This document shows positions 1 through 64,000 of a stretch of DNA of 64,000 nt, piece by piece; the stretch's first letter is position 1; the number at the start of each line of letters is the position of its first letter. The position numbers and the translations under genes are program-made. This DNA comes from Actinorugispora endophytica (GTDB lineage Bacteria; Actinomycetota; Actinomycetes; Streptosporangiales; Streptosporangiaceae). Where the stretch lies: assembly GCF_004363075.1 (NCBI RefSeq), contig NZ_SNYN01000017.1:1-64000 (forward strand). The letters run 5' to 3'. The notes under the pieces were generated by a model. The model worked only from the letters and a program-made list of their open reading frames with translations, was not told the origin of the DNA and ran no database searches.

Positions 1-134
1 GGGGGGGGGGGGGGGGGGGGGGGGTCGGCCGCCCGGCTTCGCGGGGGGGGGGGGGGGGGGGGGGTTGGTGGGGGGGGGGGGCCCCCCCCCCCCCCCCGGG
101 GGGGGGGGGCCCCCCCCCCCCGGGGGGGGGCCCC
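1..134. other. Poly-G/poly-C low-complexity scaffold end
   Basis: Runs of G (1-24, 44-64 and others) alternate with runs of C from 81 to 134, with only short normal sequence at 25-43. No gene can be read here. Alternating pure G and pure C blocks at a contig edge are typical of base-calling failure or mis-assembly rather than biology, so the true sequence is unknown. Confidence 0.85.
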
Positions 135-150
135 ACCGCGCGGGATCGGA

Positions 151-321
151 TCAGGGAAAGCGGCGGCCCGCACGGGGGTTCCGGCGGGTGGCGCGGCGCA
201 GCTCCCGGGTGATGCGTTCGAGTTCGCCTCCTCCGCCGCGTCGGGGGGCGGGGCGCGCCGTTCGTCGCGAGCCCCCGAGGGCGCGGCGGGCACGGGCGAC
301 GATGCGATCGAGGGCGGACAT
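151..321 (-). CDS. Small basic hypothetical protein (56 aa)
   Basis: A short frame starts at an ATG preceded by GGGAG nine bases upstream and encodes a 56-residue Arg-rich peptide. An amphipathic-looking stretch (LERITRELRRATRR, about residues 34-47) could form a helix. It is on the same strand as, and downstream of, the antitoxin-like gene. No family is recognised and no function can be given. It ends only ~17 bases from the homopolymer artefact, so a chance frame in GC-rich DNA is a real alternative. Confidence 0.3.
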   Translation of the reverse strand: MSALDRIVARARRALGGSRRTARPAPRRGGGGELERITRELRRATRRNPRAGRRFP

Positions 322-431
322 CTGCGGATCACTCCCTTGGGTCGACTGCTGTTCGCCCTTCCGCTGCCCGCAGGGCGGCCGTTCATGCGCGCCGCGGCGG
401 GGCGGTCCCGCCGCGGCGCGCAGCCCCCTCG

Positions 432-641
432 TCAGCTCCCCGGATCGGGGTTCCGGCGTTTCCCCTGGTTCCTGAGGTACTCGCCGGCGCTGTCGCCGGC
501 CTTGTCGATGTGCTCGTCGTACTTGCCGCCGGTCTTCTTCTTGGCCATCTCCGCGGCCTTGTCGATCCCTTTCTCCGCCTTGTCGCTGTGCTCTCCGGCG
601 AGCCTCTTCGCCTTGTCGAAGGCGTCTCCGAGCTTGCCCAC
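432..641 (-). CDS. MT0933-type antitoxin-like small protein
   Basis: The 69-residue product begins GKLGDAFDKAK after a GTG start and is Lys/Asp/Glu-rich and helical throughout, with repeated DKA motifs (DKAK, DKAEKGIDKA, DKAG). This matches the actinobacterial family named after M. tuberculosis MT0933/Rv0909, annotated as an antitoxin. The GTG was chosen because GAGGGGG lies just upstream; an in-frame ATG at 698 adds 19 residues unlike the family. No partner toxin is visible beside it, so the antitoxin role is by family name only. A general stress-type helical protein is an alternative. Confidence 0.65.
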   Translation of the reverse strand: MGKLGDAFDKAKRLAGEHSDKAEKGIDKAAEMAKKKTGGKYDEHIDKAGDSAGEYLRNQGKRRNPDPGS

Positions 642-735
642 GCCGTCGCCCCCTCTGGTCGGACGGAGCCCTCCCGCTCCGCGCCTGCCCGTGGCCATAC
701 CCCGATGACCAGGGCGTATACCCGTCTGGGAGCGC

Positions 736-2082
736 TCAGACGCCCAGCACGACGCGTGCGACGGAGAAGTAGATGAGCAGACCGGTGGCGTCCACCAGGG
801 TCGAGACCAGCGGCGCGGACACCACCGCGGGGTCGACGCCGGCCCTGCGGGCCAGCAGCGGCATGGTGCTGCCGATGACGGCCGCCCAGGTGCAGATCGC
901 CACCACCGACAGCGCCACGGCGACCGCGATCCACGGGTCCACCAGCAGCGAGCCGATGGCCAGGGCGATCAGCGCGAGCATGACGCCCAGCAGCAGCCCG
1001 ACCCGGGACTCCTTCCAGGCGACCCGGGGCAGGTCCCTGATGCGCACCTCGCCCACGGCCAGCGCGCGCACGATGGCGGTGGCCGACTGCGAACCGACGT
1101 TGCCGCCGGTTCCGGTGAGCATCGGGACGAACAGGGCCAGCGCGGTCACCTCCTCCAGGGTGGCCTCGAACCCCTGCATGACGTTGACGGTCAGCGTCGA
1201 GGCGACGATGAGCAGCAGCAGCCAGACCGAGCGGGCGCGGGCCAGCCGCAGCACGCCGACCGCGGCGTAGTGGCCGCTCACCGGGCTGGCGCCGGACTGG
1301 CGGGCGATGTCCTCGGTGTCGGCCGCCTCGATCAGTTCCAGGGCGTCGTCGAAGGTGAGCAGCCCGACGAAGCGCTCCTCGGAGTCGACCACGGGCAGTG
1401 CGACGAGGTTGGCCTCCTGCATGAGGCGGGCCGCGTCCTCGGCGGGCTCGGTGGCGTAGGTCCGTGCGGCGAACACGTCCACCAGGTCCTTCAGGACGGT
1501 GTCGGGCGAGCTGGTGACGAGTTCGCTGAGCTGCACCGTACCGGCCAGGCGGCGGCCCGCGTCGACGACGGGCAGGACGTGGACGGTCTCGGCCGCCGCG
1601 CCTTTGGCGCGCACCACCTCGAGGGCGCGGGCGACCGTGATGTCGCGGTGCAGGACCACCGCCTCGGGCGTCATGTACCGGCCGACGGACTCCTCGGGGT
1701 AGCCCAGCAGCGCCGCGGTCATCCGGCGCTCGGCGGGGCTCAGCCCGGCCAGCGCCCGCGCGGCGATCTTGGCCGGGGCCTCCTCGATCAGGCGGGCGCG
1801 GTCGTCCGGCTCCATCTTCTCCAGCAGCTCGCGGAAGGCCCCGTCGCGCAGGCTCACGAGGATCTCCTGCTGCTGACCGGGGTCGAGCTCCTCGAAGACC
1901 TCCAGCTCCCGCTCCTTGTCCAGGAGACGGAAGGGGACGACGGCGAGCGCCGAGTCCATTCGGGCCAACGCGTCGGCGATCTCGTAGAAGGGGTGCTCGG
2001 CCAGCCACAGCCGCATCCCGATCAGGTCGTTGGCGGCGACCAGGTCTGCCAGCTCGACCGGCTCGTCCTCGGATTGGGTCAT
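736..2082 (-). CDS. mgtE: Magnesium transporter MgtE
   Basis: A 448-residue MgtE-family Mg2+ channel/transporter of the cytoplasmic membrane. In order: an N-terminal helical superhelix domain with the ELDPGQQQEIL and RLIEEAPA motifs (to ~125), a pair of CBS domains (~130-260; YMTPEAVVL begins the first), a connecting helix, and five membrane segments (~280-448) with the pore signature GTGGNVGSQS. Length is normal. In known MgtE proteins the CBS/N domains close the pore when Mg2+ is high. The ATG overlaps the TGA of the upstream phosphatase gene (TGATG), which implies translational coupling; a more upstream start in the same frame would lie inside that gene. Confidence 0.95.
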   Translation of the reverse strand: MTQSEDEPVELADLVAANDLIGMRLWLAEHPFYEIADALARMDSALAVVPFRLLDKERELEVFEELDPGQQQEILVSLRDGAFRELLEKMEPDDRARLIEEAPAKIAARALAGLSPAERRMTAALLGYPEESVGRYMTPEAVVLHRDITVARALEVVRAKGAAAETVHVLPVVDAGRRLAGTVQLSELVTSSPDTVLKDLVDVFAARTYATEPAEDAARLMQEANLVALPVVDSEERFVGLLTFDDALELIEAADTEDIARQSGASPVSGHYAAVGVLRLARARSVWLLLLIVASTLTVNVMQGFEATLEEVTALALFVPMLTGTGGNVGSQSATAIVRALAVGEVRIRDLPRVAWKESRVGLLLGVMLALIALAIGSLLVDPWIAVAVALSVVAICTWAAVIGSTMPLLARRAGVDPAVVSAPLVSTLVDATGLLIYFSVARVVLGV

Positions 2083-3185
2083 CAGCTTCGCCAGATCACC
2101 ACGAGGGCGCAGTCGTCGTTCTTGTCCTTGCTCAGGGTGTGCACGAGGTCCTCGGCGCCGCGGCCGAAGCCCTCGGCCACCAGGTTCTCGGCCTCGCCCA
2201 GGAGTTTGTCCACCCCGGAGTCGAGGTCCTCGCCGGGCGTTTCGATGAGGCCGTCCGTGTAGAGCATGATGGCGTCGCCGGGGCGCAGCCGCCCCCGTAC
2301 GGCCGGATAGCTCATCGAGGGGATGACCCCGAGCACGACGCCCTTGGCGTCGGTGGTGCCCCACCCGCCGGTCGCGCTGTCGAACTGCACGGCGGGCGGG
2401 TGCCCCGCCGAGGCGAGGAGGTACTCCCCCGTCACCAGGTCGACGCTCAGGTGCACCGCGGTGACGAAGCCCTCGCCGACGGCGGTGCGCATCAGGTAGT
2501 CGTTGCAGTGCTCCAGGAACTCACCGCGCGGGACCGCGCTGATCAGGCCGCCGAAGGCGCCCGAGAGCAGCAGCGCGCGGGTGCCGGCGTCCACGCCCTT
2601 GCCGGAGACGTCGACCACGGCGACGTCGAGCCGGTCGTCCCGGCGCATGGAGACCACGAAGTCGCCGCCGAAGGACGAGCCACCCGCCTGGCGCAGGACC
2701 GCGGTGGAGTCCCAGCCGCGCGGGAGGTCGGGCAGGAGGCCCTGGGTGCGCAGGCGGTCGCGCAGTTCGAGGAGCATCTTCTCCCCGCTGAGCCCCTGCA
2801 CGCCGAGCTGCTCGCGTACCCCCGACAGCAGGTAGGCCAGGACCGCGGTGACGCCGATGGTGACGGCGAGGCCCGGGCCGACCTGGCCGAGGTCCAGGGC
2901 GTAGGCGGTGAACGCCAGGACGGCGGCGACGACGGCGAGCAGGAAGGCCAGGCTCTTGCGTTTGAGCAGCAGGCCGCCCGCCAGGACGGTGAGGATGACG
3001 GCGCTGGGCGGGAACCATCCCGTGGGACCCCACACCGCTCCGACACCGATGCCGACGGCGAGCAGGACGAGGGTGATCAGGACGAGGCGGTAGCGGAAGA
3101 GCACTTTGCGTTTGAGCAGCGCGACAGCGCGTCGCACCAGTGAGCGGGCGAAACGAAGGATTCTGGTGGGCGGCGAAGTGCTCAT
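2082..3185 (-). CDS. Membrane-anchored SpoIIE-type PP2C phosphatase
   Basis: The 367-residue protein has a basic N-terminus, about four hydrophobic segments (~32-125), a short linker and a C-terminal SpoIIE/PP2C-like phosphatase domain (~150-367). Metal-binding motifs are present: GGDF (~171), DVSGKG (~194), DGLIE and DDCALVV near the C-terminus, so it should be catalytically active on Ser/Thr phosphates. Actinobacterial relatives often dephosphorylate anti-anti-sigma factors; no such partner is adjacent. It is coupled by TGATG to mgtE. A TAAAGT hexamer ends nine bases before the ATG, so the transcript may be leaderless. Confidence 0.9.
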   Translation of the reverse strand: MSTSPPTRILRFARSLVRRAVALLKRKVLFRYRLVLITLVLLAVGIGVGAVWGPTGWFPPSAVILTVLAGGLLLKRKSLAFLLAVVAAVLAFTAYALDLGQVGPGLAVTIGVTAVLAYLLSGVREQLGVQGLSGEKMLLELRDRLRTQGLLPDLPRGWDSTAVLRQAGGSSFGGDFVVSMRRDDRLDVAVVDVSGKGVDAGTRALLLSGAFGGLISAVPRGEFLEHCNDYLMRTAVGEGFVTAVHLSVDLVTGEYLLASAGHPPAVQFDSATGGWGTTDAKGVVLGVIPSMSYPAVRGRLRPGDAIMLYTDGLIETPGEDLDSGVDKLLGEAENLVAEGFGRGAEDLVHTLSKDKNDDCALVVIWRS

Positions 3186-3194
3186 CGCTGCCGA

Positions 3195-3200
3195 ACTTTA
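3195..3200 (-). promoter_or_regulatory. Putative -10 for phosphatase-mgtE unit
   Basis: Minus-strand TAAAGT with nine bases to the ATG at 3185. The spacing is compatible with transcription starting at or next to the start codon. No clear -35 was found. Confidence 0.35.
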
Positions 3201-3350
3201 GCGCGCGAAACCCACCCAAGCACGTCGCCCCACGGGCATTCCGTTCGAGACTTCGCATAACGGGCCAACCGATATGCGCCCAGGGCGCACCCCGAAAAAT
3301 TCACAGAACGATTCATGATCCAGTATGGGCCCCAACTGCCGCCGCCGTCA

Positions 3351-3374
3351 GGCGAACGGCCTATCCCGTTCGCC
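3351..3374. repeat. 9-bp inverted repeat, possible operator
   Basis: GGCGAACGG and CCGTTCGCC flank a 6-base spacer in the divergent intergenic region. It could be an operator or a hairpin in the leader of the acetyltransferase gene. Nothing else supports either role. Confidence 0.35.
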
Positions 3375-3553
3375 GAACGGACCGGGACCGCCCTCCCGGG
3401 CGGCCGGCTCCGTCGAGCGGGACGGACCGGCGGACCACGTCCGCCACATCCTGCCACAGGTGCCTCCTGCCAGTTCAAAACGGGTACAAGAGCGAGATCT
3501 GGACGCCAAAAACCCGTGGCGCCCGACCGTGCCGCACTGGTAGGGACTACACC

Positions 3554-4816
3554 ATGCCCAACACGCACCCCGCGGTCGCCCACGAGGCATGGACCGTACG
3601 CCCCGTCACCGAACCGGAGTTCCCCGACTTCTCCAGGACCTGCGCCGAGGCTCTGCTCAGTCCGGTCACGAGCGAGGAGCGGATCGAGCTGCACCTCGCC
3701 AACACCGACCTCGACCGCACGCTCGCCGCCTTCGACGGGGACCGGATCGTGGGCACCACGCAGGTGCACTCCTTCCAGATGGCGCTGCCGGGCGGGGTCC
3801 GGCCGGTCGCGGGCGTCTCCGCGGTCGGGGTGCTGCCCACGCACCGCCGCCGGGGCGTGCTCACCGCGCTGATGCGGCGCCAACTCCGCGACGTGTACGA
3901 GCGCGGGGAGGCCGTGGCCGCGCTGTTCGCCTCCGAGGGCGGGATCTACGGCCGGTTCGGCTACGGACTGGCCGCGCTGTCCGGGACCGTCACCGTCCGC
4001 AAGGGGGAGGGCGTGCTGCGCCCGGACGCTCCGCGCGACCCCGCGCTGCGGCTGCGCATGGCCGCCCCCGCCGCGGCGCGCGAGGAGCTGGCCGTGGTGC
4101 ACCGGACCGCCGTGCCCGCCCGCGTCGGGGAGTTCCACCGCGGCGAGCGGTGGTGGGACCGGGTCCTGCGGGACCCCGAGACGGACCGGGGCGGTTTCAG
4201 CCCCTGCAAGGCCGTCCTGGTGGAGGACGGCGCGGGGCCGCTGGGGTACGCGCTGTACAGGGTGAAGCAGGACTGGGACGAATTCGGCAACGCCGACGGC
4301 TCGCTGAAGGTTGTGGAACTCCAGGCCACCGACCCCGCGGCCCACGCCATGCTGTGGGAGTTCCTGCTCAACCGCGACCTGGTGGGCACCGTCACCGCCG
4401 ACCTGCGGCCCGCCGACGACCCCCTGCTGTACCTGCTGGCCGACCGCAACCGGGCGCGCATGACCCTGGACACCGGTTTCTGGGGGCGGCTGGTGGACCT
4501 GCCCAAGGCGCTGTCCGAGCGCTCCTACGCGGCTCCGGTGGATGTGGTCGTCGAGGTGTCCGACCCGGTGTGCCCGTGGAACGAGGGCCGCTGGCACCTG
4601 TCCGCGGACACCCGCTCGGCGCACTGCGAGCGCACCGAGCGCGAGGCCGACCTCGCGCTCGGCGTGGGGACGCTCGGCTCGGCGTACATGGGCGGCGAGC
4701 GCCTCACCTCGTACGCCGCGGCCGGTCTGGTGCACCGGGCCCGCCCGGGCGCGGTGGCGGAGCTGTCCACCGCGCTGGTCACGCCGGCGCTGCCGCACTG
4801 CTCGGCCATCTTCTGA
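3554..4816 (+). CDS. Eis-family GNAT N-acetyltransferase
   Basis: The 420-residue protein has the tripartite layout of Eis proteins: an N-terminal GNAT domain with the acetyl-CoA loop (VSAVGVLPTHRRRGVLTALM, ~97-116), a second GNAT-like domain, and a C-terminal SCP2-like domain. It ends in Phe (CSAIF), and in Eis the C-terminal carboxylate acts in catalysis; the FGYGLA motif carries the conserved Tyr. M. tuberculosis Eis acetylates aminoglycosides at several positions and also Lys residues; the natural substrate here is unknown. The ATG is preceded by AGGGA. It is convergent with rpiB. Confidence 0.9.
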   Translation: MPNTHPAVAHEAWTVRPVTEPEFPDFSRTCAEALLSPVTSEERIELHLANTDLDRTLAAFDGDRIVGTTQVHSFQMALPGGVRPVAGVSAVGVLPTHRRRGVLTALMRRQLRDVYERGEAVAALFASEGGIYGRFGYGLAALSGTVTVRKGEGVLRPDAPRDPALRLRMAAPAAAREELAVVHRTAVPARVGEFHRGERWWDRVLRDPETDRGGFSPCKAVLVEDGAGPLGYALYRVKQDWDEFGNADGSLKVVELQATDPAAHAMLWEFLLNRDLVGTVTADLRPADDPLLYLLADRNRARMTLDTGFWGRLVDLPKALSERSYAAPVDVVVEVSDPVCPWNEGRWHLSADTRSAHCERTEREADLALGVGTLGSAYMGGERLTSYAAAGLVHRARPGAVAELSTALVTPALPHCSAIF

Positions 4817-4830
4817 CGGGGCGGTCCCTC

Positions 4831-4895
4831 GCCGATCTCGGCCTTTCCGGGGTCTCAACCGCCTCCACGGCCCCGGAAGGGCCGAGGTCGGCGGG
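4831..4895. terminator. Bidirectional terminator between eis-like gene and rpiB
   Basis: A long imperfect inverted repeat: about 22-bp arms with a few mismatches, ending in a perfect CCTTTCCGGGG-like stem, and an 18-base loop. It lies between two convergent genes, so it may stop transcription from both sides. There is no U-tract. Confidence 0.6.
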
Positions 4896-4917
4896 GAGGA
4901 CCGCTACGGACCGGACG

Positions 4918-5385
4918 CTAGGGCAGCGGAGGGAGCTCGCCGGTGCGCTCGTAGGTCGAGAGCATGTCGATCCGGCGGCCGTGCCGCTCCTCGCCGCTGT
5001 AGGGCGTGGACAGGAAGACCTCGACGAAGCCGACGACCTCTTCGGGCGAGTGCATCCGGGCGCCGATGCCGATCACGTTGGCGTTGTTGTGCTCGCGGGA
5101 CAGCCGCGCCGTGTCGGTGCTCCAGGCCAGGGCCGCCCGTACGCCCTTGACCTTGTTCGCGGCGATCTGCTCGCCGTTGCCTGAGCCGCCCAGCACGATG
5201 CCGAGCGCTCCCGCGTCGCCGGCGACGCCCTCCGCCGCGCGGAGTACGAACGGGGGGTAGTCGTCGACCGCGTCGTAGACGGTCGGTCCGGCGTCGACGA
5301 CCTCGTGTCCCTGCTCCTTGAGCCAGGAGACGAGGTGCTCCTTCAGTTCGTAGCCGGCATGGTCGGATCCAATGTAAACACGCAC
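4918..5385 (-). CDS. rpiB: Ribose-5-phosphate isomerase B
   Basis: The 155-residue enzyme interconverts ribose 5-phosphate and ribulose 5-phosphate in the pentose phosphate pathway. The N-terminus shows the RpiB substrate motif GSDHAGYELK. The catalytic loop reads GGSGNGEQIAANK, with Glu where E. coli RpiB has a catalytic Cys region; this is the actinobacterial subtype, as in M. tuberculosis, where that Glu is the base. The GTG at 5385 gives the usual start (VRVYIGSDHAG); an ATG 21 bases upstream would add seven residues. Confidence 0.95.
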   Translation of the reverse strand: MRVYIGSDHAGYELKEHLVSWLKEQGHEVVDAGPTVYDAVDDYPPFVLRAAEGVAGDAGALGIVLGGSGNGEQIAANKVKGVRAALAWSTDTARLSREHNNANVIGIGARMHSPEEVVGFVEVFLSTPYSGEERHGRRIDMLSTYERTGELPPLP

Positions 5386-5428
5386 GCCCCCAGTCTGGCA
5401 GGTCACCGGGGGGAACGCGGCCCGGGCG

Positions 5429-5470
5429 CGCCGGCGCCCGGCGGCCGTGAGCGGCCGCCGGGCGCCGGCG
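5429..5470 (-). terminator. Perfect 19-bp hairpin
   Basis: Arms 5429-5447 and 5452-5470 pair perfectly around a 4-base loop (TGAG). It lies just downstream of the mini membrane protein gene and upstream of rpiB, and is likely a terminator isolating rpiB. Confidence 0.65.
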
Positions 5471-5488
5471 TGGTTCCGGTGTCCGGGG

Positions 5489-5632
5489 CTACGCCCCGAT
5501 CCCTGCCTGGAAGACCGCGATGCCGAGCACCCCGAAGAGGATCCCGGACACGATGGCGACGACGTTCACCAGGACGATGGCCTTGAGGTCCTTGCTCACG
5601 GGGCCGGCCTTGGACGCGGACGACTGACTCAA
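5489..5632 (-). CDS. Single-pass mini membrane protein (47 aa)
   Basis: A 47-residue frame starts at TTG with GAGGTGG six bases upstream. It has a polar N-terminus (SQSSASKAGPVSKDLKA) followed by one long hydrophobic segment (~18-41) and a short tail. An internal GTG (residue 12) is an alternative start. The strong ribosome binding site and the perfect hairpin just after the stop support a real gene. I do not recognise a family; small cytoplasmic-membrane peptides of this type are common next to housekeeping genes. Confidence 0.6.
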   Translation of the reverse strand: MSQSSASKAGPVSKDLKAIVLVNVVAIVSGILFGVLGIAVFQAGIGA

Positions 5633-5726
5633 CTCAAACCACCTCGGCGTGATCGGGCAACGTGCTCACCGGAGATTTTGTCATAGTCCGTCATGGTTCG
5701 GGATCGGGGACGGGTCGATCCGCGCC

Positions 5727-5897
5727 TCATCCCCAGTGCGGGGGGACCTCGCGCGCCAGCTCGTCGATCCGGGAGTCGCCGTCCCCGTCCCCGACCGGCT
5801 CGCCCCAGCCCGCGCCGCGCTCGTCCGCGGTGGTGTCGGGCAGGATGTCCAGGTCGTCGTCGAAGAAGACCGGGCGCTCCTCATCCGGTTCGCTCAT
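5727..5897 (-). CDS. Small acidic hypothetical protein (56 aa)
   Basis: A 56-residue, strongly acidic product (FFDDDLDILPDTT, GDGDGDSRIDELARE) starts at an ATG preceded by GGAAGGG. It lies 26 bases downstream of the Rv2466c-like gene on the same strand and is probably cotranscribed with it. No domain is recognised. The composition suggests a mostly disordered polypeptide with a short helix at the C-terminus. Confidence 0.6.
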   Translation of the reverse strand: MSEPDEERPVFFDDDLDILPDTTADERGAGWGEPVGDGDGDSRIDELAREVPPHWG

Positions 5898-5923
5898 GCT
5901 CGCCCTTCCGGTCGGGGATCGGT

Positions 5924-6523
5924 TCAGTCGAAGATCGGTTCGCGGGTGCGGCTGCGCTTGAGCTCGAAGAACCCGTCGGTCCCCGCGACCAGCAGGACGC
6001 CGTCCCACAACCGCCCCGCGGCCTCGCCCCGGGGCGCGGGGGACACGACCGGACCGAAGAACGAGACTCCCTCGACCGATACCACCGGGGTTCCCACCTC
6101 CTGGCCGACCCTGTCCATGCCGTCGTGGTGCGACTTGCGCAGGGCCTCATCGTAGTCAGTGCTCCCGGCCGCCTCGACGAGGTCCGCGGGCAGGCCCGCG
6201 TCGGCCAGGGCCGCGGCGATGGTCTCCACCGTGTAGGGCTCCGCGCGGTTGTGCAGGCGGGTGCCGAGCGCGGTGTAGAACGGGCCCAGCACCTCGTTGC
6301 CCAGGCGCTGCTCGGCCGCGATGGCCACGCGCACGCCCCGCCACCTCTCCTCCGGCTGCGCCTCCCTGCCCTCGTTCAGCACCGCCAGGCTCATGACGTG
6401 CCAACGCGCCCGCACCGGGCGGACCTTCTCCACCTCCAGAAGCCAGCGCGAGGCCATCCACGCCCACGGACACAGAGGGTCGAACCAGAGGTCAACGGTG
6501 GTTCTCTCATCGGTCAACGTCAT
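5924..6523 (-). CDS. DsbA-like oxidoreductase of the Rv2466c family
   Basis: The 199-residue protein has the thioredoxin/DsbA fold pattern with a helical insertion and starts [12 protein letters not shown]. It resembles Rv2466c of M. tuberculosis, a mycothiol-dependent reductase that can activate nitro-drugs. The active-site motif is C18-P-W-A, so the second (resolving) Cys of a CxxC pair is absent and a mechanism using one Cys plus a low-molecular-weight thiol is likely. The cis-Pro region is GTPVVSVEG. It has no signal peptide, so it is cytoplasmic. It is divergent from pepN. Confidence 0.85.
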
Positions 6524-6737
6524 CTCTCCTCACGTCTTCACCCACGGACAGGAGCACGGTCGGCCCGGGCCGTCGCGTCCTCCAGTGGGAAACCACCGGA
6601 AACGTTTCCGCATTCCAGCCCTTGGCGTGGCAGGATCGATCCTGATCATCAACCAGGCCGCCCGCCCGCACGGCTGCGGACGCGGCGGCGGTCATCGAAA
6701 CGGCCGGCGACGACGGCGGCCGCGAAGGGAGCGGGTC

Positions 6738-9278
6738 GTGGCAGGCAATCTGACGCGTGACGAGGCGCGGGAGCGGGCTCGGATCCTGGACGTCGAGTCC
6801 TACGTCGTGGAGCTCGATCTCACCTCGGACGATCAGACCTTCACCTCCACCACCGTGGTCCGGTTCGGCTGCTCCGAGCCGGGCTCCGGATCCTTCGTGG
6901 ACCTGACGGCTCCGGCGGTGCGCGAGATCAGGCTGAACGGGGCCGCGCTCGACCCGGCCGAGGTGTTCGACGGCGAGCGGATCTCCCTTCCCTCCCTGGA
7001 GGGCTCCAACGAGCTCCGCGTCGTCGCCGACGCCGCCTACATGCGCACCGGCGAGGGGCTGCACCGGTTCGTCGACCCCGTCGACGGCAGCACCTACCTC
7101 TACAGCCAGTTCGAGACCGCGGACGCGCACCGGATGTACACGTGCTTCGACCAGCCCGACCTCAAGGCCTCGTTCGAGCTGACCGTGCTGGCCCCCGCGG
7201 ACTTCGAGGTCGTCTCCAACAGCGCCCCCGACGCCTCCCGCGAACCGGTCGAGGGCGACGAGGCGGTGCGCTGGCACTTTCCGGCGACCAAGCCCATGTC
7301 GACCTACATCACGGCGCTGATCGCGGGTCCGTACCACGTGGTGCGCGACGAGCACGACGGCATCCCGCTGGGCGTGTACTGCCGGGCCTCCCTCGCCGAG
7401 CACCTGGACGCCGACGCGATCCTGGAGGTCACCAAGCAAGGATTCGACTTCTTCCACGGCCTCTTCGGCGTCCGGTACGCCTTCGGCAAGTACGACCAGC
7501 TGTTCGTGCCGGAGTTCAACGCGGGCGCGATGGAGAACGCCGGCGCGGTCACCTTCCTGGAGGACTACGTCTTCCGGTCCCGGGTGACCGACGCCCGCTA
7601 CGAGCGCCGCGCCGAGACGATCCTGCACGAGATGGCGCACATGTGGTTCGGCGACCTCGTCACCATGCGCTGGTGGGACGACCTGTGGCTGAACGAGTCG
7701 TTCGCCACGTACGCGAGCGTGTACTGCCAGGCCCAGGCCACCAGGTGGACCGACGCCTGGACGACCTTCGCCAACGTGGAGAAGGCGTGGGCGCTGCGCC
7801 AGGACCAGCTGCCCTCCACCCACCCGATCGCCGCCGACATCCCCGACATGCAGGCCGTGGAGGTCAACTTCGACGGCATCACCTACGCCAAGGGCGCGTC
7901 GGTCCTCAAGCAGCTGGTGGCCTACGTGGGGGTGGACGCGTTCTTCTCGGGCGTGCGCGAGTACTTCGCCGAGCACGCCTGGGGCAACACCGAGCTGTCC
8001 GACCTGCTGACCAAACTGGAGAGCGCCTCGGGCCGGGACCTGTCCGGCTGGTCCCGGGAGTGGCTGGAGACCGCGGGTGTGAACACCATGCGCCCGGACT
8101 TCGAGGTGGACGGCGACGGGAACTTCACCTCGTTCGCGGTGCTCCAGGAGGCGGCCCCGGACCACCCGACGCTGCGCTCGCACCGGCTGGCCATCGGCCT
8201 GTACGACCGGACCGACGCGGGAATCACCCGCCGGCACCGGGTCGAGCTGGACGTGAGCGGCGAGCGCACCGAGGTGCCCGAGCTCGTGGGCACGGCCCGG
8301 CCCGACCTGGTGCTGATCAACGACGACGACCTGACCTTCATCAAGCTCCGCCTGGACGAGCGGTCGCTGCGCACGGTGACCGAGAGCGTCGGCGAGATCG
8401 CCGAGTCGCTCCCCCGGGCGCTGGCCTTCGCCGCCGCCTGGGACATGACCCGGGACGGCGAGATGGCCGCGCGCGACTACGTGCGCCTGGTGGTCACCGG
8501 CCTGGGCGGGGTCGACGACGTGGCGGTCGCGCAGACCCTTCAGCGCCAGGCGCTGTCGGCGCTGGTCAACTACGCCGCGCCCGACTGGCGCGCCGAGGGC
8601 TTCGACCTGCTGGCGGCTCGGCTGCGGGACCTGCTCAGCGCCGCCGCGCCGGGCAGCGACCTCCAGCTGGCCTACGCGCACGGCTTCGCCGGCACCGCGC
8701 GCTCGCCCGAGCACCTGTCCCTGCTCCGGGGCCTCTTCGACGGCGCGATCGTGGTGGACGGCCTGGAGATCGACACCGACCTGCGCTGGACGCTGCTGCG
8801 CTCCCTGGTCGCGGCGGGCACCGCCGGTGAGGACGAGATCGCCGCCGAGCTGGAGAGGGACCCCACGGCCGCGGGCGAGCGGGCCGCCGCGGGCTGCCGC
8901 GCCGCGGTTCCCACCCCCGAGGCCAAGGCCCTGGCCTGGGAGCGGATCACCGGCGGATCGCTGGCCAACGCCGAGTTCCGCGCGACCCTGGGCGGCTTCA
9001 TGGAGCCCTCGCACAGCGAGCTGCTCCGCGAGTACGTCGACAAGTACTTCGACCTGCTCGCCGAGGCGTGGGCCAAGTGGACCGGCGAGTTCGCGCAGAC
9101 CTTCGCCGAGTTCGCCTACCCGGGCCACCTGATCGAGGAGGAGACGCTGCGCCGCACCGACTCCTACATCGAGACCGAGTCCCCTGCCCCGGCCCTGCGC
9201 CGCCTCCTGCTGGAGGGCCGCGCGGGCGTGGAGCGCGCCCTGCACGCCCGCGCCAAGGACGCCGAAGCCGGGAGGTGA
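6738..9278 (+). CDS. pepN: M1-family aminopeptidase N
   Basis: An 846-residue zinc aminopeptidase that removes N-terminal residues from peptides in the cytoplasm. The exopeptidase motif GAMEN is at 263-267, the zinc motif HEMAH at 297-301, the third zinc ligand Glu at ~320 (WLNESFATY), and a C-terminal ERAP1-like helical domain covers ~520-846. Length fits the actinobacterial PepN family. The GTG start was chosen because GAAGGGA lies seven bases upstream and the family begins close to NLTRDEA; an upstream in-frame ATG would add an Arg-rich stretch unlike the family. Confidence 0.95.
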   Translation: MAGNLTRDEARERARILDVESYVVELDLTSDDQTFTSTTVVRFGCSEPGSGSFVDLTAPAVREIRLNGAALDPAEVFDGERISLPSLEGSNELRVVADAAYMRTGEGLHRFVDPVDGSTYLYSQFETADAHRMYTCFDQPDLKASFELTVLAPADFEVVSNSAPDASREPVEGDEAVRWHFPATKPMSTYITALIAGPYHVVRDEHDGIPLGVYCRASLAEHLDADAILEVTKQGFDFFHGLFGVRYAFGKYDQLFVPEFNAGAMENAGAVTFLEDYVFRSRVTDARYERRAETILHEMAHMWFGDLVTMRWWDDLWLNESFATYASVYCQAQATRWTDAWTTFANVEKAWALRQDQLPSTHPIAADIPDMQAVEVNFDGITYAKGASVLKQLVAYVGVDAFFSGVREYFAEHAWGNTELSDLLTKLESASGRDLSGWSREWLETAGVNTMRPDFEVDGDGNFTSFAVLQEAAPDHPTLRSHRLAIGLYDRTDAGITRRHRVELDVSGERTEVPELVGTARPDLVLINDDDLTFIKLRLDERSLRTVTESVGEIAESLPRALAFAAAWDMTRDGEMAARDYVRLVVTGLGGVDDVAVAQTLQRQALSALVNYAAPDWRAEGFDLLAARLRDLLSAAAPGSDLQLAYAHGFAGTARSPEHLSLLRGLFDGAIVVDGLEIDTDLRWTLLRSLVAAGTAGEDEIAAELERDPTAAGERAAAGCRAAVPTPEAKALAWERITGGSLANAEFRATLGGFMEPSHSELLREYVDKYFDLLAEAWAKWTGEFAQTFAEFAYPGHLIEEETLRRTDSYIETESPAPALRRLLLEGRAGVERALHARAKDAEAGR

Positions 9279-9294
9279 CCCCCGCCCGGTGAAC

Positions 9295-9334
9295 GACGCC
9301 CGCCGCGCCCCCGTCCGGGGGCGCGGCGGGCGTC
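9295..9334. terminator. Perfect 18-bp bidirectional hairpin
   Basis: Arms 9295-9312 and 9317-9334 pair perfectly around GTCC, between the convergent pepN and malQ genes. This is a strong candidate terminator for both strands. Confidence 0.75.
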
Positions 9335-9338
9335 CCCG

Positions 9339-11405
9339 TCAGGCCCGGGGGCCGGGGCGCGGCGCGACGTCGGCCAGGGGGCCCAGCGCGGCGCGCACCG
9401 CGGCCACCCGGTCCTGGCCGGTGACCAGGTCGTCGAGCAGGACCGGCACCCCTTCGGCGTCGGTGAGGGGGATCCGCCAGTTCGGGTACTCGGTACTGGT
9501 TCCGGGCTGGTTCTGCATGCGGTGGTCCCCGACCAGGTCGGTCAGCGCGACGCCGACCATCCTGGACGGGGTGCGCCGCAGGTAGCCGTGCAGGGCCACG
9601 ACCACCGCGGCCGGGTCCGAGACGGGGTCGACCGAGGGGTCCAGCAGGCCGAGGTCGACCAGCATCGCGCGCCAGGCCGCCACCTGGGACTCGGCCTCGG
9701 CGCGCTCCCGCTCGACCGGACGGGTCAGCAGGCCGAGGTGGTCGCGCAGGTCGACGTGCTCGGCGGACACGAAGGAGGCCACCGGCGGCAGGTCGTGGGT
9801 GGCCACGGTGGCCAGGCAGTCCGCGCGCCAGGTCTCGGGGCGGCGCGGCCGGTTGGCCTCGTCCCGCTCGAACCACAGCACCGACGTGCCCAGGATCCCG
9901 CGTTCGGCGAGGTGGTCGCGGACCCACGGCTCGACGGTGCCCAGGTCCTCGCCCACCACGAGCGCCCCCGCCTCGTGCGCGGCGAGCAGCAGCGCCCCGA
10001 CCATCCCCTCGTGGTCGTAGCGCACGTAGGCGCCCTCTGCGGGGGAGGCGCCCTCCGGCACCCACCACAGCCGGAACAGGCCCATGACGTGGTCCACCCG
10101 GATACCGCCCGCGTGCCGCATCGCCTGGCGCATCTGCTCCGCGAACGGCAGGTACCCCTGCTCGGCGAGCCGGACCGGGTGCCACGGCGGCTGGCCCCAG
10201 TCCTGGCCCTGCTGGTTGAACTCGTCCGGCGGGGCGCCCGTCCGCACCCCGGCGGTGAGCGCGTCGCCGTACATCCACGCGTCCGCGCCGCCGCTCTGGA
10301 CCCCCACCGCGAGGTCGTGCACGATCCCGACGCCCATCCCCGCCGCGCGGGCGCTGGCCTGGGCCGCGGCGAGCTGCTCGTCCATGAGCCACTGCACCCA
10401 GCGGTGGAAGTCCACGGCCGGCCGGCGGCGCAGCGCCTCGTCCCGGGCCCCGGCGCCGTCCGGGTCGCGCAGCCGCTCGGGCCAGCGGCGGTGGTCGAAC
10501 CCGTACTCCTCGGCGATCGCGCACCAGGTGGCGTACTTCACCAGTGCGTCGCCCTCCCGGTCCAGGTAGGCCCGCAGGGCCTCCTCCCGGTCGGGGTCGC
10601 GCCGGGCCTGGAAGAGGATCTCCAGTGCCGCGCGCTTGGCCCGCCAGACCGCGTCGCGGTCGATCAGGTCGGCGGTGCGGCTCCGCTCCCGTAGCGGGCG
10701 GGCGAGCCGCTGGACCGCCTCGCGGTGGACGGGGCGCAGGCCCGCGTACTCCGGGACGTCCTCGACGCGGATGTAGAGGGGCGTGACGTAGCGGCGGCTG
10801 ACCGGCAGGTAGGGCGAGGGCTCCAGGGGCGGGACCGGTTCGGTGGCGTGGATGGGGTTGACGAGGGTGAAGGACGCTCCCAGGTCCCTTGCCGCCCAGT
10901 CCGAGAGCTCGGCGAGGTCGCGCAGGTCTCCCATCGCCCACGAGGCGCGCGAGCGGACCGAGTACAGCTGGGCCATCAGCCCCCACAACCGCCGCCCCTC
11001 GGGGACACGGGGGGCCGGCAACCGGTCGGGCACCACCAGCAGGGGCGCGCGTTCGCCGCGCCGGCCGTACTCCACGCGCAGCAGGTGCGCCCCGAGCGGC
11101 AGGTCGGGGCCGGGGACGACCGTCCCGCCGCCGGACAGCTCGACCCAGGCCCGGGCGCCGTCGGGGAGCGGGACGTCCGGAGCCCGGCCCCGCCGGACGA
11201 CGACGGACACCGGAAGCAGCCGGCCCGCCCGGCGCTCCCTGTGCGCCCGGAGCGCGGCGCGGGGGTCGTCCACGTCCAGGCCGAGCACCCCGAGCACGTG
11301 GCGCAGCGTCGGCGGGGGGACGTCGACCCGGTCGCCCCGCCAGTCCACGTAACTCGTGGAGACGCCGTGTTCCTCGGCCAGGCGGACCAGCTCAGCATCG
11401 CTCAC
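9339..11405 (-). CDS. malQ: 4-alpha-glucanotransferase (amylomaltase)
   Basis: A 688-residue GH77 enzyme that transfers alpha-1,4-glucan chains between maltodextrins in maltose/glycogen metabolism. The N-terminal ~150 residues form the extra beta-rich domain seen in actinobacterial MalQ proteins. The catalytic barrel follows, with GIRVDHVMGLFRLWW (nucleophile Asp), VVGEDLGTV (acid/base Glu) and ATHDLPPV (second Asp). It stands alone, divergent from an MFS gene, with no other maltose gene in the window. Confidence 0.93.
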   Translation of the reverse strand: MSDAELVRLAEEHGVSTSYVDWRGDRVDVPPPTLRHVLGVLGLDVDDPRAALRAHRERRAGRLLPVSVVVRRGRAPDVPLPDGARAWVELSGGGTVVPGPDLPLGAHLLRVEYGRRGERAPLLVVPDRLPAPRVPEGRRLWGLMAQLYSVRSRASWAMGDLRDLAELSDWAARDLGASFTLVNPIHATEPVPPLEPSPYLPVSRRYVTPLYIRVEDVPEYAGLRPVHREAVQRLARPLRERSRTADLIDRDAVWRAKRAALEILFQARRDPDREEALRAYLDREGDALVKYATWCAIAEEYGFDHRRWPERLRDPDGAGARDEALRRRPAVDFHRWVQWLMDEQLAAAQASARAAGMGVGIVHDLAVGVQSGGADAWMYGDALTAGVRTGAPPDEFNQQGQDWGQPPWHPVRLAEQGYLPFAEQMRQAMRHAGGIRVDHVMGLFRLWWVPEGASPAEGAYVRYDHEGMVGALLLAAHEAGALVVGEDLGTVEPWVRDHLAERGILGTSVLWFERDEANRPRRPETWRADCLATVATHDLPPVASFVSAEHVDLRDHLGLLTRPVERERAEAESQVAAWRAMLVDLGLLDPSVDPVSDPAAVVVALHGYLRRTPSRMVGVALTDLVGDHRMQNQPGTSTEYPNWRIPLTDAEGVPVLLDDLVTGQDRVAAVRAALGPLADVAPRPGPRA

Positions 11406-11592
11406 AGGAACCGATCATGCCCTACTCCGGCCCGCATCTCCGGTACCTTCGGCAACCGGTCGCGGACACGGCCCGGTTTCCGTCCGACCGGGACGGCCGC
11501 CTCCGGGGCGGGCCGGACGGCGGCCCGAAACGCCTCGCCCCCGGGGTCCTCCCACTTCACCGAAATGGCGGAGGGCTCCCTTTCCTCCTCGT

Positions 11593-11598
11593 CATACT
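11593..11598 (+). promoter_or_regulatory. Putative -10 of a leaderless MFS transcript
   Basis: CATACT lies six bases before the GTG at 11605. No ribosome binding site is seen between them, so a leaderless mRNA is likely. Confidence 0.45.
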
Positions 11599-11604
11599 GG
11601 GCGG

Positions 11605-12831
11605 GTGCTGAAGTCCTATCGTCCGCTGTTTTCCATCCCCCACCTCCCGAACCTCTTCGTCTGGTCCCTCGCCGCCCGCCTCCAGGTCGCGGGCCTGCCG
11701 ATCGGGGTCACCTTCCTCGTCGCGGACTGGACCGGCTCCTACGCCCTGGCCGGCGTGGTCACCGCGACCCTGACCGTGGGGACCGCGGTGGCCGGGCCGC
11801 TCCGGGGCCGGATGGCCGACAGGGGCCGCGTCGACCGGCTCGTGGCCGTGTGCGGCCTCGTCTACAGCGCCGGGCTCCTGGCGCTGGCCCTCCTGCCCGG
11901 TTCGCTGTGGTGGGCGGCCGTTCCGCTGACCCTGGTCACCGGCCTGTTCATGCCGCCCGCCAATCAGGTCGGCCGGGCGCTGTGGCCCCGGCTGACCTCC
12001 GGTCCGGACCGCACGACGATGTACGCGGCCGAGGCCACCTTCCAGGAGCTCCTGTTCGTGGTGGGACCGCTCATGGCGGCCGCGGCCGTGGGCTGGGGCG
12101 GCGGGCGCGCGGCCGTGCTCCTGATGGGCGCGACCTCCCTGGTGGGGGCGCTGGGCTTCGCCGCCGCGATCCGCAGGGCCGGAGTCGCCGCCGCCCCCGT
12201 CCCGACCGGGGGCGGCCGGGCCGCGCGGGGGCGGCGGTCGCTGCTGCTCCGGCCCGAGCTCACGGTGCTGATCGCCGTGTGCACGCTGCTGGTCGGCGGG
12301 CTCGCGGCCGTGGACCTGGTCATCGTGGCCTGGGCTCGGGAGCTGGGCTCTCCCGGCCACGCCGGGGGCCTCGCGGCGGTCTGGGCCCTGGGGTCGCTGG
12401 TCGGCGGCCTCGTGGCCGGCGGGCTGCACGGGACGCCGCGGATCCCCCGCAGGGCGTTCTCGGCCGCGTTCGGGACCGCGCTGCTGATCCCGCTGCTGCC
12501 GCCCCTCACGGAGCTGCCCACGCCGTGGCTGCTCTCCCCGGTGCTGTTCGCCGCCGGACTGGCCATCGCCCCGACGCTGGCGGCGGTGACCGAGCGGCTC
12601 GGTGATGCCGCCCCGGAGGACCGGCGTGCCGAGGCCTTCGGCTGGATGAGCACCGGGATCACCACGGGGGTCGCCCTCTCCGCTCCGCTGACCGGCTGGC
12701 TGGTCGACGCGGGCGGCGTCGCCTCGGCGGTGGCGGGCGGGGCGGTCCTGATCCTGGCCGCCGCCGTCCTCACCCTCCGTGTCCCCCAGCCCGGCCCGCA
12801 CGGGACCCTCGGGACCGTACGGGCCGCCTGA
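11605..12831 (+). CDS. MFS transporter (family unknown substrate)
   Basis: A 408-residue integral membrane protein with about twelve hydrophobic segments, split by a basic central loop (~195-215, GGGRAARGRR). The MFS motif-A-like loop GRMADRGRVDRL lies between segments 2 and 3. The substrate cannot be read from the sequence; drug/metabolite efflux is the commonest role for this group. The GTG start follows a -10-like hexamer at leaderless spacing. The gene is divergent from malQ and ends 11 bases from the convergent amidase gene. Confidence 0.85.
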   Translation: MLKSYRPLFSIPHLPNLFVWSLAARLQVAGLPIGVTFLVADWTGSYALAGVVTATLTVGTAVAGPLRGRMADRGRVDRLVAVCGLVYSAGLLALALLPGSLWWAAVPLTLVTGLFMPPANQVGRALWPRLTSGPDRTTMYAAEATFQELLFVVGPLMAAAAVGWGGGRAAVLLMGATSLVGALGFAAAIRRAGVAAAPVPTGGGRAARGRRSLLLRPELTVLIAVCTLLVGGLAAVDLVIVAWARELGSPGHAGGLAAVWALGSLVGGLVAGGLHGTPRIPRRAFSAAFGTALLIPLLPPLTELPTPWLLSPVLFAAGLAIAPTLAAVTERLGDAAPEDRRAEAFGWMSTGITTGVALSAPLTGWLVDAGGVASAVAGGAVLILAAAVLTLRVPQPGPHGTLGTVRAA

Positions 12832-12842
12832 GCGGCGCACCC

Positions 12843-14270
12843 CTACCTGTTCCAGATCTCCGGGACGCGTCCGATCCACGGCCGGGCCGCCTCCAGCTGC
12901 GCGGACAGCGAGATGAGCGTCGCCTCGTCGCCGAGCTGCCCGGCGAGCATCACGCCGATGGGCAGGCCCTCGGCGGTGGTGTGCAGGGGGATGTTCACCG
13001 CGGGCTGGCCGGTGATGTTGTAGATGCCGGTGAACGGGGTGAACGCGGTCATCCGGTCGTACTCGTCGGCGGGATCCCCGGTCTCCTCGAAGTACCCGAG
13101 GGGCGCCGGCGGCGCGGCCAGGGTCGGGGTGAGGACCGCGTCGTAGGGGGCGAGCGCGGTCAGCGCGGCCCGGCTGAGGCCCTGCAGCGCGGTGGCGGCG
13201 TCCAGGTACTCGGGGGCGGACGTGGCGCGGCCCCTCTCGCGCAGCCAGCGGGTCAGCGGGCGCAGCCGGTGCTCGTCCCCGGGCGGGACCGGGGTGCGGG
13301 TCGCCGCCACCGCCCACACGGTCGCGAAGTGGCCCGTCTGCGAGCCGTCGAAGGGCGGCTCGACCTCCTCGACGTCGTGCCCGAGGTCGCCCAGCAGCAG
13401 GACCGCCTCCCGGTAGGCCTCCAGGACGTCGGGGTGCACGTCCACGCCCGGGACCGGCGGGGTGGCGAAGCACGCCACCCGCAGGCGCCCGGGCGCGCGT
13501 CCGGCGTGGGCGAGGAAGGTCTCGCCCTCGGCGAGCGGCCGGGCGGTGTGGTGGTCGCCGGGGCGGCTGATCGCGATGACGTCGAGCAGCAGCGCCGCGT
13601 CGGCGACCGTGCGGGCCAGCGGGCCGGTGGCGCCCAGCCCGACGAGGTCGGACCGCGGGGCCGCGGTGACCCGTCCCCGGCTGGGTTTGACGCCGTACAG
13701 CCCGCACACGCTGGCCGGGATGCGGATCGACCCGCCGCCGTCGCTTCCCTGGGCCAGCGGCGCCAGCCCCGCGGCCACGGCGGCCGCCGCCCCGCCGCTG
13801 GACCCCCCGGCCGAGCGCGCGGTGTCCCACGGGGTGCGCGCGGGCGGGGCGACCTCGTTCTCGGTGTGGCACGGCATGCCGAACTCGGGCACGTTGGTCT
13901 TCCCGGTGAAGACGGCCCCGGCCCGGCGCAGTTCGGCGACGTACTCCTCGTCCGCCTCCGCGACCCGGTCGGCGAACACGCGCGATCCTCCCGTGCAGCG
14001 GACTCCCGCGACCATGTCGAGGTCCTTGATCGGCACGGACACCCCCAGCAGCGGCGGCAGGCGCTCCGGCGTGTCGGACAGCAGCCGCTTCTCCGCCTTC
14101 CGAGCCTGTTCGCGGGCCAGTTCGGGGGTGACCGTAACGAAGGCCCCGACCTCGTCGCCGAGCCGCCCGATGCGGTCCAGGTAGTGGTCGGTGATCTCGA
14201 CGGGGGACAGTTCACGGCGGTTGACCAGCTCTGCCTGCTGCACCGCGGTGAAGTCATGGATTTCACTCAC
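12843..14270 (-). CDS. Amidase signature family hydrolase
   Basis: A 475-residue amidase. The Ser-cisSer-Lys triad is visible: Lys in VPIKDLDMV, cis-Ser in SAGGSSGGAAAA and the nucleophile Ser in GSDGGGSIRIPAS. The C-terminal end has the usual NITGQPAVNIPL motif. Members hydrolyse amide bonds in varied substrates (amides, aryl-amides, Glu-tRNA partners); there are no gatB/gatC genes here, so a GatA role is unlikely. The GTG start places VSEIHDFTAVQQ at the family N-terminus and follows TAACCT at near-leaderless spacing. An upstream ATG would add 52 unrelated residues. Confidence 0.9.
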   Translation of the reverse strand: MSEIHDFTAVQQAELVNRRELSPVEITDHYLDRIGRLGDEVGAFVTVTPELAREQARKAEKRLLSDTPERLPPLLGVSVPIKDLDMVAGVRCTGGSRVFADRVAEADEEYVAELRRAGAVFTGKTNVPEFGMPCHTENEVAPPARTPWDTARSAGGSSGGAAAAVAAGLAPLAQGSDGGGSIRIPASVCGLYGVKPSRGRVTAAPRSDLVGLGATGPLARTVADAALLLDVIAISRPGDHHTARPLAEGETFLAHAGRAPGRLRVACFATPPVPGVDVHPDVLEAYREAVLLLGDLGHDVEEVEPPFDGSQTGHFATVWAVAATRTPVPPGDEHRLRPLTRWLRERGRATSAPEYLDAATALQGLSRAALTALAPYDAVLTPTLAAPPAPLGYFEETGDPADEYDRMTAFTPFTGIYNITGQPAVNIPLHTTAEGLPIGVMLAGQLGDEATLISLSAQLEAARPWIGRVPEIWNR

Positions 14271-14278
14271 GAACGTCG

Positions 14279-14284
14279 AGGTTA
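14279..14284 (-). promoter_or_regulatory. Putative -10 for amidase gene
   Basis: Minus-strand TAACCT, eight bases before the GTG at 14270, with no ribosome binding site between. This suggests a leaderless or very short leader transcript. Confidence 0.35.
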
Positions 14285-14454
14285 GGCAAAACCCGCGAGG
14301 GCGGCCACCGCTCCGGAGGCGGTCCTCGTCCTCTCCAGAGAACCTCGAAGGGTAATCCTTCCCACTCAGGCCTGGAAGCACACCCGGAGGAAACCACCCA
14401 GCAGGGAACAAAAGTGTGAGTTCCAATGGGCTAGGAGCCCGCGCGATATCGAAC

Positions 14455-14460
14455 TACGCT
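14455..14460 (+). promoter_or_regulatory. Putative -10 of a leaderless NERD transcript
   Basis: TACGCT lies seven bases before the GTG at 14468, a geometry typical of leaderless actinobacterial genes. Confidence 0.45.
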
Positions 14461-14467
14461 CAAGGGC

Positions 14468-15289
14468 GTGGAATCGGCAACAAGTACCAGGCAGGACGAG
14501 CCCCCCGAGGTCGACGACATCGGTCGGCGCCGGAGCGCTCCCGTCTCGCCCTTCAGCGCACGCGAAGGCGGCCGCGGGCCCTCGAACCCCAAGGACGCCG
14601 TTCTCCAGACCTACCGCTCGTTGTTGCGGCCGGGCGCCAACCGCCGCTGGCTGCTGCGCGGCGCCGCCTGCGTCGCGGCCGCCATCGTCGCCGGGCTGCT
14701 GACCCGGGACTGGCGGATCGGCGTGACGATCGGCGGCGCGGTGCTCGTCGGGCTCATCGTGCACACCGCGCGGCGCCAGTCCGAGGTCCCGCAGTGGCGC
14801 AAGCCCTCGGCCGCCCGGCGCCGGACCGAGGCGCAGCTCAAGGTGATGCAGCGCTTCGGCTACCGGGTCCTGCACGCCCGGCGCATCCAGGACGGCAACG
14901 GGCAGATCGACCACTTCATCGTGGGGCGCCGGGGTGCGTTCGCCATCGACTCCGAGACCTGGGACAAGCGTCTTCCCCTGCGCAACAAGCTGGAGAAGCT
15001 CTACCACGGCCGCTTCTCCAAGAACGAGCGGATCGACGAGGCGCTGGCGGAGGCGCGCAACGCCGAGCGCCTGATCAGCGCGGAGCTGGGCCGGGAGATC
15101 AAGGTCCGCGCGTCGCTGGCGATCTACGGGCCGAGCATGCCCTGGGACAGCCACCGGCTGCGCGGGGTGGACATCATCACCGGTACCAAGGTCCGCAAGT
15201 GGCTGCGCAGCGGAAAGGACCGGCTCACCCCGGAGGAGATCGACGAGATCTACGCGGCCGCCGAGAAGGTGCTCCCGGCGCGCTACTGA
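14468..15289 (+). CDS. NERD domain membrane protein
   Basis: A 273-residue protein with a polar N-terminus (~1-60), two membrane segments (~63-100) and a NERD (nuclease-related) domain (~115-215) with the motif GNGQIDHFIVGRRGAFAIDSE, where Asp and the later acidic residue correspond to the nuclease-like core. Streptomyces and mycobacteria carry similar membrane-NERD proteins of unknown role; DNA or RNA processing near the membrane has been proposed for the domain. Whether this copy is catalytic cannot be told. A terminator-like hairpin follows. Confidence 0.85.
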   Translation: MESATSTRQDEPPEVDDIGRRRSAPVSPFSAREGGRGPSNPKDAVLQTYRSLLRPGANRRWLLRGAACVAAAIVAGLLTRDWRIGVTIGGAVLVGLIVHTARRQSEVPQWRKPSAARRRTEAQLKVMQRFGYRVLHARRIQDGNGQIDHFIVGRRGAFAIDSETWDKRLPLRNKLEKLYHGRFSKNERIDEALAEARNAERLISAELGREIKVRASLAIYGPSMPWDSHRLRGVDIITGTKVRKWLRSGKDRLTPEEIDEIYAAAEKVLPARY

Positions 15290-15318
15290 CTCCCTCCCCT
15301 TCCCGACGTTCGGACTCC

Positions 15319-15340
15319 AGGGCGGCGCACGCGCCGCCCT
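15319..15340 (+). terminator. Hairpin after the NERD gene
   Basis: AGGGCGGCGC and GCGCCGCCCT are perfectly complementary with almost no spacer, followed by GTCTCATTAT. It is a likely terminator separating the NERD gene from ilvD. Confidence 0.7.
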
Positions 15341-15541
15341 GTCTCATTATCTGGTCCCCTCATCTTCAAGTGCGAGATACGAGCACTGGGCCGGGGGGAC
15401 TACCATCGAGGGAACTCTGCACGCCAGTTCCGACCCCGGGCGGCACGTCCGTGTCAGGCCGCGCCCGTACGGACAACCGACGGAACACCCGCCGCTCCGT
15501 CCCGCCGCCGGTCCCGGTTCTTCTCGACGGGAGCACACTCC

Positions 15542-17413
15542 ATGCCCGCGCTTCGTTCACGCACGGTCACCCACGGCAGGAACATGGCCGGTGCGCGCGC
15601 GCTCATGCGCGCCACCGGTGTGGAACGTGAGGACTTCGGCAAGCCCATCGTGGCGGTCGCCAACAGCTTCACCCAGTTCGTGCCCGGCCACGTGCACCTC
15701 CGCGAGGTCGCCGACGTCGTGGCCGACGCCGTGCGCGAGGCCGGCGGTGTCCCGCGCGAGTTCAACACCATCGCCGTGGACGACGGCATCGCCATGGGGC
15801 ACAGCGGCATGCTGTACTCCCTGCCCAGCCGCGAGCTGATCGCCGACTCCGTCGAGTACATGGTGAACGCGCACTGCGCCGACGCGCTGGTGTGCGTGTC
15901 CAACTGCGACAAGATCACCCCGGGCATGCTGCTGGCCGCGCTGCGCCTGAACATCCCCACGGTGTTCGTCTCCGGCGGGCCGATGGAGGCCGGCAAGGTC
16001 ACCGTCGTCAACGGGACCGCCACCACGGTGCGCAAGCTGGACCTGATCAACCCGATGATCGCCGCCGCGGACGAGAGCGTCTCCCAGGCCGAGCTGGACG
16101 AGATGGAGGAGGCCGCCTGCCCCACCTGCGGCTCCTGCTCCGGCATGTTCACCGCCAACTCGATGAACTGCCTGACCGAGGCCATGGGCCTGGCGCTGCC
16201 CGGCAACGGCACCGTGCTCGCCACGCACGTGGCCCGCAGGCGCCTCTACGAGGACGCCGGACGCCTCGTCGTGGAGGCCGCCAAGCGCTACTACGAGGAC
16301 GACGACGCCTCGGTGCTGCCGCTGTCCATCGCCACCCCGGCGGCGTTCGAGAACGCGATGGCGCTGGACGTGGCCATGGGCGGTTCCACCAACACGATCC
16401 TGCACCTGCTGGCCGCGGCCACCGAGGCCGGCGTGGACTTCGGCCTGGACGAGATCGACGCGGTCTCGCGCCGGGTCCCGTGCCTGTGCAAGGTCGCGCC
16501 GAACACCGAGAAGTACCACATCGAGGACGTGCACCGGGCCGGCGGCATCCCCGCCATCCTGGGCGAACTGGCGCGCGGCGGCCTGCTGGACACCTCGCTG
16601 CCCACGGTGCACGGCAAGACCGTCGGCGAGTTCCTGGCCGAGTGGGACATCGTCTCCCCGGACGTGCGGCCCGACGCGGTCGAGCTGTTCCACGCCGCCC
16701 CGGGCGGCAGGCGCAGCACCCAGGCCTACTCCCAGGACACCCGCTGGGACACCCTCGACCGCGACCGCGAGTCCGGGTGCGTCCGCGCGGTCGGGCACGC
16801 CTACACCAAGGACGGCGGCCTGGCCGTGCTCAGGGGCAACCTCGCCCCCGACGGCGCCATCGTCAAGACCGCGGGCGTCGAGGAGGAGCTGTGGACCTTC
16901 AGCGGCCCCGCCAAGGTGTTCGAGAGCCAGGACGACGCCGTGGACGGCATCCTCAACAAGCGCGTCAGCCCCGGTGACGTCGTCGTCATCCGCTACGAGG
17001 GCCCCAAGGGCGGCCCGGGCATGCAGGAGATGCTCTACCCGACGAGCTTCCTCAAGGGCCGCGGCCTGGGCAAGGCGTGCGCGCTGATCACCGACGGCCG
17101 CTTCTCCGGAGGCACCTCGGGGCTGTCGATCGGGCACGCCTCCCCCGAGGCCGCCGCCGGCGGCGACATCGCCCTGGTCGAGGACGGGGACGTCATCAGC
17201 ATCGACATCCCCGGCCGGCGGATCGCGCTGGACGTCCCCGAATCGGAGCTGGACGCGCGCCGCGAGCGCCTGGTCAAGGAGCTGGGCGGCTTCCGCCCCC
17301 GCGACCGGCAGCGGCCGGTGAGCGCGGCGTTGCGCGCCTACGCGGCGATGGCCACCTCGGCGTCCACCGGTGCCGCCCGGGACGTCTCCCAGGTCGAGGG
17401 ACCCCGCCCGTAG
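15542..17413 (+). CDS. ilvD: Dihydroxy-acid dehydratase
   Basis: A 623-residue Fe-S enzyme that converts 2,3-dihydroxy-isovalerate and its homologue to 2-oxo acids in valine, leucine and isoleucine synthesis. The Fe-S cysteines sit in [10 protein letters not shown] and in [17 protein letters not shown]; the GGSTNTILH motif and the C-terminal GRFSGGTSG substrate loop are intact. Length equals the E. coli type. The ATG gives the family start ([18 protein letters not shown]). Branched-chain 2-oxo acids made here feed the E1-alpha enzyme class seen at the window end. Confidence 0.97.
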
Positions 17414-17421
17414 CGTCCACC

Positions 17422-17480
17422 GGGGGGAACGCCGAAGGGGACCGGCCCGTTGCGGGCCGGTCCCCTTCGGCGTTCCCCCC
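17422..17480. terminator. 28-bp perfect hairpin after ilvD
   Basis: Arms 17422-17449 and 17453-17480 are exact complements around a 3-base loop; one more C-G pair extends the stem. It lies between the convergent ilvD and fmdB-like genes. The length and perfection make it a strong bidirectional terminator. Confidence 0.85.
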
Positions 17481-17482
17481 GG

Positions 17483-17689
17483 TCAGCCGCAGCACCCGCC
17501 TCCGCAGCACCCTCCGCCCCGGGGCTCGGCCGGGGCCTGCGCGAGCCCGCCCACCCCGACGGTGGACAGCAGCTTCACGGTGTCGTCGTGCCCCTCGGGG
17601 CACTCGGCGGGTTCGTTGGCGGCCGCCATGGGCCGGGACACTTCGAAGGTGTCGCCGCAGGCACGGCAGCGGAAGTCGTAACGAGGCAT
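17483..17689 (-). CDS. FmdB-family zinc ribbon protein
   Basis: A 68-residue protein beginning MPRYDFRCRACGDTFEV, the FmdB/CxxC regulatory-protein signature; a second pair-like motif CPEGH follows at ~31. The tail ends in a Gly/Cys-rich run with two CC pairs (GGGCCGGGCCG), which may bind another metal ion. The family was named from an amidase-operon regulator but its molecular role is unclear. TATCCT lies six bases before the ATG with no ribosome binding site, so translation is probably leaderless. Confidence 0.85.
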   Translation of the reverse strand: MPRYDFRCRACGDTFEVSRPMAAANEPAECPEGHDDTVKLLSTVGVGGLAQAPAEPRGGGCCGGGCCG

Positions 17690-17695
17690 GGCACC

Positions 17696-17701
17696 AGGAT
17701 A
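17696..17701 (-). promoter_or_regulatory. Putative -10 of a leaderless fmdB-like transcript
   Basis: Minus-strand TATCCT, six bases before the ATG at 17689; the intervening bases hold no ribosome binding site. Confidence 0.45.
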
Positions 17702-17808
17702 GGAGGAAGCCCCCGTACCCCGGTCCGGCCGGACAGCGGGTGGGGGGACGACGCGGTAGCGCCCCGGATCGGGGTGGGACCCTGACCCGATCCCGGGGCG
17801 TTCGCCGG

Positions 17809-18351
17809 TCAGGCCGCTCGCGCCATGTACTGGGCCCAGAGGGGATCTCCGTGGTTCTCACCGTTGATGAGACGCCAGTGCATGCCCCGGGGAACCGTGG
17901 GGGTCACGTTCAACTCCCAACCGAGTTCGTCCAGGAGCCGATCGGCCTTGCGGTGGTTGCACGACCTGCAGGAGGCGACGACGTTCTCCCAGACGTGCGC
18001 GCCGCCGCGGCTGCGCGGGATCACGTGGTCGATGGTCTCGGCCCGCTTCTCGCAGTAGGCGCAGTGGTAGCCGTCCCGCCGCATGAGGGCCACCCTGGTC
18101 AGGGGCACTCTTCGCCGGTACGGCACCCGGATGTAGCGGTACAGCCGGATGACCGACGGCACCGACAACGCCGTGGTCGCCGAGTGCAGGACGGCGCCGG
18201 CTGCGTCGCCGTGCACGACTTCGGCTTTTTCCCGCAACACCAGCAGAATCGCTCGGCGCAGCGGCACGGTCGTCAGTGGTTCGTAGCTGGCGTTGAGCAG
18301 CAGTACGTGACGGCTCGCTGTGCCGCCCCCCGTACCGCGCCGGGCGCTCAT
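17809..18351 (-). CDS. HNH endonuclease
   Basis: A 180-residue protein with an N-terminal helical region starting HVLLLNASYEPLTTV and a C-terminal HNH nuclease domain (~95-150). The zinc pairs CAYC and CRSC and the catalytic DHVIPRSRGG...N...NHRKAD motifs are all present. This form is widely conserved as a single chromosomal gene in actinobacteria, outside introns or phages; its cellular role is not known to me. GGAGGCAGGT immediately precedes the ATG. Confidence 0.9.
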   Translation of the reverse strand: MSARRGTGGGTASRHVLLLNASYEPLTTVPLRRAILLVLREKAEVVHGDAAGAVLHSATTALSVPSVIRLYRYIRVPYRRRVPLTRVALMRRDGYHCAYCEKRAETIDHVIPRSRGGAHVWENVVASCRSCNHRKADRLLDELGWELNVTPTVPRGMHWRLINGENHGDPLWAQYMARAA

Positions 18352-18652
18352 ACCTGCCTCCGGGCCGCCGGCGCGCCGGCCACCCGTGTCTCATCCCCGG
18401 CCAGCCTGTCGGCCAGCCAGGAAACCTCCCTATGGACCGGCCAGACGACCGGTACTCTTCGCGTTGCCACACGGACCTCCCGTGGGTGGTTCCCGCCGAG
18501 TAACGTCCCTCATTCAGTTTGCTTGGTCGGAGGATGTCGCCGCCACCCTATTTCAGCACCGTGTCGTGAAAAACCGTGTGAAATCGAATGATCACGGTAT
18601 GGCGGGGGCTTGCGGCGGCTTTCGTCGGAGAGCGCTGGATAGAGTGCATGGC
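18352..18652. other. Divergent intergenic region
   Basis: No gene is seen. It separates the HNH gene (minus) from the prolyl oligopeptidase gene (plus). It includes a relatively AT-rich stretch around 18540-18600 with ACCGTGT repeated 16 bases apart, each followed by GTGAAA or GAAA. This could be a promoter or operator region. Confidence 0.45.
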
Positions 18653-20767
18653 ATGCCTAACGTCCGCTACCCCTTCGCCGAGCGTCAGGATCTGACTGAG
18701 AATCTGCACGGACGCTCCGTCCTCGACCCCTACCGCTGGCTCGAGGACACCGACTCGGCGGCCACCAAGGAATGGGCCGAGGCCCAGGACGTCCTCTTCG
18801 CCGAGGCCGCGCACGTCTGGCCCGCGACCGAGTGGTTCGGCGCGCAGGTCCAGGAGCTGCTGGGCGCCGGATACGTGGGTTCCCCCGTCTGGCGCGGGGA
18901 CCGCCGCCTGTTCGTCCGGCGCACCGCCGACCAGGAGCACGGCGTGCTCTACACCGCCGACCCGTCGGGGGCCGAGCGGGCCCTGATCGACCCCACCGCC
19001 CTGGACCCCGACGGCACCACCACCCTGGACTCCTGGGTGCCCGACATCGAGGGGCGGCTGCTGGCCTACCAGCTGTCCGAAGGCGGCGACGAGCAGTCCA
19101 GGCTCCGGGTCATGGACATCGCTACCGGCGAGGTCGTGGACGGCCCGATCGACCGCTGCTCCTACTCCCCCATCGCCTGGCTGCCGGGCGGGGACGCCTT
19201 CTACTACGTGCGCCGCCTCGCCCCCGGCCGGGTGCCCGAGAACGAGGAGCAGTACCACCGGCGGGTCTACCTGCACCGTGTCGGCGCGCCGGTGGACGAG
19301 GACGTGCTGGTCTTCGGTGAGGGCCGGGACAAGACCGAGTACTTCGGGGTGTCGGTGAGCCGGGACGGGCGCTGGCTGACGCTGACCGCCTCCCCCGGGA
19401 CGGCGTCGCGCAACGACGCCTGGATCGCGGACCTGACCGCGGGCCCGCTCGAGGCGCCGGTCCTCACGGCCATCCAGGAAGGTGTGGACGCCGAGGTCTC
19501 GCCGCACGTGGCGCGGGACGGGCTGCTGTACCTGTTCACCGACCGGGACGCGCCCCGCGGCCGGCTGTGCGTCACGGATCCGACCACCCCCGGTTACCCG
19601 AACTGGCGCACCCTGATCGCCACCGACCCCGACGCCGTGCTCAGCGACTACGCGATCCTGGACGGCGCGGAGCCGGCGTCCCCGGTGCTGCTGGTCGGCT
19701 GGGAGCGGCACGCCGTCAGCGAGGTCGGCGTGCACGACCTCGGCACGGGCGAGCGGCTGGGCGGCCTCGCGCTGCCCGGGCTGGGCTCGGTGGGCGGGCT
19801 CACCACACGTCCCGAAGGCGGTTTCGAGGCCTGGTTCACCTACACCGACAACACCTCCCCGGTGAGTGTGCACCGCTACGACGCGCGGACCGGCGAGGTG
19901 ACGCCGTGGGCGAGCGCCCCGGGGACGCTGGACGTGCCCCGGGTACGCACCGAGCAGGTCACCTACACCTCCCGGGACGGCACACCGGTGCGGATGCTGG
20001 TGGTCACCCCGCCCGACGCCGACGGCCCCCTGCCGACCGTCCTGTACGGCTACGGCGGCTTCTCCATCTCGCTGACCCCGAGCTACTCGGCGGCGGTGCT
20101 GGCGTGGGTGCGGGCGGGCGGCGCGTACGCGGTCGCCTCCCTGCGCGGCGGGCTCGAGGAGGGCGAGGAGTGGCACCGCGGCGGCATGCTCGGCAACAAG
20201 CAGAACGTCTTCGACGACTGCCACGCCGCCGCCGAGCATCTGATCGCCTCGGGCGTCACGGCTCCGGGGATGCTCGCGGTGATGGGCGGCAGCAACGGCG
20301 GCCTGCTGGTGGGCGCGGCGGTCACCCAGCGCCCGGAGCTGTACACGGCGGCGGTGTGCTCGGCCCCTCTCCTGGACATGGTGCGCTACGAGAGGTTCGG
20401 CCTCGGCCAGCTGTGGAGCGTGGAGTACGGCAGCGCCGCGGACCCCGACGCCCTGGACTGGCTGCTGGCGTACTCGCCGTACCACAACGTGCGCGAGGGG
20501 GAGCGCTATCCGGCGACCCTGTTCACGGTCTTCGACAACGACACCCGGGTGGACCCGCTGCACGCCCGCAAGATGTGCGCGGCGATGCAGCACGCCACGG
20601 CCGCGCCGTTCGAGCGCGCCCCGATCCTGCTGCGAAGGGAGGCCGAGGTGGGGCACAGCTCCCGTTCGATCAGCCGCAGCGTCCGGCTCAGCGCGGACCA
20701 GCTGGCCTTCCTCGCCCACCACACCGGCCTGCACGTCCCGGCCGCCGTGAACCACGCGCGGGGGTGA
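18653..20767 (+). CDS. Prolyl oligopeptidase (S9A)
   Basis: A 704-residue serine peptidase with an N-terminal beta-propeller (~75-420) and a C-terminal alpha/beta-hydrolase domain. The start NVRYPFAERQDLTENLHG and DPYRWLED match prolyl endopeptidases that cut short peptides after Pro. The nucleophile motif is GGSNGGLLV (GxSxGG), the Asp lies in FDNDTRVDP and the His in EVGHSSRS. The ATG was preferred; a GTG nine bases upstream is possible. There is no signal peptide, so it is cytoplasmic. Confidence 0.93.
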   Translation: MPNVRYPFAERQDLTENLHGRSVLDPYRWLEDTDSAATKEWAEAQDVLFAEAAHVWPATEWFGAQVQELLGAGYVGSPVWRGDRRLFVRRTADQEHGVLYTADPSGAERALIDPTALDPDGTTTLDSWVPDIEGRLLAYQLSEGGDEQSRLRVMDIATGEVVDGPIDRCSYSPIAWLPGGDAFYYVRRLAPGRVPENEEQYHRRVYLHRVGAPVDEDVLVFGEGRDKTEYFGVSVSRDGRWLTLTASPGTASRNDAWIADLTAGPLEAPVLTAIQEGVDAEVSPHVARDGLLYLFTDRDAPRGRLCVTDPTTPGYPNWRTLIATDPDAVLSDYAILDGAEPASPVLLVGWERHAVSEVGVHDLGTGERLGGLALPGLGSVGGLTTRPEGGFEAWFTYTDNTSPVSVHRYDARTGEVTPWASAPGTLDVPRVRTEQVTYTSRDGTPVRMLVVTPPDADGPLPTVLYGYGGFSISLTPSYSAAVLAWVRAGGAYAVASLRGGLEEGEEWHRGGMLGNKQNVFDDCHAAAEHLIASGVTAPGMLAVMGGSNGGLLVGAAVTQRPELYTAAVCSAPLLDMVRYERFGLGQLWSVEYGSAADPDALDWLLAYSPYHNVREGERYPATLFTVFDNDTRVDPLHARKMCAAMQHATAAPFERAPILLRREAEVGHSSRSISRSVRLSADQLAFLAHHTGLHVPAAVNHARG

Positions 20768-20773
20768 CGCCTC

Positions 20774-20805
20774 GGCCGCCGCCCCGCCCGGGCGGGGCGG
20801 CGGCC
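20774..20805 (+). terminator. 32-bp GC palindrome
   Basis: GGCCGCCGCCCCGCCC followed directly by its complement, just after the prolyl oligopeptidase stop. It is a probable terminator, although the thioesterase gene on the same strand starts only 50 bases further on. Confidence 0.55.
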
Positions 20806-20854
20806 GCCTTGGCACAATCGGGGGGATGTCGATCGGGATGAGGGGCGAACACTC

Positions 20855-21301
20855 GTGAGCGGGAGCACTGCGGGCAACGGCGTGGCGGACGGCGTCGGGA
20901 CCGCGCGTCGGCACGTCCATCTGGAGCAGGTCCGGTTCGCCGACCTCGACCCGTTGAACCACGTCAACAACGTGCGGATGCTGACCTACCTGGAGAACGC
21001 GCGCATCTCGTTCCTGCGGTGGGACGTCGACGGCGGCCCGCCCTTCGGCGGCCTGGTGGTGGCCCGGCACGAAGCCGACTACCTGCGGCCGCTGTTGCTG
21101 CGCCGCGCGCCGGTGCGGGTCGAGACCTGGGTGGTCGAGGTCAGGCACGCCAGCTTCACCCTCGGGTACGAGGTCCTCGACGACGACGCGGTGTACCTGC
21201 GGGCCCGGTCGGTACTCGTCGGCTACGACCTGGACGTCCAGCGCCCCCGCCGCCTGCACGACGAGGAGCGCGCCCACCTGCTGCGCTTCCTCTCCGAGTA
21301 G
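20855..21301 (+). CDS. Acyl-CoA thioesterase, hotdog fold
   Basis: A 148-residue 4-hydroxybenzoyl-CoA-thioesterase-like protein. The active-site region reads FADLDPLNHVNNVRMLTYLENAR, with the Asp used by this family. A single hotdog domain fills the protein. Such enzymes hydrolyse acyl-CoA thioesters; chain preference is unknown. It starts at GTG with AGGGGCGA upstream and sits between the prolyl oligopeptidase and an MFS gene. Confidence 0.88.
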   Translation: MSGSTAGNGVADGVGTARRHVHLEQVRFADLDPLNHVNNVRMLTYLENARISFLRWDVDGGPPFGGLVVARHEADYLRPLLLRRAPVRVETWVVEVRHASFTLGYEVLDDDAVYLRARSVLVGYDLDVQRPRRLHDEERAHLLRFLSE

Positions 21302-21382
21302 GCGGCGCCGGATCGGCCGGGAACGCCACGCGGCCTTTCGTGAGCACACCACCCCGGACGCACCCTCGTCCGCGGGCCTCCC

Positions 21383-21388
21383 TAGCCT
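21383..21388 (+). promoter_or_regulatory. Putative -10 of a leaderless MFS transcript
   Basis: TAGCCT lies seven bases before the GTG at 21396, with no ribosome binding site between. Confidence 0.45.
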
Positions 21389-21395
21389 TTTCGGT

Positions 21396-22553
21396 GTGGG
21401 GAGACGCTGGCTGGTCCTCTGCCTCGCGGTCGCCGCTCAGATCGCGAGCCTGTCCGCGCTGTTCGGGGTGGCGTTCGCGCTCCCGGCGCTGCGGCAGGAG
21501 TACGGGATCACGATCGCCCAGGCGGGAACGCTCGCCGGGCTGCCGAGCCTCGGCCTGCTGCTGACGCTGCTCGGTTGGGGCGTCGTCATCGACCGGTACG
21601 GCGAGCGGTTCACCATGACGCTGAGCCTGTCCCTGACCGCGCTGTTCCTGGCGCTGCTCTCTGCGGTCGAAGGACCGGTCGGGGCGGGGGCCGTGCTGGT
21701 CCTGGTCGGAGCGGCGGGCGGCCCGGTGAACGCGGCCGGGGGACGGCTCGTCATGGGCTGGTTCTCCGCGCGTGAGCGGGGGCTCGCGATGGGGGTGCGC
21801 CAGGGCGCGCAGCCCCTCGGCATGGGCCTGTCCGCGGCGCTGATGCCTGCCCTGGCCGGGCAGCACGGCTTCTTCGCGGCCATGCTGGTGCCGCTCGTGC
21901 TCTCGGTGGCGGTGCTCCCCCTGGTGGTGCTCTTCGCCACGCCTCCCGCTGCGGCACCGTCTGCGGCACCCGTCTCCCCGGAGGAGATCCCGGCCTCCCC
22001 CTACCGGCGTGCCGCGATCTGGCGGGTGCACGGGGTGAGCATGCTGCTGGGCGTGCCGCAGTTCACCGTTCTGACGTACGCGCTGGTGTACCTGGTGGAG
22101 GACCACGGGTGGGCGGCGTCGGCCGCGGGGCTGCTGATGGCGGCCGTGCAGGTTCCCGGCGCCTTGGCCCGGCTCGGCGCGGGGGTCTGGTCGGACCGGG
22201 CGGGGACCCGCCTGGGTCCGGTGCGGGTCATCGCCGCGAGCGGGGCCGTCTCGCTGGTCCTGCTCGCCGCCGCGCCTCCGTCGCTCCCCGGCGCAGCGGT
22301 GGTGTTGCTGGCCGTGAGCGCGCTGCTGACCATGAGCCACAACGGGCTGACCTTCACCGCGGTCGCCGAGACCGCCGGGATGGCGTGGGCGGGGCGCGCG
22401 ATGGCCGCGCAGAACTCGCTCCAGGCGGTCAGTTCGACCCTGACCCCCGTCCTGATGGGGGCGCTGATCGGCTGGTCCGGATTTCCCGCCGCGTTCGGCG
22501 TGGCGGCGCTGTTCTGCGTCGCCGCGGTCGTCGCCATGCCCCGCGCTACTTGA
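21396..22553 (+). CDS. MFS transporter
   Basis: A 385-residue protein with twelve predicted membrane segments. The motif-A region is [14 protein letters not shown] between segments 2 and 3, and [14 protein letters not shown] resembles the segment-5 motif of nitrate/cyanate and sugar-phosphate type MFS proteins. The substrate is not identifiable. The GTG start follows a TAGCCT hexamer at leaderless spacing. The 3' end overlaps the convergent glbO gene by eight bases. Confidence 0.87.
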
Positions 22554-23043
22554 GGGAGATCCGGATCGGCTCGTCCCCGTCGTCGTCGCGGGCCTCGCTC
22601 GTGACGGTGACGACGGTGGGGTCCGCGACCGCCGCGGGCGGTCCGGCCTCCTCAGGCACGTTCACCAGGCTGTGCGCGGCGTGCACCATGTACTCCCACA
22701 GCGGCTGCTCCAGCTGGGGCGGCAGCGCGACCTCGTCCACGGCCGCGCGCATGTGCGCCAGCCAGTGGTCGCGTTCGAGCGCGCCGACGCGGAACGGGAC
22801 GTGCCGCATCCGCAGCCGCGGGTGCCCCCGCCGCTCGCTGTAGGTGCGGGGGCCGCCCCAGTACTGGATGAGGAACAGCCGGAACCGCTCCTCGGCGGGC
22901 CCCAGGTCCTCCTCGGGGTACATCGGCCGCAGGACGGGGTCGGCGGCGACGCCCTGGTAGAAGCGGCGGACCAGGCGGGTGAAGGTCTCCTCACCACCGG
23001 CCGCGTCGAAGAAGGTCACTTGGTCACCATGCGGAGCAGTCAT
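22546..23043 (-). CDS. glbO: Group II truncated haemoglobin (HbO type)
   Basis: A 165-residue globin close to M. tuberculosis trHbO. The B10 Tyr (RRFYQG, Y29), CD1 Tyr (PMYPEED, Y42), proximal F8 His (RMRHVPF, H81) and G8 Trp (RDHWLAHM, W94) are all visible, as is the signature [17 protein letters not shown]. Such proteins bind O2 and NO and are linked to oxidative/nitrosative defence or redox signalling. A ~36-residue acidic tail after VNVPEE is longer than in trHbO. The ATG follows AGGTGATT. A terminator isolates it from ettA. Confidence 0.95.
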
Positions 23044-23108
23044 AATCACCTGACAGGTTATGTCCTTCTCGTCCACGGAGCGACTGGCGGCCCGGCGGGG
23101 GAACAGGT

Positions 23109-23145
23109 CCGGCCCGGACCGACGCGGCGCGTCGGTCCGGGCCGG
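23109..23145 (-). terminator. 17-bp hairpin downstream of ettA
   Basis: Arms of 17 bp (23109-23125 and 23129-23145) around a 3-base loop, just after the ettA stop at 23154 on the minus strand. It separates ettA from glbO. Confidence 0.7.
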
Positions 23146-23153
23146 GGCCCCGG

Positions 23154-24818
23154 TCAGTCGCGGGTGAGCTTGCGGTGCGTGACCGCGTGCGGGCGCGCGG
23201 CCTCGGGGCCGAGACGCTCGATCTTGTTCTTCTCGTACGACTCGAAGTTGCCCTCGAACCAGAACCAGCTGGAGTCGCCCTCCCACGCCAGGATGTGCGT
23301 GGCGACGCGGTCCAGGAACCACCGGTCGTGGCTGGTGATCACGGCGCAGCCGGGGAACTCCAGCAGCGCGTTCTCCAGCGAGCCGAGGGTCTCCACGTCC
23401 AGGTCGTTGGTGGGCTCGTCCAGCAGCAGCAGGTTGCCGCCCTGCTTGAGGGTCAGCGCCAGGTTGACGCGGTTGCGCTCACCACCCGACAGCACGCCGG
23501 CCATCTTCTGCTGATCAGAGCCCTTGAAGCCGAAGGCCGCCACGTAGGCGCGGCTGGGGATCTCGACGTTGCCGACCCGGATGAAGCTCTCGCCGTCGGA
23601 GATGACCTCCCAGACGTTCTTCTTGTCCTCGATCCGGCCCCGGTACTGGTCGACGTAGGAGATCTTGACGGTCTCGCCGACGTTGATCAGGCCCGAGTCC
23701 GGTGTCTCCTCGCCCACGACCATCTTGAACAGGGTGGTCTTGCCCACCCCGTTGGGACCGATGACACCGACGATGCCGTTCGGCGGGAGCGAGAAGCTCA
23801 GGTCCTCGATGAGGAGGCGGTCGTCGAAGCCCTTGGTGAGGTTCTTGACCTCGACCACCGTGGTGCCCAGGCGCGGGCCCGGCGGGATCTGGATCTCCTC
23901 GAAGTCGAGCTTGCGGGTCTTGTCGGCCTCGGCCGCCATCTCCTCGTACCGCTGGAGGCGGGCCTTGCTCTTGGTCTGGCGGGCCTTGGCGTTGGAGCGG
24001 ACCCACTCCAGCTCGTCCTGGATGCGCCTCTGTCGCTTGGCGTCCTTGGCGCCCTCCACCTTCAGCCGGCTGGCCTTGGTGTCGAGGTAGGTCGTGTAGT
24101 TGCCCTCGTAGGGGTAGAGCCGACCGCGGTCGATCTCCAGGATCCAGGTCGCGACGTTGTCCAGGAAGTACCTGTCGTGTGTGATCGCGATGATCGTTCC
24201 GGGGTACTTCTCCAGGTGCTGCTCCAGCCACTGCACGCTCTCGGCGTCCAGGTGGTTGGTGGGCTCGTCCAGCAGCAGCAGGTCGGGCTGCTCCAACAGG
24301 AGCTTGCACAGCGCCACGCGGCGCTTCTCGCCACCGGACAGCACCGAGACGTCGGCGTCCGCGGGCGGGCAGCGCAGCGCGTCCATCGCCTGGGCGAGCT
24401 GGCTGTCCAGGTCCCAGGCGTTGCGGTGGTCGAGGACGTCCTGCAGCTTGCCCATCTCTTCGAGCAGCGCGTCGGAGTAGTCCGTGGCCATCTGTTCGGC
24501 GATCTCGTTGAAGCGGTCGAGCATCGCCTTGGTCTCGGCGACGCCGTCCTGGACGTTCTCCAAGACCGTCTTGGCGGGGTCGAGCTGCGGTTCCTGGGCG
24601 AGCAGGCCGACGGTGAACCCGGGCATGAGCCGCGCCTCACCGTTGGACGGCTGCTCGATGCCAGCCATCAGCTTCAACAGCGTGGACTTGCCCGCGCCGT
24701 TGGGCCCCACGACGCCGATCTTGGCCCCGGGCAGGAAAGAACCCGAGACATCGTCCAAGACAACCTTGTCGCCATGCGCTTTGCGCACGTTTTGCATCGT
24801 GTAGATGTACTCCGCCAT
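23154..24818 (-). CDS. ettA: Energy-dependent translational throttle ABC-F protein
   Basis: A 554-residue ABC-F ATPase with no membrane segments. Two nucleotide domains carry [18 protein letters not shown] Walker A motifs, LSGGE signatures twice, and LLLLDEPTN Walker B motifs; they are joined by a basic linker rich in Arg/Lys ([24 protein letters not shown]). EttA binds the ribosomal E-site and gates the first elongation step according to ATP level. Length matches EttA exactly. The ATG ([12 protein letters not shown]) is the family start; a longer same-strand frame upstream overlaps the DUF4192 gene and is not coding. Confidence 0.96.
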
Positions 24819-24862
24819 GTCTTCCAGACTAGGGCGTCCGTCCCCGTGCCCCGGCCACCCCG

Positions 24863-25933
24863 CTACCCGTTGCCGGCCTCGGGCACCGGTGACCTCTCGG
24901 CGAGCCACTCGGGGGTGAAGCCGCGCCAGTTCCGCGGCGAGACACCGTGCCGCAGGGCCTGCCGGATGAGCAGGGCCATGGAGTAGTCCGGCACGGCCTC
25001 GACCGCCCTGTCCAGTGCCGCCTCCGCCAGGTACGGGTCCTCGTTCTGCCAGGCGGCGAACGCGAGCAGGCAGGCGGGGGCCGCGGCGTAGGCGGGGTCG
25101 ACCCTGCGCAGCACGTGCGACCACAACCCGATGTGCTCCGCGATGTGCGCGCGGTCGATCCGCGACCACGCCTCGTCCCGGGCCCGCAGGCCGACGAGCA
25201 GCACGCCCAGCCAGGCCACGGTCTCGGGATCGGGGGGCGGTCCGCCGCGCACGGCCGCGGCCACCGCGGCCCGCACCGCCCGGATCCCCGCGGCGGTGAA
25301 GGAGGCGCCGGAGGGCGCCCGCCCGTCGGGGGCGGGGCGGCCCCACAGCCGGGTGCGGCGCGTCTCCGCCGCGAGGGTGGCCCGTCGCATCTCCTCGCGC
25401 TCGGGGCCGTTGACGGGCCCGGTGAACGCCAGGAGCTCGGCGCGGCTCCAGGGCCGCAGGCCCGCGGTGACCGCCGTGGCCGGGACCGCGGACCGGTGCA
25501 CGTCGTAAGGCGTCCCTTCGGCCGGACAGCACCCGGGATCGCGGCACACGTAGGACCAGTAGCGGCCGCCCGCCAGCCGGAGCGCCTCGACGACGGCCAC
25601 GTCCAGGCGGTCCAGGCGTGTCCGGAGCGCCGCCACGCGCGGAGCGGTCCACTCCTCGGAGCCGTAGCCGACGGCGAGTGCCTGCCAGCGGCGCTCCCGG
25701 TCGAAGGAGTCGCACAGGCGTTCGGCGAGTCCGGAGGGGTCGGCGGGATCGTCCCCCGCCACGGGTTCGTAGCCGACGGCGAAGTCGACCGCTCCGGTGG
25801 CGGCGTCGACTCCGAGGACGACCAGGCCGCGCTCCGGCTGGAACCCGACCAGGTAGGGCACTGCCGCGATCAGGTCGACGGGCGAGCGCACGGTGAGCTG
25901 GAAGGAGGTGTCAGGGGTTTCCTCTGTGGTCAT
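24863..25933 (-). CDS. DUF4192 protein
   Basis: A 356-residue soluble protein with the DUF4192 pattern: SPVDLIAAVPYLVGFQPERGLVVLGV near the N-terminus, a central Cys/Trp-rich segment (YWSYVCRDPGCCPAEG) and a C-terminal helical region ending in the motif ACLLAFAAWQNEDPYLAEAALDRA. The family is common in actinobacteria but has no assigned function. It lies between ettA and the GGDEF gene on the same strand. The ATG at 25933 is preceded by GGTGGACGC. Confidence 0.85.
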   Translation of the reverse strand: MTTEETPDTSFQLTVRSPVDLIAAVPYLVGFQPERGLVVLGVDAATGAVDFAVGYEPVAGDDPADPSGLAERLCDSFDRERRWQALAVGYGSEEWTAPRVAALRTRLDRLDVAVVEALRLAGGRYWSYVCRDPGCCPAEGTPYDVHRSAVPATAVTAGLRPWSRAELLAFTGPVNGPEREEMRRATLAAETRRTRLWGRPAPDGRAPSGASFTAAGIRAVRAAVAAAVRGGPPPDPETVAWLGVLLVGLRARDEAWSRIDRAHIAEHIGLWSHVLRRVDPAYAAAPACLLAFAAWQNEDPYLAEAALDRAVEAVPDYSMALLIRQALRHGVSPRNWRGFTPEWLAERSPVPEAGNG

Positions 25934-26018
25934 GCGTCCACCGTGCGACAGCGCGCACACGGCGACGCAAGACGGCCTCCCGTCCTGTGGACGACGCCCC
26001 GCCCCCGGCGGAGGCTCC

Positions 26019-27362
26019 CTAGTCCTCCGGGTCGTCCCGGGGCGTGCCGCGGGACTGGGCGGGGACGCCCAGCGACTTGGTCACCGGCAGGCAGACGCGG
26101 TTGCGTCCCGAGTCCTTCGCCCGGTAGAGCGCGAGGTCCGCGGCCGTCATGAGTTCCAGCAGGTCCCCGCCGTGCACCCGGAGCAGCGCCACCCCGATGG
26201 AGATGGTGACCGTCACCGTGGTGTCGTTGACCGGCAGCGCCATGCGGCCCACCCGCGCGCGCAGCCGCTCGGCGACCCGGCACGCCTCGGCCATGTCCGC
26301 GCCGGGCAGGACCACGACGAACTCCTCCCCGCCGAAGCGGCCGACCTCGTCGTACTGGCGGAGCTGGTGTTTGAGGGTGTTGGCGACGCCGAGCAGCACC
26401 TGGTCGCCGCACAGGTGCCCGTAGGTGTCGTTGACCCGTTTGAAGTGGTCGATGTCCACGATCAGGACCGCCATGGGGCGTCCCGACTGGTTCGCCCGCG
26501 CCAGTTGGATCTCGGCCTCGCGCTCCCAGGCCGCGGCGTTGAGCAGACCGGTCTTGGGGTCGGTGCGCGCCGCGGTCTGGAGCTGCTGGAAGAGCAGGCT
26601 GCGCTGGAGCAGCAGCACCGGGGGAAGCGCGATCAGCAGCAGGAACAGCGACAGCGCGCTCAGGACCGCCACCACCAGGCCCACGCACACCTCGACCGCG
26701 TCCAGCATCAGCGGCTCGGAGTTCCACACCGTCGTGCGGCGCGGTTCGTCGTGGTCGCTGAGCCGGATCGTGCCGGCGACGAGAAAGGTGTTGAGAACGG
26801 TGAACAGCGCGGCGCACAGCACGGCCGCGCCGACGGCCCGCCCGCTGATCAGGGCGCTGCTCTCGGCCGAGCCCGCGATGCCGTCGATCAGGACGACCCG
26901 GCCGGTGACGAGGGCGTGGAACACGGAGGAGGCCACGAAGCCGGAGAGCGCGACCGCCGCCGCGCTGAACACCCGGCGGAACACGACGGCCTGCTGGACC
27001 CGGTACTGCATCAGCAGGTAGAGCGGGATCGGCACGAACAGGGAGTACAGGGGCGGCAGCAGGATCAGGGTGGGGATCCACCAGGCGCCCAGCAGGTCCC
27101 GGACCAGGCCCTGGGGCATCCCCAGGCGGCGCATGGCCTCCACGCAGACCGCTCCCCCGCCGACCAGCGCAGCGGCGGTGAGCACCTCCTCCGCCCTCGG
27201 GACGGTGGTGAGCGCCCCGGCCACGGCCAGCAGCACGTCGACCGCGACCAGGACCGTGACGAGCCCCACCACGGCACGCGGCTGCGCGAAGAGTGTCCAG
27301 TCCGCGGGACGGAAGAGCGCTCCCCGGTCGCGGCCGGTGATTGGGCGCCGCGTGACCGTCAT
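26019..27362 (-). CDS. Membrane diguanylate cyclase (GGDEF)
   Basis: A 447-residue protein with about seven or eight N-terminal membrane segments (~25-255) and a C-terminal GGDEF domain (~265-425). The active-site motif is GGEEF, a functional variant; the Mg2+ Asp is in LIVDIDHFKRVND and the GLLNAAAWE start motif is intact. It should make cyclic di-GMP, which in Streptomyces controls development through BldD. An RxxD-type inhibitory site was not obvious. The N-terminal sensor ligand is unknown. Confidence 0.92.
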   Translation of the reverse strand: MTVTRRPITGRDRGALFRPADWTLFAQPRAVVGLVTVLVAVDVLLAVAGALTTVPRAEEVLTAAALVGGGAVCVEAMRRLGMPQGLVRDLLGAWWIPTLILLPPLYSLFVPIPLYLLMQYRVQQAVVFRRVFSAAAVALSGFVASSVFHALVTGRVVLIDGIAGSAESSALISGRAVGAAVLCAALFTVLNTFLVAGTIRLSDHDEPRRTTVWNSEPLMLDAVEVCVGLVVAVLSALSLFLLLIALPPVLLLQRSLLFQQLQTAARTDPKTGLLNAAAWEREAEIQLARANQSGRPMAVLIVDIDHFKRVNDTYGHLCGDQVLLGVANTLKHQLRQYDEVGRFGGEEFVVVLPGADMAEACRVAERLRARVGRMALPVNDTTVTVTISIGVALLRVHGGDLLELMTAADLALYRAKDSGRNRVCLPVTKSLGVPAQSRGTPRDDPED

Positions 27363-27467
27363 TTTGGCCTCCTCGCTGCCGGTCCACCCGATACGGCGGG
27401 TTCACCGGCTCCGGCGCCGCCCAGCGGTGTTCGACGTCCGCGGGACGGAAACGGAGCACTGACTAGT

Positions 27468-27484
27468 TATTACTTTAGGTAATA
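27468..27484. promoter_or_regulatory. Palindrome, possible operator
   Basis: TATTAC, five bases, GTAATA, within the AT-rich block upstream of the GGDEF gene. The symmetry and location suit a dimeric repressor site, but no regulator is identified. Confidence 0.4.
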
Positions 27485-27683
27485 TCCTAATCGCTAATTG
27501 TGTACACCGTGTAGAAACGGATACATTGAGTGATGCTTAATCACAGCGTTTGGTTCCGCTCCCGGCCGCCGTTCGCCGGAATTACCGGAACCGGCCACGT
27601 GGAGCCCGGCGCGGCCGTCCCCTCCGCTGGGAGGCGGGCGGACCCCACCGCGGTCCCCGAAGTGAGGGACTGCGGAAAGACAG

Positions 27684-27727
27684 CACGGCGGCGCCGGACG
27701 GAGGATTCCCCGTCCGGCGCCGCCGTG
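27684..27727 (-). terminator. Perfect 18-bp hairpin after the dynamin-like operon
   Basis: Arms 27684-27701 and 27710-27727 with an 8-base loop, immediately downstream (minus strand) of the second dynamin-like gene. Confidence 0.75.
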
Positions 27728-27744
27728 TGATCCGGTCCGGCCCG

Positions 27745-30075
27745 TCAGCCCTGCTCGGACCGCCGCGTCCGGGCCAGCGCCTGGCAGTAGCGGCCGTACT
27801 TCTGGAGTTCGTCCTCCAGGGGTGCGACGACGCGCTCGACCGCGATCCGCTCGACGCGCCCGGTCCCCTGCCCGTCGACCTGCTCACGGCGGCGGGCCGC
27901 CTCCACCGAGACGAGGTTCCGGCAGCCGACCCCGGTCAGCCAGCCCAGGAGCAGCGACGAGGCCGCCAGTGCGGCCGCGAACGCCATGAACAGCGGGGTG
28001 TCCAGCGCGGGGACTCCGGTGATCCCGCCGCCGATCCAGCTGACCAGCAGCACCGCCAGCCAGGCCAGTCCGATCCCGGCCGCCGCCACCAGCAGGTATT
28101 GCGCCGCCCGCGCGGCCCGCCACCAGGAGGGCGCGACCTTCTCGTCCGGGATCGTGTCCGCGATGGCCGCGCCCAGCTCGTCGGACAGCGTCTCCAGGTT
28201 CGACCGCCCCGCCGCGCGCACCCGCTTGGGCCACGGGTCCGGCAGGGAGCCGGCCGCGGAGTCGGCCGCTTCGATGACGGCGGTGTCGATCTCGGCGCGC
28301 TGCGCGCCGATCGGTCCGCCTCCCCCCTGCGGGAGGCCCTCGTGCAGGAAGTCCAGCTGGACCGCCCTCAGCGGGTCGCGCCGCAGCCGTCTGAGCCACC
28401 GGGTGACGGGCCAGTCCACCACCCGCGCGCCGTGGCGCTCGTGCGCGGTCTCGGTGGCGTCCGCGATCGCCTCGACGCCGCTGGCCTCGGCCAGCCGCTC
28501 CACGAGCCTCTTCCTGGCGGACGGGGGAAGTTCGGCGGCCGCGTCCGGGGCCCCGTACTCCTCGAAGTCCGCCACGACCTGCTCCAGGTCCGCGACGAGG
28601 CGGTCGATCGAGGCGCGGCGCTCGGCGACCGTCTCCACGAGCAGCTCCCTCAGGTCGCGCAGGCCGTGGCCGGTGACCGCCGAGGAGGTGAGTACGCGCG
28701 GCTGCGCCCCGGACTCGGTCTCCAGGAGCCTGCGCAGGTCGGTCAGGAGCTCCTCGACCTCCTCGGGGCCGACCCGGTCGACCTGGTTGAGCACGGCCAC
28801 CGTCACCGCTCCGTGCCCGGCCATCTCGGCGAGGTAGCGGTGGTGAACCGCGGCGTCGGCGTACTTCTGCGGGTCCAGGACCCAGACCAGCAGGTCCGCG
28901 GTTCCGATGAGGTGGTCGGACTCGGCGGTGTGCACGGCGCGCACGGAGTCGTGGTCGGGCAGGTCCAGCAGGATGAGGCCGGTGAGGTCGGAGTCGCCCT
29001 TGTCGAGCTCGCTGGCGCGCGAGTGCCGGTGGCGCGGCGGCACCCCGAGCCAGTCGAGCAGGCCGTCGGCCCCTTCGAGACCCCACACGCAGGCGTGCGC
29101 GGAGGAGGTGGTGGGCCGGGTGATGCCGACCCGGGACAGCTCGAGCCCGCTCAACGCGTTGAACAGCGAGGACTTCCCGCTGCCGGTGCCGCCGGCCAGC
29201 GCGATCACGGTGTGGTCGGCGGACAGCCGCAGCCGGGCGCCCGCGTGCGTGAGCAGGCCCCGGGCACGCGCGATGAGTTCGGGGGCGAAGTGGTCGCGGC
29301 CGAGTTCGACGAGGACCGCCAGGGCGTCGAGCCGGGAGATCAGCTCCGCGCGCGTGGTGGCGGGCATCGGCTGCCAGATCTCGCGGCGGGTGGGCTGGTA
29401 CTCCTCCTCGTCATCGTCGTCCGTTCCCGACGAGGGCGACCAGTCGGGCTCGTCTGCCTCGGGCTCGGCCGCCTCGGCCCCGGCCTTCCCGGCCCCGGCG
29501 GGCTCCATCGCCTCGGGGACGTCGGCGGCCGGTTCGGGGACGGGGTCCGCGCGCCGACCGGTGGCCGCGTCGTCCTCGTCGACCGCGTCGACCGCGTCGG
29601 CGAGGCTGCCGACCCAGCCCGCGAGGTTGTCCGGGTCGTCGGGGTCGGGCCCGTCGTCGGAAGCGGTCTCCTCGCCGCCCTCCGTCGGCGCGGCGGGCGC
29701 GGCGCGCGGGGCCGCGTGCCTTCCGCCGGACGGGGGGCGGGCCGGCTCGGTCTGCGGCTCCTGGACGAACCCGTTCTCCCGCGGCCGCTCCGGGGCGGGC
29801 TCGGCCGTGGTGACCCCGGGGATCCGGTAGCTGAAGGCCGCCGGGGGGCGGGCGTCGTCAAGCGCGGGCTGGGGGCCCGAATGCGCGTCGGCGGCCCTGC
29901 GCAGTTCCGGGTAGGAGTCGGTGTCCTGGCCGGTCGGGTCCTGCGGCGGCTGGCCGGGGGGAGCCGTCCGGTCCTGCCGCCAGCCCTGGCCCGGCGGGGG
30001 GACCGCGGGCACGGCCTCGGGGCGGGCCGTGTCAGGCGCGTGCTCGGCGTGGGCGAAGTTCCGGGGAGTCGTCAT
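27745..30075 (-). CDS. Dynamin-like GTPase with C-terminal membrane pair (DynB-like)
   Basis: A 776-residue protein: a Pro/Asp/Glu-rich, probably disordered N-terminus (~1-240), a GTPase domain starting ~285 with P-loop GGTGSGKSS, switch Thr in RPTTSS, G3 LLDLPDHDS and G4 NQVD, helical segments, then two hydrophobic membrane segments (~655-720) and a basic tail. The layout matches the second protein of the Streptomyces DynA/DynB pair, which associate with FtsZ at sporulation septa. Its ATG overlaps the end of the upstream GTPase gene by four bases. The assignment is by architecture and pairing. Confidence 0.8.
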   Translation of the reverse strand: MTTPRNFAHAEHAPDTARPEAVPAVPPPGQGWRQDRTAPPGQPPQDPTGQDTDSYPELRRAADAHSGPQPALDDARPPAAFSYRIPGVTTAEPAPERPRENGFVQEPQTEPARPPSGGRHAAPRAAPAAPTEGGEETASDDGPDPDDPDNLAGWVGSLADAVDAVDEDDAATGRRADPVPEPAADVPEAMEPAGAGKAGAEAAEPEADEPDWSPSSGTDDDDEEEYQPTRREIWQPMPATTRAELISRLDALAVLVELGRDHFAPELIARARGLLTHAGARLRLSADHTVIALAGGTGSGKSSLFNALSGLELSRVGITRPTTSSAHACVWGLEGADGLLDWLGVPPRHRHSRASELDKGDSDLTGLILLDLPDHDSVRAVHTAESDHLIGTADLLVWVLDPQKYADAAVHHRYLAEMAGHGAVTVAVLNQVDRVGPEEVEELLTDLRRLLETESGAQPRVLTSSAVTGHGLRDLRELLVETVAERRASIDRLVADLEQVVADFEEYGAPDAAAELPPSARKRLVERLAEASGVEAIADATETAHERHGARVVDWPVTRWLRRLRRDPLRAVQLDFLHEGLPQGGGGPIGAQRAEIDTAVIEAADSAAGSLPDPWPKRVRAAGRSNLETLSDELGAAIADTIPDEKVAPSWWRAARAAQYLLVAAAGIGLAWLAVLLVSWIGGGITGVPALDTPLFMAFAAALAASSLLLGWLTGVGCRNLVSVEAARRREQVDGQGTGRVERIAVERVVAPLEDELQKYGRYCQALARTRRSEQG

Positions 30076-31955
30076 CGTGCAATCTCAAGGTTGTGCGTGG
30101 CCTGGTGGAGTCGGACGGCGTCGGACTGGTCCGGCAGGTTCGCCGCGGCCAGTGCCTCGGCGAAGCGGTGCTTCTCCTCTTCGAAGAGTGAACTGACGCG
30201 CGCGCGCAGGTCGGCGCGCGCCTGGACTCCGATGTTGCGCAGCGGCTCCGCCCCGAACAGCGCCTTGAGCAGCCGGTTCGGCGACGCGTTGGGCGGCGCG
30301 GTGGCGGCGCTGTCGTTGTCGGAGATGCCGAAGCCGAGCAGGCCGACGATCATGACGAGTCCGAACGCCTCCACGTCGTAGGTGAAGAAGCGCGAGACCG
30401 AGCGCTTGGCCACCCCGTCGGAGGAGATGAGTCCGATGATGTGGCGCTGCCAGTCGGCGACCGCGGTCCTGGCCCGGTGCGGGAAGTCCTCGGGAAGCGC
30501 GTCGAGCCTGTGCCGCTCCGCGATGGCCGTCGCCCCCGGGATCTCCTTCCAGCGCTCCATGGCCGTCTCGACCGCGCGTTCGGCGGCGGAGACCACGAGC
30601 GCCTCGATGGAGTCGCGGATCGCCTGCTCGAGCGCGTAGACGCGGGACCGGCCCTCGGGGTCGTCCTTGGCCCTGCGCTTGTTGCGCATCCGCAGCGAGC
30701 GCGCCAGCTCGCCGCTGGAGGCGATGTCCTGCCACCGGGCGAGCACGTTTCCGCGCAGCAGCGAGGCGTCGGAGGCCCCGCGTTCGATCTCGGCCAGGGC
30801 GGAGGCGAAGGAGGTGCTCGCCGAGGAGGCCAGGGTGGTGCCCGCCTCGGCCTGGATCTCGACCTGCCTGGCGAGTTCGGGGATCCGGGTGCGGAAGCTC
30901 TCCAGCACGCCGAGGAAGGTCCGGCGCGAGACCCGGTCCCGTTTGACGGGGTCGACGGCGATGTCGGCCAGGTAGTCGCGGATCAGGTCGGCGGTGTTGG
31001 CGGTGAAGCGGCCCCCGGCGATCTGGTCGGTCTCCGGAATCGTGAAGCGGGTCGCCGAACCGAGGCCGTTGGCCTCGAGCATCGCGCCGAAGTGGTCGAC
31101 GAGCTGCTTGCGGCCGCGCCGGGGCACCCGGGAGAGCACGACCGCCAGCGAGGTGTCGCGGTCCCGGGCGACCTGGAGGAACTCCCAGACCCGGGCGTCG
31201 GCGTAGCGGCGACTGGTGGTGACGAACACCCACAGGTCCGCGGCGTCCAGGAACTTGGCGGCGAACTCGTGGTGGGCCGCGACGGCGGAGTCGACGTCGG
31301 GGGTGTCCAGCAGGGCCACCCCCTGGGGCATGCAGTCGGTGGCGGCCAGCACGAGCATGCCGTCCTTGCCCGGCATGGCCAGGCCCTGCTGGCGCACGCG
31401 CGGCAGCGACGGCAGGAACGACGCCTCGCTGAACCAGTCCACGTCCGCCGGGTTACACGCCAGCACGGGGCTGTTGGTGGTGGGGCGGCGGACCCCGGTG
31501 GTGGTCACCTGCTCGCCCACGAGGCTGTTGACCAGGGTGGACTTGCCCGCCCCGGTGGAACCCGCGACGGCGATCAGCAACGGGGTGTCCGCCTTGCGCA
31601 CGCGGGGCAGGACGTAGTCGTCGAGCTGGTCGAGCACGTCGCTGCGAGCGGTGCGCCCCTCCTCGGCCCCGGGCAGGCCCTCGGTGAACTCGATGGCACG
31701 GATCCGCGTGCGCAGCGCCTCGAGGTTCTTCTCCAGCTGCGCGTCACTGGCTGTCGAACCGCGGTGAGCCCCCACCGACCGGCCGCCCTGGCGGGAGCGC
31801 GCCCTGCCGGCCGGGTTCTCCGGGGACTCTCTGCCCCGGGGCCCCCCGGCTCCCTCGGACGCGTCCGGTATCGATTCGCCTGGCCCTGTCGCTTCCGGCA
31901 CAGCAGGCGGCCGGGTCATGGCGGCTCCGCCCTTCTCGTCGGTATTCGTGGTCAC
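30072..31955 (-). CDS. Dynamin-like GTPase (DynA-like)
   Basis: A 627-residue protein with a disordered polar N-terminus (~1-70), a GTPase domain with P-loop GSTGAGKST (~135), switch Thr in RRPTTNSP, G3 LLDTPDVDS, long helical stalk segments, and a hydrophobic region ([16 protein letters not shown], ~530-545). It overlaps the DynB-like gene by ATGA and is surely cotranslated with it. In Streptomyces DynA and DynB stabilise the division ring during sporulation; the same role is inferred here. A second ATG twelve codons in is an alternative start. Confidence 0.8.
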
Positions 31956-31982
31956 AACACCCGATTCCCCCCGAGGCCCTCG

Positions 31983-33269
31983 TCACTCCCGACCGGTCGA
32001 CCTGCCGGTCGGCGTAGGCGATTCCACGGCGTATTGGCCTCTGTGCAGTATGTCAAGGTCCCGGGCCGCGTTCACCACTTCCCCGATGACGAGTACCGCA
32101 GGAGGCCGCACCCCTGCCTCGTCGGCGGCCTTCTCGACCGTTTCCAGGGTGGCCAGCAGCGTGCTCTGCGTCGGTAGCGTGGCGTCCTGGACGACGGCGA
32201 CCGGTGTCCGGGGGTCGCGGCCGTGCTCGATGAGGGCGGCGGCGATCCGCCCGATGCGCTCGACGCCCATCAGCGCGACGACTGTGCCGTCCGCCCCGGC
32301 GATTCCGGCCCAGTCGACGGTGGAGCGCTCGTCGCCGGGAGCGACGTGGGCCGAGACGATGTGCACGTCCTGGGAGACACCGCGATGGGTGACGGGGATG
32401 CCCGCGCTGGCGGGGGCGGCGAGCGCGCTGGTCACACCGGGGACAACGGTGACGGGGACGCCCGCGGCCGCGCAGGCCGCGGCCTCCTCGCCGCCGCGGC
32501 CGAACAGGAACGAGTCGCCCCCCTTGAGCCGGACCACGAACTTGCCCTGCCTGGCCCGGTCCACGAGCACGTCGTTGATGCTCTCCTGGGCCATCGAGCG
32601 CCCGTAGGGGATCTTGGAGGCGTCGATGACCTCCACCTCGCCGGACAGCTGGTCGAGCAGGGTGGTCGGCGCGAGCCGGTCCACCACGACCACGTCGGCC
32701 TGCGACAGCAGCTGGCGGCCGCGCACGGTGATCAGCCCGGGGTCGCCGGGACCTCCGCCGACCAGGGCCACGCCGCGCAGCGGCTCACGGCTGCGGCGGG
32801 CGTCCAGGGTGCCTTCGGCCAGCCCGTCGATGACGGCGTCGCGCAGGCCCGCCGCCCGGCGGGGGTCGCCGCCCGCGATCACCCCGACGGTGATGCCCGA
32901 GGTGCTGCCGCTGGCGGGCGTCCAGGCGCTGGACGCGTGCCGGTCGTCGGCCCGGACGGACCAGATCCGGGCGGCCTCGGCCTCGGCCGTCACCGCCTCG
33001 TTGACGTCGGCCGCGTCGGTCGCCGCGTGGACCAGCCAGAAGTCGCCGAGCTCGGTGTCGGTGACGTCGCCGGGACGGTAGGCGCGCCGCTCCCATCGCA
33101 GCCGCCCGGCCGAGGCGAGGTCCTCGAGCATGGCCGCGGCCTCGGGGGAGACCAGCGTGACCCGGGCTCCCGCCTCCAGGAGCACGGGAATCCTGCGCTG
33201 GGCGACGTGTCCGCCGCCCACCACGAGCACATCCCGTTCCCGCAGTCGCAAACCGAGAAGATACGTCAC
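31983..33269 (-). CDS. cobA: Bifunctional siroheme-type dehydrogenase / uroporphyrinogen-III C-methyltransferase
   Basis: A 428-residue fusion. The N-terminal Rossmann part ([19 protein letters not shown], ~15-35) is like the precorrin-2 dehydrogenase half of CysG but is shorter, because the dimerisation domain is reduced. The C-terminal SUMT half starts [18 protein letters not shown] and includes [18 protein letters not shown] and the [11 protein letters not shown] motif. It makes precorrin-2, the branch point to cobalamin and siroheme. The GTG start follows GAGGC. It is followed by no partner and preceded by a 520-bp gap. Confidence 0.9.
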
Positions 33270-33792
33270 CGAGGCAGCCTCCAGATCCCGATTCCAGACC
33301 CCGTGCGTCCAGGGGTCCGGTGCTTGGCGCACCCGCGCCCGATTGGGCGCCTGTCCCGGCCGGCCCGCTCCCGGTCGGCGGGGCGGCCCGGGCTGGTGCC
33401 TCCCGTGTCCCCTAGGAGCGTTCCGGTGTTCGGGTCCGGCCGCGCGGACCGGGGTGCGGAGCCCATATTCCAGACACGCTCCAAAAGTACCGTGCCGCCC
33501 CCTGCCCGCGGCTACCCGTTCCCCGGTGAGAAAGCTCCCGCGCGCCGCCCCGGAAGGCGGCGGCCTTCTCCTCCCGTGACGTTCCGGACGCGGCGCGGAG
33601 GCATCCGGCGCGCGGCGGCCCGGAGAGGATACCCGGCGCGCGGTCACATTCGCGTATCGCGTCGGCGGGGGCCCGGCGGGGCGACCGGACGGCCCTCCCC
33701 GACCGGGGGCCGCCCGGCGGGGGAGCGCACCGCCGGCCGGCCCCTCGCCTCCGACCGGGCGGCGCCTTCCCGTCAACGACCCCCCGTGCCCG
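33270..33792. other. Long gap between cobT and cobA-like genes
   Basis: No convincing gene in 523 bases that separate two same-strand cobalamin genes. I searched it for the cobalamin riboswitch core and B12 box and did not find them. It is GC-rich with several short inverted repeats and should hold the promoter or leader of the downstream methyltransferase gene. Confidence 0.5.
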
Positions 33793-36348
33793 TCATTCCC
33801 GTTCGGACACGCTGGCGGAGTCGAAGGTCGCCACGTCGCGCAGGGCCCGCGCGGCGCTCTGCACGAGCGGAAGCGCCAGCAGCGCGCCGGAGCCCTCGCC
33901 CAGGCGCAGCTCCAGGTCGACCAGTGGGCGCAGGCCGAGATGCTCCAGCACCACGGCGTGACCCGGCTCGCTGGACCGGTGCCCGGCGACGCAGGCCCGC
34001 ATCGCCTCGGGCGCCAGCGCGGCCGCGGCCAGGGCCGCGGCCCCGGCGATGACGCCGTCCAGCAGGACCGGCACCCGCATGGCGGCCGCGCCCAGGACGA
34101 AGCCCGCCAGCGCCGCGTGCTCCAGTCCGCCGACGGCGGCCAGCACGCCCACCGGGTCCGCCGGGTCGACCGGGTTGGCCCGCAGCGCCGCGCGCACGAC
34201 CTCGATCTTGCGCGCGTGCGTGCCGTCGTCCACACCGGTGCCCCGCCCGGTGACCTCGGCGGCGTCCCGGCCGGTGAACACGGCGATCAGCGCGGCCGAC
34301 GCGGTGGTGTTGGCGATCCCCATGTCACCGGTGACCAGGCAGCGGTTGCCCGCGGCCACCAGGTCCCGGGCCACCTCGATCCCCGCCTCGATGGCGTATC
34401 CGGCCTGGAGACGGCTCATCGCCGGGCCCCTCGTCATGTCGGCGGTGCCGCGCGCGATCTTGCGGGGCAGCAGGCCGGGCACGGCGGGCAGGTCCGACAC
34501 CACGCCCACGTCCACGATCGTGACCTCGGCCCCGACCTGCGCGGCGAAGGCGTTCACGACCGCGCCGCCGTCCAGGAAGTTGCGCACCATCTGCGCGGTG
34601 ACCTCCTGGGGCCAGGGGGTCACCCCCTGGGCGTGCACGCCGTGGTCGCCCGCGAACACCGCGACGGCGGCCGGCTCGGGGATCGGCGCGGGACACTCCC
34701 CCGCCAGCCCGGCGAGCTGCACCGAGACGTCCTCCAGCACCCCCAGGGACCCGGCGGGCTTGGTCATCCGCGCCTGGCGCTCCCTCGCCTCCTGGACCGC
34801 GCGCCGGTTGAGCGGGCTGATTCCGGCGACCGTCTCCTCCAGCAAGCTCGTCGGCTCCTCGCCCGGCAGACCGCGCTGCCCGTAGTGTTCACTGTGCACC
34901 GCCCAGGACAGCGGCCGGCGCTGCGCCCAGCCGCCCAGGGAGAGCTCGGGCTCGGGGGGAAAGTCGTCCACGTGGCCGACGCACAGGTAGGCGACGACCT
35001 CGAGGTGCGGGGGCAGGTCCAGTTCCCGGGCCAGGTCGCGTTCGGCGAAGAAGCTCACCCAGCCCACGCCGAGTCCCTCGGCGCGCGCGGCCAGCCACAG
35101 GTTCTCCACGGCCAGCGCGGCGGAGTACCCCGCGGTCTGCGGCTGGGCGCGCCGCCCCAGCGTGTGCCGCCCGCCCCGGGTCGGGTCCACGGTGACCACG
35201 ATGTTCACCGGGGTGTCCAGGACCGCCTCGACCTTGAGGCCGGAGAAGGCGCGGGCCCGCGCTCCGGGCAGCGCCCGGGCGTACTCCTCGCGCTGGCGCC
35301 GCACCAGGTCGCGGACCCGGGCCCGGGTCCGCGGGTCGCGGATCACCACGAAGTCCCAGGGCTGGGAGAAGCCGACCGAGGGGGCCTGGTGGGCGGCCTC
35401 CAGGATCCGGACCAGGACCTCGTCGGACACGGGGTCGGGGCGGAAGCCCACCCTGACGTCGCGGCGCTCGCGGATGGCCCGGTAGACGGCCTCGCGCTCG
35501 GCGTCGCCGTACGCGTGCGCGCGCCTGGGTGCGGACGGCTGCGGCTCGACGGGGTCGGGGACCGAGCCGACCGGTTCGGCGATCACCTCGCCGTCGACGG
35601 GGCCCTCCGGCGCCTCCTCGACCGGTTCGACCGGTTCGACCGGTTCGGCCGGTCCGGCCTCCGGAGGACGGGGCGCATCGACGGGTTCGGAAGGCGCGGC
35701 CGGCTCGTTCACCTGGTCGCTCCGGTCCTCGGGTTCCGCCGGTCGTCGGGTCGCGGGCGGGGAGGCGTGCTCGGGGCCGGGCGCCTCGGGCGGACGCGCG
35801 GCCTCGGGGGCCTCGCCCCCGCGCGGATTCGCGGGCCGGGAGGCGGCCGCGCCGCGGAACGGGATCACGTTGCGGCGGGTCTGGGGACGGTCCGGGACGG
35901 GAGAGGCCCCGCCCGTGTCGGGGGGAGGCGCCGGGTGCCGCGTCCCGGGCTCGGGCGGGGCCTCCGGAGCCGGTGCCGCCGCCGGGGGCTGCGGCCGGGT
36001 GGTCGGCGTGCGCGCGGACGGCCGATCGGTCCCCTCCTCGGGGAGCGGGTCCGGCCACGGCGCGGCGGACGGTCGGGGCGGCTCGGGCGGCCCCGCGCGG
36101 AAGGGGTCCTGGTCCCGGTTCCCGCCCAGTGGGAGCGGCGGCAGCGGCCCCGCGCCCTGCCCCTGCTCGGGCAGTCCGTCCAGAAGCCCTCCCGGTGACT
36201 GCGCGTCACCGGGGAAGGGGACCGCGGCCCAGCGCCCGGTCCCGTACCGGTCCGGCTCCGCGTCCCGCGCGGCCGGGCGGCCGGGCGCGCTCCCGTGGTC
36301 GTCCTCTTCGGCCCCGGCCGCCCCGCCGGCCTGGTCGTCACCGCTCAT
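33793..36348 (-). CDS. cobT: BluB-CobT fusion: DMB synthase and NaMN:DMB phosphoribosyltransferase
   Basis: An 851-residue protein. Residues ~1-280 are Pro/Glu/Arg-rich and probably disordered. Residues ~285-485 are a BluB nitroreductase-fold domain (RRDVRVGFRPD, APSVGFSQPWDFVVIRD) that makes 5,6-dimethylbenzimidazole from reduced FMN. Residues ~500-851 are CobT (AVAVFAGDHGVHAQGVT, TGDMGIANTTASAA, AGHRSSEPGH), which joins DMB to nicotinate mononucleotide. The fusion channels the lower ligand directly to activation. GGAGGACCTCC precedes the ATG, a strong ribosome binding site. Confidence 0.93.
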   Translation of the reverse strand: MSGDDQAGGAAGAEEDDHGSAPGRPAARDAEPDRYGTGRWAAVPFPGDAQSPGGLLDGLPEQGQGAGPLPPLPLGGNRDQDPFRAGPPEPPRPSAAPWPDPLPEEGTDRPSARTPTTRPQPPAAAPAPEAPPEPGTRHPAPPPDTGGASPVPDRPQTRRNVIPFRGAAASRPANPRGGEAPEAARPPEAPGPEHASPPATRRPAEPEDRSDQVNEPAAPSEPVDAPRPPEAGPAEPVEPVEPVEEAPEGPVDGEVIAEPVGSVPDPVEPQPSAPRRAHAYGDAEREAVYRAIRERRDVRVGFRPDPVSDEVLVRILEAAHQAPSVGFSQPWDFVVIRDPRTRARVRDLVRRQREEYARALPGARARAFSGLKVEAVLDTPVNIVVTVDPTRGGRHTLGRRAQPQTAGYSAALAVENLWLAARAEGLGVGWVSFFAERDLARELDLPPHLEVVAYLCVGHVDDFPPEPELSLGGWAQRRPLSWAVHSEHYGQRGLPGEEPTSLLEETVAGISPLNRRAVQEARERQARMTKPAGSLGVLEDVSVQLAGLAGECPAPIPEPAAVAVFAGDHGVHAQGVTPWPQEVTAQMVRNFLDGGAVVNAFAAQVGAEVTIVDVGVVSDLPAVPGLLPRKIARGTADMTRGPAMSRLQAGYAIEAGIEVARDLVAAGNRCLVTGDMGIANTTASAALIAVFTGRDAAEVTGRGTGVDDGTHARKIEVVRAALRANPVDPADPVGVLAAVGGLEHAALAGFVLGAAAMRVPVLLDGVIAGAAALAAAALAPEAMRACVAGHRSSEPGHAVVLEHLGLRPLVDLELRLGEGSGALLALPLVQSAARALRDVATFDSASVSERE
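35621..35656 (-). repeat. 9-bp tandem repeat inside the CobT fusion linker
   Basis: ACCGGTTCG occurs three times in a row at 35621-35647, followed by a variant copy. On the coding strand it gives the repeat EPVEPVEPVEE in the disordered N-terminal region. Confidence 0.85.
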
Positions 36349-36525
36349 GGAGGTCCTCCGAAGTCGTGGATACTGGTCGGAACCCGGTTCCGGTCATCGG
36401 CACGTCAGTCCCCTGCCCCGTCTCGGCCGTCACGCCGGTCTCCCGTAGACGCGCTGGTGGGGGCCGGTGCGCCTCGGAAGGCGTCCGGCCTTCCGCCCCT
36501 CGTTCGCGTGGCGGCCCCGCAGCGC

Positions 36526-37536
36526 TCAGAGCAACTCTGCCAGAACCCGCAGGATCTGGGCGTTGGTCCCCGCATCCCGGACCGCGACGCGCACGTGGTC
36601 GGGGCCCAGCCCGGGGAAGGTGTCCCCCCTGCGCACCGCGATCCCGTGCTCGCGCAACGCGCGACGCAGTCGGCCCGCTCCCGGGGTGCGCACGAGGAGG
36701 AACGACGCGCGGTGACCCGGTGTGACGGCCAGTCCGAGGTCGGTGAGGTCGTCGGCCAGTCGCGTACGCCGCTCGGTGAGGTCGGCGGCCCAGGTCTCGG
36801 CCTCCGCGACCGCGCGCGGCGAACTGCACGCGCCCGCCGCCACCAGGGCCGGGGTGGAGACCGACCACAACGGCTGGGCCTCGGCGAGCCGGCGGACCAG
36901 GGCGGGCTCGGCCAGCAGGTAGCCGATACGCAGGCCCGCCAGCCCCCAGGTCTTGGTGAGGCTGCGCACGACCACGAGGCCGGGCAGGTCGGTGCGCGCG
37001 GACAGGGAGTCGGGCTCTCCGGGGACGCAGTCGGCGAACGCCTCGTCCACGACGAGGATCCGGCCGGGCCGGGCGAGCGCGGCCAGGGCCTCGGCCGGGT
37101 GCAGCACCGACGTGGGGTTGGTGGGGTTGCCGACCATGACGAGATCGGCGTCCTCGGGCACGGCGGCCGTGTCCAGGGTGAAGCCGCCGGTGAGCAGGAC
37201 CCGGTCGACCCGGTGCCCGGCGGCGCGCAGGGCCGCTTCGGGTTCGGTGAACTGGGGGTGCACCACGACCGCGCGGCGCGGCGCGAGAGCGCGGGCCAGC
37301 AGCACGAACGCCTCGGCCGCGCCCGCGGTGAGCAGCACGTCGTCGGGGTGCCGCCGGTGCCGCCGGGCCACCGCCCGGCGCGCCGGGCCGGGGTCCGGAT
37401 AGGCGGCCAGGTCCGCGACGGAGGCCGCGATGCGCTCGGCCAGCCAGCGCGGCGGGGTTCCGGCGCGGACGTTGACCGCGAAGTCCAGGAGGCCGTGACC
37501 GACCTCGGAGTCGCCGTGGTGGCGCAGATCGACCAT
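36526..37536 (-). CDS. cobC: CobC-type aminotransferase (threonine-phosphate decarboxylase-like)
   Basis: A 336-residue fold-type I PLP enzyme. The Schiff-base Lys is in VVRSLTKTWGLAGLRIGY, the cofactor Asp in ILVVDEAFAD and the substrate Asn in MVGNPTNPTSV. It resembles Rv2231c/CobC proteins, which in cobalamin pathways supply the aminopropanol arm (L-threonine-phosphate decarboxylation) used by CobD. The ATG at 37536 was chosen because GGGGGAACG lies upstream and MVDLRHHGDSEVG is the family start; a longer frame adds 32 odd residues. cobT follows 177 bases downstream. Confidence 0.88.
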   Translation of the reverse strand: MVDLRHHGDSEVGHGLLDFAVNVRAGTPPRWLAERIAASVADLAAYPDPGPARRAVARRHRRHPDDVLLTAGAAEAFVLLARALAPRRAVVVHPQFTEPEAALRAAGHRVDRVLLTGGFTLDTAAVPEDADLVMVGNPTNPTSVLHPAEALAALARPGRILVVDEAFADCVPGEPDSLSARTDLPGLVVVRSLTKTWGLAGLRIGYLLAEPALVRRLAEAQPLWSVSTPALVAAGACSSPRAVAEAETWAADLTERRTRLADDLTDLGLAVTPGHRASFLLVRTPGAGRLRRALREHGIAVRRGDTFPGLGPDHVRVAVRDAGTNAQILRVLAELL

Positions 37537-37713
37537 CGGTTCGCGTTCCCCCCGGTGTGCCGGCGCGTCGTGGACCCGCGGCCCGTGCCGGTCGGGTCCG
37601 GTCCGCGGTGGTTCTCTCGATGATCCCGGCACCGGCGCCGTTCCCTGGCCGTTCCGAGCGGCGCCGGCGGGGTCGGCGCCGCCGCGGACCGGAGATTCTC
37701 CGGAGCCGCCGGA

Positions 37714-38175
37714 TCAGTCCCTGTCGAGTGCGAGTTTGAAGCCGACGTGGGAGTCCGTGAAGCCGAGCCGCTGGTAGAAGCGGTGCGCGTCGGTGCGTGA
37801 GGCGTTGGAGGTGAGCTGGACCATTCGGCAGCCGCGTTTGCGCGCCTCCTCCACCGCCCACTTGACGAGTTCGGACCCCAGGCCCTTGCCGCGCTCGCCG
37901 TTGTACACCCGGACGGCCTCGATCTGGGCGCGGGTGGCTCCCCTGTGGGACAGCCCGGGGAGGAAGATCAGCTGCAGGGTGCCCCGGATCTCCCCCTCGT
38001 GCTCGGCGACCGCGTAGATCTGGTGCGAGTCGGTGTCGATCGCGGCGAACGCCTCGCGGTACGGAGTCAGGTCCCCGGGTGTCTCCCGGGCCGCGCCGAG
38101 TTCGTCGTCGGCCAGCAGCGCGACGATGGCGGGCAGGTCCCTGGGAGCGGCGCGGCGGATAGTCAGGTTCTTCAC
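37714..38175 (-). CDS. GNAT N-acetyltransferase
   Basis: A 153-residue single-domain GNAT protein: NLTIRRAAPRDLPAIVALLADDE at the start, the acetyl-CoA loop VRVYNGERGKGLGSELVKWA and the C-terminal NASRTDAHRFYQRLGF motif. The substrate is unknown; small-molecule or protein amines are possible. The GTG at 38175 gives the family start. It is followed by a terminator-less gap to cobC and lies 64 bases downstream of a second acetyltransferase gene, but the two are only distantly similar. Confidence 0.85.
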   Translation of the reverse strand: MKNLTIRRAAPRDLPAIVALLADDELGAARETPGDLTPYREAFAAIDTDSHQIYAVAEHEGEIRGTLQLIFLPGLSHRGATRAQIEAVRVYNGERGKGLGSELVKWAVEEARKRGCRMVQLTSNASRTDAHRFYQRLGFTDSHVGFKLALDRD

Positions 38176-38239
38176 ACCGCCTATTTTCCCAAAGACCCGG
38201 TTCCGGCCCGCGCGCGGGTCGACGCGGTCCCGACGCGCC

Positions 38240-38794
38240 TCAACCGAGCAGATCCGACCTGATGACGCTGTAGACGGCCAGGTCGGTCCGTCCGTGGTGC
38301 AGCGGCGCGGCGTTGCGTTCGGTGCCCTCGTAGACGAATCCGGTCCTCTCCGCGACACGGCGTGAGGCCGTGTTGGCGGTGGCCGCCTTGAGTTGCAGCC
38401 GCTCGAAGCCCTGCTCCAGCAGCACCCAGCGGGTGATGGCGGTGACCGCCTCCGAGGCGACGCCCCGGCCGCGCGCCGCCGGGGCCACCCAGTAGCCGAC
38501 CTCGGTGGTGCGCGCCCGCCAGTCCGTGCGCACCAGGCCGAACGATCCGGCGAAGGCCCCGGTGTCCTTGAGCACGGCCGCCCACTGCTGGCCGTCCCCG
38601 GTGGCCCGCATGGCCGGCGCGGTGTCGACACACCAGGTCACGGCGTCGGCGCGGGTGTAGGGCCGGCCCGGTGCGGGGATCGGGACCCACTTCCGGGTGA
38701 CCGGGTCGGTGACGGACTCGAACACGTCGTCGATGTCGGCCTCGGTGAAGGCCCGCAGCCGCAGCCTGTCGGTCTCCAGGACGACACTGGGCAT
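38240..38794 (-). CDS. RimJ/RimL-type N-acetyltransferase
   Basis: A 184-residue GNAT of the RimJ/RimL group: LETDRLRLRAFTEADIDDVF at the start, EVGYWVAPAARGRGVASEA as the acetyl-CoA loop, and NTASRRVAERTGFVYEGTER near the end. RimJ/RimL relatives acetylate N-termini of ribosomal proteins, but many act on other substrates. It is divergent from the small Gly/Asp-rich membrane protein. Confidence 0.88.
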   Translation of the reverse strand: MPSVVLETDRLRLRAFTEADIDDVFESVTDPVTRKWVPIPAPGRPYTRADAVTWCVDTAPAMRATGDGQQWAAVLKDTGAFAGSFGLVRTDWRARTTEVGYWVAPAARGRGVASEAVTAITRWVLLEQGFERLQLKAATANTASRRVAERTGFVYEGTERNAAPLHHGRTDLAVYSVIRSDLLG

Positions 38795-38996
38795 GATCGG
38801 ATCGGTGGACAACTGGAGCCCTCTCTGGTCAGGGTGCGGAGTGGACCGCGACCACAGTGTGCCAGCAGGTGAGGCCCCCGCATCACCTCCGGGGAGGGCC
38901 GGTATCCTCGACCGGCCGCCTCTCCCGCGGAAGGGGACCAGCCCCTTCCGGGACGCGGACGGGTACTTCCCGCCCTTCCACCCCCTGGAGCCCCTC

Positions 38997-39221
38997 ATGG
39001 ACCTGCCCGCGGTTCCCGCCGTCCTCTTCGGTGTTCTGGCGCTCTTCGTCGTCATCGGCCTGGTGGTCTCCCTGGCCAACAGACGGAAGAAGCGGTCGGG
39101 CAGGAGTGGAGACGACGGCGGCGGCGACGGCGGTTCGGACTGGGGCTGGAGCTGGGGCGACGGCGGCGGGGGCGACAGCGGTGGAGGCGACGGCGGGGGA
39201 AGCGGAGGCGGCGGAGACTGA
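38997..39221 (+). CDS. Small membrane protein with Gly/Asp/Trp tail (74 aa)
   Basis: A 74-residue protein: one hydrophobic segment (~6-27, VLFGVLALFVVIGLVVSL), a basic stop-transfer (NRRKKRSGR) and a tail made almost only of Gly, Asp, Ser and Trp (GGSDWGWSWGDGGGGDSGG). CTGGAG precedes the ATG. The orientation rule places the low-complexity tail in the cytoplasm. No family is recognised. The tail may mediate weak multivalent contacts; that is inference. Confidence 0.65.
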   Translation: MDLPAVPAVLFGVLALFVVIGLVVSLANRRKKRSGRSGDDGGGDGGSDWGWSWGDGGGGDSGGGDGGGSGGGGD

Positions 39222-39344
39222 GCCGCCCCGGGCAACAGTCGCCCAAGAACCACCGTTTTTCCGGCAACGCCTACCGTGGCAGCGTTCGGGCGGGCAGGCT
39301 GGGATGGGGAGTCCTGGGAGCCCACAGCACGAGGAGCGCGCCCG

Positions 39345-40760
39345 ATGCACGAGGAGATCGTCTACCGTCCCGCCCGGGAGCTGACCGCGATGATGCGGCG
39401 GCGTGAGCTCTCCGCGCGCGAGGTCGTCGCGGCGCACCTGGCCCGGATCGAGGCGGTGAACCCCTCGGTCAACGCGGTGGTGACACTGTGCGGGGACCGG
39501 GCGATGGACGAGGCCGCGGCGGCGGACGAGTCGCTGGTGTCCGGTGTCGAGCCGGGCCCGCTGCACGGGCTGCCGATCGCGCACAAGGACACGCACTCCA
39601 CCGCCGGGGTGCGCACCACCTTCGGCTCGCCGTTCTTCGCCGACCACGTCCCCGAGCACGACGAACTGGTCGTGGCGCGGATGCGCGGCGCCGGGGCGAT
39701 CACCATCGGCAAGACGAACGTGCCGGAGTTCGCGGCGGGATCGCACACCTTCAACACGCTCTTCGGGGTGACCCGCAACCCGTACGACACCACCAGGTCC
39801 GCGGGGGGCAGCAGCGGTGGCGCGGCCGCCGCGCTGGCGTGCGGCATGCACGCGCTCGCCGATGGCTCCGACATGGGCGGCTCGCTGCGCAACCCGGCCT
39901 CGTTCAACAACGTGGTGGGCCTGCGCCCGTCCCCCGGACGGGTCCCCACGCACCCGGAGCCGCTGGGCTGGTCGACGCTCTCGGTGCAGGGGCCGATGGG
40001 CCGCGACACCGCCGACACCGCGCTGCTGCTGTCGGTGATGGCGGGCCCCGATCCGCGCAGTCCGATCGCGGTCGACGAGCCGGGCGGGGTCTTCGCCGAG
40101 CCGCTGGAGCGCGACCTCACCGGCCTGCGGGTGGCATGGAGTCCGGACCTGGGCGGGGCCCTGGCCTGCGAGCGGTCCGTGCTGGAGACACTGACCGCGC
40201 AACTGGGCGTCCTCACCGACCTGGGTTGCCGGGTCGAGACGGCCGCTCCGGACCTGACCGGCGCCGACGAGGTGTTCCGGACACTGCGGGCCTGGGTGTT
40301 CGAGAGCAACCTGGGACCGCTGCTGGACGCCGACCGCTCCAGGCTCAAGCCGTCGGTGGTGTGGAACATCGAGGAGGGCCGCAAGCTGACCGGCCCCGAC
40401 CTGGCCCGCGCCGAACGGCTGCACACCGAGATCTTCCACCGGGTGCGCGCGTTCTTCGAACGTTACGACGTGCTGCTGCTCCCGGTCAGCCAGGTCGCCC
40501 CGTTCGACGCCGACCAGGAGTACCCGGCCGACATCGACGGCCAGGTCCAGGCGACCTACCTGGACTGGATGCGCTCGGCGTACTGGATCTCGATCACCGG
40601 GAGCCCCGCGCTGTCGGTTCCCGCCGGCTTCACCCCCACCGGGCTTCCGGTGGGGCTGCAGATCGTGGGCCCGCACCTGGCCGAGCGTCGCGTCCTGGAG
40701 GTCGGCCACGCCTTCGAGGCCGCGACCCGCTTCGGCCGACGCCGCCCGAACCTGGGCTGA
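39345..40760 (+). CDS. Amidase signature family hydrolase
   Basis: A 471-residue amidase with the full triad: Lys in GLPIAHKDTHS, cis-Ser in SAGGSSGGAAAALA and nucleophile Ser in GSDMGGSLRNPAS. The C-terminal YWISITGSPALSVPAGF motif is typical. It is a different subfamily from the amidase at 12.8-14.3 kb. GAGGAG lies eight bases before the ATG. The substrate is unknown. Confidence 0.9.
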   Translation: MHEEIVYRPARELTAMMRRRELSAREVVAAHLARIEAVNPSVNAVVTLCGDRAMDEAAAADESLVSGVEPGPLHGLPIAHKDTHSTAGVRTTFGSPFFADHVPEHDELVVARMRGAGAITIGKTNVPEFAAGSHTFNTLFGVTRNPYDTTRSAGGSSGGAAAALACGMHALADGSDMGGSLRNPASFNNVVGLRPSPGRVPTHPEPLGWSTLSVQGPMGRDTADTALLLSVMAGPDPRSPIAVDEPGGVFAEPLERDLTGLRVAWSPDLGGALACERSVLETLTAQLGVLTDLGCRVETAAPDLTGADEVFRTLRAWVFESNLGPLLDADRSRLKPSVVWNIEEGRKLTGPDLARAERLHTEIFHRVRAFFERYDVLLLPVSQVAPFDADQEYPADIDGQVQATYLDWMRSAYWISITGSPALSVPAGFTPTGLPVGLQIVGPHLAERRVLEVGHAFEAATRFGRRRPNLG

Positions 40761-40840
40761 CGCCCCGAGGCTTTGCCAAGGACCCACGCGAAGCGACCCG
40801 GTTCGCGGTCCCCACAGGGCCTCTGTTGATGATCTTGAGC

Positions 40841-40919
40841 CTTCTGCCCGTTTCGGGGCCGGGAAGGGCAGAAAGCCCACGACCGTCAAGAAAACCCTCA
40901 CGCAACGGACGTCGTGGGC
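40841..40919. repeat. Two adjacent inverted repeats in an intergenic gap
   Basis: TTCTGCCC pairs with GGGCAGAA (to 40873), and GCCCACGAC at 40875-40883 pairs exactly with GTCGTGGGC at 40911-40919. An outer TCTTGA/TCAAGA pair also occurs. The gap lies between convergent genes, so tandem terminators are the simplest reading; a transposon remnant is an alternative. Confidence 0.5.
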
Positions 40920-41045
40920 GCGGCCCCGACCGGCACCCGCCGTCGCCGCCCGGCGTGACCTCGCGATCCGCATGGCGCGAGGCCGAACGACCCACCCGAG
41001 GCACCGGCACGCGCACCACCGCCCCGCCGCCCCGCCGGAGACCCC

Positions 41046-41330
41046 CTAGTCGTCCACTCTGGCCAGCAGCCAGTCGTCAGTGGCCGAGTCGTGGCGGAGC
41101 TCGTAGACGCCGGACTCCGCGCCGGCGCCGACGCGCACTCGCCAGAAGGTCCGCGCGGGCGGCCTCCGCGCGCGCCCCGCCGTGAAGTCCGAGCGCAGTG
41201 TGACCCAGTGCTCCAGGATCTGCTGCACCACGTAGAGCCGCCCCTGCCACACGAACCGCGCCGGCCTTCCGCCCTGGTCCCACACCTGCACCGGCACACC
41301 GTAGACCTGACCCACCACCACCGTCCCCAC
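41046..41330 (-). CDS. DUF6504 protein, probable SOS gene
   Basis: A 94-residue protein with the DUF6504 pattern: GRPARFVWQGRLYVVQQILEHWV and a C-terminal GVYELRHDSATDDWLLARV. In actinobacteria this short domain is often found with Y-family polymerases or mutasome genes, which suggests a role in damage tolerance; no polymerase is adjacent here. It starts at GTG with GGGGGCGG upstream. A TATAAT and a LexA-type palindrome lie 54-75 bases upstream, so it is probably DNA-damage inducible. Confidence 0.75.
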   Translation of the reverse strand: MGTVVVGQVYGVPVQVWDQGGRPARFVWQGRLYVVQQILEHWVTLRSDFTAGRARRPPARTFWRVRVGAGAESGVYELRHDSATDDWLLARVDD

Positions 41331-41383
41331 CCGCCCCCATCAGCGCATCAACGACCAGATCAACTCGCGGACCACGGCTTCGT

Positions 41384-41399
41384 TCGAACACGTGTTCTA
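41384..41399. promoter_or_regulatory. LexA (SOS) box
   Basis: TCGAAC-ACGT-GTTCTA differs at one base from the Gram-positive/actinobacterial LexA consensus TCGAAC-N4-GTTCGA. The core GAACACGTGTTC is a perfect palindrome. It lies immediately downstream of the -10 hexamer on the minus strand, where bound LexA would block the DUF6504 promoter. Confidence 0.75.
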
Positions 41400-41405
41400 A
41401 TTATA
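41400..41405 (-). promoter_or_regulatory. -10 element of the DUF6504 promoter
   Basis: A consensus TATAAT on the minus strand, abutting the LexA box. No good -35 is seen 17 bases upstream. Confidence 0.6.
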
Positions 41406-41719
41406 GCGAAAACCGGCGCGGGCCGGGCTCCGACACGTCTTGCGAGCGGCCGGATCTGACCACCTGCGGCCAGTCCCGCCGGCATCCGCCCCCGGTTCCC
41501 GGCGCGGCCGCGAGACATGACCGGCTCTGGAACCGGCCCCGGGGACCGGCGCGCCCCCCGAACCCGCACGGCATCCGCGCCCCCGCGGAGACGTCCGACG
41601 CGGCCTTTCGTCCCGAGGCCGCAGGCCCGGGACGGCCCGTCGAACACGACCGGGGACCACGCCCGGGATCGATACGCTGTGAAGCGCGAAGCACGCGATC
41701 CACAAAGGAACCCACCACT

Positions 41720-43825
<2,106 letters not shown>

Positions 43826-43894
43826 CGTCTGCCCCACGGAGTGCCACAACGGGCACCCTGCCGGGTCCCGCGAGCTGAGCAGAGGAGTTCACAC

Positions 43895-44860
43895 ATGCGC
43901 GCCATCGTCATCGAGGAGACCGGCGGCCCCGAAGTGATGCGTCTGGCCGAGGTGCCCGACCCCGTACCGGGCCCCGGCCAGGTCGTCGTCGACGTCGAGG
44001 CCCGCGGGGTCAACTTCATCGACGTCTACCGACGCGCGGGGATCTACGCCGTCCCGACCCCGTTCACCCCCGGCGGTGAGGGCGCGGGCACGGTCAGCGC
44101 CGTCGGCGAGGGCGTCACCGGGGTGGCCGTCGGCATGCGGGTGGGTTCGGTGGAGGTGGCCGGCTCCTACGCCGAACGCGCGATCGTCGAGGCCGACAAG
44201 CTCATCCCGCTTCCCGACGGCGTCACCTCCGAGCAGGCGGCCGCGGTCCTGCTCCAGGGGATCACCGCGCACTACCTCACCCACTCGACCTACGCGGTGC
44301 AGCCAGGCGACACCGTGCTGGTGCACGCCGCGGCCGGCGGTACCGGCCTGCTCATCACCCAGCTCGCCAAACTGCGCGGAGCCAGGGTGATCGGGACGGT
44401 CTCCACCGAGGCCAAGGAGGCGCGGGCCCGCGAGGCGGGGGCCGACGAGGTCATCCGGTACACGGAGGCCGACGTGGTCGAGGAGGTCCGGCGCCTGACC
44501 GACGGCGAGGGGGTTCCGGTGGTGTACGACGGCGTGGGCGCCGGCACCTTCGACGCGAGCCTGGCGTGCCTGCGCCGGCGCGGCCTGCTCGCGTTGTTCG
44601 GCCAGTCCAGCGGCGTCGTCCCCCCGGTGGACCCGCAGCGGCTGAACACCGCCGGATCGGTCTACCTGACCCGGCCGTTCCTGGGTCACTACACGGCGAC
44701 CCGCGACGAGCTGCTGGAACGCTCCTCGGACGTGCTGGGCCTGGTGGCGACGGGCAGCCTGCACGTGCACGTGGGCGGCCGCTACCCGCTGGCCGAGGCC
44801 CACCGCGCGCACGCCGCCCTGGCGTCCCGGGCGACCACCGGCAAGCTGCTGCTGGTCTAG
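43895..44860 (+). CDS. NADPH:quinone oxidoreductase
   Basis: A 321-residue zinc-less medium-chain dehydrogenase/reductase. The N-terminal catalytic domain begins MRAIVIEETGGPEVM and includes GVNFIDVYRRAGIY; the NADPH-binding Rossmann fold holds HAAAGGTGLLITQLAKLRGA and the quinone oxidoreductase motif VYDGVGAGTFDASL. It is predicted to reduce quinones with NADPH as QOR enzymes do. AGAGGAG lies upstream of the ATG. It lies downstream of the kinase gene with a 70-base gap. Confidence 0.92.
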   Translation: MRAIVIEETGGPEVMRLAEVPDPVPGPGQVVVDVEARGVNFIDVYRRAGIYAVPTPFTPGGEGAGTVSAVGEGVTGVAVGMRVGSVEVAGSYAERAIVEADKLIPLPDGVTSEQAAAVLLQGITAHYLTHSTYAVQPGDTVLVHAAAGGTGLLITQLAKLRGARVIGTVSTEAKEARAREAGADEVIRYTEADVVEEVRRLTDGEGVPVVYDGVGAGTFDASLACLRRRGLLALFGQSSGVVPPVDPQRLNTAGSVYLTRPFLGHYTATRDELLERSSDVLGLVATGSLHVHVGGRYPLAEAHRAHAALASRATTGKLLLV

Positions 44861-44956
44861 TCGTCCCGCGTCGTGAGCCCGGTGCTCACTCGCGCTCGGG
44901 ATCACCACTCCCCGCGGTGTCGGAGGGATACGACGACGATCGAGGGTCCTCCTTGT

Positions 44957-45019
44957 CGGTGATCTCGACGTCAGCGTCCTTGGACGTCCGTTCCGGGGGC
45001 GCCGACGTCGAGATCACCG
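44957..45019. terminator. 16-bp bidirectional hairpin
   Basis: Arms at 44957-44972 and 45004-45019 are exact complements around a 31-base loop that contains its own small stem (GTCC/GGAC). It lies between the convergent quinone oxidoreductase and SPFH genes. Confidence 0.65.
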
Positions 45020-45043
45020 GGGAGTCGCCTGCGCGCGGGTTCC

Positions 45044-46132
45044 CTACGCCTCCTCCCGCTGGCCGGGGAAACCGATGGGACCGGCCGCCGCCTCGGCTTC
45101 GGCCTTGGCCTCGGCGACCGCCTCGGCGGCGAGGTCGGCCGCGTGGTCGGCCGCGCGCAGCGCCTCACCGCGCACCGGGTCGCCCGAGGTGAGCTGCGGC
45201 GTGGCTCCCTCCTCCGGCGCCGCGTCCTCCTCAGCCCGGGGTGTCGCCGCCTCCCCGTCGGCGGCGGGCGCGAACGCCCTGCTGACGTTCTGGATGGCCT
45301 GGGTGAGCTCGCCCGGGATCACCCAGAAGGTGTTCCCCTCGCCGTTGGCGAGCGTGGGCAGCGTCTCCAGGTACTTGTAGGCCAGCAGCTTGGAGTCGGC
45401 GTTGTTGGCGTGCACCGCCTGGAACACCCGCTCGATGGCCTTGGCCTCGCCGTCGGCGCGCAGGATGGCGGCCTGCTGCTGGCCCTGCGCCTCCAGGATG
45501 GCCTGCTGGCGGGCGCCTTCGGCGGTGAGGATGCGGGACTGGCGCTCTCCCTCGGCGTGCAGGATCGTGGCGCGCTTGTCGCGCTCGGCCCGCATCTGCT
45601 TCTCCATGGCCTCCTTGATGGAGGGGGGCGGGTCGATGGCCTTGATCTCGACCCGGTTCACCCTTATCCCCCACTTGCCGGTGGCCTCGTCCAGAACGCC
45701 GCGCAGGCGCGAGTTGATGTCCTCGCGCGAGGTCAGGGTCCGCTCCAGGTCCATGCCGCCGATGACGTTGCGCAGCGTGGTGACGGTGAGCTGGTCGATG
45801 GCCTGCAGGTAGTTGGCCACCTCGTAGGCGGCGGCCCGGGGGTCGGTGATCTGGTAGTAGAGGACGGTGTCGATGTTGACCACCAGGTTGTCCTCGGTGA
45901 TCACGGGCTGGGGCCGGGAGGAGAACACCTGCTCGCGCAGGTCGAACTTGGTGTTCACCCGGTCCACTCCCGGGATGATGAAGTTCAGGCCGGGCTGCAG
46001 GGTTCGCATGTAGCGACCGAATCGCTCGATGTTGTAGGCGCGCGCCTGGGGAACGATCCGCACGGTGGATACCACCCCCAGGACCACGATGACCGCGAGG
46101 ACGATGAAGAGGATCTCCATGGCTGGTGTCAT
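45044..46132 (-). CDS. SPFH/stomatin-family membrane protein
   Basis: A 362-residue protein with one N-terminal membrane anchor (~5-25), an SPFH (band 7) domain (~28-200; IIPGVDRVNTKFDLREQ, NIDTVLYYQITDPRAA) and a long helical region with Glu/Ala-rich coiled coil (AEGERQSRILTAEGARQQAILEAQG) followed by an acidic Ala-rich tail. It is a paraslipin/stomatin homologue that forms membrane scaffolds. The upstream NfeD gene on the same strand is the classic partner. Two Met starts (1 and 5) are possible. Confidence 0.93.
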   Translation of the reverse strand: MTPAMEILFIVLAVIVVLGVVSTVRIVPQARAYNIERFGRYMRTLQPGLNFIIPGVDRVNTKFDLREQVFSSRPQPVITEDNLVVNIDTVLYYQITDPRAAAYEVANYLQAIDQLTVTTLRNVIGGMDLERTLTSREDINSRLRGVLDEATGKWGIRVNRVEIKAIDPPPSIKEAMEKQMRAERDKRATILHAEGERQSRILTAEGARQQAILEAQGQQQAAILRADGEAKAIERVFQAVHANNADSKLLAYKYLETLPTLANGEGNTFWVIPGELTQAIQNVSRAFAPAADGEAATPRAEEDAAPEEGATPQLTSGDPVRGEALRAADHAADLAAEAVAEAKAEAEAAAGPIGFPGQREEA

Positions 46133-46199
46133 TCCTTCTCTCGGGTCGGCCTGGCGGGGGCGGCGCGCTCCGGTGGGAACCCGCTCGCCGGGGCGGGTG

Positions 46200-46640
46200 T
46201 CACGGCAGGGCTTCCCTCGGGTAGACCACGGCGGTGGCGCCCTCGATCTCCATGACGTCGACGTGGACCCCGGGCGGGATGGTGAGTGACTCGTCGAGGG
46301 CCCTGGCCGACCACTCCTCGCCCGAGAGCCTGATCCGGCCGCCGTCGCCGGTGACCTCCTCGAGGACGAGCGCGGACCTTCCCACGAGCGCGTCGGTTCC
46401 CGAGCGCAGGATCGGGGGCTGGGTCATGTGGCGGCGGGCGATCGGCCTGACGACGAGCAGCCCCGCCGCCGCGGTGGCGGTGAACGCCAGGACCTGCGGC
46501 ACGAGACCGAGCCCGAGCGCGCCCGCCACACCCGCGACCAGCGCCGCCGCCGCCAGCAGTCCCAGCGCTAGGGTCAACGTGAAGAGCTCGGCGACGCCCA
46601 GGGCGACGGCCACGACCAACCAGACAACCCACAACGGCAT
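46200..46640 (-). CDS. NfeD-family protein
   Basis: A 146-residue short-form NfeD protein: about three membrane segments (~5-65) and a C-terminal OB-fold domain (~85-146; ALVGRSALVLEEVTGDGGRIRLSGEEWSARA). NfeD partners stomatin-like proteins, consistent with the SPFH gene 67 bases downstream. CCGGAGG precedes the ATG at 46640; an upstream in-frame start would add 26 residues. Confidence 0.9.
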   Translation of the reverse strand: MPLWVVWLVVAVALGVAELFTLTLALGLLAAAALVAGVAGALGLGLVPQVLAFTATAAAGLLVVRPIARRHMTQPPILRSGTDALVGRSALVLEEVTGDGGRIRLSGEEWSARALDESLTIPPGVHVDVMEIEGATAVVYPREALP

Positions 46641-46907
46641 ACCAGCCTCCGGTCCTGTGGCGGGTATCACTAAAACTACCCCCGGGCGATCGGAGATCAC
46701 ACTTGGGGGAAGCGACATGTGGACAACGAACGGCGGGCACCACGCGGCCGCGTCCGCTTCCCCTCCCCCGAAGGCTTCTGTTTTCCTCCGCCGGGGCGGA
46801 CGGCCCGGGCCCGGGCCGTCCGGGCTCCCCCGCGGAACCCGCCCGATCCCCCTTCACATACGACGCGAACCACTTCGCGCGCGGCGGACGTTTGCGAGAA
46901 TCCGAAC

Positions 46908-47444
46908 ATGAGCCACTACCCCGAGCCGTACGACAACGCCGGCGACCCGAACGCTTGGAACCAGGGCTGGGAGACGTCCCCCCAGGGCCCCCCGCCCATG
47001 GGCGGGGACCCCAACGCGCAGCTGGCGCCCTACAACGCGCAGACGGGCGGTTACCAGACCCCCTTCGGCCCCCACGGGGAGCTCCAGCCCTCCCAGGAGC
47101 AGCCGATCGCCGTCCTCGGCGACATCACGGTGACGCAGAACCTCGTCATGACCCCGGTCGGCACCTTCCCGATCAGGGGAAGCATGTGGACGCTCAACGA
47201 CATGACCGTCGTCCGTCAGCAGATGGCGACCTGGGCCCTGGTCGTGGCCTTGATCGGCTTCCTCTTCATCTGCGTCTTCAGCCTCTTCTTCCTGCTGGTG
47301 AAGGAGACCACCGTGTCCGGGACGATCCAGATCACGGTGCGCCAGGGCGAGAAGTTCTACACCACCCAGGTCCCGGTACACAGCCAGGCCCAGGGGCACC
47401 AGGTCCACCAGCAGTTCCAGTACATCCGCTCGATGGCGGTCTGA
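46908..47444 (+). CDS. Single-pass membrane protein, Pro/Gln-rich N-terminus
   Basis: A 178-residue protein. The N-terminus (~1-60) is Pro/Asn/Gln-rich (NAWNQGWETSPQGPPP); then a polar region, one membrane segment (~105-130; WALVVALIGFLFICVFSLFFLLV) and a C-terminal region with beta-strand character (TVSGTIQITVRQGEKFYTTQVPV) and a Gln/His-rich end. No named family is recognised. It is divergent from the NfeD-SPFH unit, and its ribosome binding site is weak. Confidence 0.75.
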   Translation: MSHYPEPYDNAGDPNAWNQGWETSPQGPPPMGGDPNAQLAPYNAQTGGYQTPFGPHGELQPSQEQPIAVLGDITVTQNLVMTPVGTFPIRGSMWTLNDMTVVRQQMATWALVVALIGFLFICVFSLFFLLVKETTVSGTIQITVRQGEKFYTTQVPVHSQAQGHQVHQQFQYIRSMAV

Positions 47445-47460
47445 CCGCTCCCCGCGTGGC

Positions 47461-47486
47461 CGCGGCCGGGAGCGGCCCCGGCCGCG
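47461..47486. terminator. 10-bp hairpin between convergent genes
   Basis: CGCGGCCGGG and CCCGGCCGCG with a 6-base loop, two bases from the end of cobQ on the minus strand and 17 bases after the plus-strand membrane protein gene. Confidence 0.6.
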
Positions 47487-47487
47487 C

Positions 47488-49005
47488 TCAGGGGCCTCCC
47501 GGGGGGACGACGGGCATCCCGCCGGGGGCGCCGTCCTCCAGCAGCCTCAGCAGTGCCGCCGTGTCCATGTGCTCCTCGACGAGGTCGCCGAGGGCGTCCA
47601 GGCGCCGGCTCCGTTCGGCGGCGAAGTCGGTGTCGGGGGCGCAGGCGAAGTCGCGGCCCGCGCGAGCGGCCACCTCGCGTAGGAAGGCCCTCCGGAAGCC
47701 GTCGTTCTCCAGCGCCCCGTGCCAGGTGGTCCCCCACACCGCGCCCAGCCGGTGGCCGTCCAGGAAGGGCTCGGTGTCGGCGGACGGGTCGACGTGGACC
47801 ACCCCGTGGTGGATCTCGTAGGCGCGCACCGGGTTCCCGTACGCGGTTCCGACCGGCCGCCCCAGCGTCTTCTCCACGGCGAAGTCAACCCGGGTGGGCA
47901 GCAGCCCCAGGCCCTCCACCCGACCGGCCCGGGACTCCACCTCGTCGTCGATGCCGCGGGCCAGCATCTGGTAACCGCCGCAGATCCCCAGCAGCGGGAG
48001 ACCCCGCCCGGCCCTTTCCACCAGCGCGTCGGCCAGTCCGCGTTCGCGCAGCCAGGCCAGGTCCGCCACGGTGGCGCGGCTGCCCGGCAGGATCACCAGG
48101 TCCGCGTCCGCGACCTCGTGCGGCGCGGTGACGAAGCGCACGTCCACCCCGGGCTCGACGGTGAGCGCGTCGATGTCGGTGAAGTTGCTGATGCGCGGCA
48201 GCCGCACCACCGCCACCCGCAGGGTCTGCGACCCCAGCGGGGGACGCGACGGGCCGCGGTCCACGCTCAGCGCCAGCGAGTCCTCCACGTCCAGCCACAG
48301 CCCGTCCAGCCAGGGCAGCACCCCGTACACGTCCCGGCCGGTGAGCGAGCGGATCATGTCCAGGCCCGGTTCGAGGAGTTCGCGCGCGCCCCGGAACTTG
48401 TTGACCACGAACCCCGCGACCAGGGCCTGGTCGGCCGGCTCCAGCAGGGCCAGGGTGCCGTGCAGCGCGGCGAACACCCCGCCCCGGTCGATGTCGCCGA
48501 CCACCAGGACGGGCAGGTCCGCGGCTCGCGCCAGCCCCATGTTGGCGATGTCCCCGGCGCGCAGGTTGATCTCGGCGGGGCTGCCCGCACCCTCGCAGAG
48601 CACCACGTCGTGTGAGGCGCGCAGCTCGGCCAGCGCCTCCAGCGACACCTCGCGCAGGCGCTCCTTGTAGGACCGGTAGGTCAGTGCGTCGGCCTCGCCG
48701 ACGGGGCGGCCCCGCACGACGACCTGGCTGCTGCGGTCGCTCCCGGGCTTGAGCAGGACCGGGTTCATCGCGGCGGTCGGTTCGATCCCGCAGGCGGCGG
48801 CCTGCATGGCCTGGGCACGGCCGATCTCCGCGCCGTCGGGGGTGACCACCGAGTTCAGGGACATGTTCTGCGCCTTGAAGGGCGCGACCCTAACCCCTTG
48901 GCGGGCCAGCCAGCGGCACAGTCCCGCCGTGACCACGCTCTTGCCCGCGTCCGAGGTGGTCCCCGCCACGAGCAGCGCGGGCGCGGCGCCGCGTTCCGAG
49001 AGCAT
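47488..49005 (-). CDS. cobQ: Cobyric acid synthase
   Basis: A 505-residue ATP-dependent amidotransferase that amidates peripheral carboxylates of adenosylcobyrinic acid a,c-diamide. The synthetase half starts [19 protein letters not shown] (P-loop-like) with [13 protein letters not shown]; the glutaminase half has [11 protein letters not shown] (nucleophile Cys) and YEIHHGVV (His). Length is typical. Its ATG overlaps the TGA of the upstream cobD gene (TGATG), so the two are translationally coupled. A longer same-strand frame upstream is not coding. Confidence 0.95.
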
Positions 49006-49982
49006 CAGCGCGCCTCCCCGCTCACCGGGCGGAGACGTTCTGCCGTCGCCCAGGCCGCGGCCGCCGCGACGAGGGCGGCGCCCGCGTTGACGGCGCGGGC
49101 CAGGCGGACGGCGCGGCGGATGTCGCGGACCCGCGGAGCCCGGCCGTCGCCGAGTTCGGGACGGTGCTCGACCCGTCCGCCGTACACGTTGCGCCCGCCC
49201 AGGCGGATGTCCAGCGCGCCGGCGAACGCGGACTCGCACTGACCGGCGTTGGGGCTGGGGTGCCGGTCGCCGTAGCGGGCGCGGGCGCGCCAGGCCCGGC
49301 GCGGGTCTCCGCCGACGACCGGCGCGGCGGCCGCGACCAGCAGCGCGGTCAGCCGGGCCGGGGCCCAGTTGGCGACGTCGTCCAGGCGCGCGGCGGCCCA
49401 GCCGAACCGCTCGTAGCGCGCTGACCGGTGCCCGACCATGGCGTCCAGGGTGTTGACGGCGCGGTAGCCGAGCAGTCCGGCGGGTCCCAGCAGAGCGCCC
49501 CACAGCAGGGGGGCGACGACGGCGTCGGATGTGTTCTCGGCCACCGATTCGACGGTGGCGCGGGCCAGCGCGTCGGCGTCCAGCCCGCTGGGGTCGCGTC
49601 CGCACAGGTGCGGCAGCCTCCGCCGGGCCTCCGCCAGGTCCCCCGCCTCGAGCGCGTCGGCCATCGCCGCGGCCTCGCGTCCCAGCATGGCCCCGCCGAC
49701 GACGGCCCAGGTCGCCGTGGCCGTGACCGCGAAGGCCCGGCACCGGCCGGCGTCCGCGAGCGCGCCCGCCGCGGCGACCGGTGCCACGGCCAGGACCGCG
49801 AACGCCGCCCCGCGCGTCCGGCTCGGCGCGTACAGCCGCTCCTCCAGCCTCCCCGCGGCCGTCCCGAACACCGCGACGGGGTGTCCCCGTTCGGGGTCCG
49901 CGACCACCCGATCCATCAGGGCTCCGGCCAACAAGCCTGCCGCCCGGGGCCATCCCGCGGCCATTCGACGCTTCTTTCGCAC
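49005..49982 (-). CDS. cobD: Adenosylcobinamide-phosphate synthase (CobD/CbiB)
   Basis: A 325-residue membrane protein with several hydrophobic segments and the CbiB motifs [31 protein letters not shown] (16-base-signature region SVAENTSD), [15 protein letters not shown] and [10 protein letters not shown], plus [15 protein letters not shown]. It attaches the aminopropanol (phosphate) arm made by CobC to adenosylcobyric acid. The GTG at 49982 follows TAGGGT at leaderless spacing; an ATG six codons in is an alternative. Confidence 0.93.
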
Positions 49983-49988
49983 CCCACA

Positions 49989-49994
49989 ACCCTA
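49989..49994 (-). promoter_or_regulatory. Putative -10 of a leaderless cobD-cobQ transcript
   Basis: Minus-strand TAGGGT, six bases before the GTG at 49982. No cobalamin riboswitch is visible upstream. Confidence 0.35.
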
Positions 49995-50143
49995 GAGGCT
50001 GCGGAAAGTCCGTTTCCGCACCGACCAGGGAAAACGAATTGCGACTCTCGGTGGCCATATGAACACTTGGAGAAGTCGGCGCTCCCCCGCGCATTCCCTC
50101 TCATCTCATTCGCCCGCGAAGGGCCGTGAAGGGAGGGAAGGCC

Positions 50144-50203
50144 ATGAACGTCGTGTACATCGTTACGGTCCTCATTGTGTTCGGCCAGTATTGGAGCTGG
50201 TGA
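50144..50203 (+). CDS. 19-residue hydrophobic peptide ORF
   Basis: ATG is preceded by a very strong ribosome binding site (GGGAGGGAAGG). The 19-residue product is a short hydrophobic helix ending in aromatics (IVTVLIVFGQYWSW), then TGA. A perfect 15-bp hairpin starts 13 bases after the stop. A leader peptide coupled to the hairpin or a small membrane peptide are both possible; no aminoacid biosynthesis gene follows to support attenuation, and no antisense RNA is seen to support a type I toxin. No family is recognised. Confidence 0.45.
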   Translation: MNVVYIVTVLIVFGQYWSW

Positions 50204-50215
50204 AACGGCCGGCGA

Positions 50216-50255
50216 CGTCGCGCGGGAGGCACGACCGGGCGCCTCCCGCGCGACG
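50216..50255 (+). terminator. Perfect 15-bp hairpin after the peptide ORF
   Basis: CGTCGCGCGGGAGGC and its exact complement with a 10-base loop, followed by CGCCCGTCTTCG. It may end the short transcript carrying the peptide ORF. Confidence 0.65.
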
Positions 50256-50544
50256 CGCCCGTCTTCGCGAAACACCCGCGCCACGCGCCGCGTCGGTCGT
50301 CGGACAGAGGTAACGTGTTCGACGACGCCTTAGCAACCGGTTTGGTGGAGAGCGCGTGGTAACGAGACGCAACTACGCATCGCCGTAGTTGATACGATTT
50401 CGTCCGAACCTGGGCGTCCTCGGCGATATCCCCTAGAATGTCGCCTCGACTCCACCCTCCACGGTTCGGGGCCGCTCCACCATCGCGCCCCGAGATCCGC
50501 AGTGTCACCGGAATCCTCTCGGAACACGCCACAATTGAATCCGA
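50256..50544. other. Gap upstream of tRNA-Arg
   Basis: No gene is seen. It contains a perfect 8-bp inverted repeat CAACTACG/CGTAGTTG at 50370-50391 and a TAGAAT hexamer near 50433, which may be part of the tRNA promoter. Confidence 0.45.
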
Positions 50545-50617
50545 GCACCCGTAGCTCAGTGGATAGAGCACCGGACTTCTAATCCGATGGTCGCAGGTTC
50601 GAATCCTGCCGGGTGCG
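50545..50617 (+). tRNA. tRNA-Arg(TCT)
   Basis: A complete cloverleaf: acceptor GCACCCG/CGGGTGC, D-arm GCTC/GAGC, anticodon loop CTTCTAA giving anticodon TCT (reads AGA, also AGG by wobble), and T-arm GCAGG-TTCGAAT-CCTGC. One anticodon-stem end pair (27-43) is a C-A mismatch. CCA is not encoded. A terminator hairpin follows. AGA is very rare in genes of this base composition, so this is a minor tRNA. Confidence 0.95.
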
Positions 50618-51081
50618 CACTGGCCGAACAGCGAAAGGCGCCTTCCCGCCCGGGGCCGGGCGGGAAGGCGCCTCGTTCTGCCCGAGGCCGCGCTCGGGCC
50701 CGGCGGGGCAGGCGCGCGCCAGCACGCCCGGGGCGGATCTCCCGGCCGTCCCGGTGAACGTTCCCGGCCGGGACTCCCGATCACACCGGACCGCTGTTCC
50801 GGTCCCCGCCGGGCCGCCTTTTCGGACGGCTGCGATTCGGCGGCGCCCGGCACCCCGGAGCACCCGCGCCCGCGTGGCGGGGCCGTCCTCCGGGCCGGGG
50901 CCGGCCTCACCCCGCGCATCGCCGGATTGCGCCCGCCCGCTACCCACGATAAACATCGTTCACAGGGTAAAGACCCGAGTATGGCCGCTTCGCGATGATT
51001 GGTGCGTGAACACAGCAAATCCCGTCATTTCGGGTGAAGGAACCCAGCCCCGGCCCCAGCCGCACGTGAGGGAGGACACCT
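50618..51081. other. Gap after tRNA-Arg
   Basis: Apart from the terminator at 50636-50673 no gene is seen. The last ~120 bases before the roadblock gene are less GC-rich and should contain its promoter; I cannot fix the -10 or -35. Confidence 0.45.
50636..50673 (+). terminator. Perfect 18-bp hairpin after tRNA-Arg
   Basis: Arms 50636-50653 and 50656-50673 with a 2-base spacer, ~20 bases after the tRNA 3' end, then CGTTCT. It is a strong terminator candidate. Confidence 0.8.
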
Positions 51082-51795
51082 GTGCCTGAAACCCCCGTGG
51101 ACGCTGTCGGGGTGCTGGACCGGCTCGCCTCCGGGGTACCGGGGGTCGAGGCCATCGTGCTGGCGGACCGGAGCGGGCGGCCGCTGGCCTCGTCCACCGG
51201 GACCGCCGCCGGCGACGCCGACCGGCTGGCCGCCGTCGCCGGCGGTGTGTCGGGCCTGGCCGGAGCCGCCATGGCGCTGCTGAACACCGGTGTGCTCGAA
51301 CAGGCCGCCATCGACCTCGGGCACGGGCACCTGGTGGTGCACGCGCTCGGCGGAGGCCGCCGAATCGTCGCGCTGACCTCCCCGGACGGCGACCTCTCGG
51401 CCCTGGAGCGGGAGGTCCGGGACGCCTCCTCCGAGTTCTCCCTCGTCCAGCAGCCCCAACGGGCCGCCGGAGGCGGCGAGGAGGAGGCCGACCCGCTCGC
51501 GCAGGTGCACCGCCTGACGGAGCGGTTCCCCGGCTGGCGCATCCGCTACGAGGTCCCCGCCCCCGCTGCGGCCGGCGGATTCACCGCCGAACGCGACCAC
51601 AGTTCCGAGGACCTCTTCGTCCTGCTGGGCCTCCTGAACGCCGTCCACGCCCGCACCGGCGCGGAACTAGAGGCCAGGCTCGCGATCCAGGACGCCGTCT
51701 CGACGGGCCTGGACGCGATCACCTCGTTGAGCCCCGCCTCCTGGAACTCGATCGAACGCGGTCTGGCCGCGCTGCTGCGCGATCCCCGCTTCTGA
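51082..51795 (+). CDS. Roadblock/LC7 domain protein with extra C-terminal region
   Basis: A 237-residue protein. Residues ~6-115 have the roadblock pattern (LDRLASGVPGVEAIVLADRSGRPLASS, LAAVAGGVSGLAGAA, DLGHGHLVVHALGGGR). Residues ~125-237 are an added acidic/helical region with no family I recognise. Single roadblock domains (CvnB/MglB-like) regulate small GTPases in actinobacterial conservons; two conservon-type P450 genes follow, but no GTPase, DUF742 or kinase gene is present. GGGAGG precedes the GTG. A conservon relic or a stand-alone regulator are both possible. Confidence 0.75.
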   Translation: MPETPVDAVGVLDRLASGVPGVEAIVLADRSGRPLASSTGTAAGDADRLAAVAGGVSGLAGAAMALLNTGVLEQAAIDLGHGHLVVHALGGGRRIVALTSPDGDLSALEREVRDASSEFSLVQQPQRAAGGGEEEADPLAQVHRLTERFPGWRIRYEVPAPAAAGGFTAERDHSSEDLFVLLGLLNAVHARTGAELEARLAIQDAVSTGLDAITSLSPASWNSIERGLAALLRDPRF

Positions 51796-51962
51796 CCGGA
51801 CCTGACAGGTCCTGGCCGCATCCGGCCATGTCCAAGCACGCCTGACCACACCTGAGAGCGCGGTTCCCGACCGCCGGTTCTCCCTTCTCCTCCCGCGCCG
51901 CGCGGCGGCTTCGCCATGCCCGAAAACGGCGGGCGACGCTCCCCCATTTCTCTCCGACCCCT

Positions 51963-53342
51963 GTGGACACGACCCCGATGACACCCCCTGATCCCGCACG
52001 TCCGCCCGTCCGGCTGTACGAGGCCGCCGACCCCGCCCTGCTGTGGCCCGCGCTGCTGGCCGACCACGGCCAGATCGCGCCGGTGGAGATCGAACCCGGC
52101 GCGCACGGCTGGCTCGTGCTGTCCTGGAACCTGAACCGGCGAGTGCTGACCGACACCCGCGCCTTCGCCCGCGACCCGGCGTGGTGGCGCGAACTGCACG
52201 ACGGCACCATCGGCCCCGCCTCGGGCCTGCGCGCCCTGTACGGCAAGCGGCAGTCCGCGCTGTTCTGCGACGGGGCCGAGCACCAGCGCTACCGCGACGC
52301 CCTCGTGGCCGCGCTCGGCCGGTTGACCAGGCAGCAGGCGGTCCGGCACATCGACGAGGCCGCCAACCGGCTGATCGACGCGTTCTGCCTGCACGGCAAG
52401 GCCGACCTGATCGCCCAGTACGCCCGCCAGCTCCCGTTGACCGTGCTGTGCCGCCTGTTCGGTCTGGCCCCCGACGAGACCGTCCGGGTCTGCGCGGCCA
52501 TGCAGACGCTGTGGGAGGCCGGGCCCGACGCCCCCGCCGCCAAGACGCGGATCGAGGCGCTGCTGGACGGCCTCGCCCGCAGACGCCGCGCCGCTCCCGG
52601 CGACGACCTGGCGTCCGGCCTCGTCTCCGAGGGCATGACCGACGACGAGGTCCGCGACCAGCTCACCCTGGTCATCGCCGCGGGCGACGACCCCGTCACG
52701 CACCTGATCGGCAACACCCTGCGGATGCTGCTCACCGCTCCGGGGCTGCGCGCCTCCGTGGCGGGCTCGCGGACTCTGATCGCCGAGACCATCAACGCCT
52801 CCCTGTGGGCCGACCCGCCGGTCCAGGCCCTCATCGGCCGCTACCCCACCGCCGACGTGGAGCTGGGCGGGGCCCGGGTGCGCAGGGGCGACTGCCTGGT
52901 CATCGGCTACGCCGCCGCGCACCTGGACCTGATGGCCCGCACCGACCCCGCCGTCGCCCAGGCCAACCGCGCCCACCTGACCTGGGGCGCGGGACCGCAC
53001 ACCTGCCCCCAGATCGGGCGGTCCCTCACCCTGGCCATCGCCGAGACCGCCGTCGAGCAGCTCATGCACCGCCTGCCCGACCTGCGCCTGGCCGTGGACG
53101 CCGGCCTGCTGCGTCGGCGCCCCTCCCTGTCGGTGCACGCCCTCACCGACCTTCCGGTGAGCTTCACCCCCGCCGCCCCCTCACGCATGGACCGAGGAGA
53201 CTCGATATGGAACCGCCCCGCCCTCGCACCGTCCGGCTCGACCCCGCCTCGGGGATCGACATCCACGCCCGGGCGCGCGAGCTCCGGGAGAAGGGGCCCG
53301 TGGTACGGGTGGCTTTTCCCGGCCTGGAGGTCTGGGCGGTGA
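51963..53342 (+). CDS. CYP157-like cytochrome P450 lacking the ExxR motif
   Basis: A 459-residue P450. The heme ligand Cys348 is in WGAGPHTCPQIGR, and the I-helix oxygen motif reads AGDDPVT (240-246). The K-helix site reads ETINASLW (275-282), so the Arg of ExxR is missing, as in the CYP157 family of Streptomyces conservons, which are the known P450s with that loss. The fold should end near residue 405, but the frame runs on for ~55 residues, overlapping the next P450 gene by 136 bases. The start is GTG; ATG five codons in is an alternative. Confidence 0.85.
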   Translation: MDTTPMTPPDPARPPVRLYEAADPALLWPALLADHGQIAPVEIEPGAHGWLVLSWNLNRRVLTDTRAFARDPAWWRELHDGTIGPASGLRALYGKRQSALFCDGAEHQRYRDALVAALGRLTRQQAVRHIDEAANRLIDAFCLHGKADLIAQYARQLPLTVLCRLFGLAPDETVRVCAAMQTLWEAGPDAPAAKTRIEALLDGLARRRRAAPGDDLASGLVSEGMTDDEVRDQLTLVIAAGDDPVTHLIGNTLRMLLTAPGLRASVAGSRTLIAETINASLWADPPVQALIGRYPTADVELGGARVRRGDCLVIGYAAAHLDLMARTDPAVAQANRAHLTWGAGPHTCPQIGRSLTLAIAETAVEQLMHRLPDLRLAVDAGLLRRRPSLSVHALTDLPVSFTPAAPSRMDRGDSIWNRPALAPSGSTPPRGSTSTPGRASSGRRGPWYGWLFPAWRSGR

Positions 53343-54421
53343 CCCACGACGCCGAGCTGCGCGCGGCGATGGCCGACGAGGCCACGTTCGTACGCGGCTG
53401 GCGCAACTGGCGCGCCCTGGCGGCGGGGGAGATCGACGCCGCGCACCCGGTCGCGGCCATGATGCGCGTCGAGTCGATGATCGCCCGCTCGGGGGACGAC
53501 CACAGGCGTCTGCGCGGCCTGGTCCAGGCCGGGTTCACCCGCCGCCGCGTGGAGGCCCTGCGCCCCCGTGTCGAGGCGCTCACCACCAGCCTCCTGCACC
53601 GGATGGCGCGCCGCGGCGGGGTGGTCGACCTGAAGGCCGCGTTCGCGTTCCCACTGCCCATGATGGTCATCAGCGACCTGCTCGGCCTCGACCCGGCCGA
53701 CCAGGAATCCCTGTCCTCCCTGGTCACCCGCATCCTGTCGGGGACCGACCCGACCGCCAACACCGACGCGTTCGCGTTCGCCGTCCGGATGGTCCGCGCC
53801 AAGCGCGCCGCCGGCGACGACGCGCTGATCAGCGCCCTCATCGACGCGCGCGACGGCGACGGCGACGCCCTCACCGAGGAGGAACTCGTCTGGAGTGTCC
53901 TGCTGCTCGTCGTCGGAGGGTTCGAGACCACCGTGGGGATGATCGGCAACTCGGTGAAACTGCTGCTCAACCATCCCGAGCAGCTCGCCCTGCTGCGCGG
54001 CGGCAGGGTGTCGTGGGAGCAGGCCGTCGAGGAGTGCCTGCGCTTCGACCCCTCGGTGGCGATGCTGCCGTTCCTGTACACCACCCGCGACGTGGAGATG
54101 GGCGGCGTCACCATCCCGAAGGGGGAGGCGGTCCTGATGTGCTACGCGGCCGCCAACCGCGATCCGGCCGCGCACGCCGTACCCGACCGCTTCGACACCA
54201 CCCGCGGCGGGAACCGCCACATGGCCTTCGGCCACGCCGCCCACCTGTGCCTGGGCGCGCCACTGGCCCGCCTGGAACTGGCGGTCGCTCTGCCCGCCCT
54301 GTTCCGGAGGTTCCCGGACATCGCCCTGGCCGCCCCGACCGAACCGATGCCGTCGGTCTTCATGAACCATCCGCAGAGCATCCCCGTCCGCCTGTTCGGG
54401 AGCGGCGGACCGGCCGGCTGA
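53207..54421 (+). CDS. CYP154-like cytochrome P450
   Basis: A 404-residue P450 with all canonical motifs: I-helix GGFETT (237-242), K-helix ECLR (ExxR, 276-279) and heme loop FGHAAHLCLG with Cys348. The stretch GDDHRRLRGLVQAGFTRRRVEALRPRVE is typical of CYP154 proteins, the usual partner of CYP157 in conservons. CYP154 enzymes hydroxylate steroids and other small molecules in vitro; the natural substrate is unknown. GAGGAG precedes the ATG, which lies inside the 3' end of the upstream P450 gene. No ferredoxin gene is adjacent. Confidence 0.9.
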   Translation: MEPPRPRTVRLDPASGIDIHARARELREKGPVVRVAFPGLEVWAVTHDAELRAAMADEATFVRGWRNWRALAAGEIDAAHPVAAMMRVESMIARSGDDHRRLRGLVQAGFTRRRVEALRPRVEALTTSLLHRMARRGGVVDLKAAFAFPLPMMVISDLLGLDPADQESLSSLVTRILSGTDPTANTDAFAFAVRMVRAKRAAGDDALISALIDARDGDGDALTEEELVWSVLLLVVGGFETTVGMIGNSVKLLLNHPEQLALLRGGRVSWEQAVEECLRFDPSVAMLPFLYTTRDVEMGGVTIPKGEAVLMCYAAANRDPAAHAVPDRFDTTRGGNRHMAFGHAAHLCLGAPLARLELAVALPALFRRFPDIALAAPTEPMPSVFMNHPQSIPVRLFGSGGPAG

Positions 54422-54444
54422 CCCCCGCTCCCGACCGGGCGGGG

Positions 54445-55635
54445 CTACCGGGCGGGGTCCGTCACTCCCATCGCGCGGAGGGCGCAGTGGACGATCTCGG
54501 CCTGGGCGTCCGGTTGCGAGTGCAGGTCGGGGGCGCGGATGAAGTCGTCGATGATGTGCACCGCGCACAGGGCCAGGACGCGGGCCTCGGGCTCGGTGAG
54601 CCCGGGGTTCAGCGCCATGATGGAGCGGACCCAGCGTGTCGCGTAGTCGCGCTGGCGGCGGCGCAGCATGCCCAGTTCGCGGGGGGGCAGGTTCTCGCTC
54701 TCGGTCACGTAGACGGCGAGGATGTCGCCGTGGTCGCGCGCCATCGCGACACGGGTCTCCGCCAGGACCGCCAGGGCCGCCGCCGGGTCGTCGACGCCGT
54801 CCAGGGCCACGGCGACCGCCGCGTGCAGACGGTCCGAGGCGCGCTGGAACATGCTGCTCAGCAGCTCGCTCTTGCCTTCGGTGTACTTGTACAGCGCCGC
54901 CGCCGTCACCCCCGCCGCCGCGCCGATGTCCTCCATGCTCACCGCGTGGTAGCCGCGCTCGCGGAACAGCCGCGCCGCCTCGGCCATCGCCCTCTCCCAG
55001 CGCGGGCGCCCCGCCCGGGGCTCCGCCGGGTTCGGGACGCCGCGCAGCGGCGGGGACGGGAACTCGGTGGCCAGGACCCGCAGGGTGGCCTCGGAGAGGA
55101 GTTCGACGTAGCGCTCCCGGGGCATCCGGACCCGGTACAGCGCCGAGCTGCCCAGAGCCCCGTGCCCCGCCCAGGCCAGCAGCCTGATCTGCGCGTCCGA
55201 GAGGTCCGGGCGGCGCCCGCGCAGCTCCGAGCCCCAGAAGATCAGTGTCTTGTCGACCCTTCGGCGCAGTTCGTCCTGCTCCTCGGGCGGCAGGTAGTGG
55301 TAGTCGCGCTGCCACAGCGCGGCGGAGTCCCGTTCGACGACCGAGACCCGGGCCATCCGCACGATCCGGTCCCGGAGGCTCTCGCCCTGCGTCTGCAGCG
55401 TTCCCTGCTCCTCGTAGGCGTTGACGAGCGACCATATCGCGCGGCTGAGCAGGTCCTGCTTGCTGTCGAAGTAGCGGTAGACGGCCGGCCCCGAGAGCCC
55501 CGCCCCGGCGGCGATGTCGGTCATCCCGACCTGGTGGTAGCCGTGCCTCCGGAACAGGTCGACAGCCACCGCCAGCAGCTGCCTGGAGCGCTCCTTCCTG
55601 CGGTCGGCCCGGGTCGTCCCCAGTTCCCTCGACAT
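54445..55635 (-). CDS. Double TetR-family regulator
   Basis: A 396-residue protein made of two TetR modules in tandem. The first helix-turn-helix is at ~15-61 (HGYHQVGMTDIAAGAGLSGPAVYRYF) and the second at ~212-258 (RGYHAVSMEDIGAAAGVTAAALYKY); each is followed by a ligand-type helical domain. A single chain could bind one operator as a pseudo-dimer. It ends next to the convergent P450 genes and starts 67 bases after the polyamine cluster, so either may be its target. Confidence 0.88.
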   Translation of the reverse strand: MSRELGTTRADRRKERSRQLLAVAVDLFRRHGYHQVGMTDIAAGAGLSGPAVYRYFDSKQDLLSRAIWSLVNAYEEQGTLQTQGESLRDRIVRMARVSVVERDSAALWQRDYHYLPPEEQDELRRRVDKTLIFWGSELRGRRPDLSDAQIRLLAWAGHGALGSSALYRVRMPRERYVELLSEATLRVLATEFPSPPLRGVPNPAEPRAGRPRWERAMAEAARLFRERGYHAVSMEDIGAAAGVTAAALYKYTEGKSELLSSMFQRASDRLHAAVAVALDGVDDPAAALAVLAETRVAMARDHGDILAVYVTESENLPPRELGMLRRRQRDYATRWVRSIMALNPGLTEPEARVLALCAVHIIDDFIRAPDLHSQPDAQAEIVHCALRAMGVTDPAR

Positions 55636-55702
55636 CTGTTCACTCCTCGTTCCCGTACCCGCCGCTCGCCAAGGCGAGGCTACCCTGGGCAGTCGGGCCG
55701 TC

Positions 55703-57298
55703 TCAGTATCCGATCCAGGCCTGGCGGTGGTACTCGATGATGCGAGGACGCAGCAGGGTCGAGGCCAGGGCCTCCCCCTCCTCGCCGGGGCGGCGGTCCT
55801 TGGGGAAGACCTTCGCGGCCGCCAGCGTCTGCTCGTCGAGGAACCGGGTCGGAGGCAGGTCCGAGGGAAGCGTCAGCTCCGGGGCCTGTCCGGCTCCGGC
55901 GAGGAAGAACCCCCAGTTGCCGAAGCTGGGCACGTCCACGTTGTAGGGGACCCCGCTCAGTCCGGCCTCTCGCATGCTCTCGCCCACACTCCAGTAGGCG
56001 CGCGACGCGAAGTACGGCGAGCCCGCCTGCACCACGATTCGCGCGTCCTCCGCCATCGCCCGCCGGGCCAGGGTGTAGAACTCTACCGAGTAGAGCTTGG
56101 CGGTGCCGACATCGTCGGGGTCGGGCAGGTCCGCGACCACCACGTCGAAGCGCTCGCCGTTGCGGCGCAGCCAGTCGAAGGCGTCGTCGTGGACCACCGT
56201 GAGCCGCTCGTCGCCGAAGACGCCGCCGTTGAGGGCTCTGATCGGGGGCAGGGAGTCCGCCAGCTCCACCACCGCCGGATCCAGGTCGACCAGCACCACA
56301 CGCTCCACGTCGTCGTACCCGAGGATCTCGCGCACGGCCAGGCCGTCCCCCCCTCCGAGCACCAGGACGTCGCCGCGCGGCCCGTCCATCACCGGGTGCA
56401 CCAGGGACTCGTGGTAGCGGTACTCGTCCAGGGAGGAGAACTGCAGGTCGCCGTTGAGAAAGAGGCGCAGATCCGTGTGGTCCAGGCTCTCGGTGACGAC
56501 GATCTCCTGGTACTCCGAGCGCTCGGCGTGCACGACGGGGTCGCGGTACAGGGCCTGGCGCGCGCTCACCTCGAACCTCCCGGACAGCGTGAAGGCCCCG
56601 CCCAGCGCCAGCAGCACCAGGGTCAGGACCACCGCCAGCCCCACCGCGCCCGCCCGCGTCAGCGAGCGGCGGAACAGCCACAGCACGACGGCCATGCCCA
56701 TGACGGCGTTGACCGCGCCCACCAGCAGCGCCCCCTGCGGCAGGCCCAGCAGCGGGAGCAGCAGGAAGGGGAAGGCCAGTCCTCCGACGAGGCCCCCCAC
56801 GTAGTCCGCGGCGAACAGGTCGGCGACGGCGCTGGCGGCGTCCTGCCTGCGGATGCGCTGGATGAGCGTCATCAGCAGCGGGATCTCCGCTCCGATGAGC
56901 GCGCCGATGACGAAGGCGATGCCGACCAGGGCCGGCTGGTAGAGCGAGAACCAGGCGAAGGCCGCGTACAGCAGCAGCACCGACAGGCCGCCGAACAGCG
57001 ACAGCAGTCCCTCGATGATCGCGAACCAGAACGCGGGGCGGCGGGCGAGCCGCTTGGACGCCAGCGAGCCGATGCCCATGGCGAACACCATGACCGACAG
57101 CACCACCGACGCCTGGGTGATGGTGTCGCCGAGCAGGTAGCTGCCCAGCGCCACCAGCGCCAGTTCGTAGACGAGTCCGCACGCGGCGCAGACGAACACC
57201 GCGAACATCACCAGGAAGCGGGCGAGCCGCGGCCGCACCGGCAGCCGCGGCTCCTCGGTCTCGCCCGCGCCCCGCAGCGCGGTGTCCGTGCCGGCCAT
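55703..57298 (-). CDS. Membrane spermidine-synthase-like aminopropyltransferase
   Basis: A 531-residue fusion: about seven membrane segments (~28-230) and a C-terminal polyamine aminopropyltransferase domain (~245-531). The synthase motifs are complete: LQFSSLDEYRYHESLVHP, VLVLGGGDGLAVREIL, LVDLDPAVVELA and the catalytic-loop DLPDPDD. It should transfer aminopropyl groups from decarboxylated SAM to a polyamine or related acceptor at the membrane. No SAM decarboxylase is in the window. Its ATG overlaps the TGA of the DUF350 gene (TGATG). Confidence 0.9.
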   Translation of the reverse strand: MAGTDTALRGAGETEEPRLPVRPRLARFLVMFAVFVCAACGLVYELALVALGSYLLGDTITQASVVLSVMVFAMGIGSLASKRLARRPAFWFAIIEGLLSLFGGLSVLLLYAAFAWFSLYQPALVGIAFVIGALIGAEIPLLMTLIQRIRRQDAASAVADLFAADYVGGLVGGLAFPFLLLPLLGLPQGALLVGAVNAVMGMAVVLWLFRRSLTRAGAVGLAVVLTLVLLALGGAFTLSGRFEVSARQALYRDPVVHAERSEYQEIVVTESLDHTDLRLFLNGDLQFSSLDEYRYHESLVHPVMDGPRGDVLVLGGGDGLAVREILGYDDVERVVLVDLDPAVVELADSLPPIRALNGGVFGDERLTVVHDDAFDWLRRNGERFDVVVADLPDPDDVGTAKLYSVEFYTLARRAMAEDARIVVQAGSPYFASRAYWSVGESMREAGLSGVPYNVDVPSFGNWGFFLAGAGQAPELTLPSDLPPTRFLDEQTLAAAKVFPKDRRPGEEGEALASTLLRPRIIEYHRQAWIGY

Positions 57299-57720
57299 CA
57301 GGAGATCGCGACGGCCACGACCAGCGCGACGGCGATGTGCGCGGAGGCGTTCACCCAGGCCGCCGGGTGCAGTTCGGTCTCGGAGACGATCGAGCCGAGC
57401 TTGCCGGGCGTGAGCAGGTCGATGAGCAGGAAGGAGAGGGACATCACGAGGAGCCCGATGACGCCGTAGGCCAGCGTGCTGACCAGGCCGAACAGCAGGC
57501 CCGGGCCGCTCGCGAGGATCGCCGAGGCGACCACGAGCGCGACGCCCAGGGTGTTGGCCGCGACGATGAGGGTGGCGTTGCGGTTGCGCTGCGCCCAGAT
57601 CAGCTCGTGCAGCTTGCCGGGGGTGAGCAGGTCGATGATCAGATAGCCGACGGCCATCAGCGCGATTCCGACCACGCCGTAGGCCAGGCAGGCGACGGCA
57701 TCGATGAGCAGCAGGTTCAT
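57298..57720 (-). CDS. DUF350 membrane protein, duplicated
   Basis: A 140-residue protein with four membrane segments formed by an internal duplication: LIIDLLTPGKL at ~27-37 and LLIDLLTPGKL at ~97-107, each after a hydrophobic pair. DUF350 (YjfL/UPF0719) is linked in many bacteria with spermidine-synthase-like, DUF4178 and PspA-type genes and with envelope stress. It is coupled by TGATG to the aminopropyltransferase gene. GAGGAA lies just upstream of the ATG. Confidence 0.88.
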   Translation of the reverse strand: MNLLLIDAVACLAYGVVGIALMAVGYLIIDLLTPGKLHELIWAQRNRNATLIVAANTLGVALVVASAILASGPGLLFGLVSTLAYGVIGLLVMSLSFLLIDLLTPGKLGSIVSETELHPAAWVNASAHIAVALVVAVAIS

Positions 57721-57769
57721 GGGTTCCTCGTCTGGTGTGGGTAGTGGTGTCGCACGGGTGGGAAGGCGG

Positions 57770-58135
57770 TCACTTGCCCCATCCGGGGCCCCCGCCCCGG
57801 TTCGAGCTGCCGCTGGAGTCGCTGGTGCTGTTGCTGTTGCTGTTGTTGTTTCCGCCGCTGTTGCCGCTGCTGCCGCCGAAGAACCACACGCCGCCCCCGG
57901 AGGAGGAGCCGCTGCGGCACCCGACGTAGGTGTACTCGCCGTTGACCAGGTCGTAGTCGCCGTCGTTGGGGTCGTACTCGTAGTACGTGTTGCCCGAGAC
58001 GTCCGTCTCCCGGTCGTAGTCGCCGCAGGCGCGCGAAGGGCTGCAGGCGACCAGGCACACCACGAGGACGGCGACGAGTCCCGTTCCGATCAGCAGGAAC
58101 CTCTTGACGTTGGTCGCGGAGTCGTCATCGGCCAT
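57770..58135 (-). CDS. Lipoprotein-like protein with Asn/Ser/Gly tail
   Basis: A 121-residue protein: a short N-terminus, one hydrophobic segment (~13-31) ending in VCLVAC, a plausible lipobox (Cys31), then an extracytoplasmic Tyr/Asp-rich part (NTYYEYDPNDGDYDLVNGEYTY in pieces, ~49-68) with two further Cys (C37, C70ish) and a low-complexity Ser/Asn/Gly tail. It overlaps the DUF2617 gene by 11 bases. No family is recognised with confidence; a DUF4247 relation is possible. Confidence 0.7.
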   Translation of the reverse strand: MADDDSATNVKRFLLIGTGLVAVLVVCLVACSPSRACGDYDRETDVSGNTYYEYDPNDGDYDLVNGEYTYVGCRSGSSSGGGVWFFGGSSGNSGGNNNSNSNSTSDSSGSSNRGGGPGWGK

Positions 58136-58667
58136 GGTGCGGGTCTTCCCTTCCGGGGCGTGGATGCAGGACGGTCGTGGAGGCGGTCGTCACAAGTTCG
58201 CCGCTCTGCGGGTAGGCGTGCCAGCTCCGCCAGTGCAGGACGGGGCCGGCCGCCATCGCGAGCAGGGCCGTGACGGCGAGGGGATCGCCGGGGAAGGTCG
58301 CCAGAAGCGTGTCCGGCCGGTCGGTCAGGCGGTCGCGCATCCTGGTGGTCTGCTCGGCGAACGCGCTGGGGCCCAGACGCAGCACGGAACTGGTGAAGCC
58401 GTGCCGCCGGACCCCCTCCACCCGGGGCGCGGCGCTGCCGGGCAGGCCGCCGGCCTCACCCGGCAGGCAGGCGACGGTCTCGATCATGTGTGCCGCGGGG
58501 TCCTCCAGCAGGACCTGGTGGGAGGCGCCCAGCACCCTGAGTTCGACGCGGGCCCCCGAGAGGTCCAGGACCCTGGTCGCCAGCGGTTCGGCCGGCGGGT
58601 GGGTGAGGCTCCAGGCGAGGTCGGCCGCCCGGGTGTCGCTGAAGGGGGTCTCGATGGCGACGCGCAC
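58125..58667 (-). CDS. DUF2617 protein
   Basis: A 180-residue soluble protein with the DUF2617 pattern: ADLAWSLTHPPAEPLATRVLDL near the start, LRVLGASHQVLLED, and FPGDPLAVTALLA with LHWRSWHAYPQSGELVTT near the end. The family occurs in actinobacterial clusters with DUF4178, DUF350 and polyamine synthase genes; no function is known. It starts 4 bases after the DUF4178 stop and overlaps the lipoprotein-like gene. Confidence 0.83.
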   Translation of the reverse strand: MRVAIETPFSDTRAADLAWSLTHPPAEPLATRVLDLSGARVELRVLGASHQVLLEDPAAHMIETVACLPGEAGGLPGSAAPRVEGVRRHGFTSSVLRLGPSAFAEQTTRMRDRLTDRPDTLLATFPGDPLAVTALLAMAAGPVLHWRSWHAYPQSGELVTTASTTVLHPRPGREDPHHGR

Positions 58668-58670
58668 GGG

Positions 58671-59279
58671 TCAGCCGCCCGGGTAGATGGTGAAGGAGCC
58701 GAGCGCGACGTCGGTGCCCAGGCTGGCCTCCCACCCTCCGTGGTCGAAGCGCTCGAACGCCAGGTGCCTGCCTCCGGGAGCCTCGTAGTCGGCGTAGTCC
58801 ATGCCGCCGCTCTCGCGCAGGCCGGTGGTGCCCTCGGACCGGTAGGAGGCGGTGCCCCGCTCGACGAAGCGGTACCGCACGCCCTCGACCTCGAGGGTCT
58901 TGGGGCCGGGGACCAGGCTCAGGTCGGGGCGGCCGGTCCACATGACGATCTGCACGTCGGGGTCCTCCTCGACGGACAGCCAGCGGCGCTCGCCCTCGAC
59001 CTCCATGAAGTGCTCGGCCCAGTCCCAGCCTCCCTCGGACAGCCGCAGGGAGCCGCGCACCCAGGTGCGCTCGATCCCGAAGTCGAGCATGTCGCCCGCC
59101 TTGATGGTGCGCGGATCGCCTTCGGTCCCCTGCTCCGCGAAGGGGTCGCGGGGCGTCTTGGGGACGGGGGCGGGCGGTTTCGCCGCGGCGCCCCGGGAGC
59201 GGCCCAGTAGATAGACCACCGCCGCGATCGCCACCACCACGATGATGACGATGATTCCGATCAGGACCAAATCGCCCAC
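58671..59279 (-). CDS. DUF4178 membrane-anchored protein
   Basis: A 202-residue protein with an N-terminal membrane helix (~5-27), a Pro/Lys linker and a DUF4178 domain (~57-200; GDMLDFGIERTWVRGSLRLSE, WAEHFMEVEGERRWLSVEED, YRFVERGTASYRSEG). It is the first gene of the five-gene unit. DUF4178 is conserved next to polyamine/ATP-grasp and DUF350 genes; the biochemical role is unknown. The GTG start has GGAGAGCAGG upstream. Confidence 0.85.
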   Translation of the reverse strand: MGDLVLIGIIVIIVVVAIAAVVYLLGRSRGAAAKPPAPVPKTPRDPFAEQGTEGDPRTIKAGDMLDFGIERTWVRGSLRLSEGGWDWAEHFMEVEGERRWLSVEEDPDVQIVMWTGRPDLSLVPGPKTLEVEGVRYRFVERGTASYRSEGTTGLRESGGMDYADYEAPGGRHLAFERFDHGGWEASLGTDVALGSFTIYPGG

Positions 59280-59800
59280 GTGCCTGCTCTCCTGCTTCTC
59301 ATCTGTGCAGATCCTCGCACGTCACGGGTAGATCCGTCCATACAGGATCCCGTTGGTGCATTCACGAGCGTTTCGACGGAATCCAGGGCAATCCGGTTGC
59401 ACCGGTCCGTCGAATTGTTGTCGGACCACGGGGGGTGAGCGGGCGGACACCACGGCACCCGCCCCGACCGGTTCCGGGGGGCCGGTCTTGAAGCGGATGC
59501 CGTGGACGCGGTCGTAGAGATCGTTCTCGGTCGGCAACCGCCGCCTCCGTCCATGCCGGGACGCGTACCCCTGTGCAATGCCCCGGAGGCCGCGGGACGG
59601 AACCTGAACTTCTCGGGGCCGGTCTCCCGAACCACCGGAAAGCCCCTCCGTCTCGGCGGAGCGGTCGGCGAGCCGGCGTACCGGCCTCCGCGAGCGGCCG
59701 TTTCCGGCCGCCGCGCCCCGGCGGCCCGGGTCGGTGTGTTAGTCGCCCGTGTCCGGGAGCAGAAGTGATACGACGGTCTGCGACACCGATTGGAGCCTCC
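59280..59800. other. Divergent intergenic region
   Basis: No gene is supported in these 521 bases between the DUF4178 unit (minus) and the acyl-CoA oxidase gene (plus). It probably contains promoters for both. I see no clear operator or structured RNA. Confidence 0.5.
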
Positions 59801-61762
59801 ATGACAGAGCGCGACGGCGCGGGGACGATCGACACCACGGCCCTGCGGGAACTTCTGGACGGCCGGTGGGCCGCCGTGCGCGGGCAGGCCAGGAAGCTGT
59901 TGCGCGGGCCGGAGTTCGCCCCCGTGTACGGGTTGGGGGTGGACGAGCACCGGACCCGGGTGTCGGGGCAGCTGCGCGCGCTCGCCGGGACCCGGCTGTC
60001 CGGTCACGGGTTCTCCTCCGACCACGGCGGGTCCGGCGACGTCGGCGCCTCCGTGGTCGCCTTCGAGATGCTGGTCTGCGACCTGTCGCTGATGGTCAAG
60101 GTCGGTGTGCAGTGGGGGTTGTTCGGCGGGGCGGTCCAGGCGCTGGGCACCGAGCGGCACCACGCGGCGTACCTGCGCGACGTGATGTCGGTGGAGCTTC
60201 CGGGGTGCTTCGCGATGACCGAGACCGGGCACGGCTCGGACGTGCAGCGGCTGCGCACCACCGCGACGTTCGACCCGGAGACCGACGAGTTCGTCGTGCA
60301 CACCCCCGACGAGGCCGCCCGCAAGGACTACATCGGCAACGCCGCCAGGGACGGGCGCATGGCGGTGGTGTTCGCCCAACTCGTCACGGGCGGCGAGCGG
60401 CACGGCGTGCACGCGCTGATGGTTCCGCTGCGCGACGCGTCAGGCCGGCCGATGCCGGGCGTGCGGATCGAGGACTGCGGCCCCAAGGCCGGGTTGAACG
60501 GCGTGGACAACGGACGCCTGTGGTTCGACCGGGTGCGGGTTCCGCGCACCTCGCTGCTCAACCGGTACGGCGACGTGGACGCCGAGGGCCGTTACTCCAG
60601 CCCCATCGAGAACGCCAACCGGCGCTTCTTCACCATGCTGGGCACCCTCATCCGCGGCCGGATCAGCGTGGCGGGCGGCGCCGGCACGGCCACCAAGGCG
60701 GCGCTGGCGATCGCGGTCCGCTACGGCGAGGCCCGCCACCAGTTCGACCGGCCCGGCGGGGGCGGGGAGGTCCCGCTGCTGGACTACCTGACCCACCAGC
60801 GGCGGCTGCTGCCCGCGCTGGCGAAGAGCTACGCGCTGCACTTCGCCCAGGAGGAGCTGGTGTCGCGGCTGCACGAGAGCGTCACCGGGGGTCCCCTGGA
60901 CGACCGCGGGCAGCGCGAACTCGAGGCGCGCGCGGCCGGGTTGAAGGCGGTCGCCACCTGGCACGCGACGCACACCATCCAGACCTGCCGGGAGGCGTGC
61001 GGCGGCGCGGGCTACCTGTCGGAGAACCGGCTGCCCCAGCTCAAGGCCGACACCGACGTCTTCACCACCTTCGAAGGCGACAACACCGTTCTGCTCCAGC
61101 TGGTGGCCAAGGGGCTGCTCACCAACTACCGGCAGGAGTTCGGGAGCCTGGACACCCTGGGCACGGCCCGGTTCGTGGCCGGCCAGTTCTTCGAGGCGGT
61201 CATCGAGCGCACCGCCGCGCGCTCCCTGATCGAGCGCCTGGTCAACGCCGCGCCCGGCCGGGACGAGGACGCGAACCTGTTCGACCGCGGCTGGCAGTGC
61301 AAGCTGCTGGAGGACCGCGAGGAGCACGTGCTGGAGGGTCTGGCCCGGCGCCTGCGCAAGCCCGGCGCGGACGCCTTCTCGATGTTCAACGACGCCCAGG
61401 ACCACGTGCTGCTGGCGGGTCGGGCGCACGTGGAGAGGATCGCGCTGGAGGCGTTCGTCGCGGGTGTCGAGCGCGTGTCGGACGAGGGGACACGCGCGGT
61501 GCTGAACCGGCTGTGCGACCTGTACGCGTTGTCGGTCATCGAGGCCGACCGCGCCTGGTTCCTGGAGCACGAGCGCCTCACCCCCGCGCGGTCCAAGGCC
61601 ATCACGACCGCTGTCAACGCCCTGTGCGGGAGACTGCGCCCGCACGCCCTCGACCTGGTCGGGGCCTTCGGCCTGAACGACGAGTGGCTGGCCGCCCCGA
61701 TCGCCCTGGGCGCGGAGGCGGCCCGCCAGGAGCCGCGGTCCCGCGCGCAGGCGCCCCGGTAG
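59801..61762 (+). CDS. Acyl-CoA oxidase family flavoprotein
   Basis: A 653-residue acyl-CoA dehydrogenase-fold protein of the longer acyl-CoA oxidase type. The FAD/substrate motif is CFAMTETGHGSDVQRLRTTATFD, the central PKAGLNGVDNGRLWFDRVRVPR region follows, and the catalytic Glu region is TFEGDNTVLLQLVAKGL; the extra C-terminal helical domain is present. It introduces the 2,3-trans double bond in acyl-CoA with O2 or an electron carrier as acceptor. GGAG lies before the ATG. It is convergent with a TetR gene that may regulate it. Confidence 0.9.
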   Translation: MTERDGAGTIDTTALRELLDGRWAAVRGQARKLLRGPEFAPVYGLGVDEHRTRVSGQLRALAGTRLSGHGFSSDHGGSGDVGASVVAFEMLVCDLSLMVKVGVQWGLFGGAVQALGTERHHAAYLRDVMSVELPGCFAMTETGHGSDVQRLRTTATFDPETDEFVVHTPDEAARKDYIGNAARDGRMAVVFAQLVTGGERHGVHALMVPLRDASGRPMPGVRIEDCGPKAGLNGVDNGRLWFDRVRVPRTSLLNRYGDVDAEGRYSSPIENANRRFFTMLGTLIRGRISVAGGAGTATKAALAIAVRYGEARHQFDRPGGGGEVPLLDYLTHQRRLLPALAKSYALHFAQEELVSRLHESVTGGPLDDRGQRELEARAAGLKAVATWHATHTIQTCREACGGAGYLSENRLPQLKADTDVFTTFEGDNTVLLQLVAKGLLTNYRQEFGSLDTLGTARFVAGQFFEAVIERTAARSLIERLVNAAPGRDEDANLFDRGWQCKLLEDREEHVLEGLARRLRKPGADAFSMFNDAQDHVLLAGRAHVERIALEAFVAGVERVSDEGTRAVLNRLCDLYALSVIEADRAWFLEHERLTPARSKAITTAVNALCGRLRPHALDLVGAFGLNDEWLAAPIALGAEAARQEPRSRAQAPR

Positions 61763-61784
61763 GGCCGGGATCGCCGACGGGGCG

Positions 61785-62507
61785 TCAGCGCCCGGTGAGG
61801 ACGCCGTCGAGTGTCCGGGCCCACTGGGCGATGACGCGGCCGCGCCGCGCGCGGTCGTCGGCGAGCAGCCCGGCCAGCCCCATGCCGCGCGCCAGGTCCA
61901 GGGTGGCCTGGACGGACTCGCGCACGCCCGGGACGGACTCGTCCGCGTCCAGCAGCTCGAGGGCGGCCCGGTGCGCCTCTCGGTCCATGCGCTCCTCCAG
62001 GGGGAGCACGTGGGAGCGCAGCGCGGGGTCGTTGGCGGCCGCCGCCCAGAGCTGGACCGCCGCCGCGAACTCCGTCCCCTGGTAGGTCTCGACCAGCATC
62101 CGGACGACCGCCTCGGTGCGCGCCGGGCCGCGCGGCAGTTTCGCGGCGCGGCGGCGCGTCTCGGCCATGCGCGACTCGCTCACGTGCAGCACCGCGGCGG
62201 TGAACAGCGCCTCCCTGGTCGGGAAGTGGTGCCGGGCCGCGTCCCGGGACACCCCCGCGCGCTCGGCGACCAGGTCGACGGTGCTGCCGGCCCAACCGAT
62301 CTCGGCCAGGCATCCGACCGCGGCGTCCAGCAACCGCCGCCTGGCGGCCCGGCTGCGCTCCTGCGGGGGGTCTCCCGCCCGAGCCGCCCGAGCCGCTCCC
62401 GACGTCCCGGTCTCCCTCCGGTGCCGCCCTTCCATGGCCTCCCCGAATCGGTTGGCTCGGACCTCTTCCGCGGCGGCCCGACGCGTCGCCGTACCGGTCA
62501 TGGCCAC
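61785..62507 (-). CDS. TetR-family regulator
   Basis: A 240-residue protein with a ~50-residue basic extension and a TetR helix-turn-helix at ~55-100 (GCLAEIGWAGSTVDLVAERAGVSRDAARHHF). The C-terminal domain (~110-240) is helical and would bind a ligand. The start is uncertain: GTG at 62507, ATG at 62501 or a Met ~25 codons in, none with a strong ribosome binding site. It converges on the acyl-CoA oxidase gene and lies 58 bases after the Lrp-type gene. Confidence 0.85.
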   Translation of the reverse strand: MAMTGTATRRAAAEEVRANRFGEAMEGRHRRETGTSGAARAARAGDPPQERSRAARRRLLDAAVGCLAEIGWAGSTVDLVAERAGVSRDAARHHFPTREALFTAAVLHVSESRMAETRRRAAKLPRGPARTEAVVRMLVETYQGTEFAAAVQLWAAAANDPALRSHVLPLEERMDREAHRAALELLDADESVPGVRESVQATLDLARGMGLAGLLADDRARRGRVIAQWARTLDGVLTGR

Positions 62508-62565
62508 GAGGGTGGCACGGACCGCGCACGGAGAACAAGCGCGGGCGGCGGTTCCCCGCGCCCGG

Positions 62566-63051
62566 CTACTCCGGGGGCTTGACGACGGGGCGGTGCACGA
62601 CCTCGTCGATGACGGTGAGGGTCTGGGTGGCGGTCACCCCCGGCAGGGCCTGCAGGCGGGTGAGGATGAGGTCGCGGAGCTGGTGGGTGTCCGCGACGCG
62701 GACCAGCAGCACGATGTCGGCCGAGCCGACCACGTACCAGCAGTACTCGATCTCCGGATACGAGGAGAGCACCTCGCGGTTGGCCCGCCAGTCGGGCTGG
62801 CTTCCGGAGATCAGCACCAGTGCGGTGACCCCGAGGCCCATCTTCGCGTGGTCGGTGACCACCGAGTAGCCGCGGATGACCCCGTCGTCGGTGAGCCGCT
62901 TGATCCGGTTGTAGGCGGTGGCCCGCGAGACGTTCGCCATCGCGGCGATCTCGGTGATCCCGGTCCGCGCGTCGTCGGCGAGCGCGCTGATGATCGTGTT
63001 GTCCGTCCCGTCGGGAAGCCTTGCGGGGCGCCGCTGCTCGCCGTTCGTCAT
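62566..63051 (-). CDS. Lrp/AsnC-family regulator
   Basis: A 161-residue protein with an N-terminal helix-turn-helix (ITEIAAMANVSRATAYNRIKRL, ~33-55) and a C-terminal RAM ligand domain (~75-150). Related regulators control branched-chain 2-oxo-acid dehydrogenase genes (BkdR) and respond to amino acids. It is divergent from a small gene and the E1-alpha gene at the window end, which suggests that locus as a target. GGAG seven bases before the ATG at 63051 fixes the start; an upstream Met would add 8 or 33 residues. Confidence 0.9.
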   Translation of the reverse strand: MTNGEQRRPARLPDGTDNTIISALADDARTGITEIAAMANVSRATAYNRIKRLTDDGVIRGYSVVTDHAKMGLGVTALVLISGSQPDWRANREVLSSYPEIEYCWYVVGSADIVLLVRVADTHQLRDLILTRLQALPGVTATQTLTVIDEVVHRPVVKPPE

Positions 63052-63096
63052 CGGCTCGCTCCAAGCTCTAGACATCTCGCAATGAATTACCAAAAT

Positions 63097-63138
63097 CGAG
63101 ACAACTTCGTCTACCGGATTCTCAATAGACGAGACAAC
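63097..63138. promoter_or_regulatory. Direct repeats between the Lrp-type gene and its divergent neighbour
   Basis: CGAGACAAC occurs at 63097-63105 and 63130-63138, 33 bases apart (about three helical turns), each followed by -TTCGTC or -GGCGTC. The same-face spacing suits oligomeric Lrp-family binding. This is inference from spacing only. Confidence 0.4.
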
Positions 63139-63246
63139 GGCGTCCCCCAAGGGGGGATTCCCCCAAAAGTGATGACAGGTCCGCCCGCGACCACGCTCCT
63201 AGGATCGGGAGGTGGACCACCCGCACCCGACGCCGGGAGAGCAGCC

Positions 63247-63603
63247 GTGCCCGTTTCCGCCGCAGTCCGCGCCCGGGTCCGGGGGTTCCTCCCGGTCGAG
63301 GCCGAGATCAGGTACATCTTCCCCGCCTCCTGGAACGAGTCGGTCTTCTTCGTCTTCGTGGTCACCGACGCCGCCGTCACCGTCCTGACGAACCGGATGT
63401 TCAGCCGGAGCCGCCCCAAGGAGATCTGGCACGTCTTCCCACGCGCCGTGCGCATCGGTCCCGTGGACACCCACCTCATCCCCACCTTCGAACTGGGCGG
63501 CCGCCAGTTCGAGGTGCACGAGGAGTACGTCCCGGTGATCAACGCCGCCGACGCCGAACTCTCCCCCGGCGCGCTTCCGCCGGACCCGCTCTCCGAGCTC
63601 TGA
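63247..63603 (+). CDS. Hypothetical protein, possible PH-like fold (118 aa)
   Basis: A 118-residue soluble protein rich in beta strands: VRGFLPVEAEIRYIFPAS, FFVFVVTDAAVTVLTNRMFSR, EIWHVFPRAVRIGPVD. The pattern recalls bacterial PH-like (short PH) domains, but I am not certain. GGGAGAG precedes the GTG. It is divergent from the Lrp-type regulator and ends in a strong terminator before the E1-alpha gene. No other clue to function. Confidence 0.7.
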   Translation: MPVSAAVRARVRGFLPVEAEIRYIFPASWNESVFFVFVVTDAAVTVLTNRMFSRSRPKEIWHVFPRAVRIGPVDTHLIPTFELGGRQFEVHEEYVPVINAADAELSPGALPPDPLSEL

Positions 63604-63890
63604 AGTCCGCCGGCCACGCCGCTGTTCTCGGCTTCCCCGGGGCCTCGGAGGCGGCCGGGACCCCGGGGAAGCCGAGAACAGCGAGAGAACCCGCCCGGTG
63701 AGCGGACTGTTTCGTTTGCGCCCCACCATGCCCCATCATCTTAGACAGAAAGGGATGAGAGCGGCTAAAATATATCTTTGCGTATCGACTTGGAGCTCGA
63801 ATATGGCAAAAGTGTCGACTTTCTGAGCACACTTGAGGCACACGGTCGCGGATTCGCGTCCCAGCCCACCGGCCCGAGGAGTCACCCGCC
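63604..63890. other. Leader region of the E1-alpha gene
   Basis: After the terminator, 63710-63840 is clearly AT-richer than the rest (GGCTAAAATATATC, CGAATATGGC). It is the likely promoter and regulator-binding region for the E1-alpha gene. Confidence 0.55.
63620..63683 (+). terminator. Perfect 23-bp hairpin
   Basis: Arms 63620-63642 and 63661-63683 are exact complements with an 18-base loop, just after the 118-residue protein gene. A strong terminator candidate. Confidence 0.8.
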
Positions 63891-64000
63891 ATGAACGCAG
63901 AGGAAGCAGCTCCAGCGGGCCCCGACCTCAGCGGGATCCCGCCCGAGCTGTCCCGGTCGATGTACCGCGACATGCTCACCGCCCGGCTCCTGGACGACGA
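63891..64000 (+). CDS. 2-oxoacid dehydrogenase E1 alpha subunit (partial)
   Basis: Only the first 36 codons are in the window. The product begins MNAEEAAPAGPDLSGIPPEL and continues SRSMYRDMLTARLLDD, the typical N-terminal helix of pyruvate or branched-chain 2-oxoacid dehydrogenase E1-alpha subunits. GAGGAG lies nine bases upstream of the ATG. With an Lrp/AsnC gene nearby, a branched-chain (bkd) operon is a reasonable guess, but pdhA cannot be excluded. Confidence 0.75.
   Translation, partial: MNAEEAAPAGPDLSGIPPELSRSMYRDMLTARLLDD

Follow-up and report, generated by a model that had tools for sequence, protein, structure and literature searches.

A divergent roadblock protein upstream of a CYP157-type/CYP154-type P450 pair in Actinorugispora endophytica carries a domain that recurs beside such pairs

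In Actinorugispora endophytica a single roadblock gene lies upstream of two P450 genes on the same strand. The first-pass annotation had read these three genes as a partial conservon. Is the locus a conservon built round its roadblock, or does the P450 pair have another partner? The window analysed here is the whole 64,000-nucleotide stretch at positions 1 to 64,000 of contig NZ_SNYN01000017.1, and its relevant features are as follows.

51082..51795, + strand: gene 1, roadblock-D fusion protein, 237 aa, GTG start
51103..51441, + strand: divergent Roadblock/LC7 (CvnB/MglB-type) domain, residues ~8-120 (Pfam 36 bits, model and Foldseek, 13/29 CvnB columns)
51499..51792, + strand: D domain, residues ~140-237, common to the tandem D-D proteins of genus g31 (E 7e-14, pLDDT 91.9)
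51963..53342, + strand: CYP157-type P450-like protein P0002, with a C-terminal tail of ~58 aa
52689..52694, + strand: I-helix acid-alcohol pair of P0002, Asp-Pro for the usual Glu/Asp-Thr (alignment columns, codons read)
52797..52808, + strand: K-helix ExxR site of P0002, ASLW (alignment columns, codons read)
53004..53006, + strand: heme-ligand Cys codon of P0002 (GPHTCPQ; alignment column, codon read)
53207..54421, + strand: CYP154-type P450 P0003, canonical motifs
53207..53342, + strand: 136-base out-of-frame overlap of the P0002 C-terminal tail with the P0003 N-terminus

Gene 1 and P0002 are separated by exactly the 167 bases first annotated, and no promoter- or terminator-like site was seen when this gap was scanned. 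A tRNA-Arg lies upstream of the three genes and a TetR pair downstream. The interval from tRNA-Arg(TCT) to the spermidine synthase gene holds different genes in genomes G085 and G110; it is a variable interval, and we claim nothing further for it. Integration of a mobile element at the tRNA was rejected, the tRNA 3' end being single-copy in the window. The minus-strand ORF at 50101-51018 was considered spurious because it matched no family and overlaps the tRNA-Arg at 50545-50618.

Models of CvnA, CvnC and CvnD were run over the 64 kb window in all six reading frames and gave no match at E 1e-8, 1e-3 and 1e-6, respectively, which bears out the first report that kinase, DUF742 and GTPase are missing. 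The only conservon-gene match was to CvnB, at 51112-51420, and the window does not have the cvnA-cvnB-cvnC-cvnD synteny by which a conservon (AGPS) is recognised. On another contig, C5 (locus L051), the organism does have a complete cvnABCD-CYP157-CYP154 conservon. Both loci have a CvnB-type roadblock and a CYP157-like/CYP154-like pair on one strand. In contrast to the conservon with its CvnE P450s, the window has no CvnA, CvnC or CvnD match, its P0002 comes from a part of the tree that has no full conservons, and its roadblock is degenerate and fused to D.

The K-helix of P0002 reads TINASLW, with A and W at the aligned Glu and Arg columns of ExxR, and the heme Cys is kept. The first P450 had been described as CYP157-like for want of the ExxR Arg; this holds, with the refinement that the Glu is gone too and that the I-helix acid-alcohol pair is D-P. 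The K-helix motifs published for CYP157 are EVLW, EQILW and EQSLW (PMC3599690). P0002 has the marks of CYP157 at residue level (no K-helix ExxR Arg, heme Cys kept) and lacks the genetic linkage to a conservon. Its identity to the 29 CYP157-type proteins associated with conservons does not exceed 39.7%, in a comparison set without a named CYP157 sequence. P0002 is also not a P450-derived glycosyltransferase activator by TIGR04515 (99.7 bits against a cut-off of 343).

P0003 has canonical motifs (ECLR, ET, CLG) and is 43.8% identical to CYP154A1 (1odo), at 169 of 386 aligned residues. It thus shows both marks of a CYP154, identity above 40% with a named member and the ExxR, E/D-T pair and Cys, as had been supposed of the second P450. 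It is 66.8% identical to the CYP154-type enzyme of locus L094 (genome G040), which we take to be CYP154E1 of Thermobifida fusca. The L094 protein contains 393 residues of PDB 8RTV (chain length 395). Its residue 286 is Val, in agreement with PMC4077532, where geraniol and nerol are given as substrates of CYP154E1.

The P450 search covered 69 genomes, one or two per genus. Neighbourhoods were fetched from the strongest match down to E ~1.6e-19, with the one exception of G020:C245, which lies at a contig end; 123 P450 frames were taken, and 3 were dropped for fewer than 250 matched residues. The rows were sorted by the Arg column itself. Where the ExxR Arg is present (39 rows), Glu, Thr and Cys are present too, without exception; in the 81 CYP157-type rows Cys is always kept, and Thr is missing from the catalytic position in 75. 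In the tree of the 81 CYP157-type proteins, P0002 is placed among 43 without a full conservon, in a part holding no full-conservon row. Locus L192 was counted as without conservon, though it lies inside the conservon clade, because no Cvn match was found there. The closest relatives of P0002 are in L093 (59.2%) and L094 (58.7%), and no conservon, roadblock or D was found in the stretches fetched around them; L093 has no CYP154 beside its CYP157-type gene. A starred CYP157-type clade of 15 rows contains P0002 and 8 rows out of the 9 associated with D, 6 of its 15 rows being without D. A starred clade of the CYP154-type tree has 12 rows and holds the window and all 8 D rows. The label changes for D on the two trees (4 and 2) do not decide between its loss and gain. 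An amphipathic membrane helix in the CYP157-type tail was set aside: 24 tails picked by eye from related rows gave a combined p of 2e-5 against shuffles, and the window tail itself p 0.71.

The presence of a roadblock protein was confirmed by Pfam Robl_LC7 (36 bits, cut-off 23), by an AlphaFold model with block means of pLDDT 85-97 over residues 11-120, and by Foldseek matches to a Streptomyces roadblock (E 1.4e-6) and MglB, which include entries titled homodimer. MglB-type roadblocks are generally known to self-dimerise. The full-length model of gene 1 was built from roadblock rows only and has low confidence in the D half; a combined roadblock and D alignment was misaligned and was discarded. 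Profile and fold place the domain with CvnB/MglB roadblocks, with the same alpha-beta order, and the residues do not. In a set of 48 CvnB, 29 columns reach 80% conservation or more; gene 1 keeps 13 of these columns, and the 48 CvnB, which had served to choose them, keep 22-29. Three positions invariant in the 48 (W, D, R) and a conserved L are lost, and D is added at the C-terminus. The roadblock is thus the odd part of gene 1, a degenerate CvnB/MglB-type domain.

The first-pass annotation had staked its reading on conservation of the roadblock gene beside the pair. This was not found: of the 52 rows that have no full conservon, two have a same-strand roadblock within 5.5 kb, namely the window and L055. 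Searches with the whole of gene 1 (150 family genomes, 394 class genomes and a genome-contig scan, two of them scoring 18 and 7 candidates per genome) gave only CvnB-level matches outside its own genome, and the roadblock was rejected as a conserved partner of the pair. No second roadblock-D fusion was found outside the window gene.

What had been called an unfamiliar C-terminal extension is a domain of ~95 residues, which we named D. It was rightly called unfamiliar, as D matches no catalogued Pfam or NCBIfam model: the window D gave nothing in Pfam, where one of nine D members reached E 0.12, and among 36 members NCBIfam gave two matches, each to a single member, at E 0.075 and 0.099. The C-terminal part of gene 1 had no match in a plasmid collection. 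Modelled alone, as first suggested, D reached pLDDT 91.9 and had no Foldseek match at E<=0.001. VIA-align likeness to ribosome hibernation factors and dsRBD-like chains peaked at Z 6.2, the background level, and therefore no function was read from the fold. D recurs. In one other genus, g31, P450 pairs of this kind are preceded by proteins with two D domains in tandem (D-D) and no roadblock, and a D model built without the window found gene 1 as its sole match among 803 window frames (E 7e-14).

A D profile search of 341 family genomes (E<=1e-8, 14 candidates scored per listed genome) gave 9 D loci, 8 of which adjoin a CYP157-type/CYP154-type pair; the strong D-D loci are all from one genus (four in G030, two in G146, one in G513), so that 8/9 represents few independent events. 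Weak members can be missed, since the D searches scored 12 and 14 candidates per listed genome, and at 1e-6 two of the six g31 genomes have no D. The G146 and G513 loci and a weaker one in G106 were found by D alone, in genomes outside the P450 search. In the nine neighbourhoods with D beside the pair, G106 included, D is directly upstream of the CYP157-type gene on the same strand. At the ninth strong locus, in G537, D is fused to a HATPase_c_2 domain, with no P450 match in 17 kb around. Weak relatives of D are mostly small proteins away from P450s, and its wider relationship takes in a broad set of small W-x-I-x...ATR proteins. By these data D recurs as a companion of P450 pairs of this kind. 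It is not obligatory, because the closest relatives L094 and L093 and 6 of the 15 clade rows have no D. Conservation of the link between gene 1 and the pair therefore stands for the D half and falls for the roadblock half.

The g31 triads (L095-L098, L143, L144, L177) resemble the window in D, gene order, strand and a P450 pair of the same clade; they differ in having a first D where the window has the roadblock. Their CYP157-type proteins are 44-49% identical to that of the window and their CYP154-type proteins at most 48% (G030 copies 41-42%). The G040 pair of L094 is closest to the window by sequence and has a similar out-of-frame overlap and tail, and differs in having no gene 1 homologue in 16 kb around.

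Could the locus still be a reduced or distributed conservon, in which a CvnB-derived roadblock regulates a GTPase, CvnD comes from another conservon, the P450 pair is tied to small-GTPase signalling and D is a mere extra? The fold is real, and the solved sequences nearest to it are Rv3364c and cvnB5. The genome has ten other roadblock loci, with a CvnD match in 8 of the 9 regions fetched around them. In another genome, L055 combines a CYP157-type and a CYP154-type gene with CvnB and a CvnC-like gene, and neither CvnA nor CvnD was matched in its 20 kb. P450s are known as conservon accessories, CvnE (PMC13343842). Against this stand the rarity of a roadblock beside such pairs, the position of P0002 in the tree, and the roadblock of gene 1 itself, which has lost W, D and R and scores lowest of the 11 in the genome (38.1 bits against 77.3-93.2). 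We consider this reading unlikely, though not negligible. From "partial conservon" the roadblock fold and the P450 pair are retained, and a reduced conservon built round the roadblock is not.

It is less probable again that D is a small regulator domain acting on transcription factors rather than P450s, controlling the P450 operon through the XRE-type HTH encoded just upstream of D-D in g31. HTH_31 genes are upstream of D-D in L143 and L177 and of the pair in L055, and similar genes were seen, by eye only, in L096 and L100. The small W-x-I-x...ATR proteins to which D is akin are often near XRE regulators. But no XRE gene was recognised among the scanned neighbours of the window module, and the D model has no convincing match to a DNA-binding fold, its best Z lying in the background range. 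Least probable of all, in our judgement, is that gene 1 is independent and stands before the pair by chance, at a variable site by tRNA-Arg. The 167-base gap, the changing content of that interval and the closest P450 pairs without gene 1 would suit such an accident, but D-D occupies the same position and strand before such a pair in 7 other strong loci of 3 genomes, and a weaker single D does so in a fourth.

We give an even chance to the reading that the three genes of 51082-54421 form a P450-pair module belonging to a lineage that has no conservon genes, in which gene 1 is a two-part adaptor, D serving the P450 pair and the roadblock replacing the first D. D would dock on the CYP157-type/CYP154-type pair as its adaptor. 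The roadblock fold, pairing with itself, would stand in for the first D of the tandem proteins, and two D domains would therefore be presented in either architecture. P0002 may be a heme-binding sensor or activating partner, because ExxR and the catalytic Thr are lost and the heme Cys is kept, and the CYP154-type protein would be the real oxygenase of the pair. The double D, covalent in D-D or formed through a roadblock homodimer in roadblock-D, might hold two pairs together or position the partner on the enzyme. More tentatively, and with the chances rather against it, D could be the adaptor subunit in a class of P450-pair complexes not described before, made up of a two-fold D scaffold, a pseudo-P450 of CYP157 type and a CYP154-type enzyme as the active partner. 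In the window a self-pairing roadblock would then have taken the place of one tandem domain, and it may also connect the complex to small-GTPase signalling.

The survey suggests that many CYP157-type proteins (52 of the 81 rows) lie outside full conservons, mostly with a longer tail at the C-terminus and another letter in the K-helix. A small three-gene system, with no kinase or GTPase, is available in the window and the D-D loci for a direct test of a P450-pair partner, and the roadblock-D fusion predicts which half would touch the P450s.

The genes of the module and their upstream neighbours are as follows.

47488-50094, ORF for a cobyric acid synthase, 868 aa, upstream of the module
50545-50618, tRNA-Arg(TCT), 463 bases before gene 1
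51082-51795, (+), gene 1, GTG start, 237 residues, roadblock followed by the ~95-residue domain D
51963-53342, (+), gene 2, P450-like, CYP157-type
53207-54421, (+), gene 3, P450 (Pfam, 84.4 bits), CYP154-type

The last 136 bases of gene 2 (53207-53342) are also the start of gene 3, read in another frame. The downstream neighbours, on the opposite strand, are genes for a double TetR protein and for a fused spermidine synthase. The CobQ match in the cobyric acid synthase ORF begins at residue 373, and no family match is listed for its N-terminal 370 residues.

Pfam gave no match to gene 2 at E 0.01, but at E≤0.001 gene 2 matches 381 distinct PDB sequences. An alignment was made of 120 P450 frames taken from fetched neighbourhoods, and the 81 that lack Arg at the ExxR column were termed CYP157-type, a descriptive term here because the comparison included no named CYP157. 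Gene 2 reads A..W for ExxR and D-P for the I-helix pair and retains the Cys; the missing ExxR Arg is what the first-pass annotation had noted as CYP157-like. The Arg column holds W in 76 of the 81 CYP157-type rows, the Cys is retained in all 81, and the catalytic-Thr position holds Pro in 64 rows and Thr itself in 6. Glu, Thr and Cys are all retained in the 39 rows with the Arg. Gene 2 is at most 39.7% identical to the conservon-associated CYP157-type proteins. Aligning W to W puts Gln in the Glu column of EQSLW, found in one CYP157 member in the excerpt of PMC3599690, so in our reading loss of the Glu alone leaves CYP157 membership possible. The second P450 was correctly taken as CYP154-like: gene 3 has the canonical E..R, E-T and Cys and is 43.8% identical to CYP154A1, and therefore passes the 40% identity rule for a P450 family as the excerpt of PMC3599690 gives it.

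Outside full conservons, most CYP157-type proteins finish, judged by eye, with a linker rich in P/S/T and then a short stretch rich in W/L/R, ~40-100 aa in total. Such tails were seen in 53207-53342 of the window and in L094, L093, L097, L104, L143, L177, L182 and other fetched neighbourhoods, also where no CYP154 gene follows; in pairs the tail is coded out of frame across the CYP154 gene start. In a 21-row conservon clade, 19 proteins end 8-20 residues past the domain, and long tails occur in some other conservon rows (L212, L213, L214, L218, L230).

P450 accessories of conservons are called CvnE in the excerpts of PMC13343842 and PMC8510531. The organism also has a complete cvnABCD-CYP157-CYP154 operon on another contig (C5, L051); identity between its P450s and those of the module is 36.5% for gene 2 and 41.8% for gene 3. 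In a quick tree of the 81 CYP157-type rows (SH-aLRT support only, midpoint root), a starred branch separates all 29 full-conservon rows and 9 rows lacking one from 43 rows that include the window. None of the 43 has a same-strand full conservon, which tells against the reduced-conservon reading. Glu or Asp occupies the K-helix column in 28 of 29 full-conservon rows vs 2 of 52 others; as the rows are related, this is a marker, not a test. The proposed reduced conservon centred on the roadblock was not supported. Among the 52 rows that lack a full conservon, 2 (the window and L055) have a same-strand CvnB match within 5.5 kb, and the fetched stretches of the rows nearest gene 2, L094 and L093, contained neither a conservon component nor a roadblock. 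The open-licence literature searched gave no paper joining a roadblock with CYP157 and none on PDB 8RTV, whose sequence lies within the CYP154-type protein of L094; either may be in print elsewhere.

Other arrangements were also seen. L055 and L100 share the order HTH (by eye in L100), CYP157-type, CYP154-type, CvnB (L055), CvnC-like and styrene-monooxygenase-like flavoprotein; with no CvnA or CvnD matches, this is another cut-down arrangement. Near the second pair in L189, on the other strand, lies a conservon that adjoins a different CYP157-type gene. In L054, on contig C2 of the organism's own genome, two closely similar CvnB genes lie ~4.6 kb apart; between them are an ORF that weakly matches a DDE_3 transposase and another that is Lsr2-like. 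One of the two CvnB genes is followed by genes resembling a GTPase and a flavin monooxygenase.

The N-terminal half of gene 1 is indeed a roadblock. Robl_LC7 matches residues 12-90 (Pfam, 36 bits), the predicted fold is good (pLDDT block means 85-97 over residues 11-120), and the best Foldseek matches are a Streptomyces roadblock and MglB. It is the lowest-scoring of 11 roadblocks in its genome (38.1 bits vs at least 77.3). Of the 29 columns with at least 80% conservation across 48 CvnB, it retains 13; the 48 themselves, which also served to choose the columns, retain 22 to 29.

The tRNA-Arg and spermidine synthase genes also occur as a flanking pair in genomes G085 and G110, where the 2.5 kb between them holds other genes, kinase-like and response-regulator-like as named by eye, and nothing that matches the roadblock or the P450s. 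In G053 the spermidine synthase gene is followed by a TetR pair, so the window's TetR gene probably belongs with the spermidine synthase side, apart from the module.

Upstream of CYP157-type genes, genome G030 encodes four proteins some 194-246 residues long, in each of which the sequence type of the last 100 residues of gene 1 occurs twice (D-D). A model built from the eight G030 copies alone matched only gene 1 at E≤1 among 803 window frames (E 7e-14). The C-terminal extension, which had been called unfamiliar, is this domain D; no Pfam model fits it, and its copies recur in tandem beside CYP157-type genes. Its predicted fold (mean pLDDT 91.9) is helix-strand-strand-helix-strand-helix-helix.

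D was searched for in 150 family genomes, 6 genomes of G030's genus, 394 class genomes and 341 family genomes, with profiles from alignments including the window row. At E≤1e-8, scoring 14 candidates per listed genome so that weak members can be missed, 5 of the 341 family genomes held nine loci: four in G030, two in G146 and one each in G513, the window and G537. Eight of the nine adjoin a CYP157-type/CYP154-type pair. In the ninth (G537, L261:7430-8236), D is the C-terminal part of an HATPase_c_2 protein, and the fetched 17 kb gave no P450 match; thus D occurs joined to other signalling domains as well. The weaker limit of 1e-6 added G106 (L147, beside a pair) and two loci that adjoin no pair, G030:4303427 (L145) and G138; at this limit 2 of the 6 genomes of G030's genus had no D, and 3 of 394 class genomes had a match, with 12 candidates scored per listed genome and the same possible loss of weak members.

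At E≤0.001, 34 of the 150 family genomes gave a match, mostly small proteins with a W-x-I ... A-T-R pattern, and a pair was present in 3 of 16 neighbourhoods fetched from that list (L143, L144, L147). D in L144 lies between two pairs, an array with two CYP157-type genes in which one CYP154-type gene is in two frames and possibly broken (L144:5281-6461). Small proteins of ~75-130 aa that share a W-x-I-W/R ... W-A-T-R pattern make up a broad set, with L118, L121, L128 and L131 among its members; L118, the one scanned, had no Pfam match.

On the favoured reading, D is the recurring partner of the P450 pair, and the roadblock is a local addition. When gene 1 is aligned with the D-D proteins, its roadblock occupies the place of the first D. 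MglB-type roadblocks pair with themselves, and the Foldseek matches of the gene 1 roadblock include entries titled homodimer. Because of this self-pairing, a roadblock-D protein would present two D domains per particle, the simplest denominator it could have in common with D-D. A GTPase link of gene 1 in trans and a role of D in transcription compete with this reading. We favour two D domains per particle, which D-D and roadblock-D proteins alike may provide beside the P450 pair.
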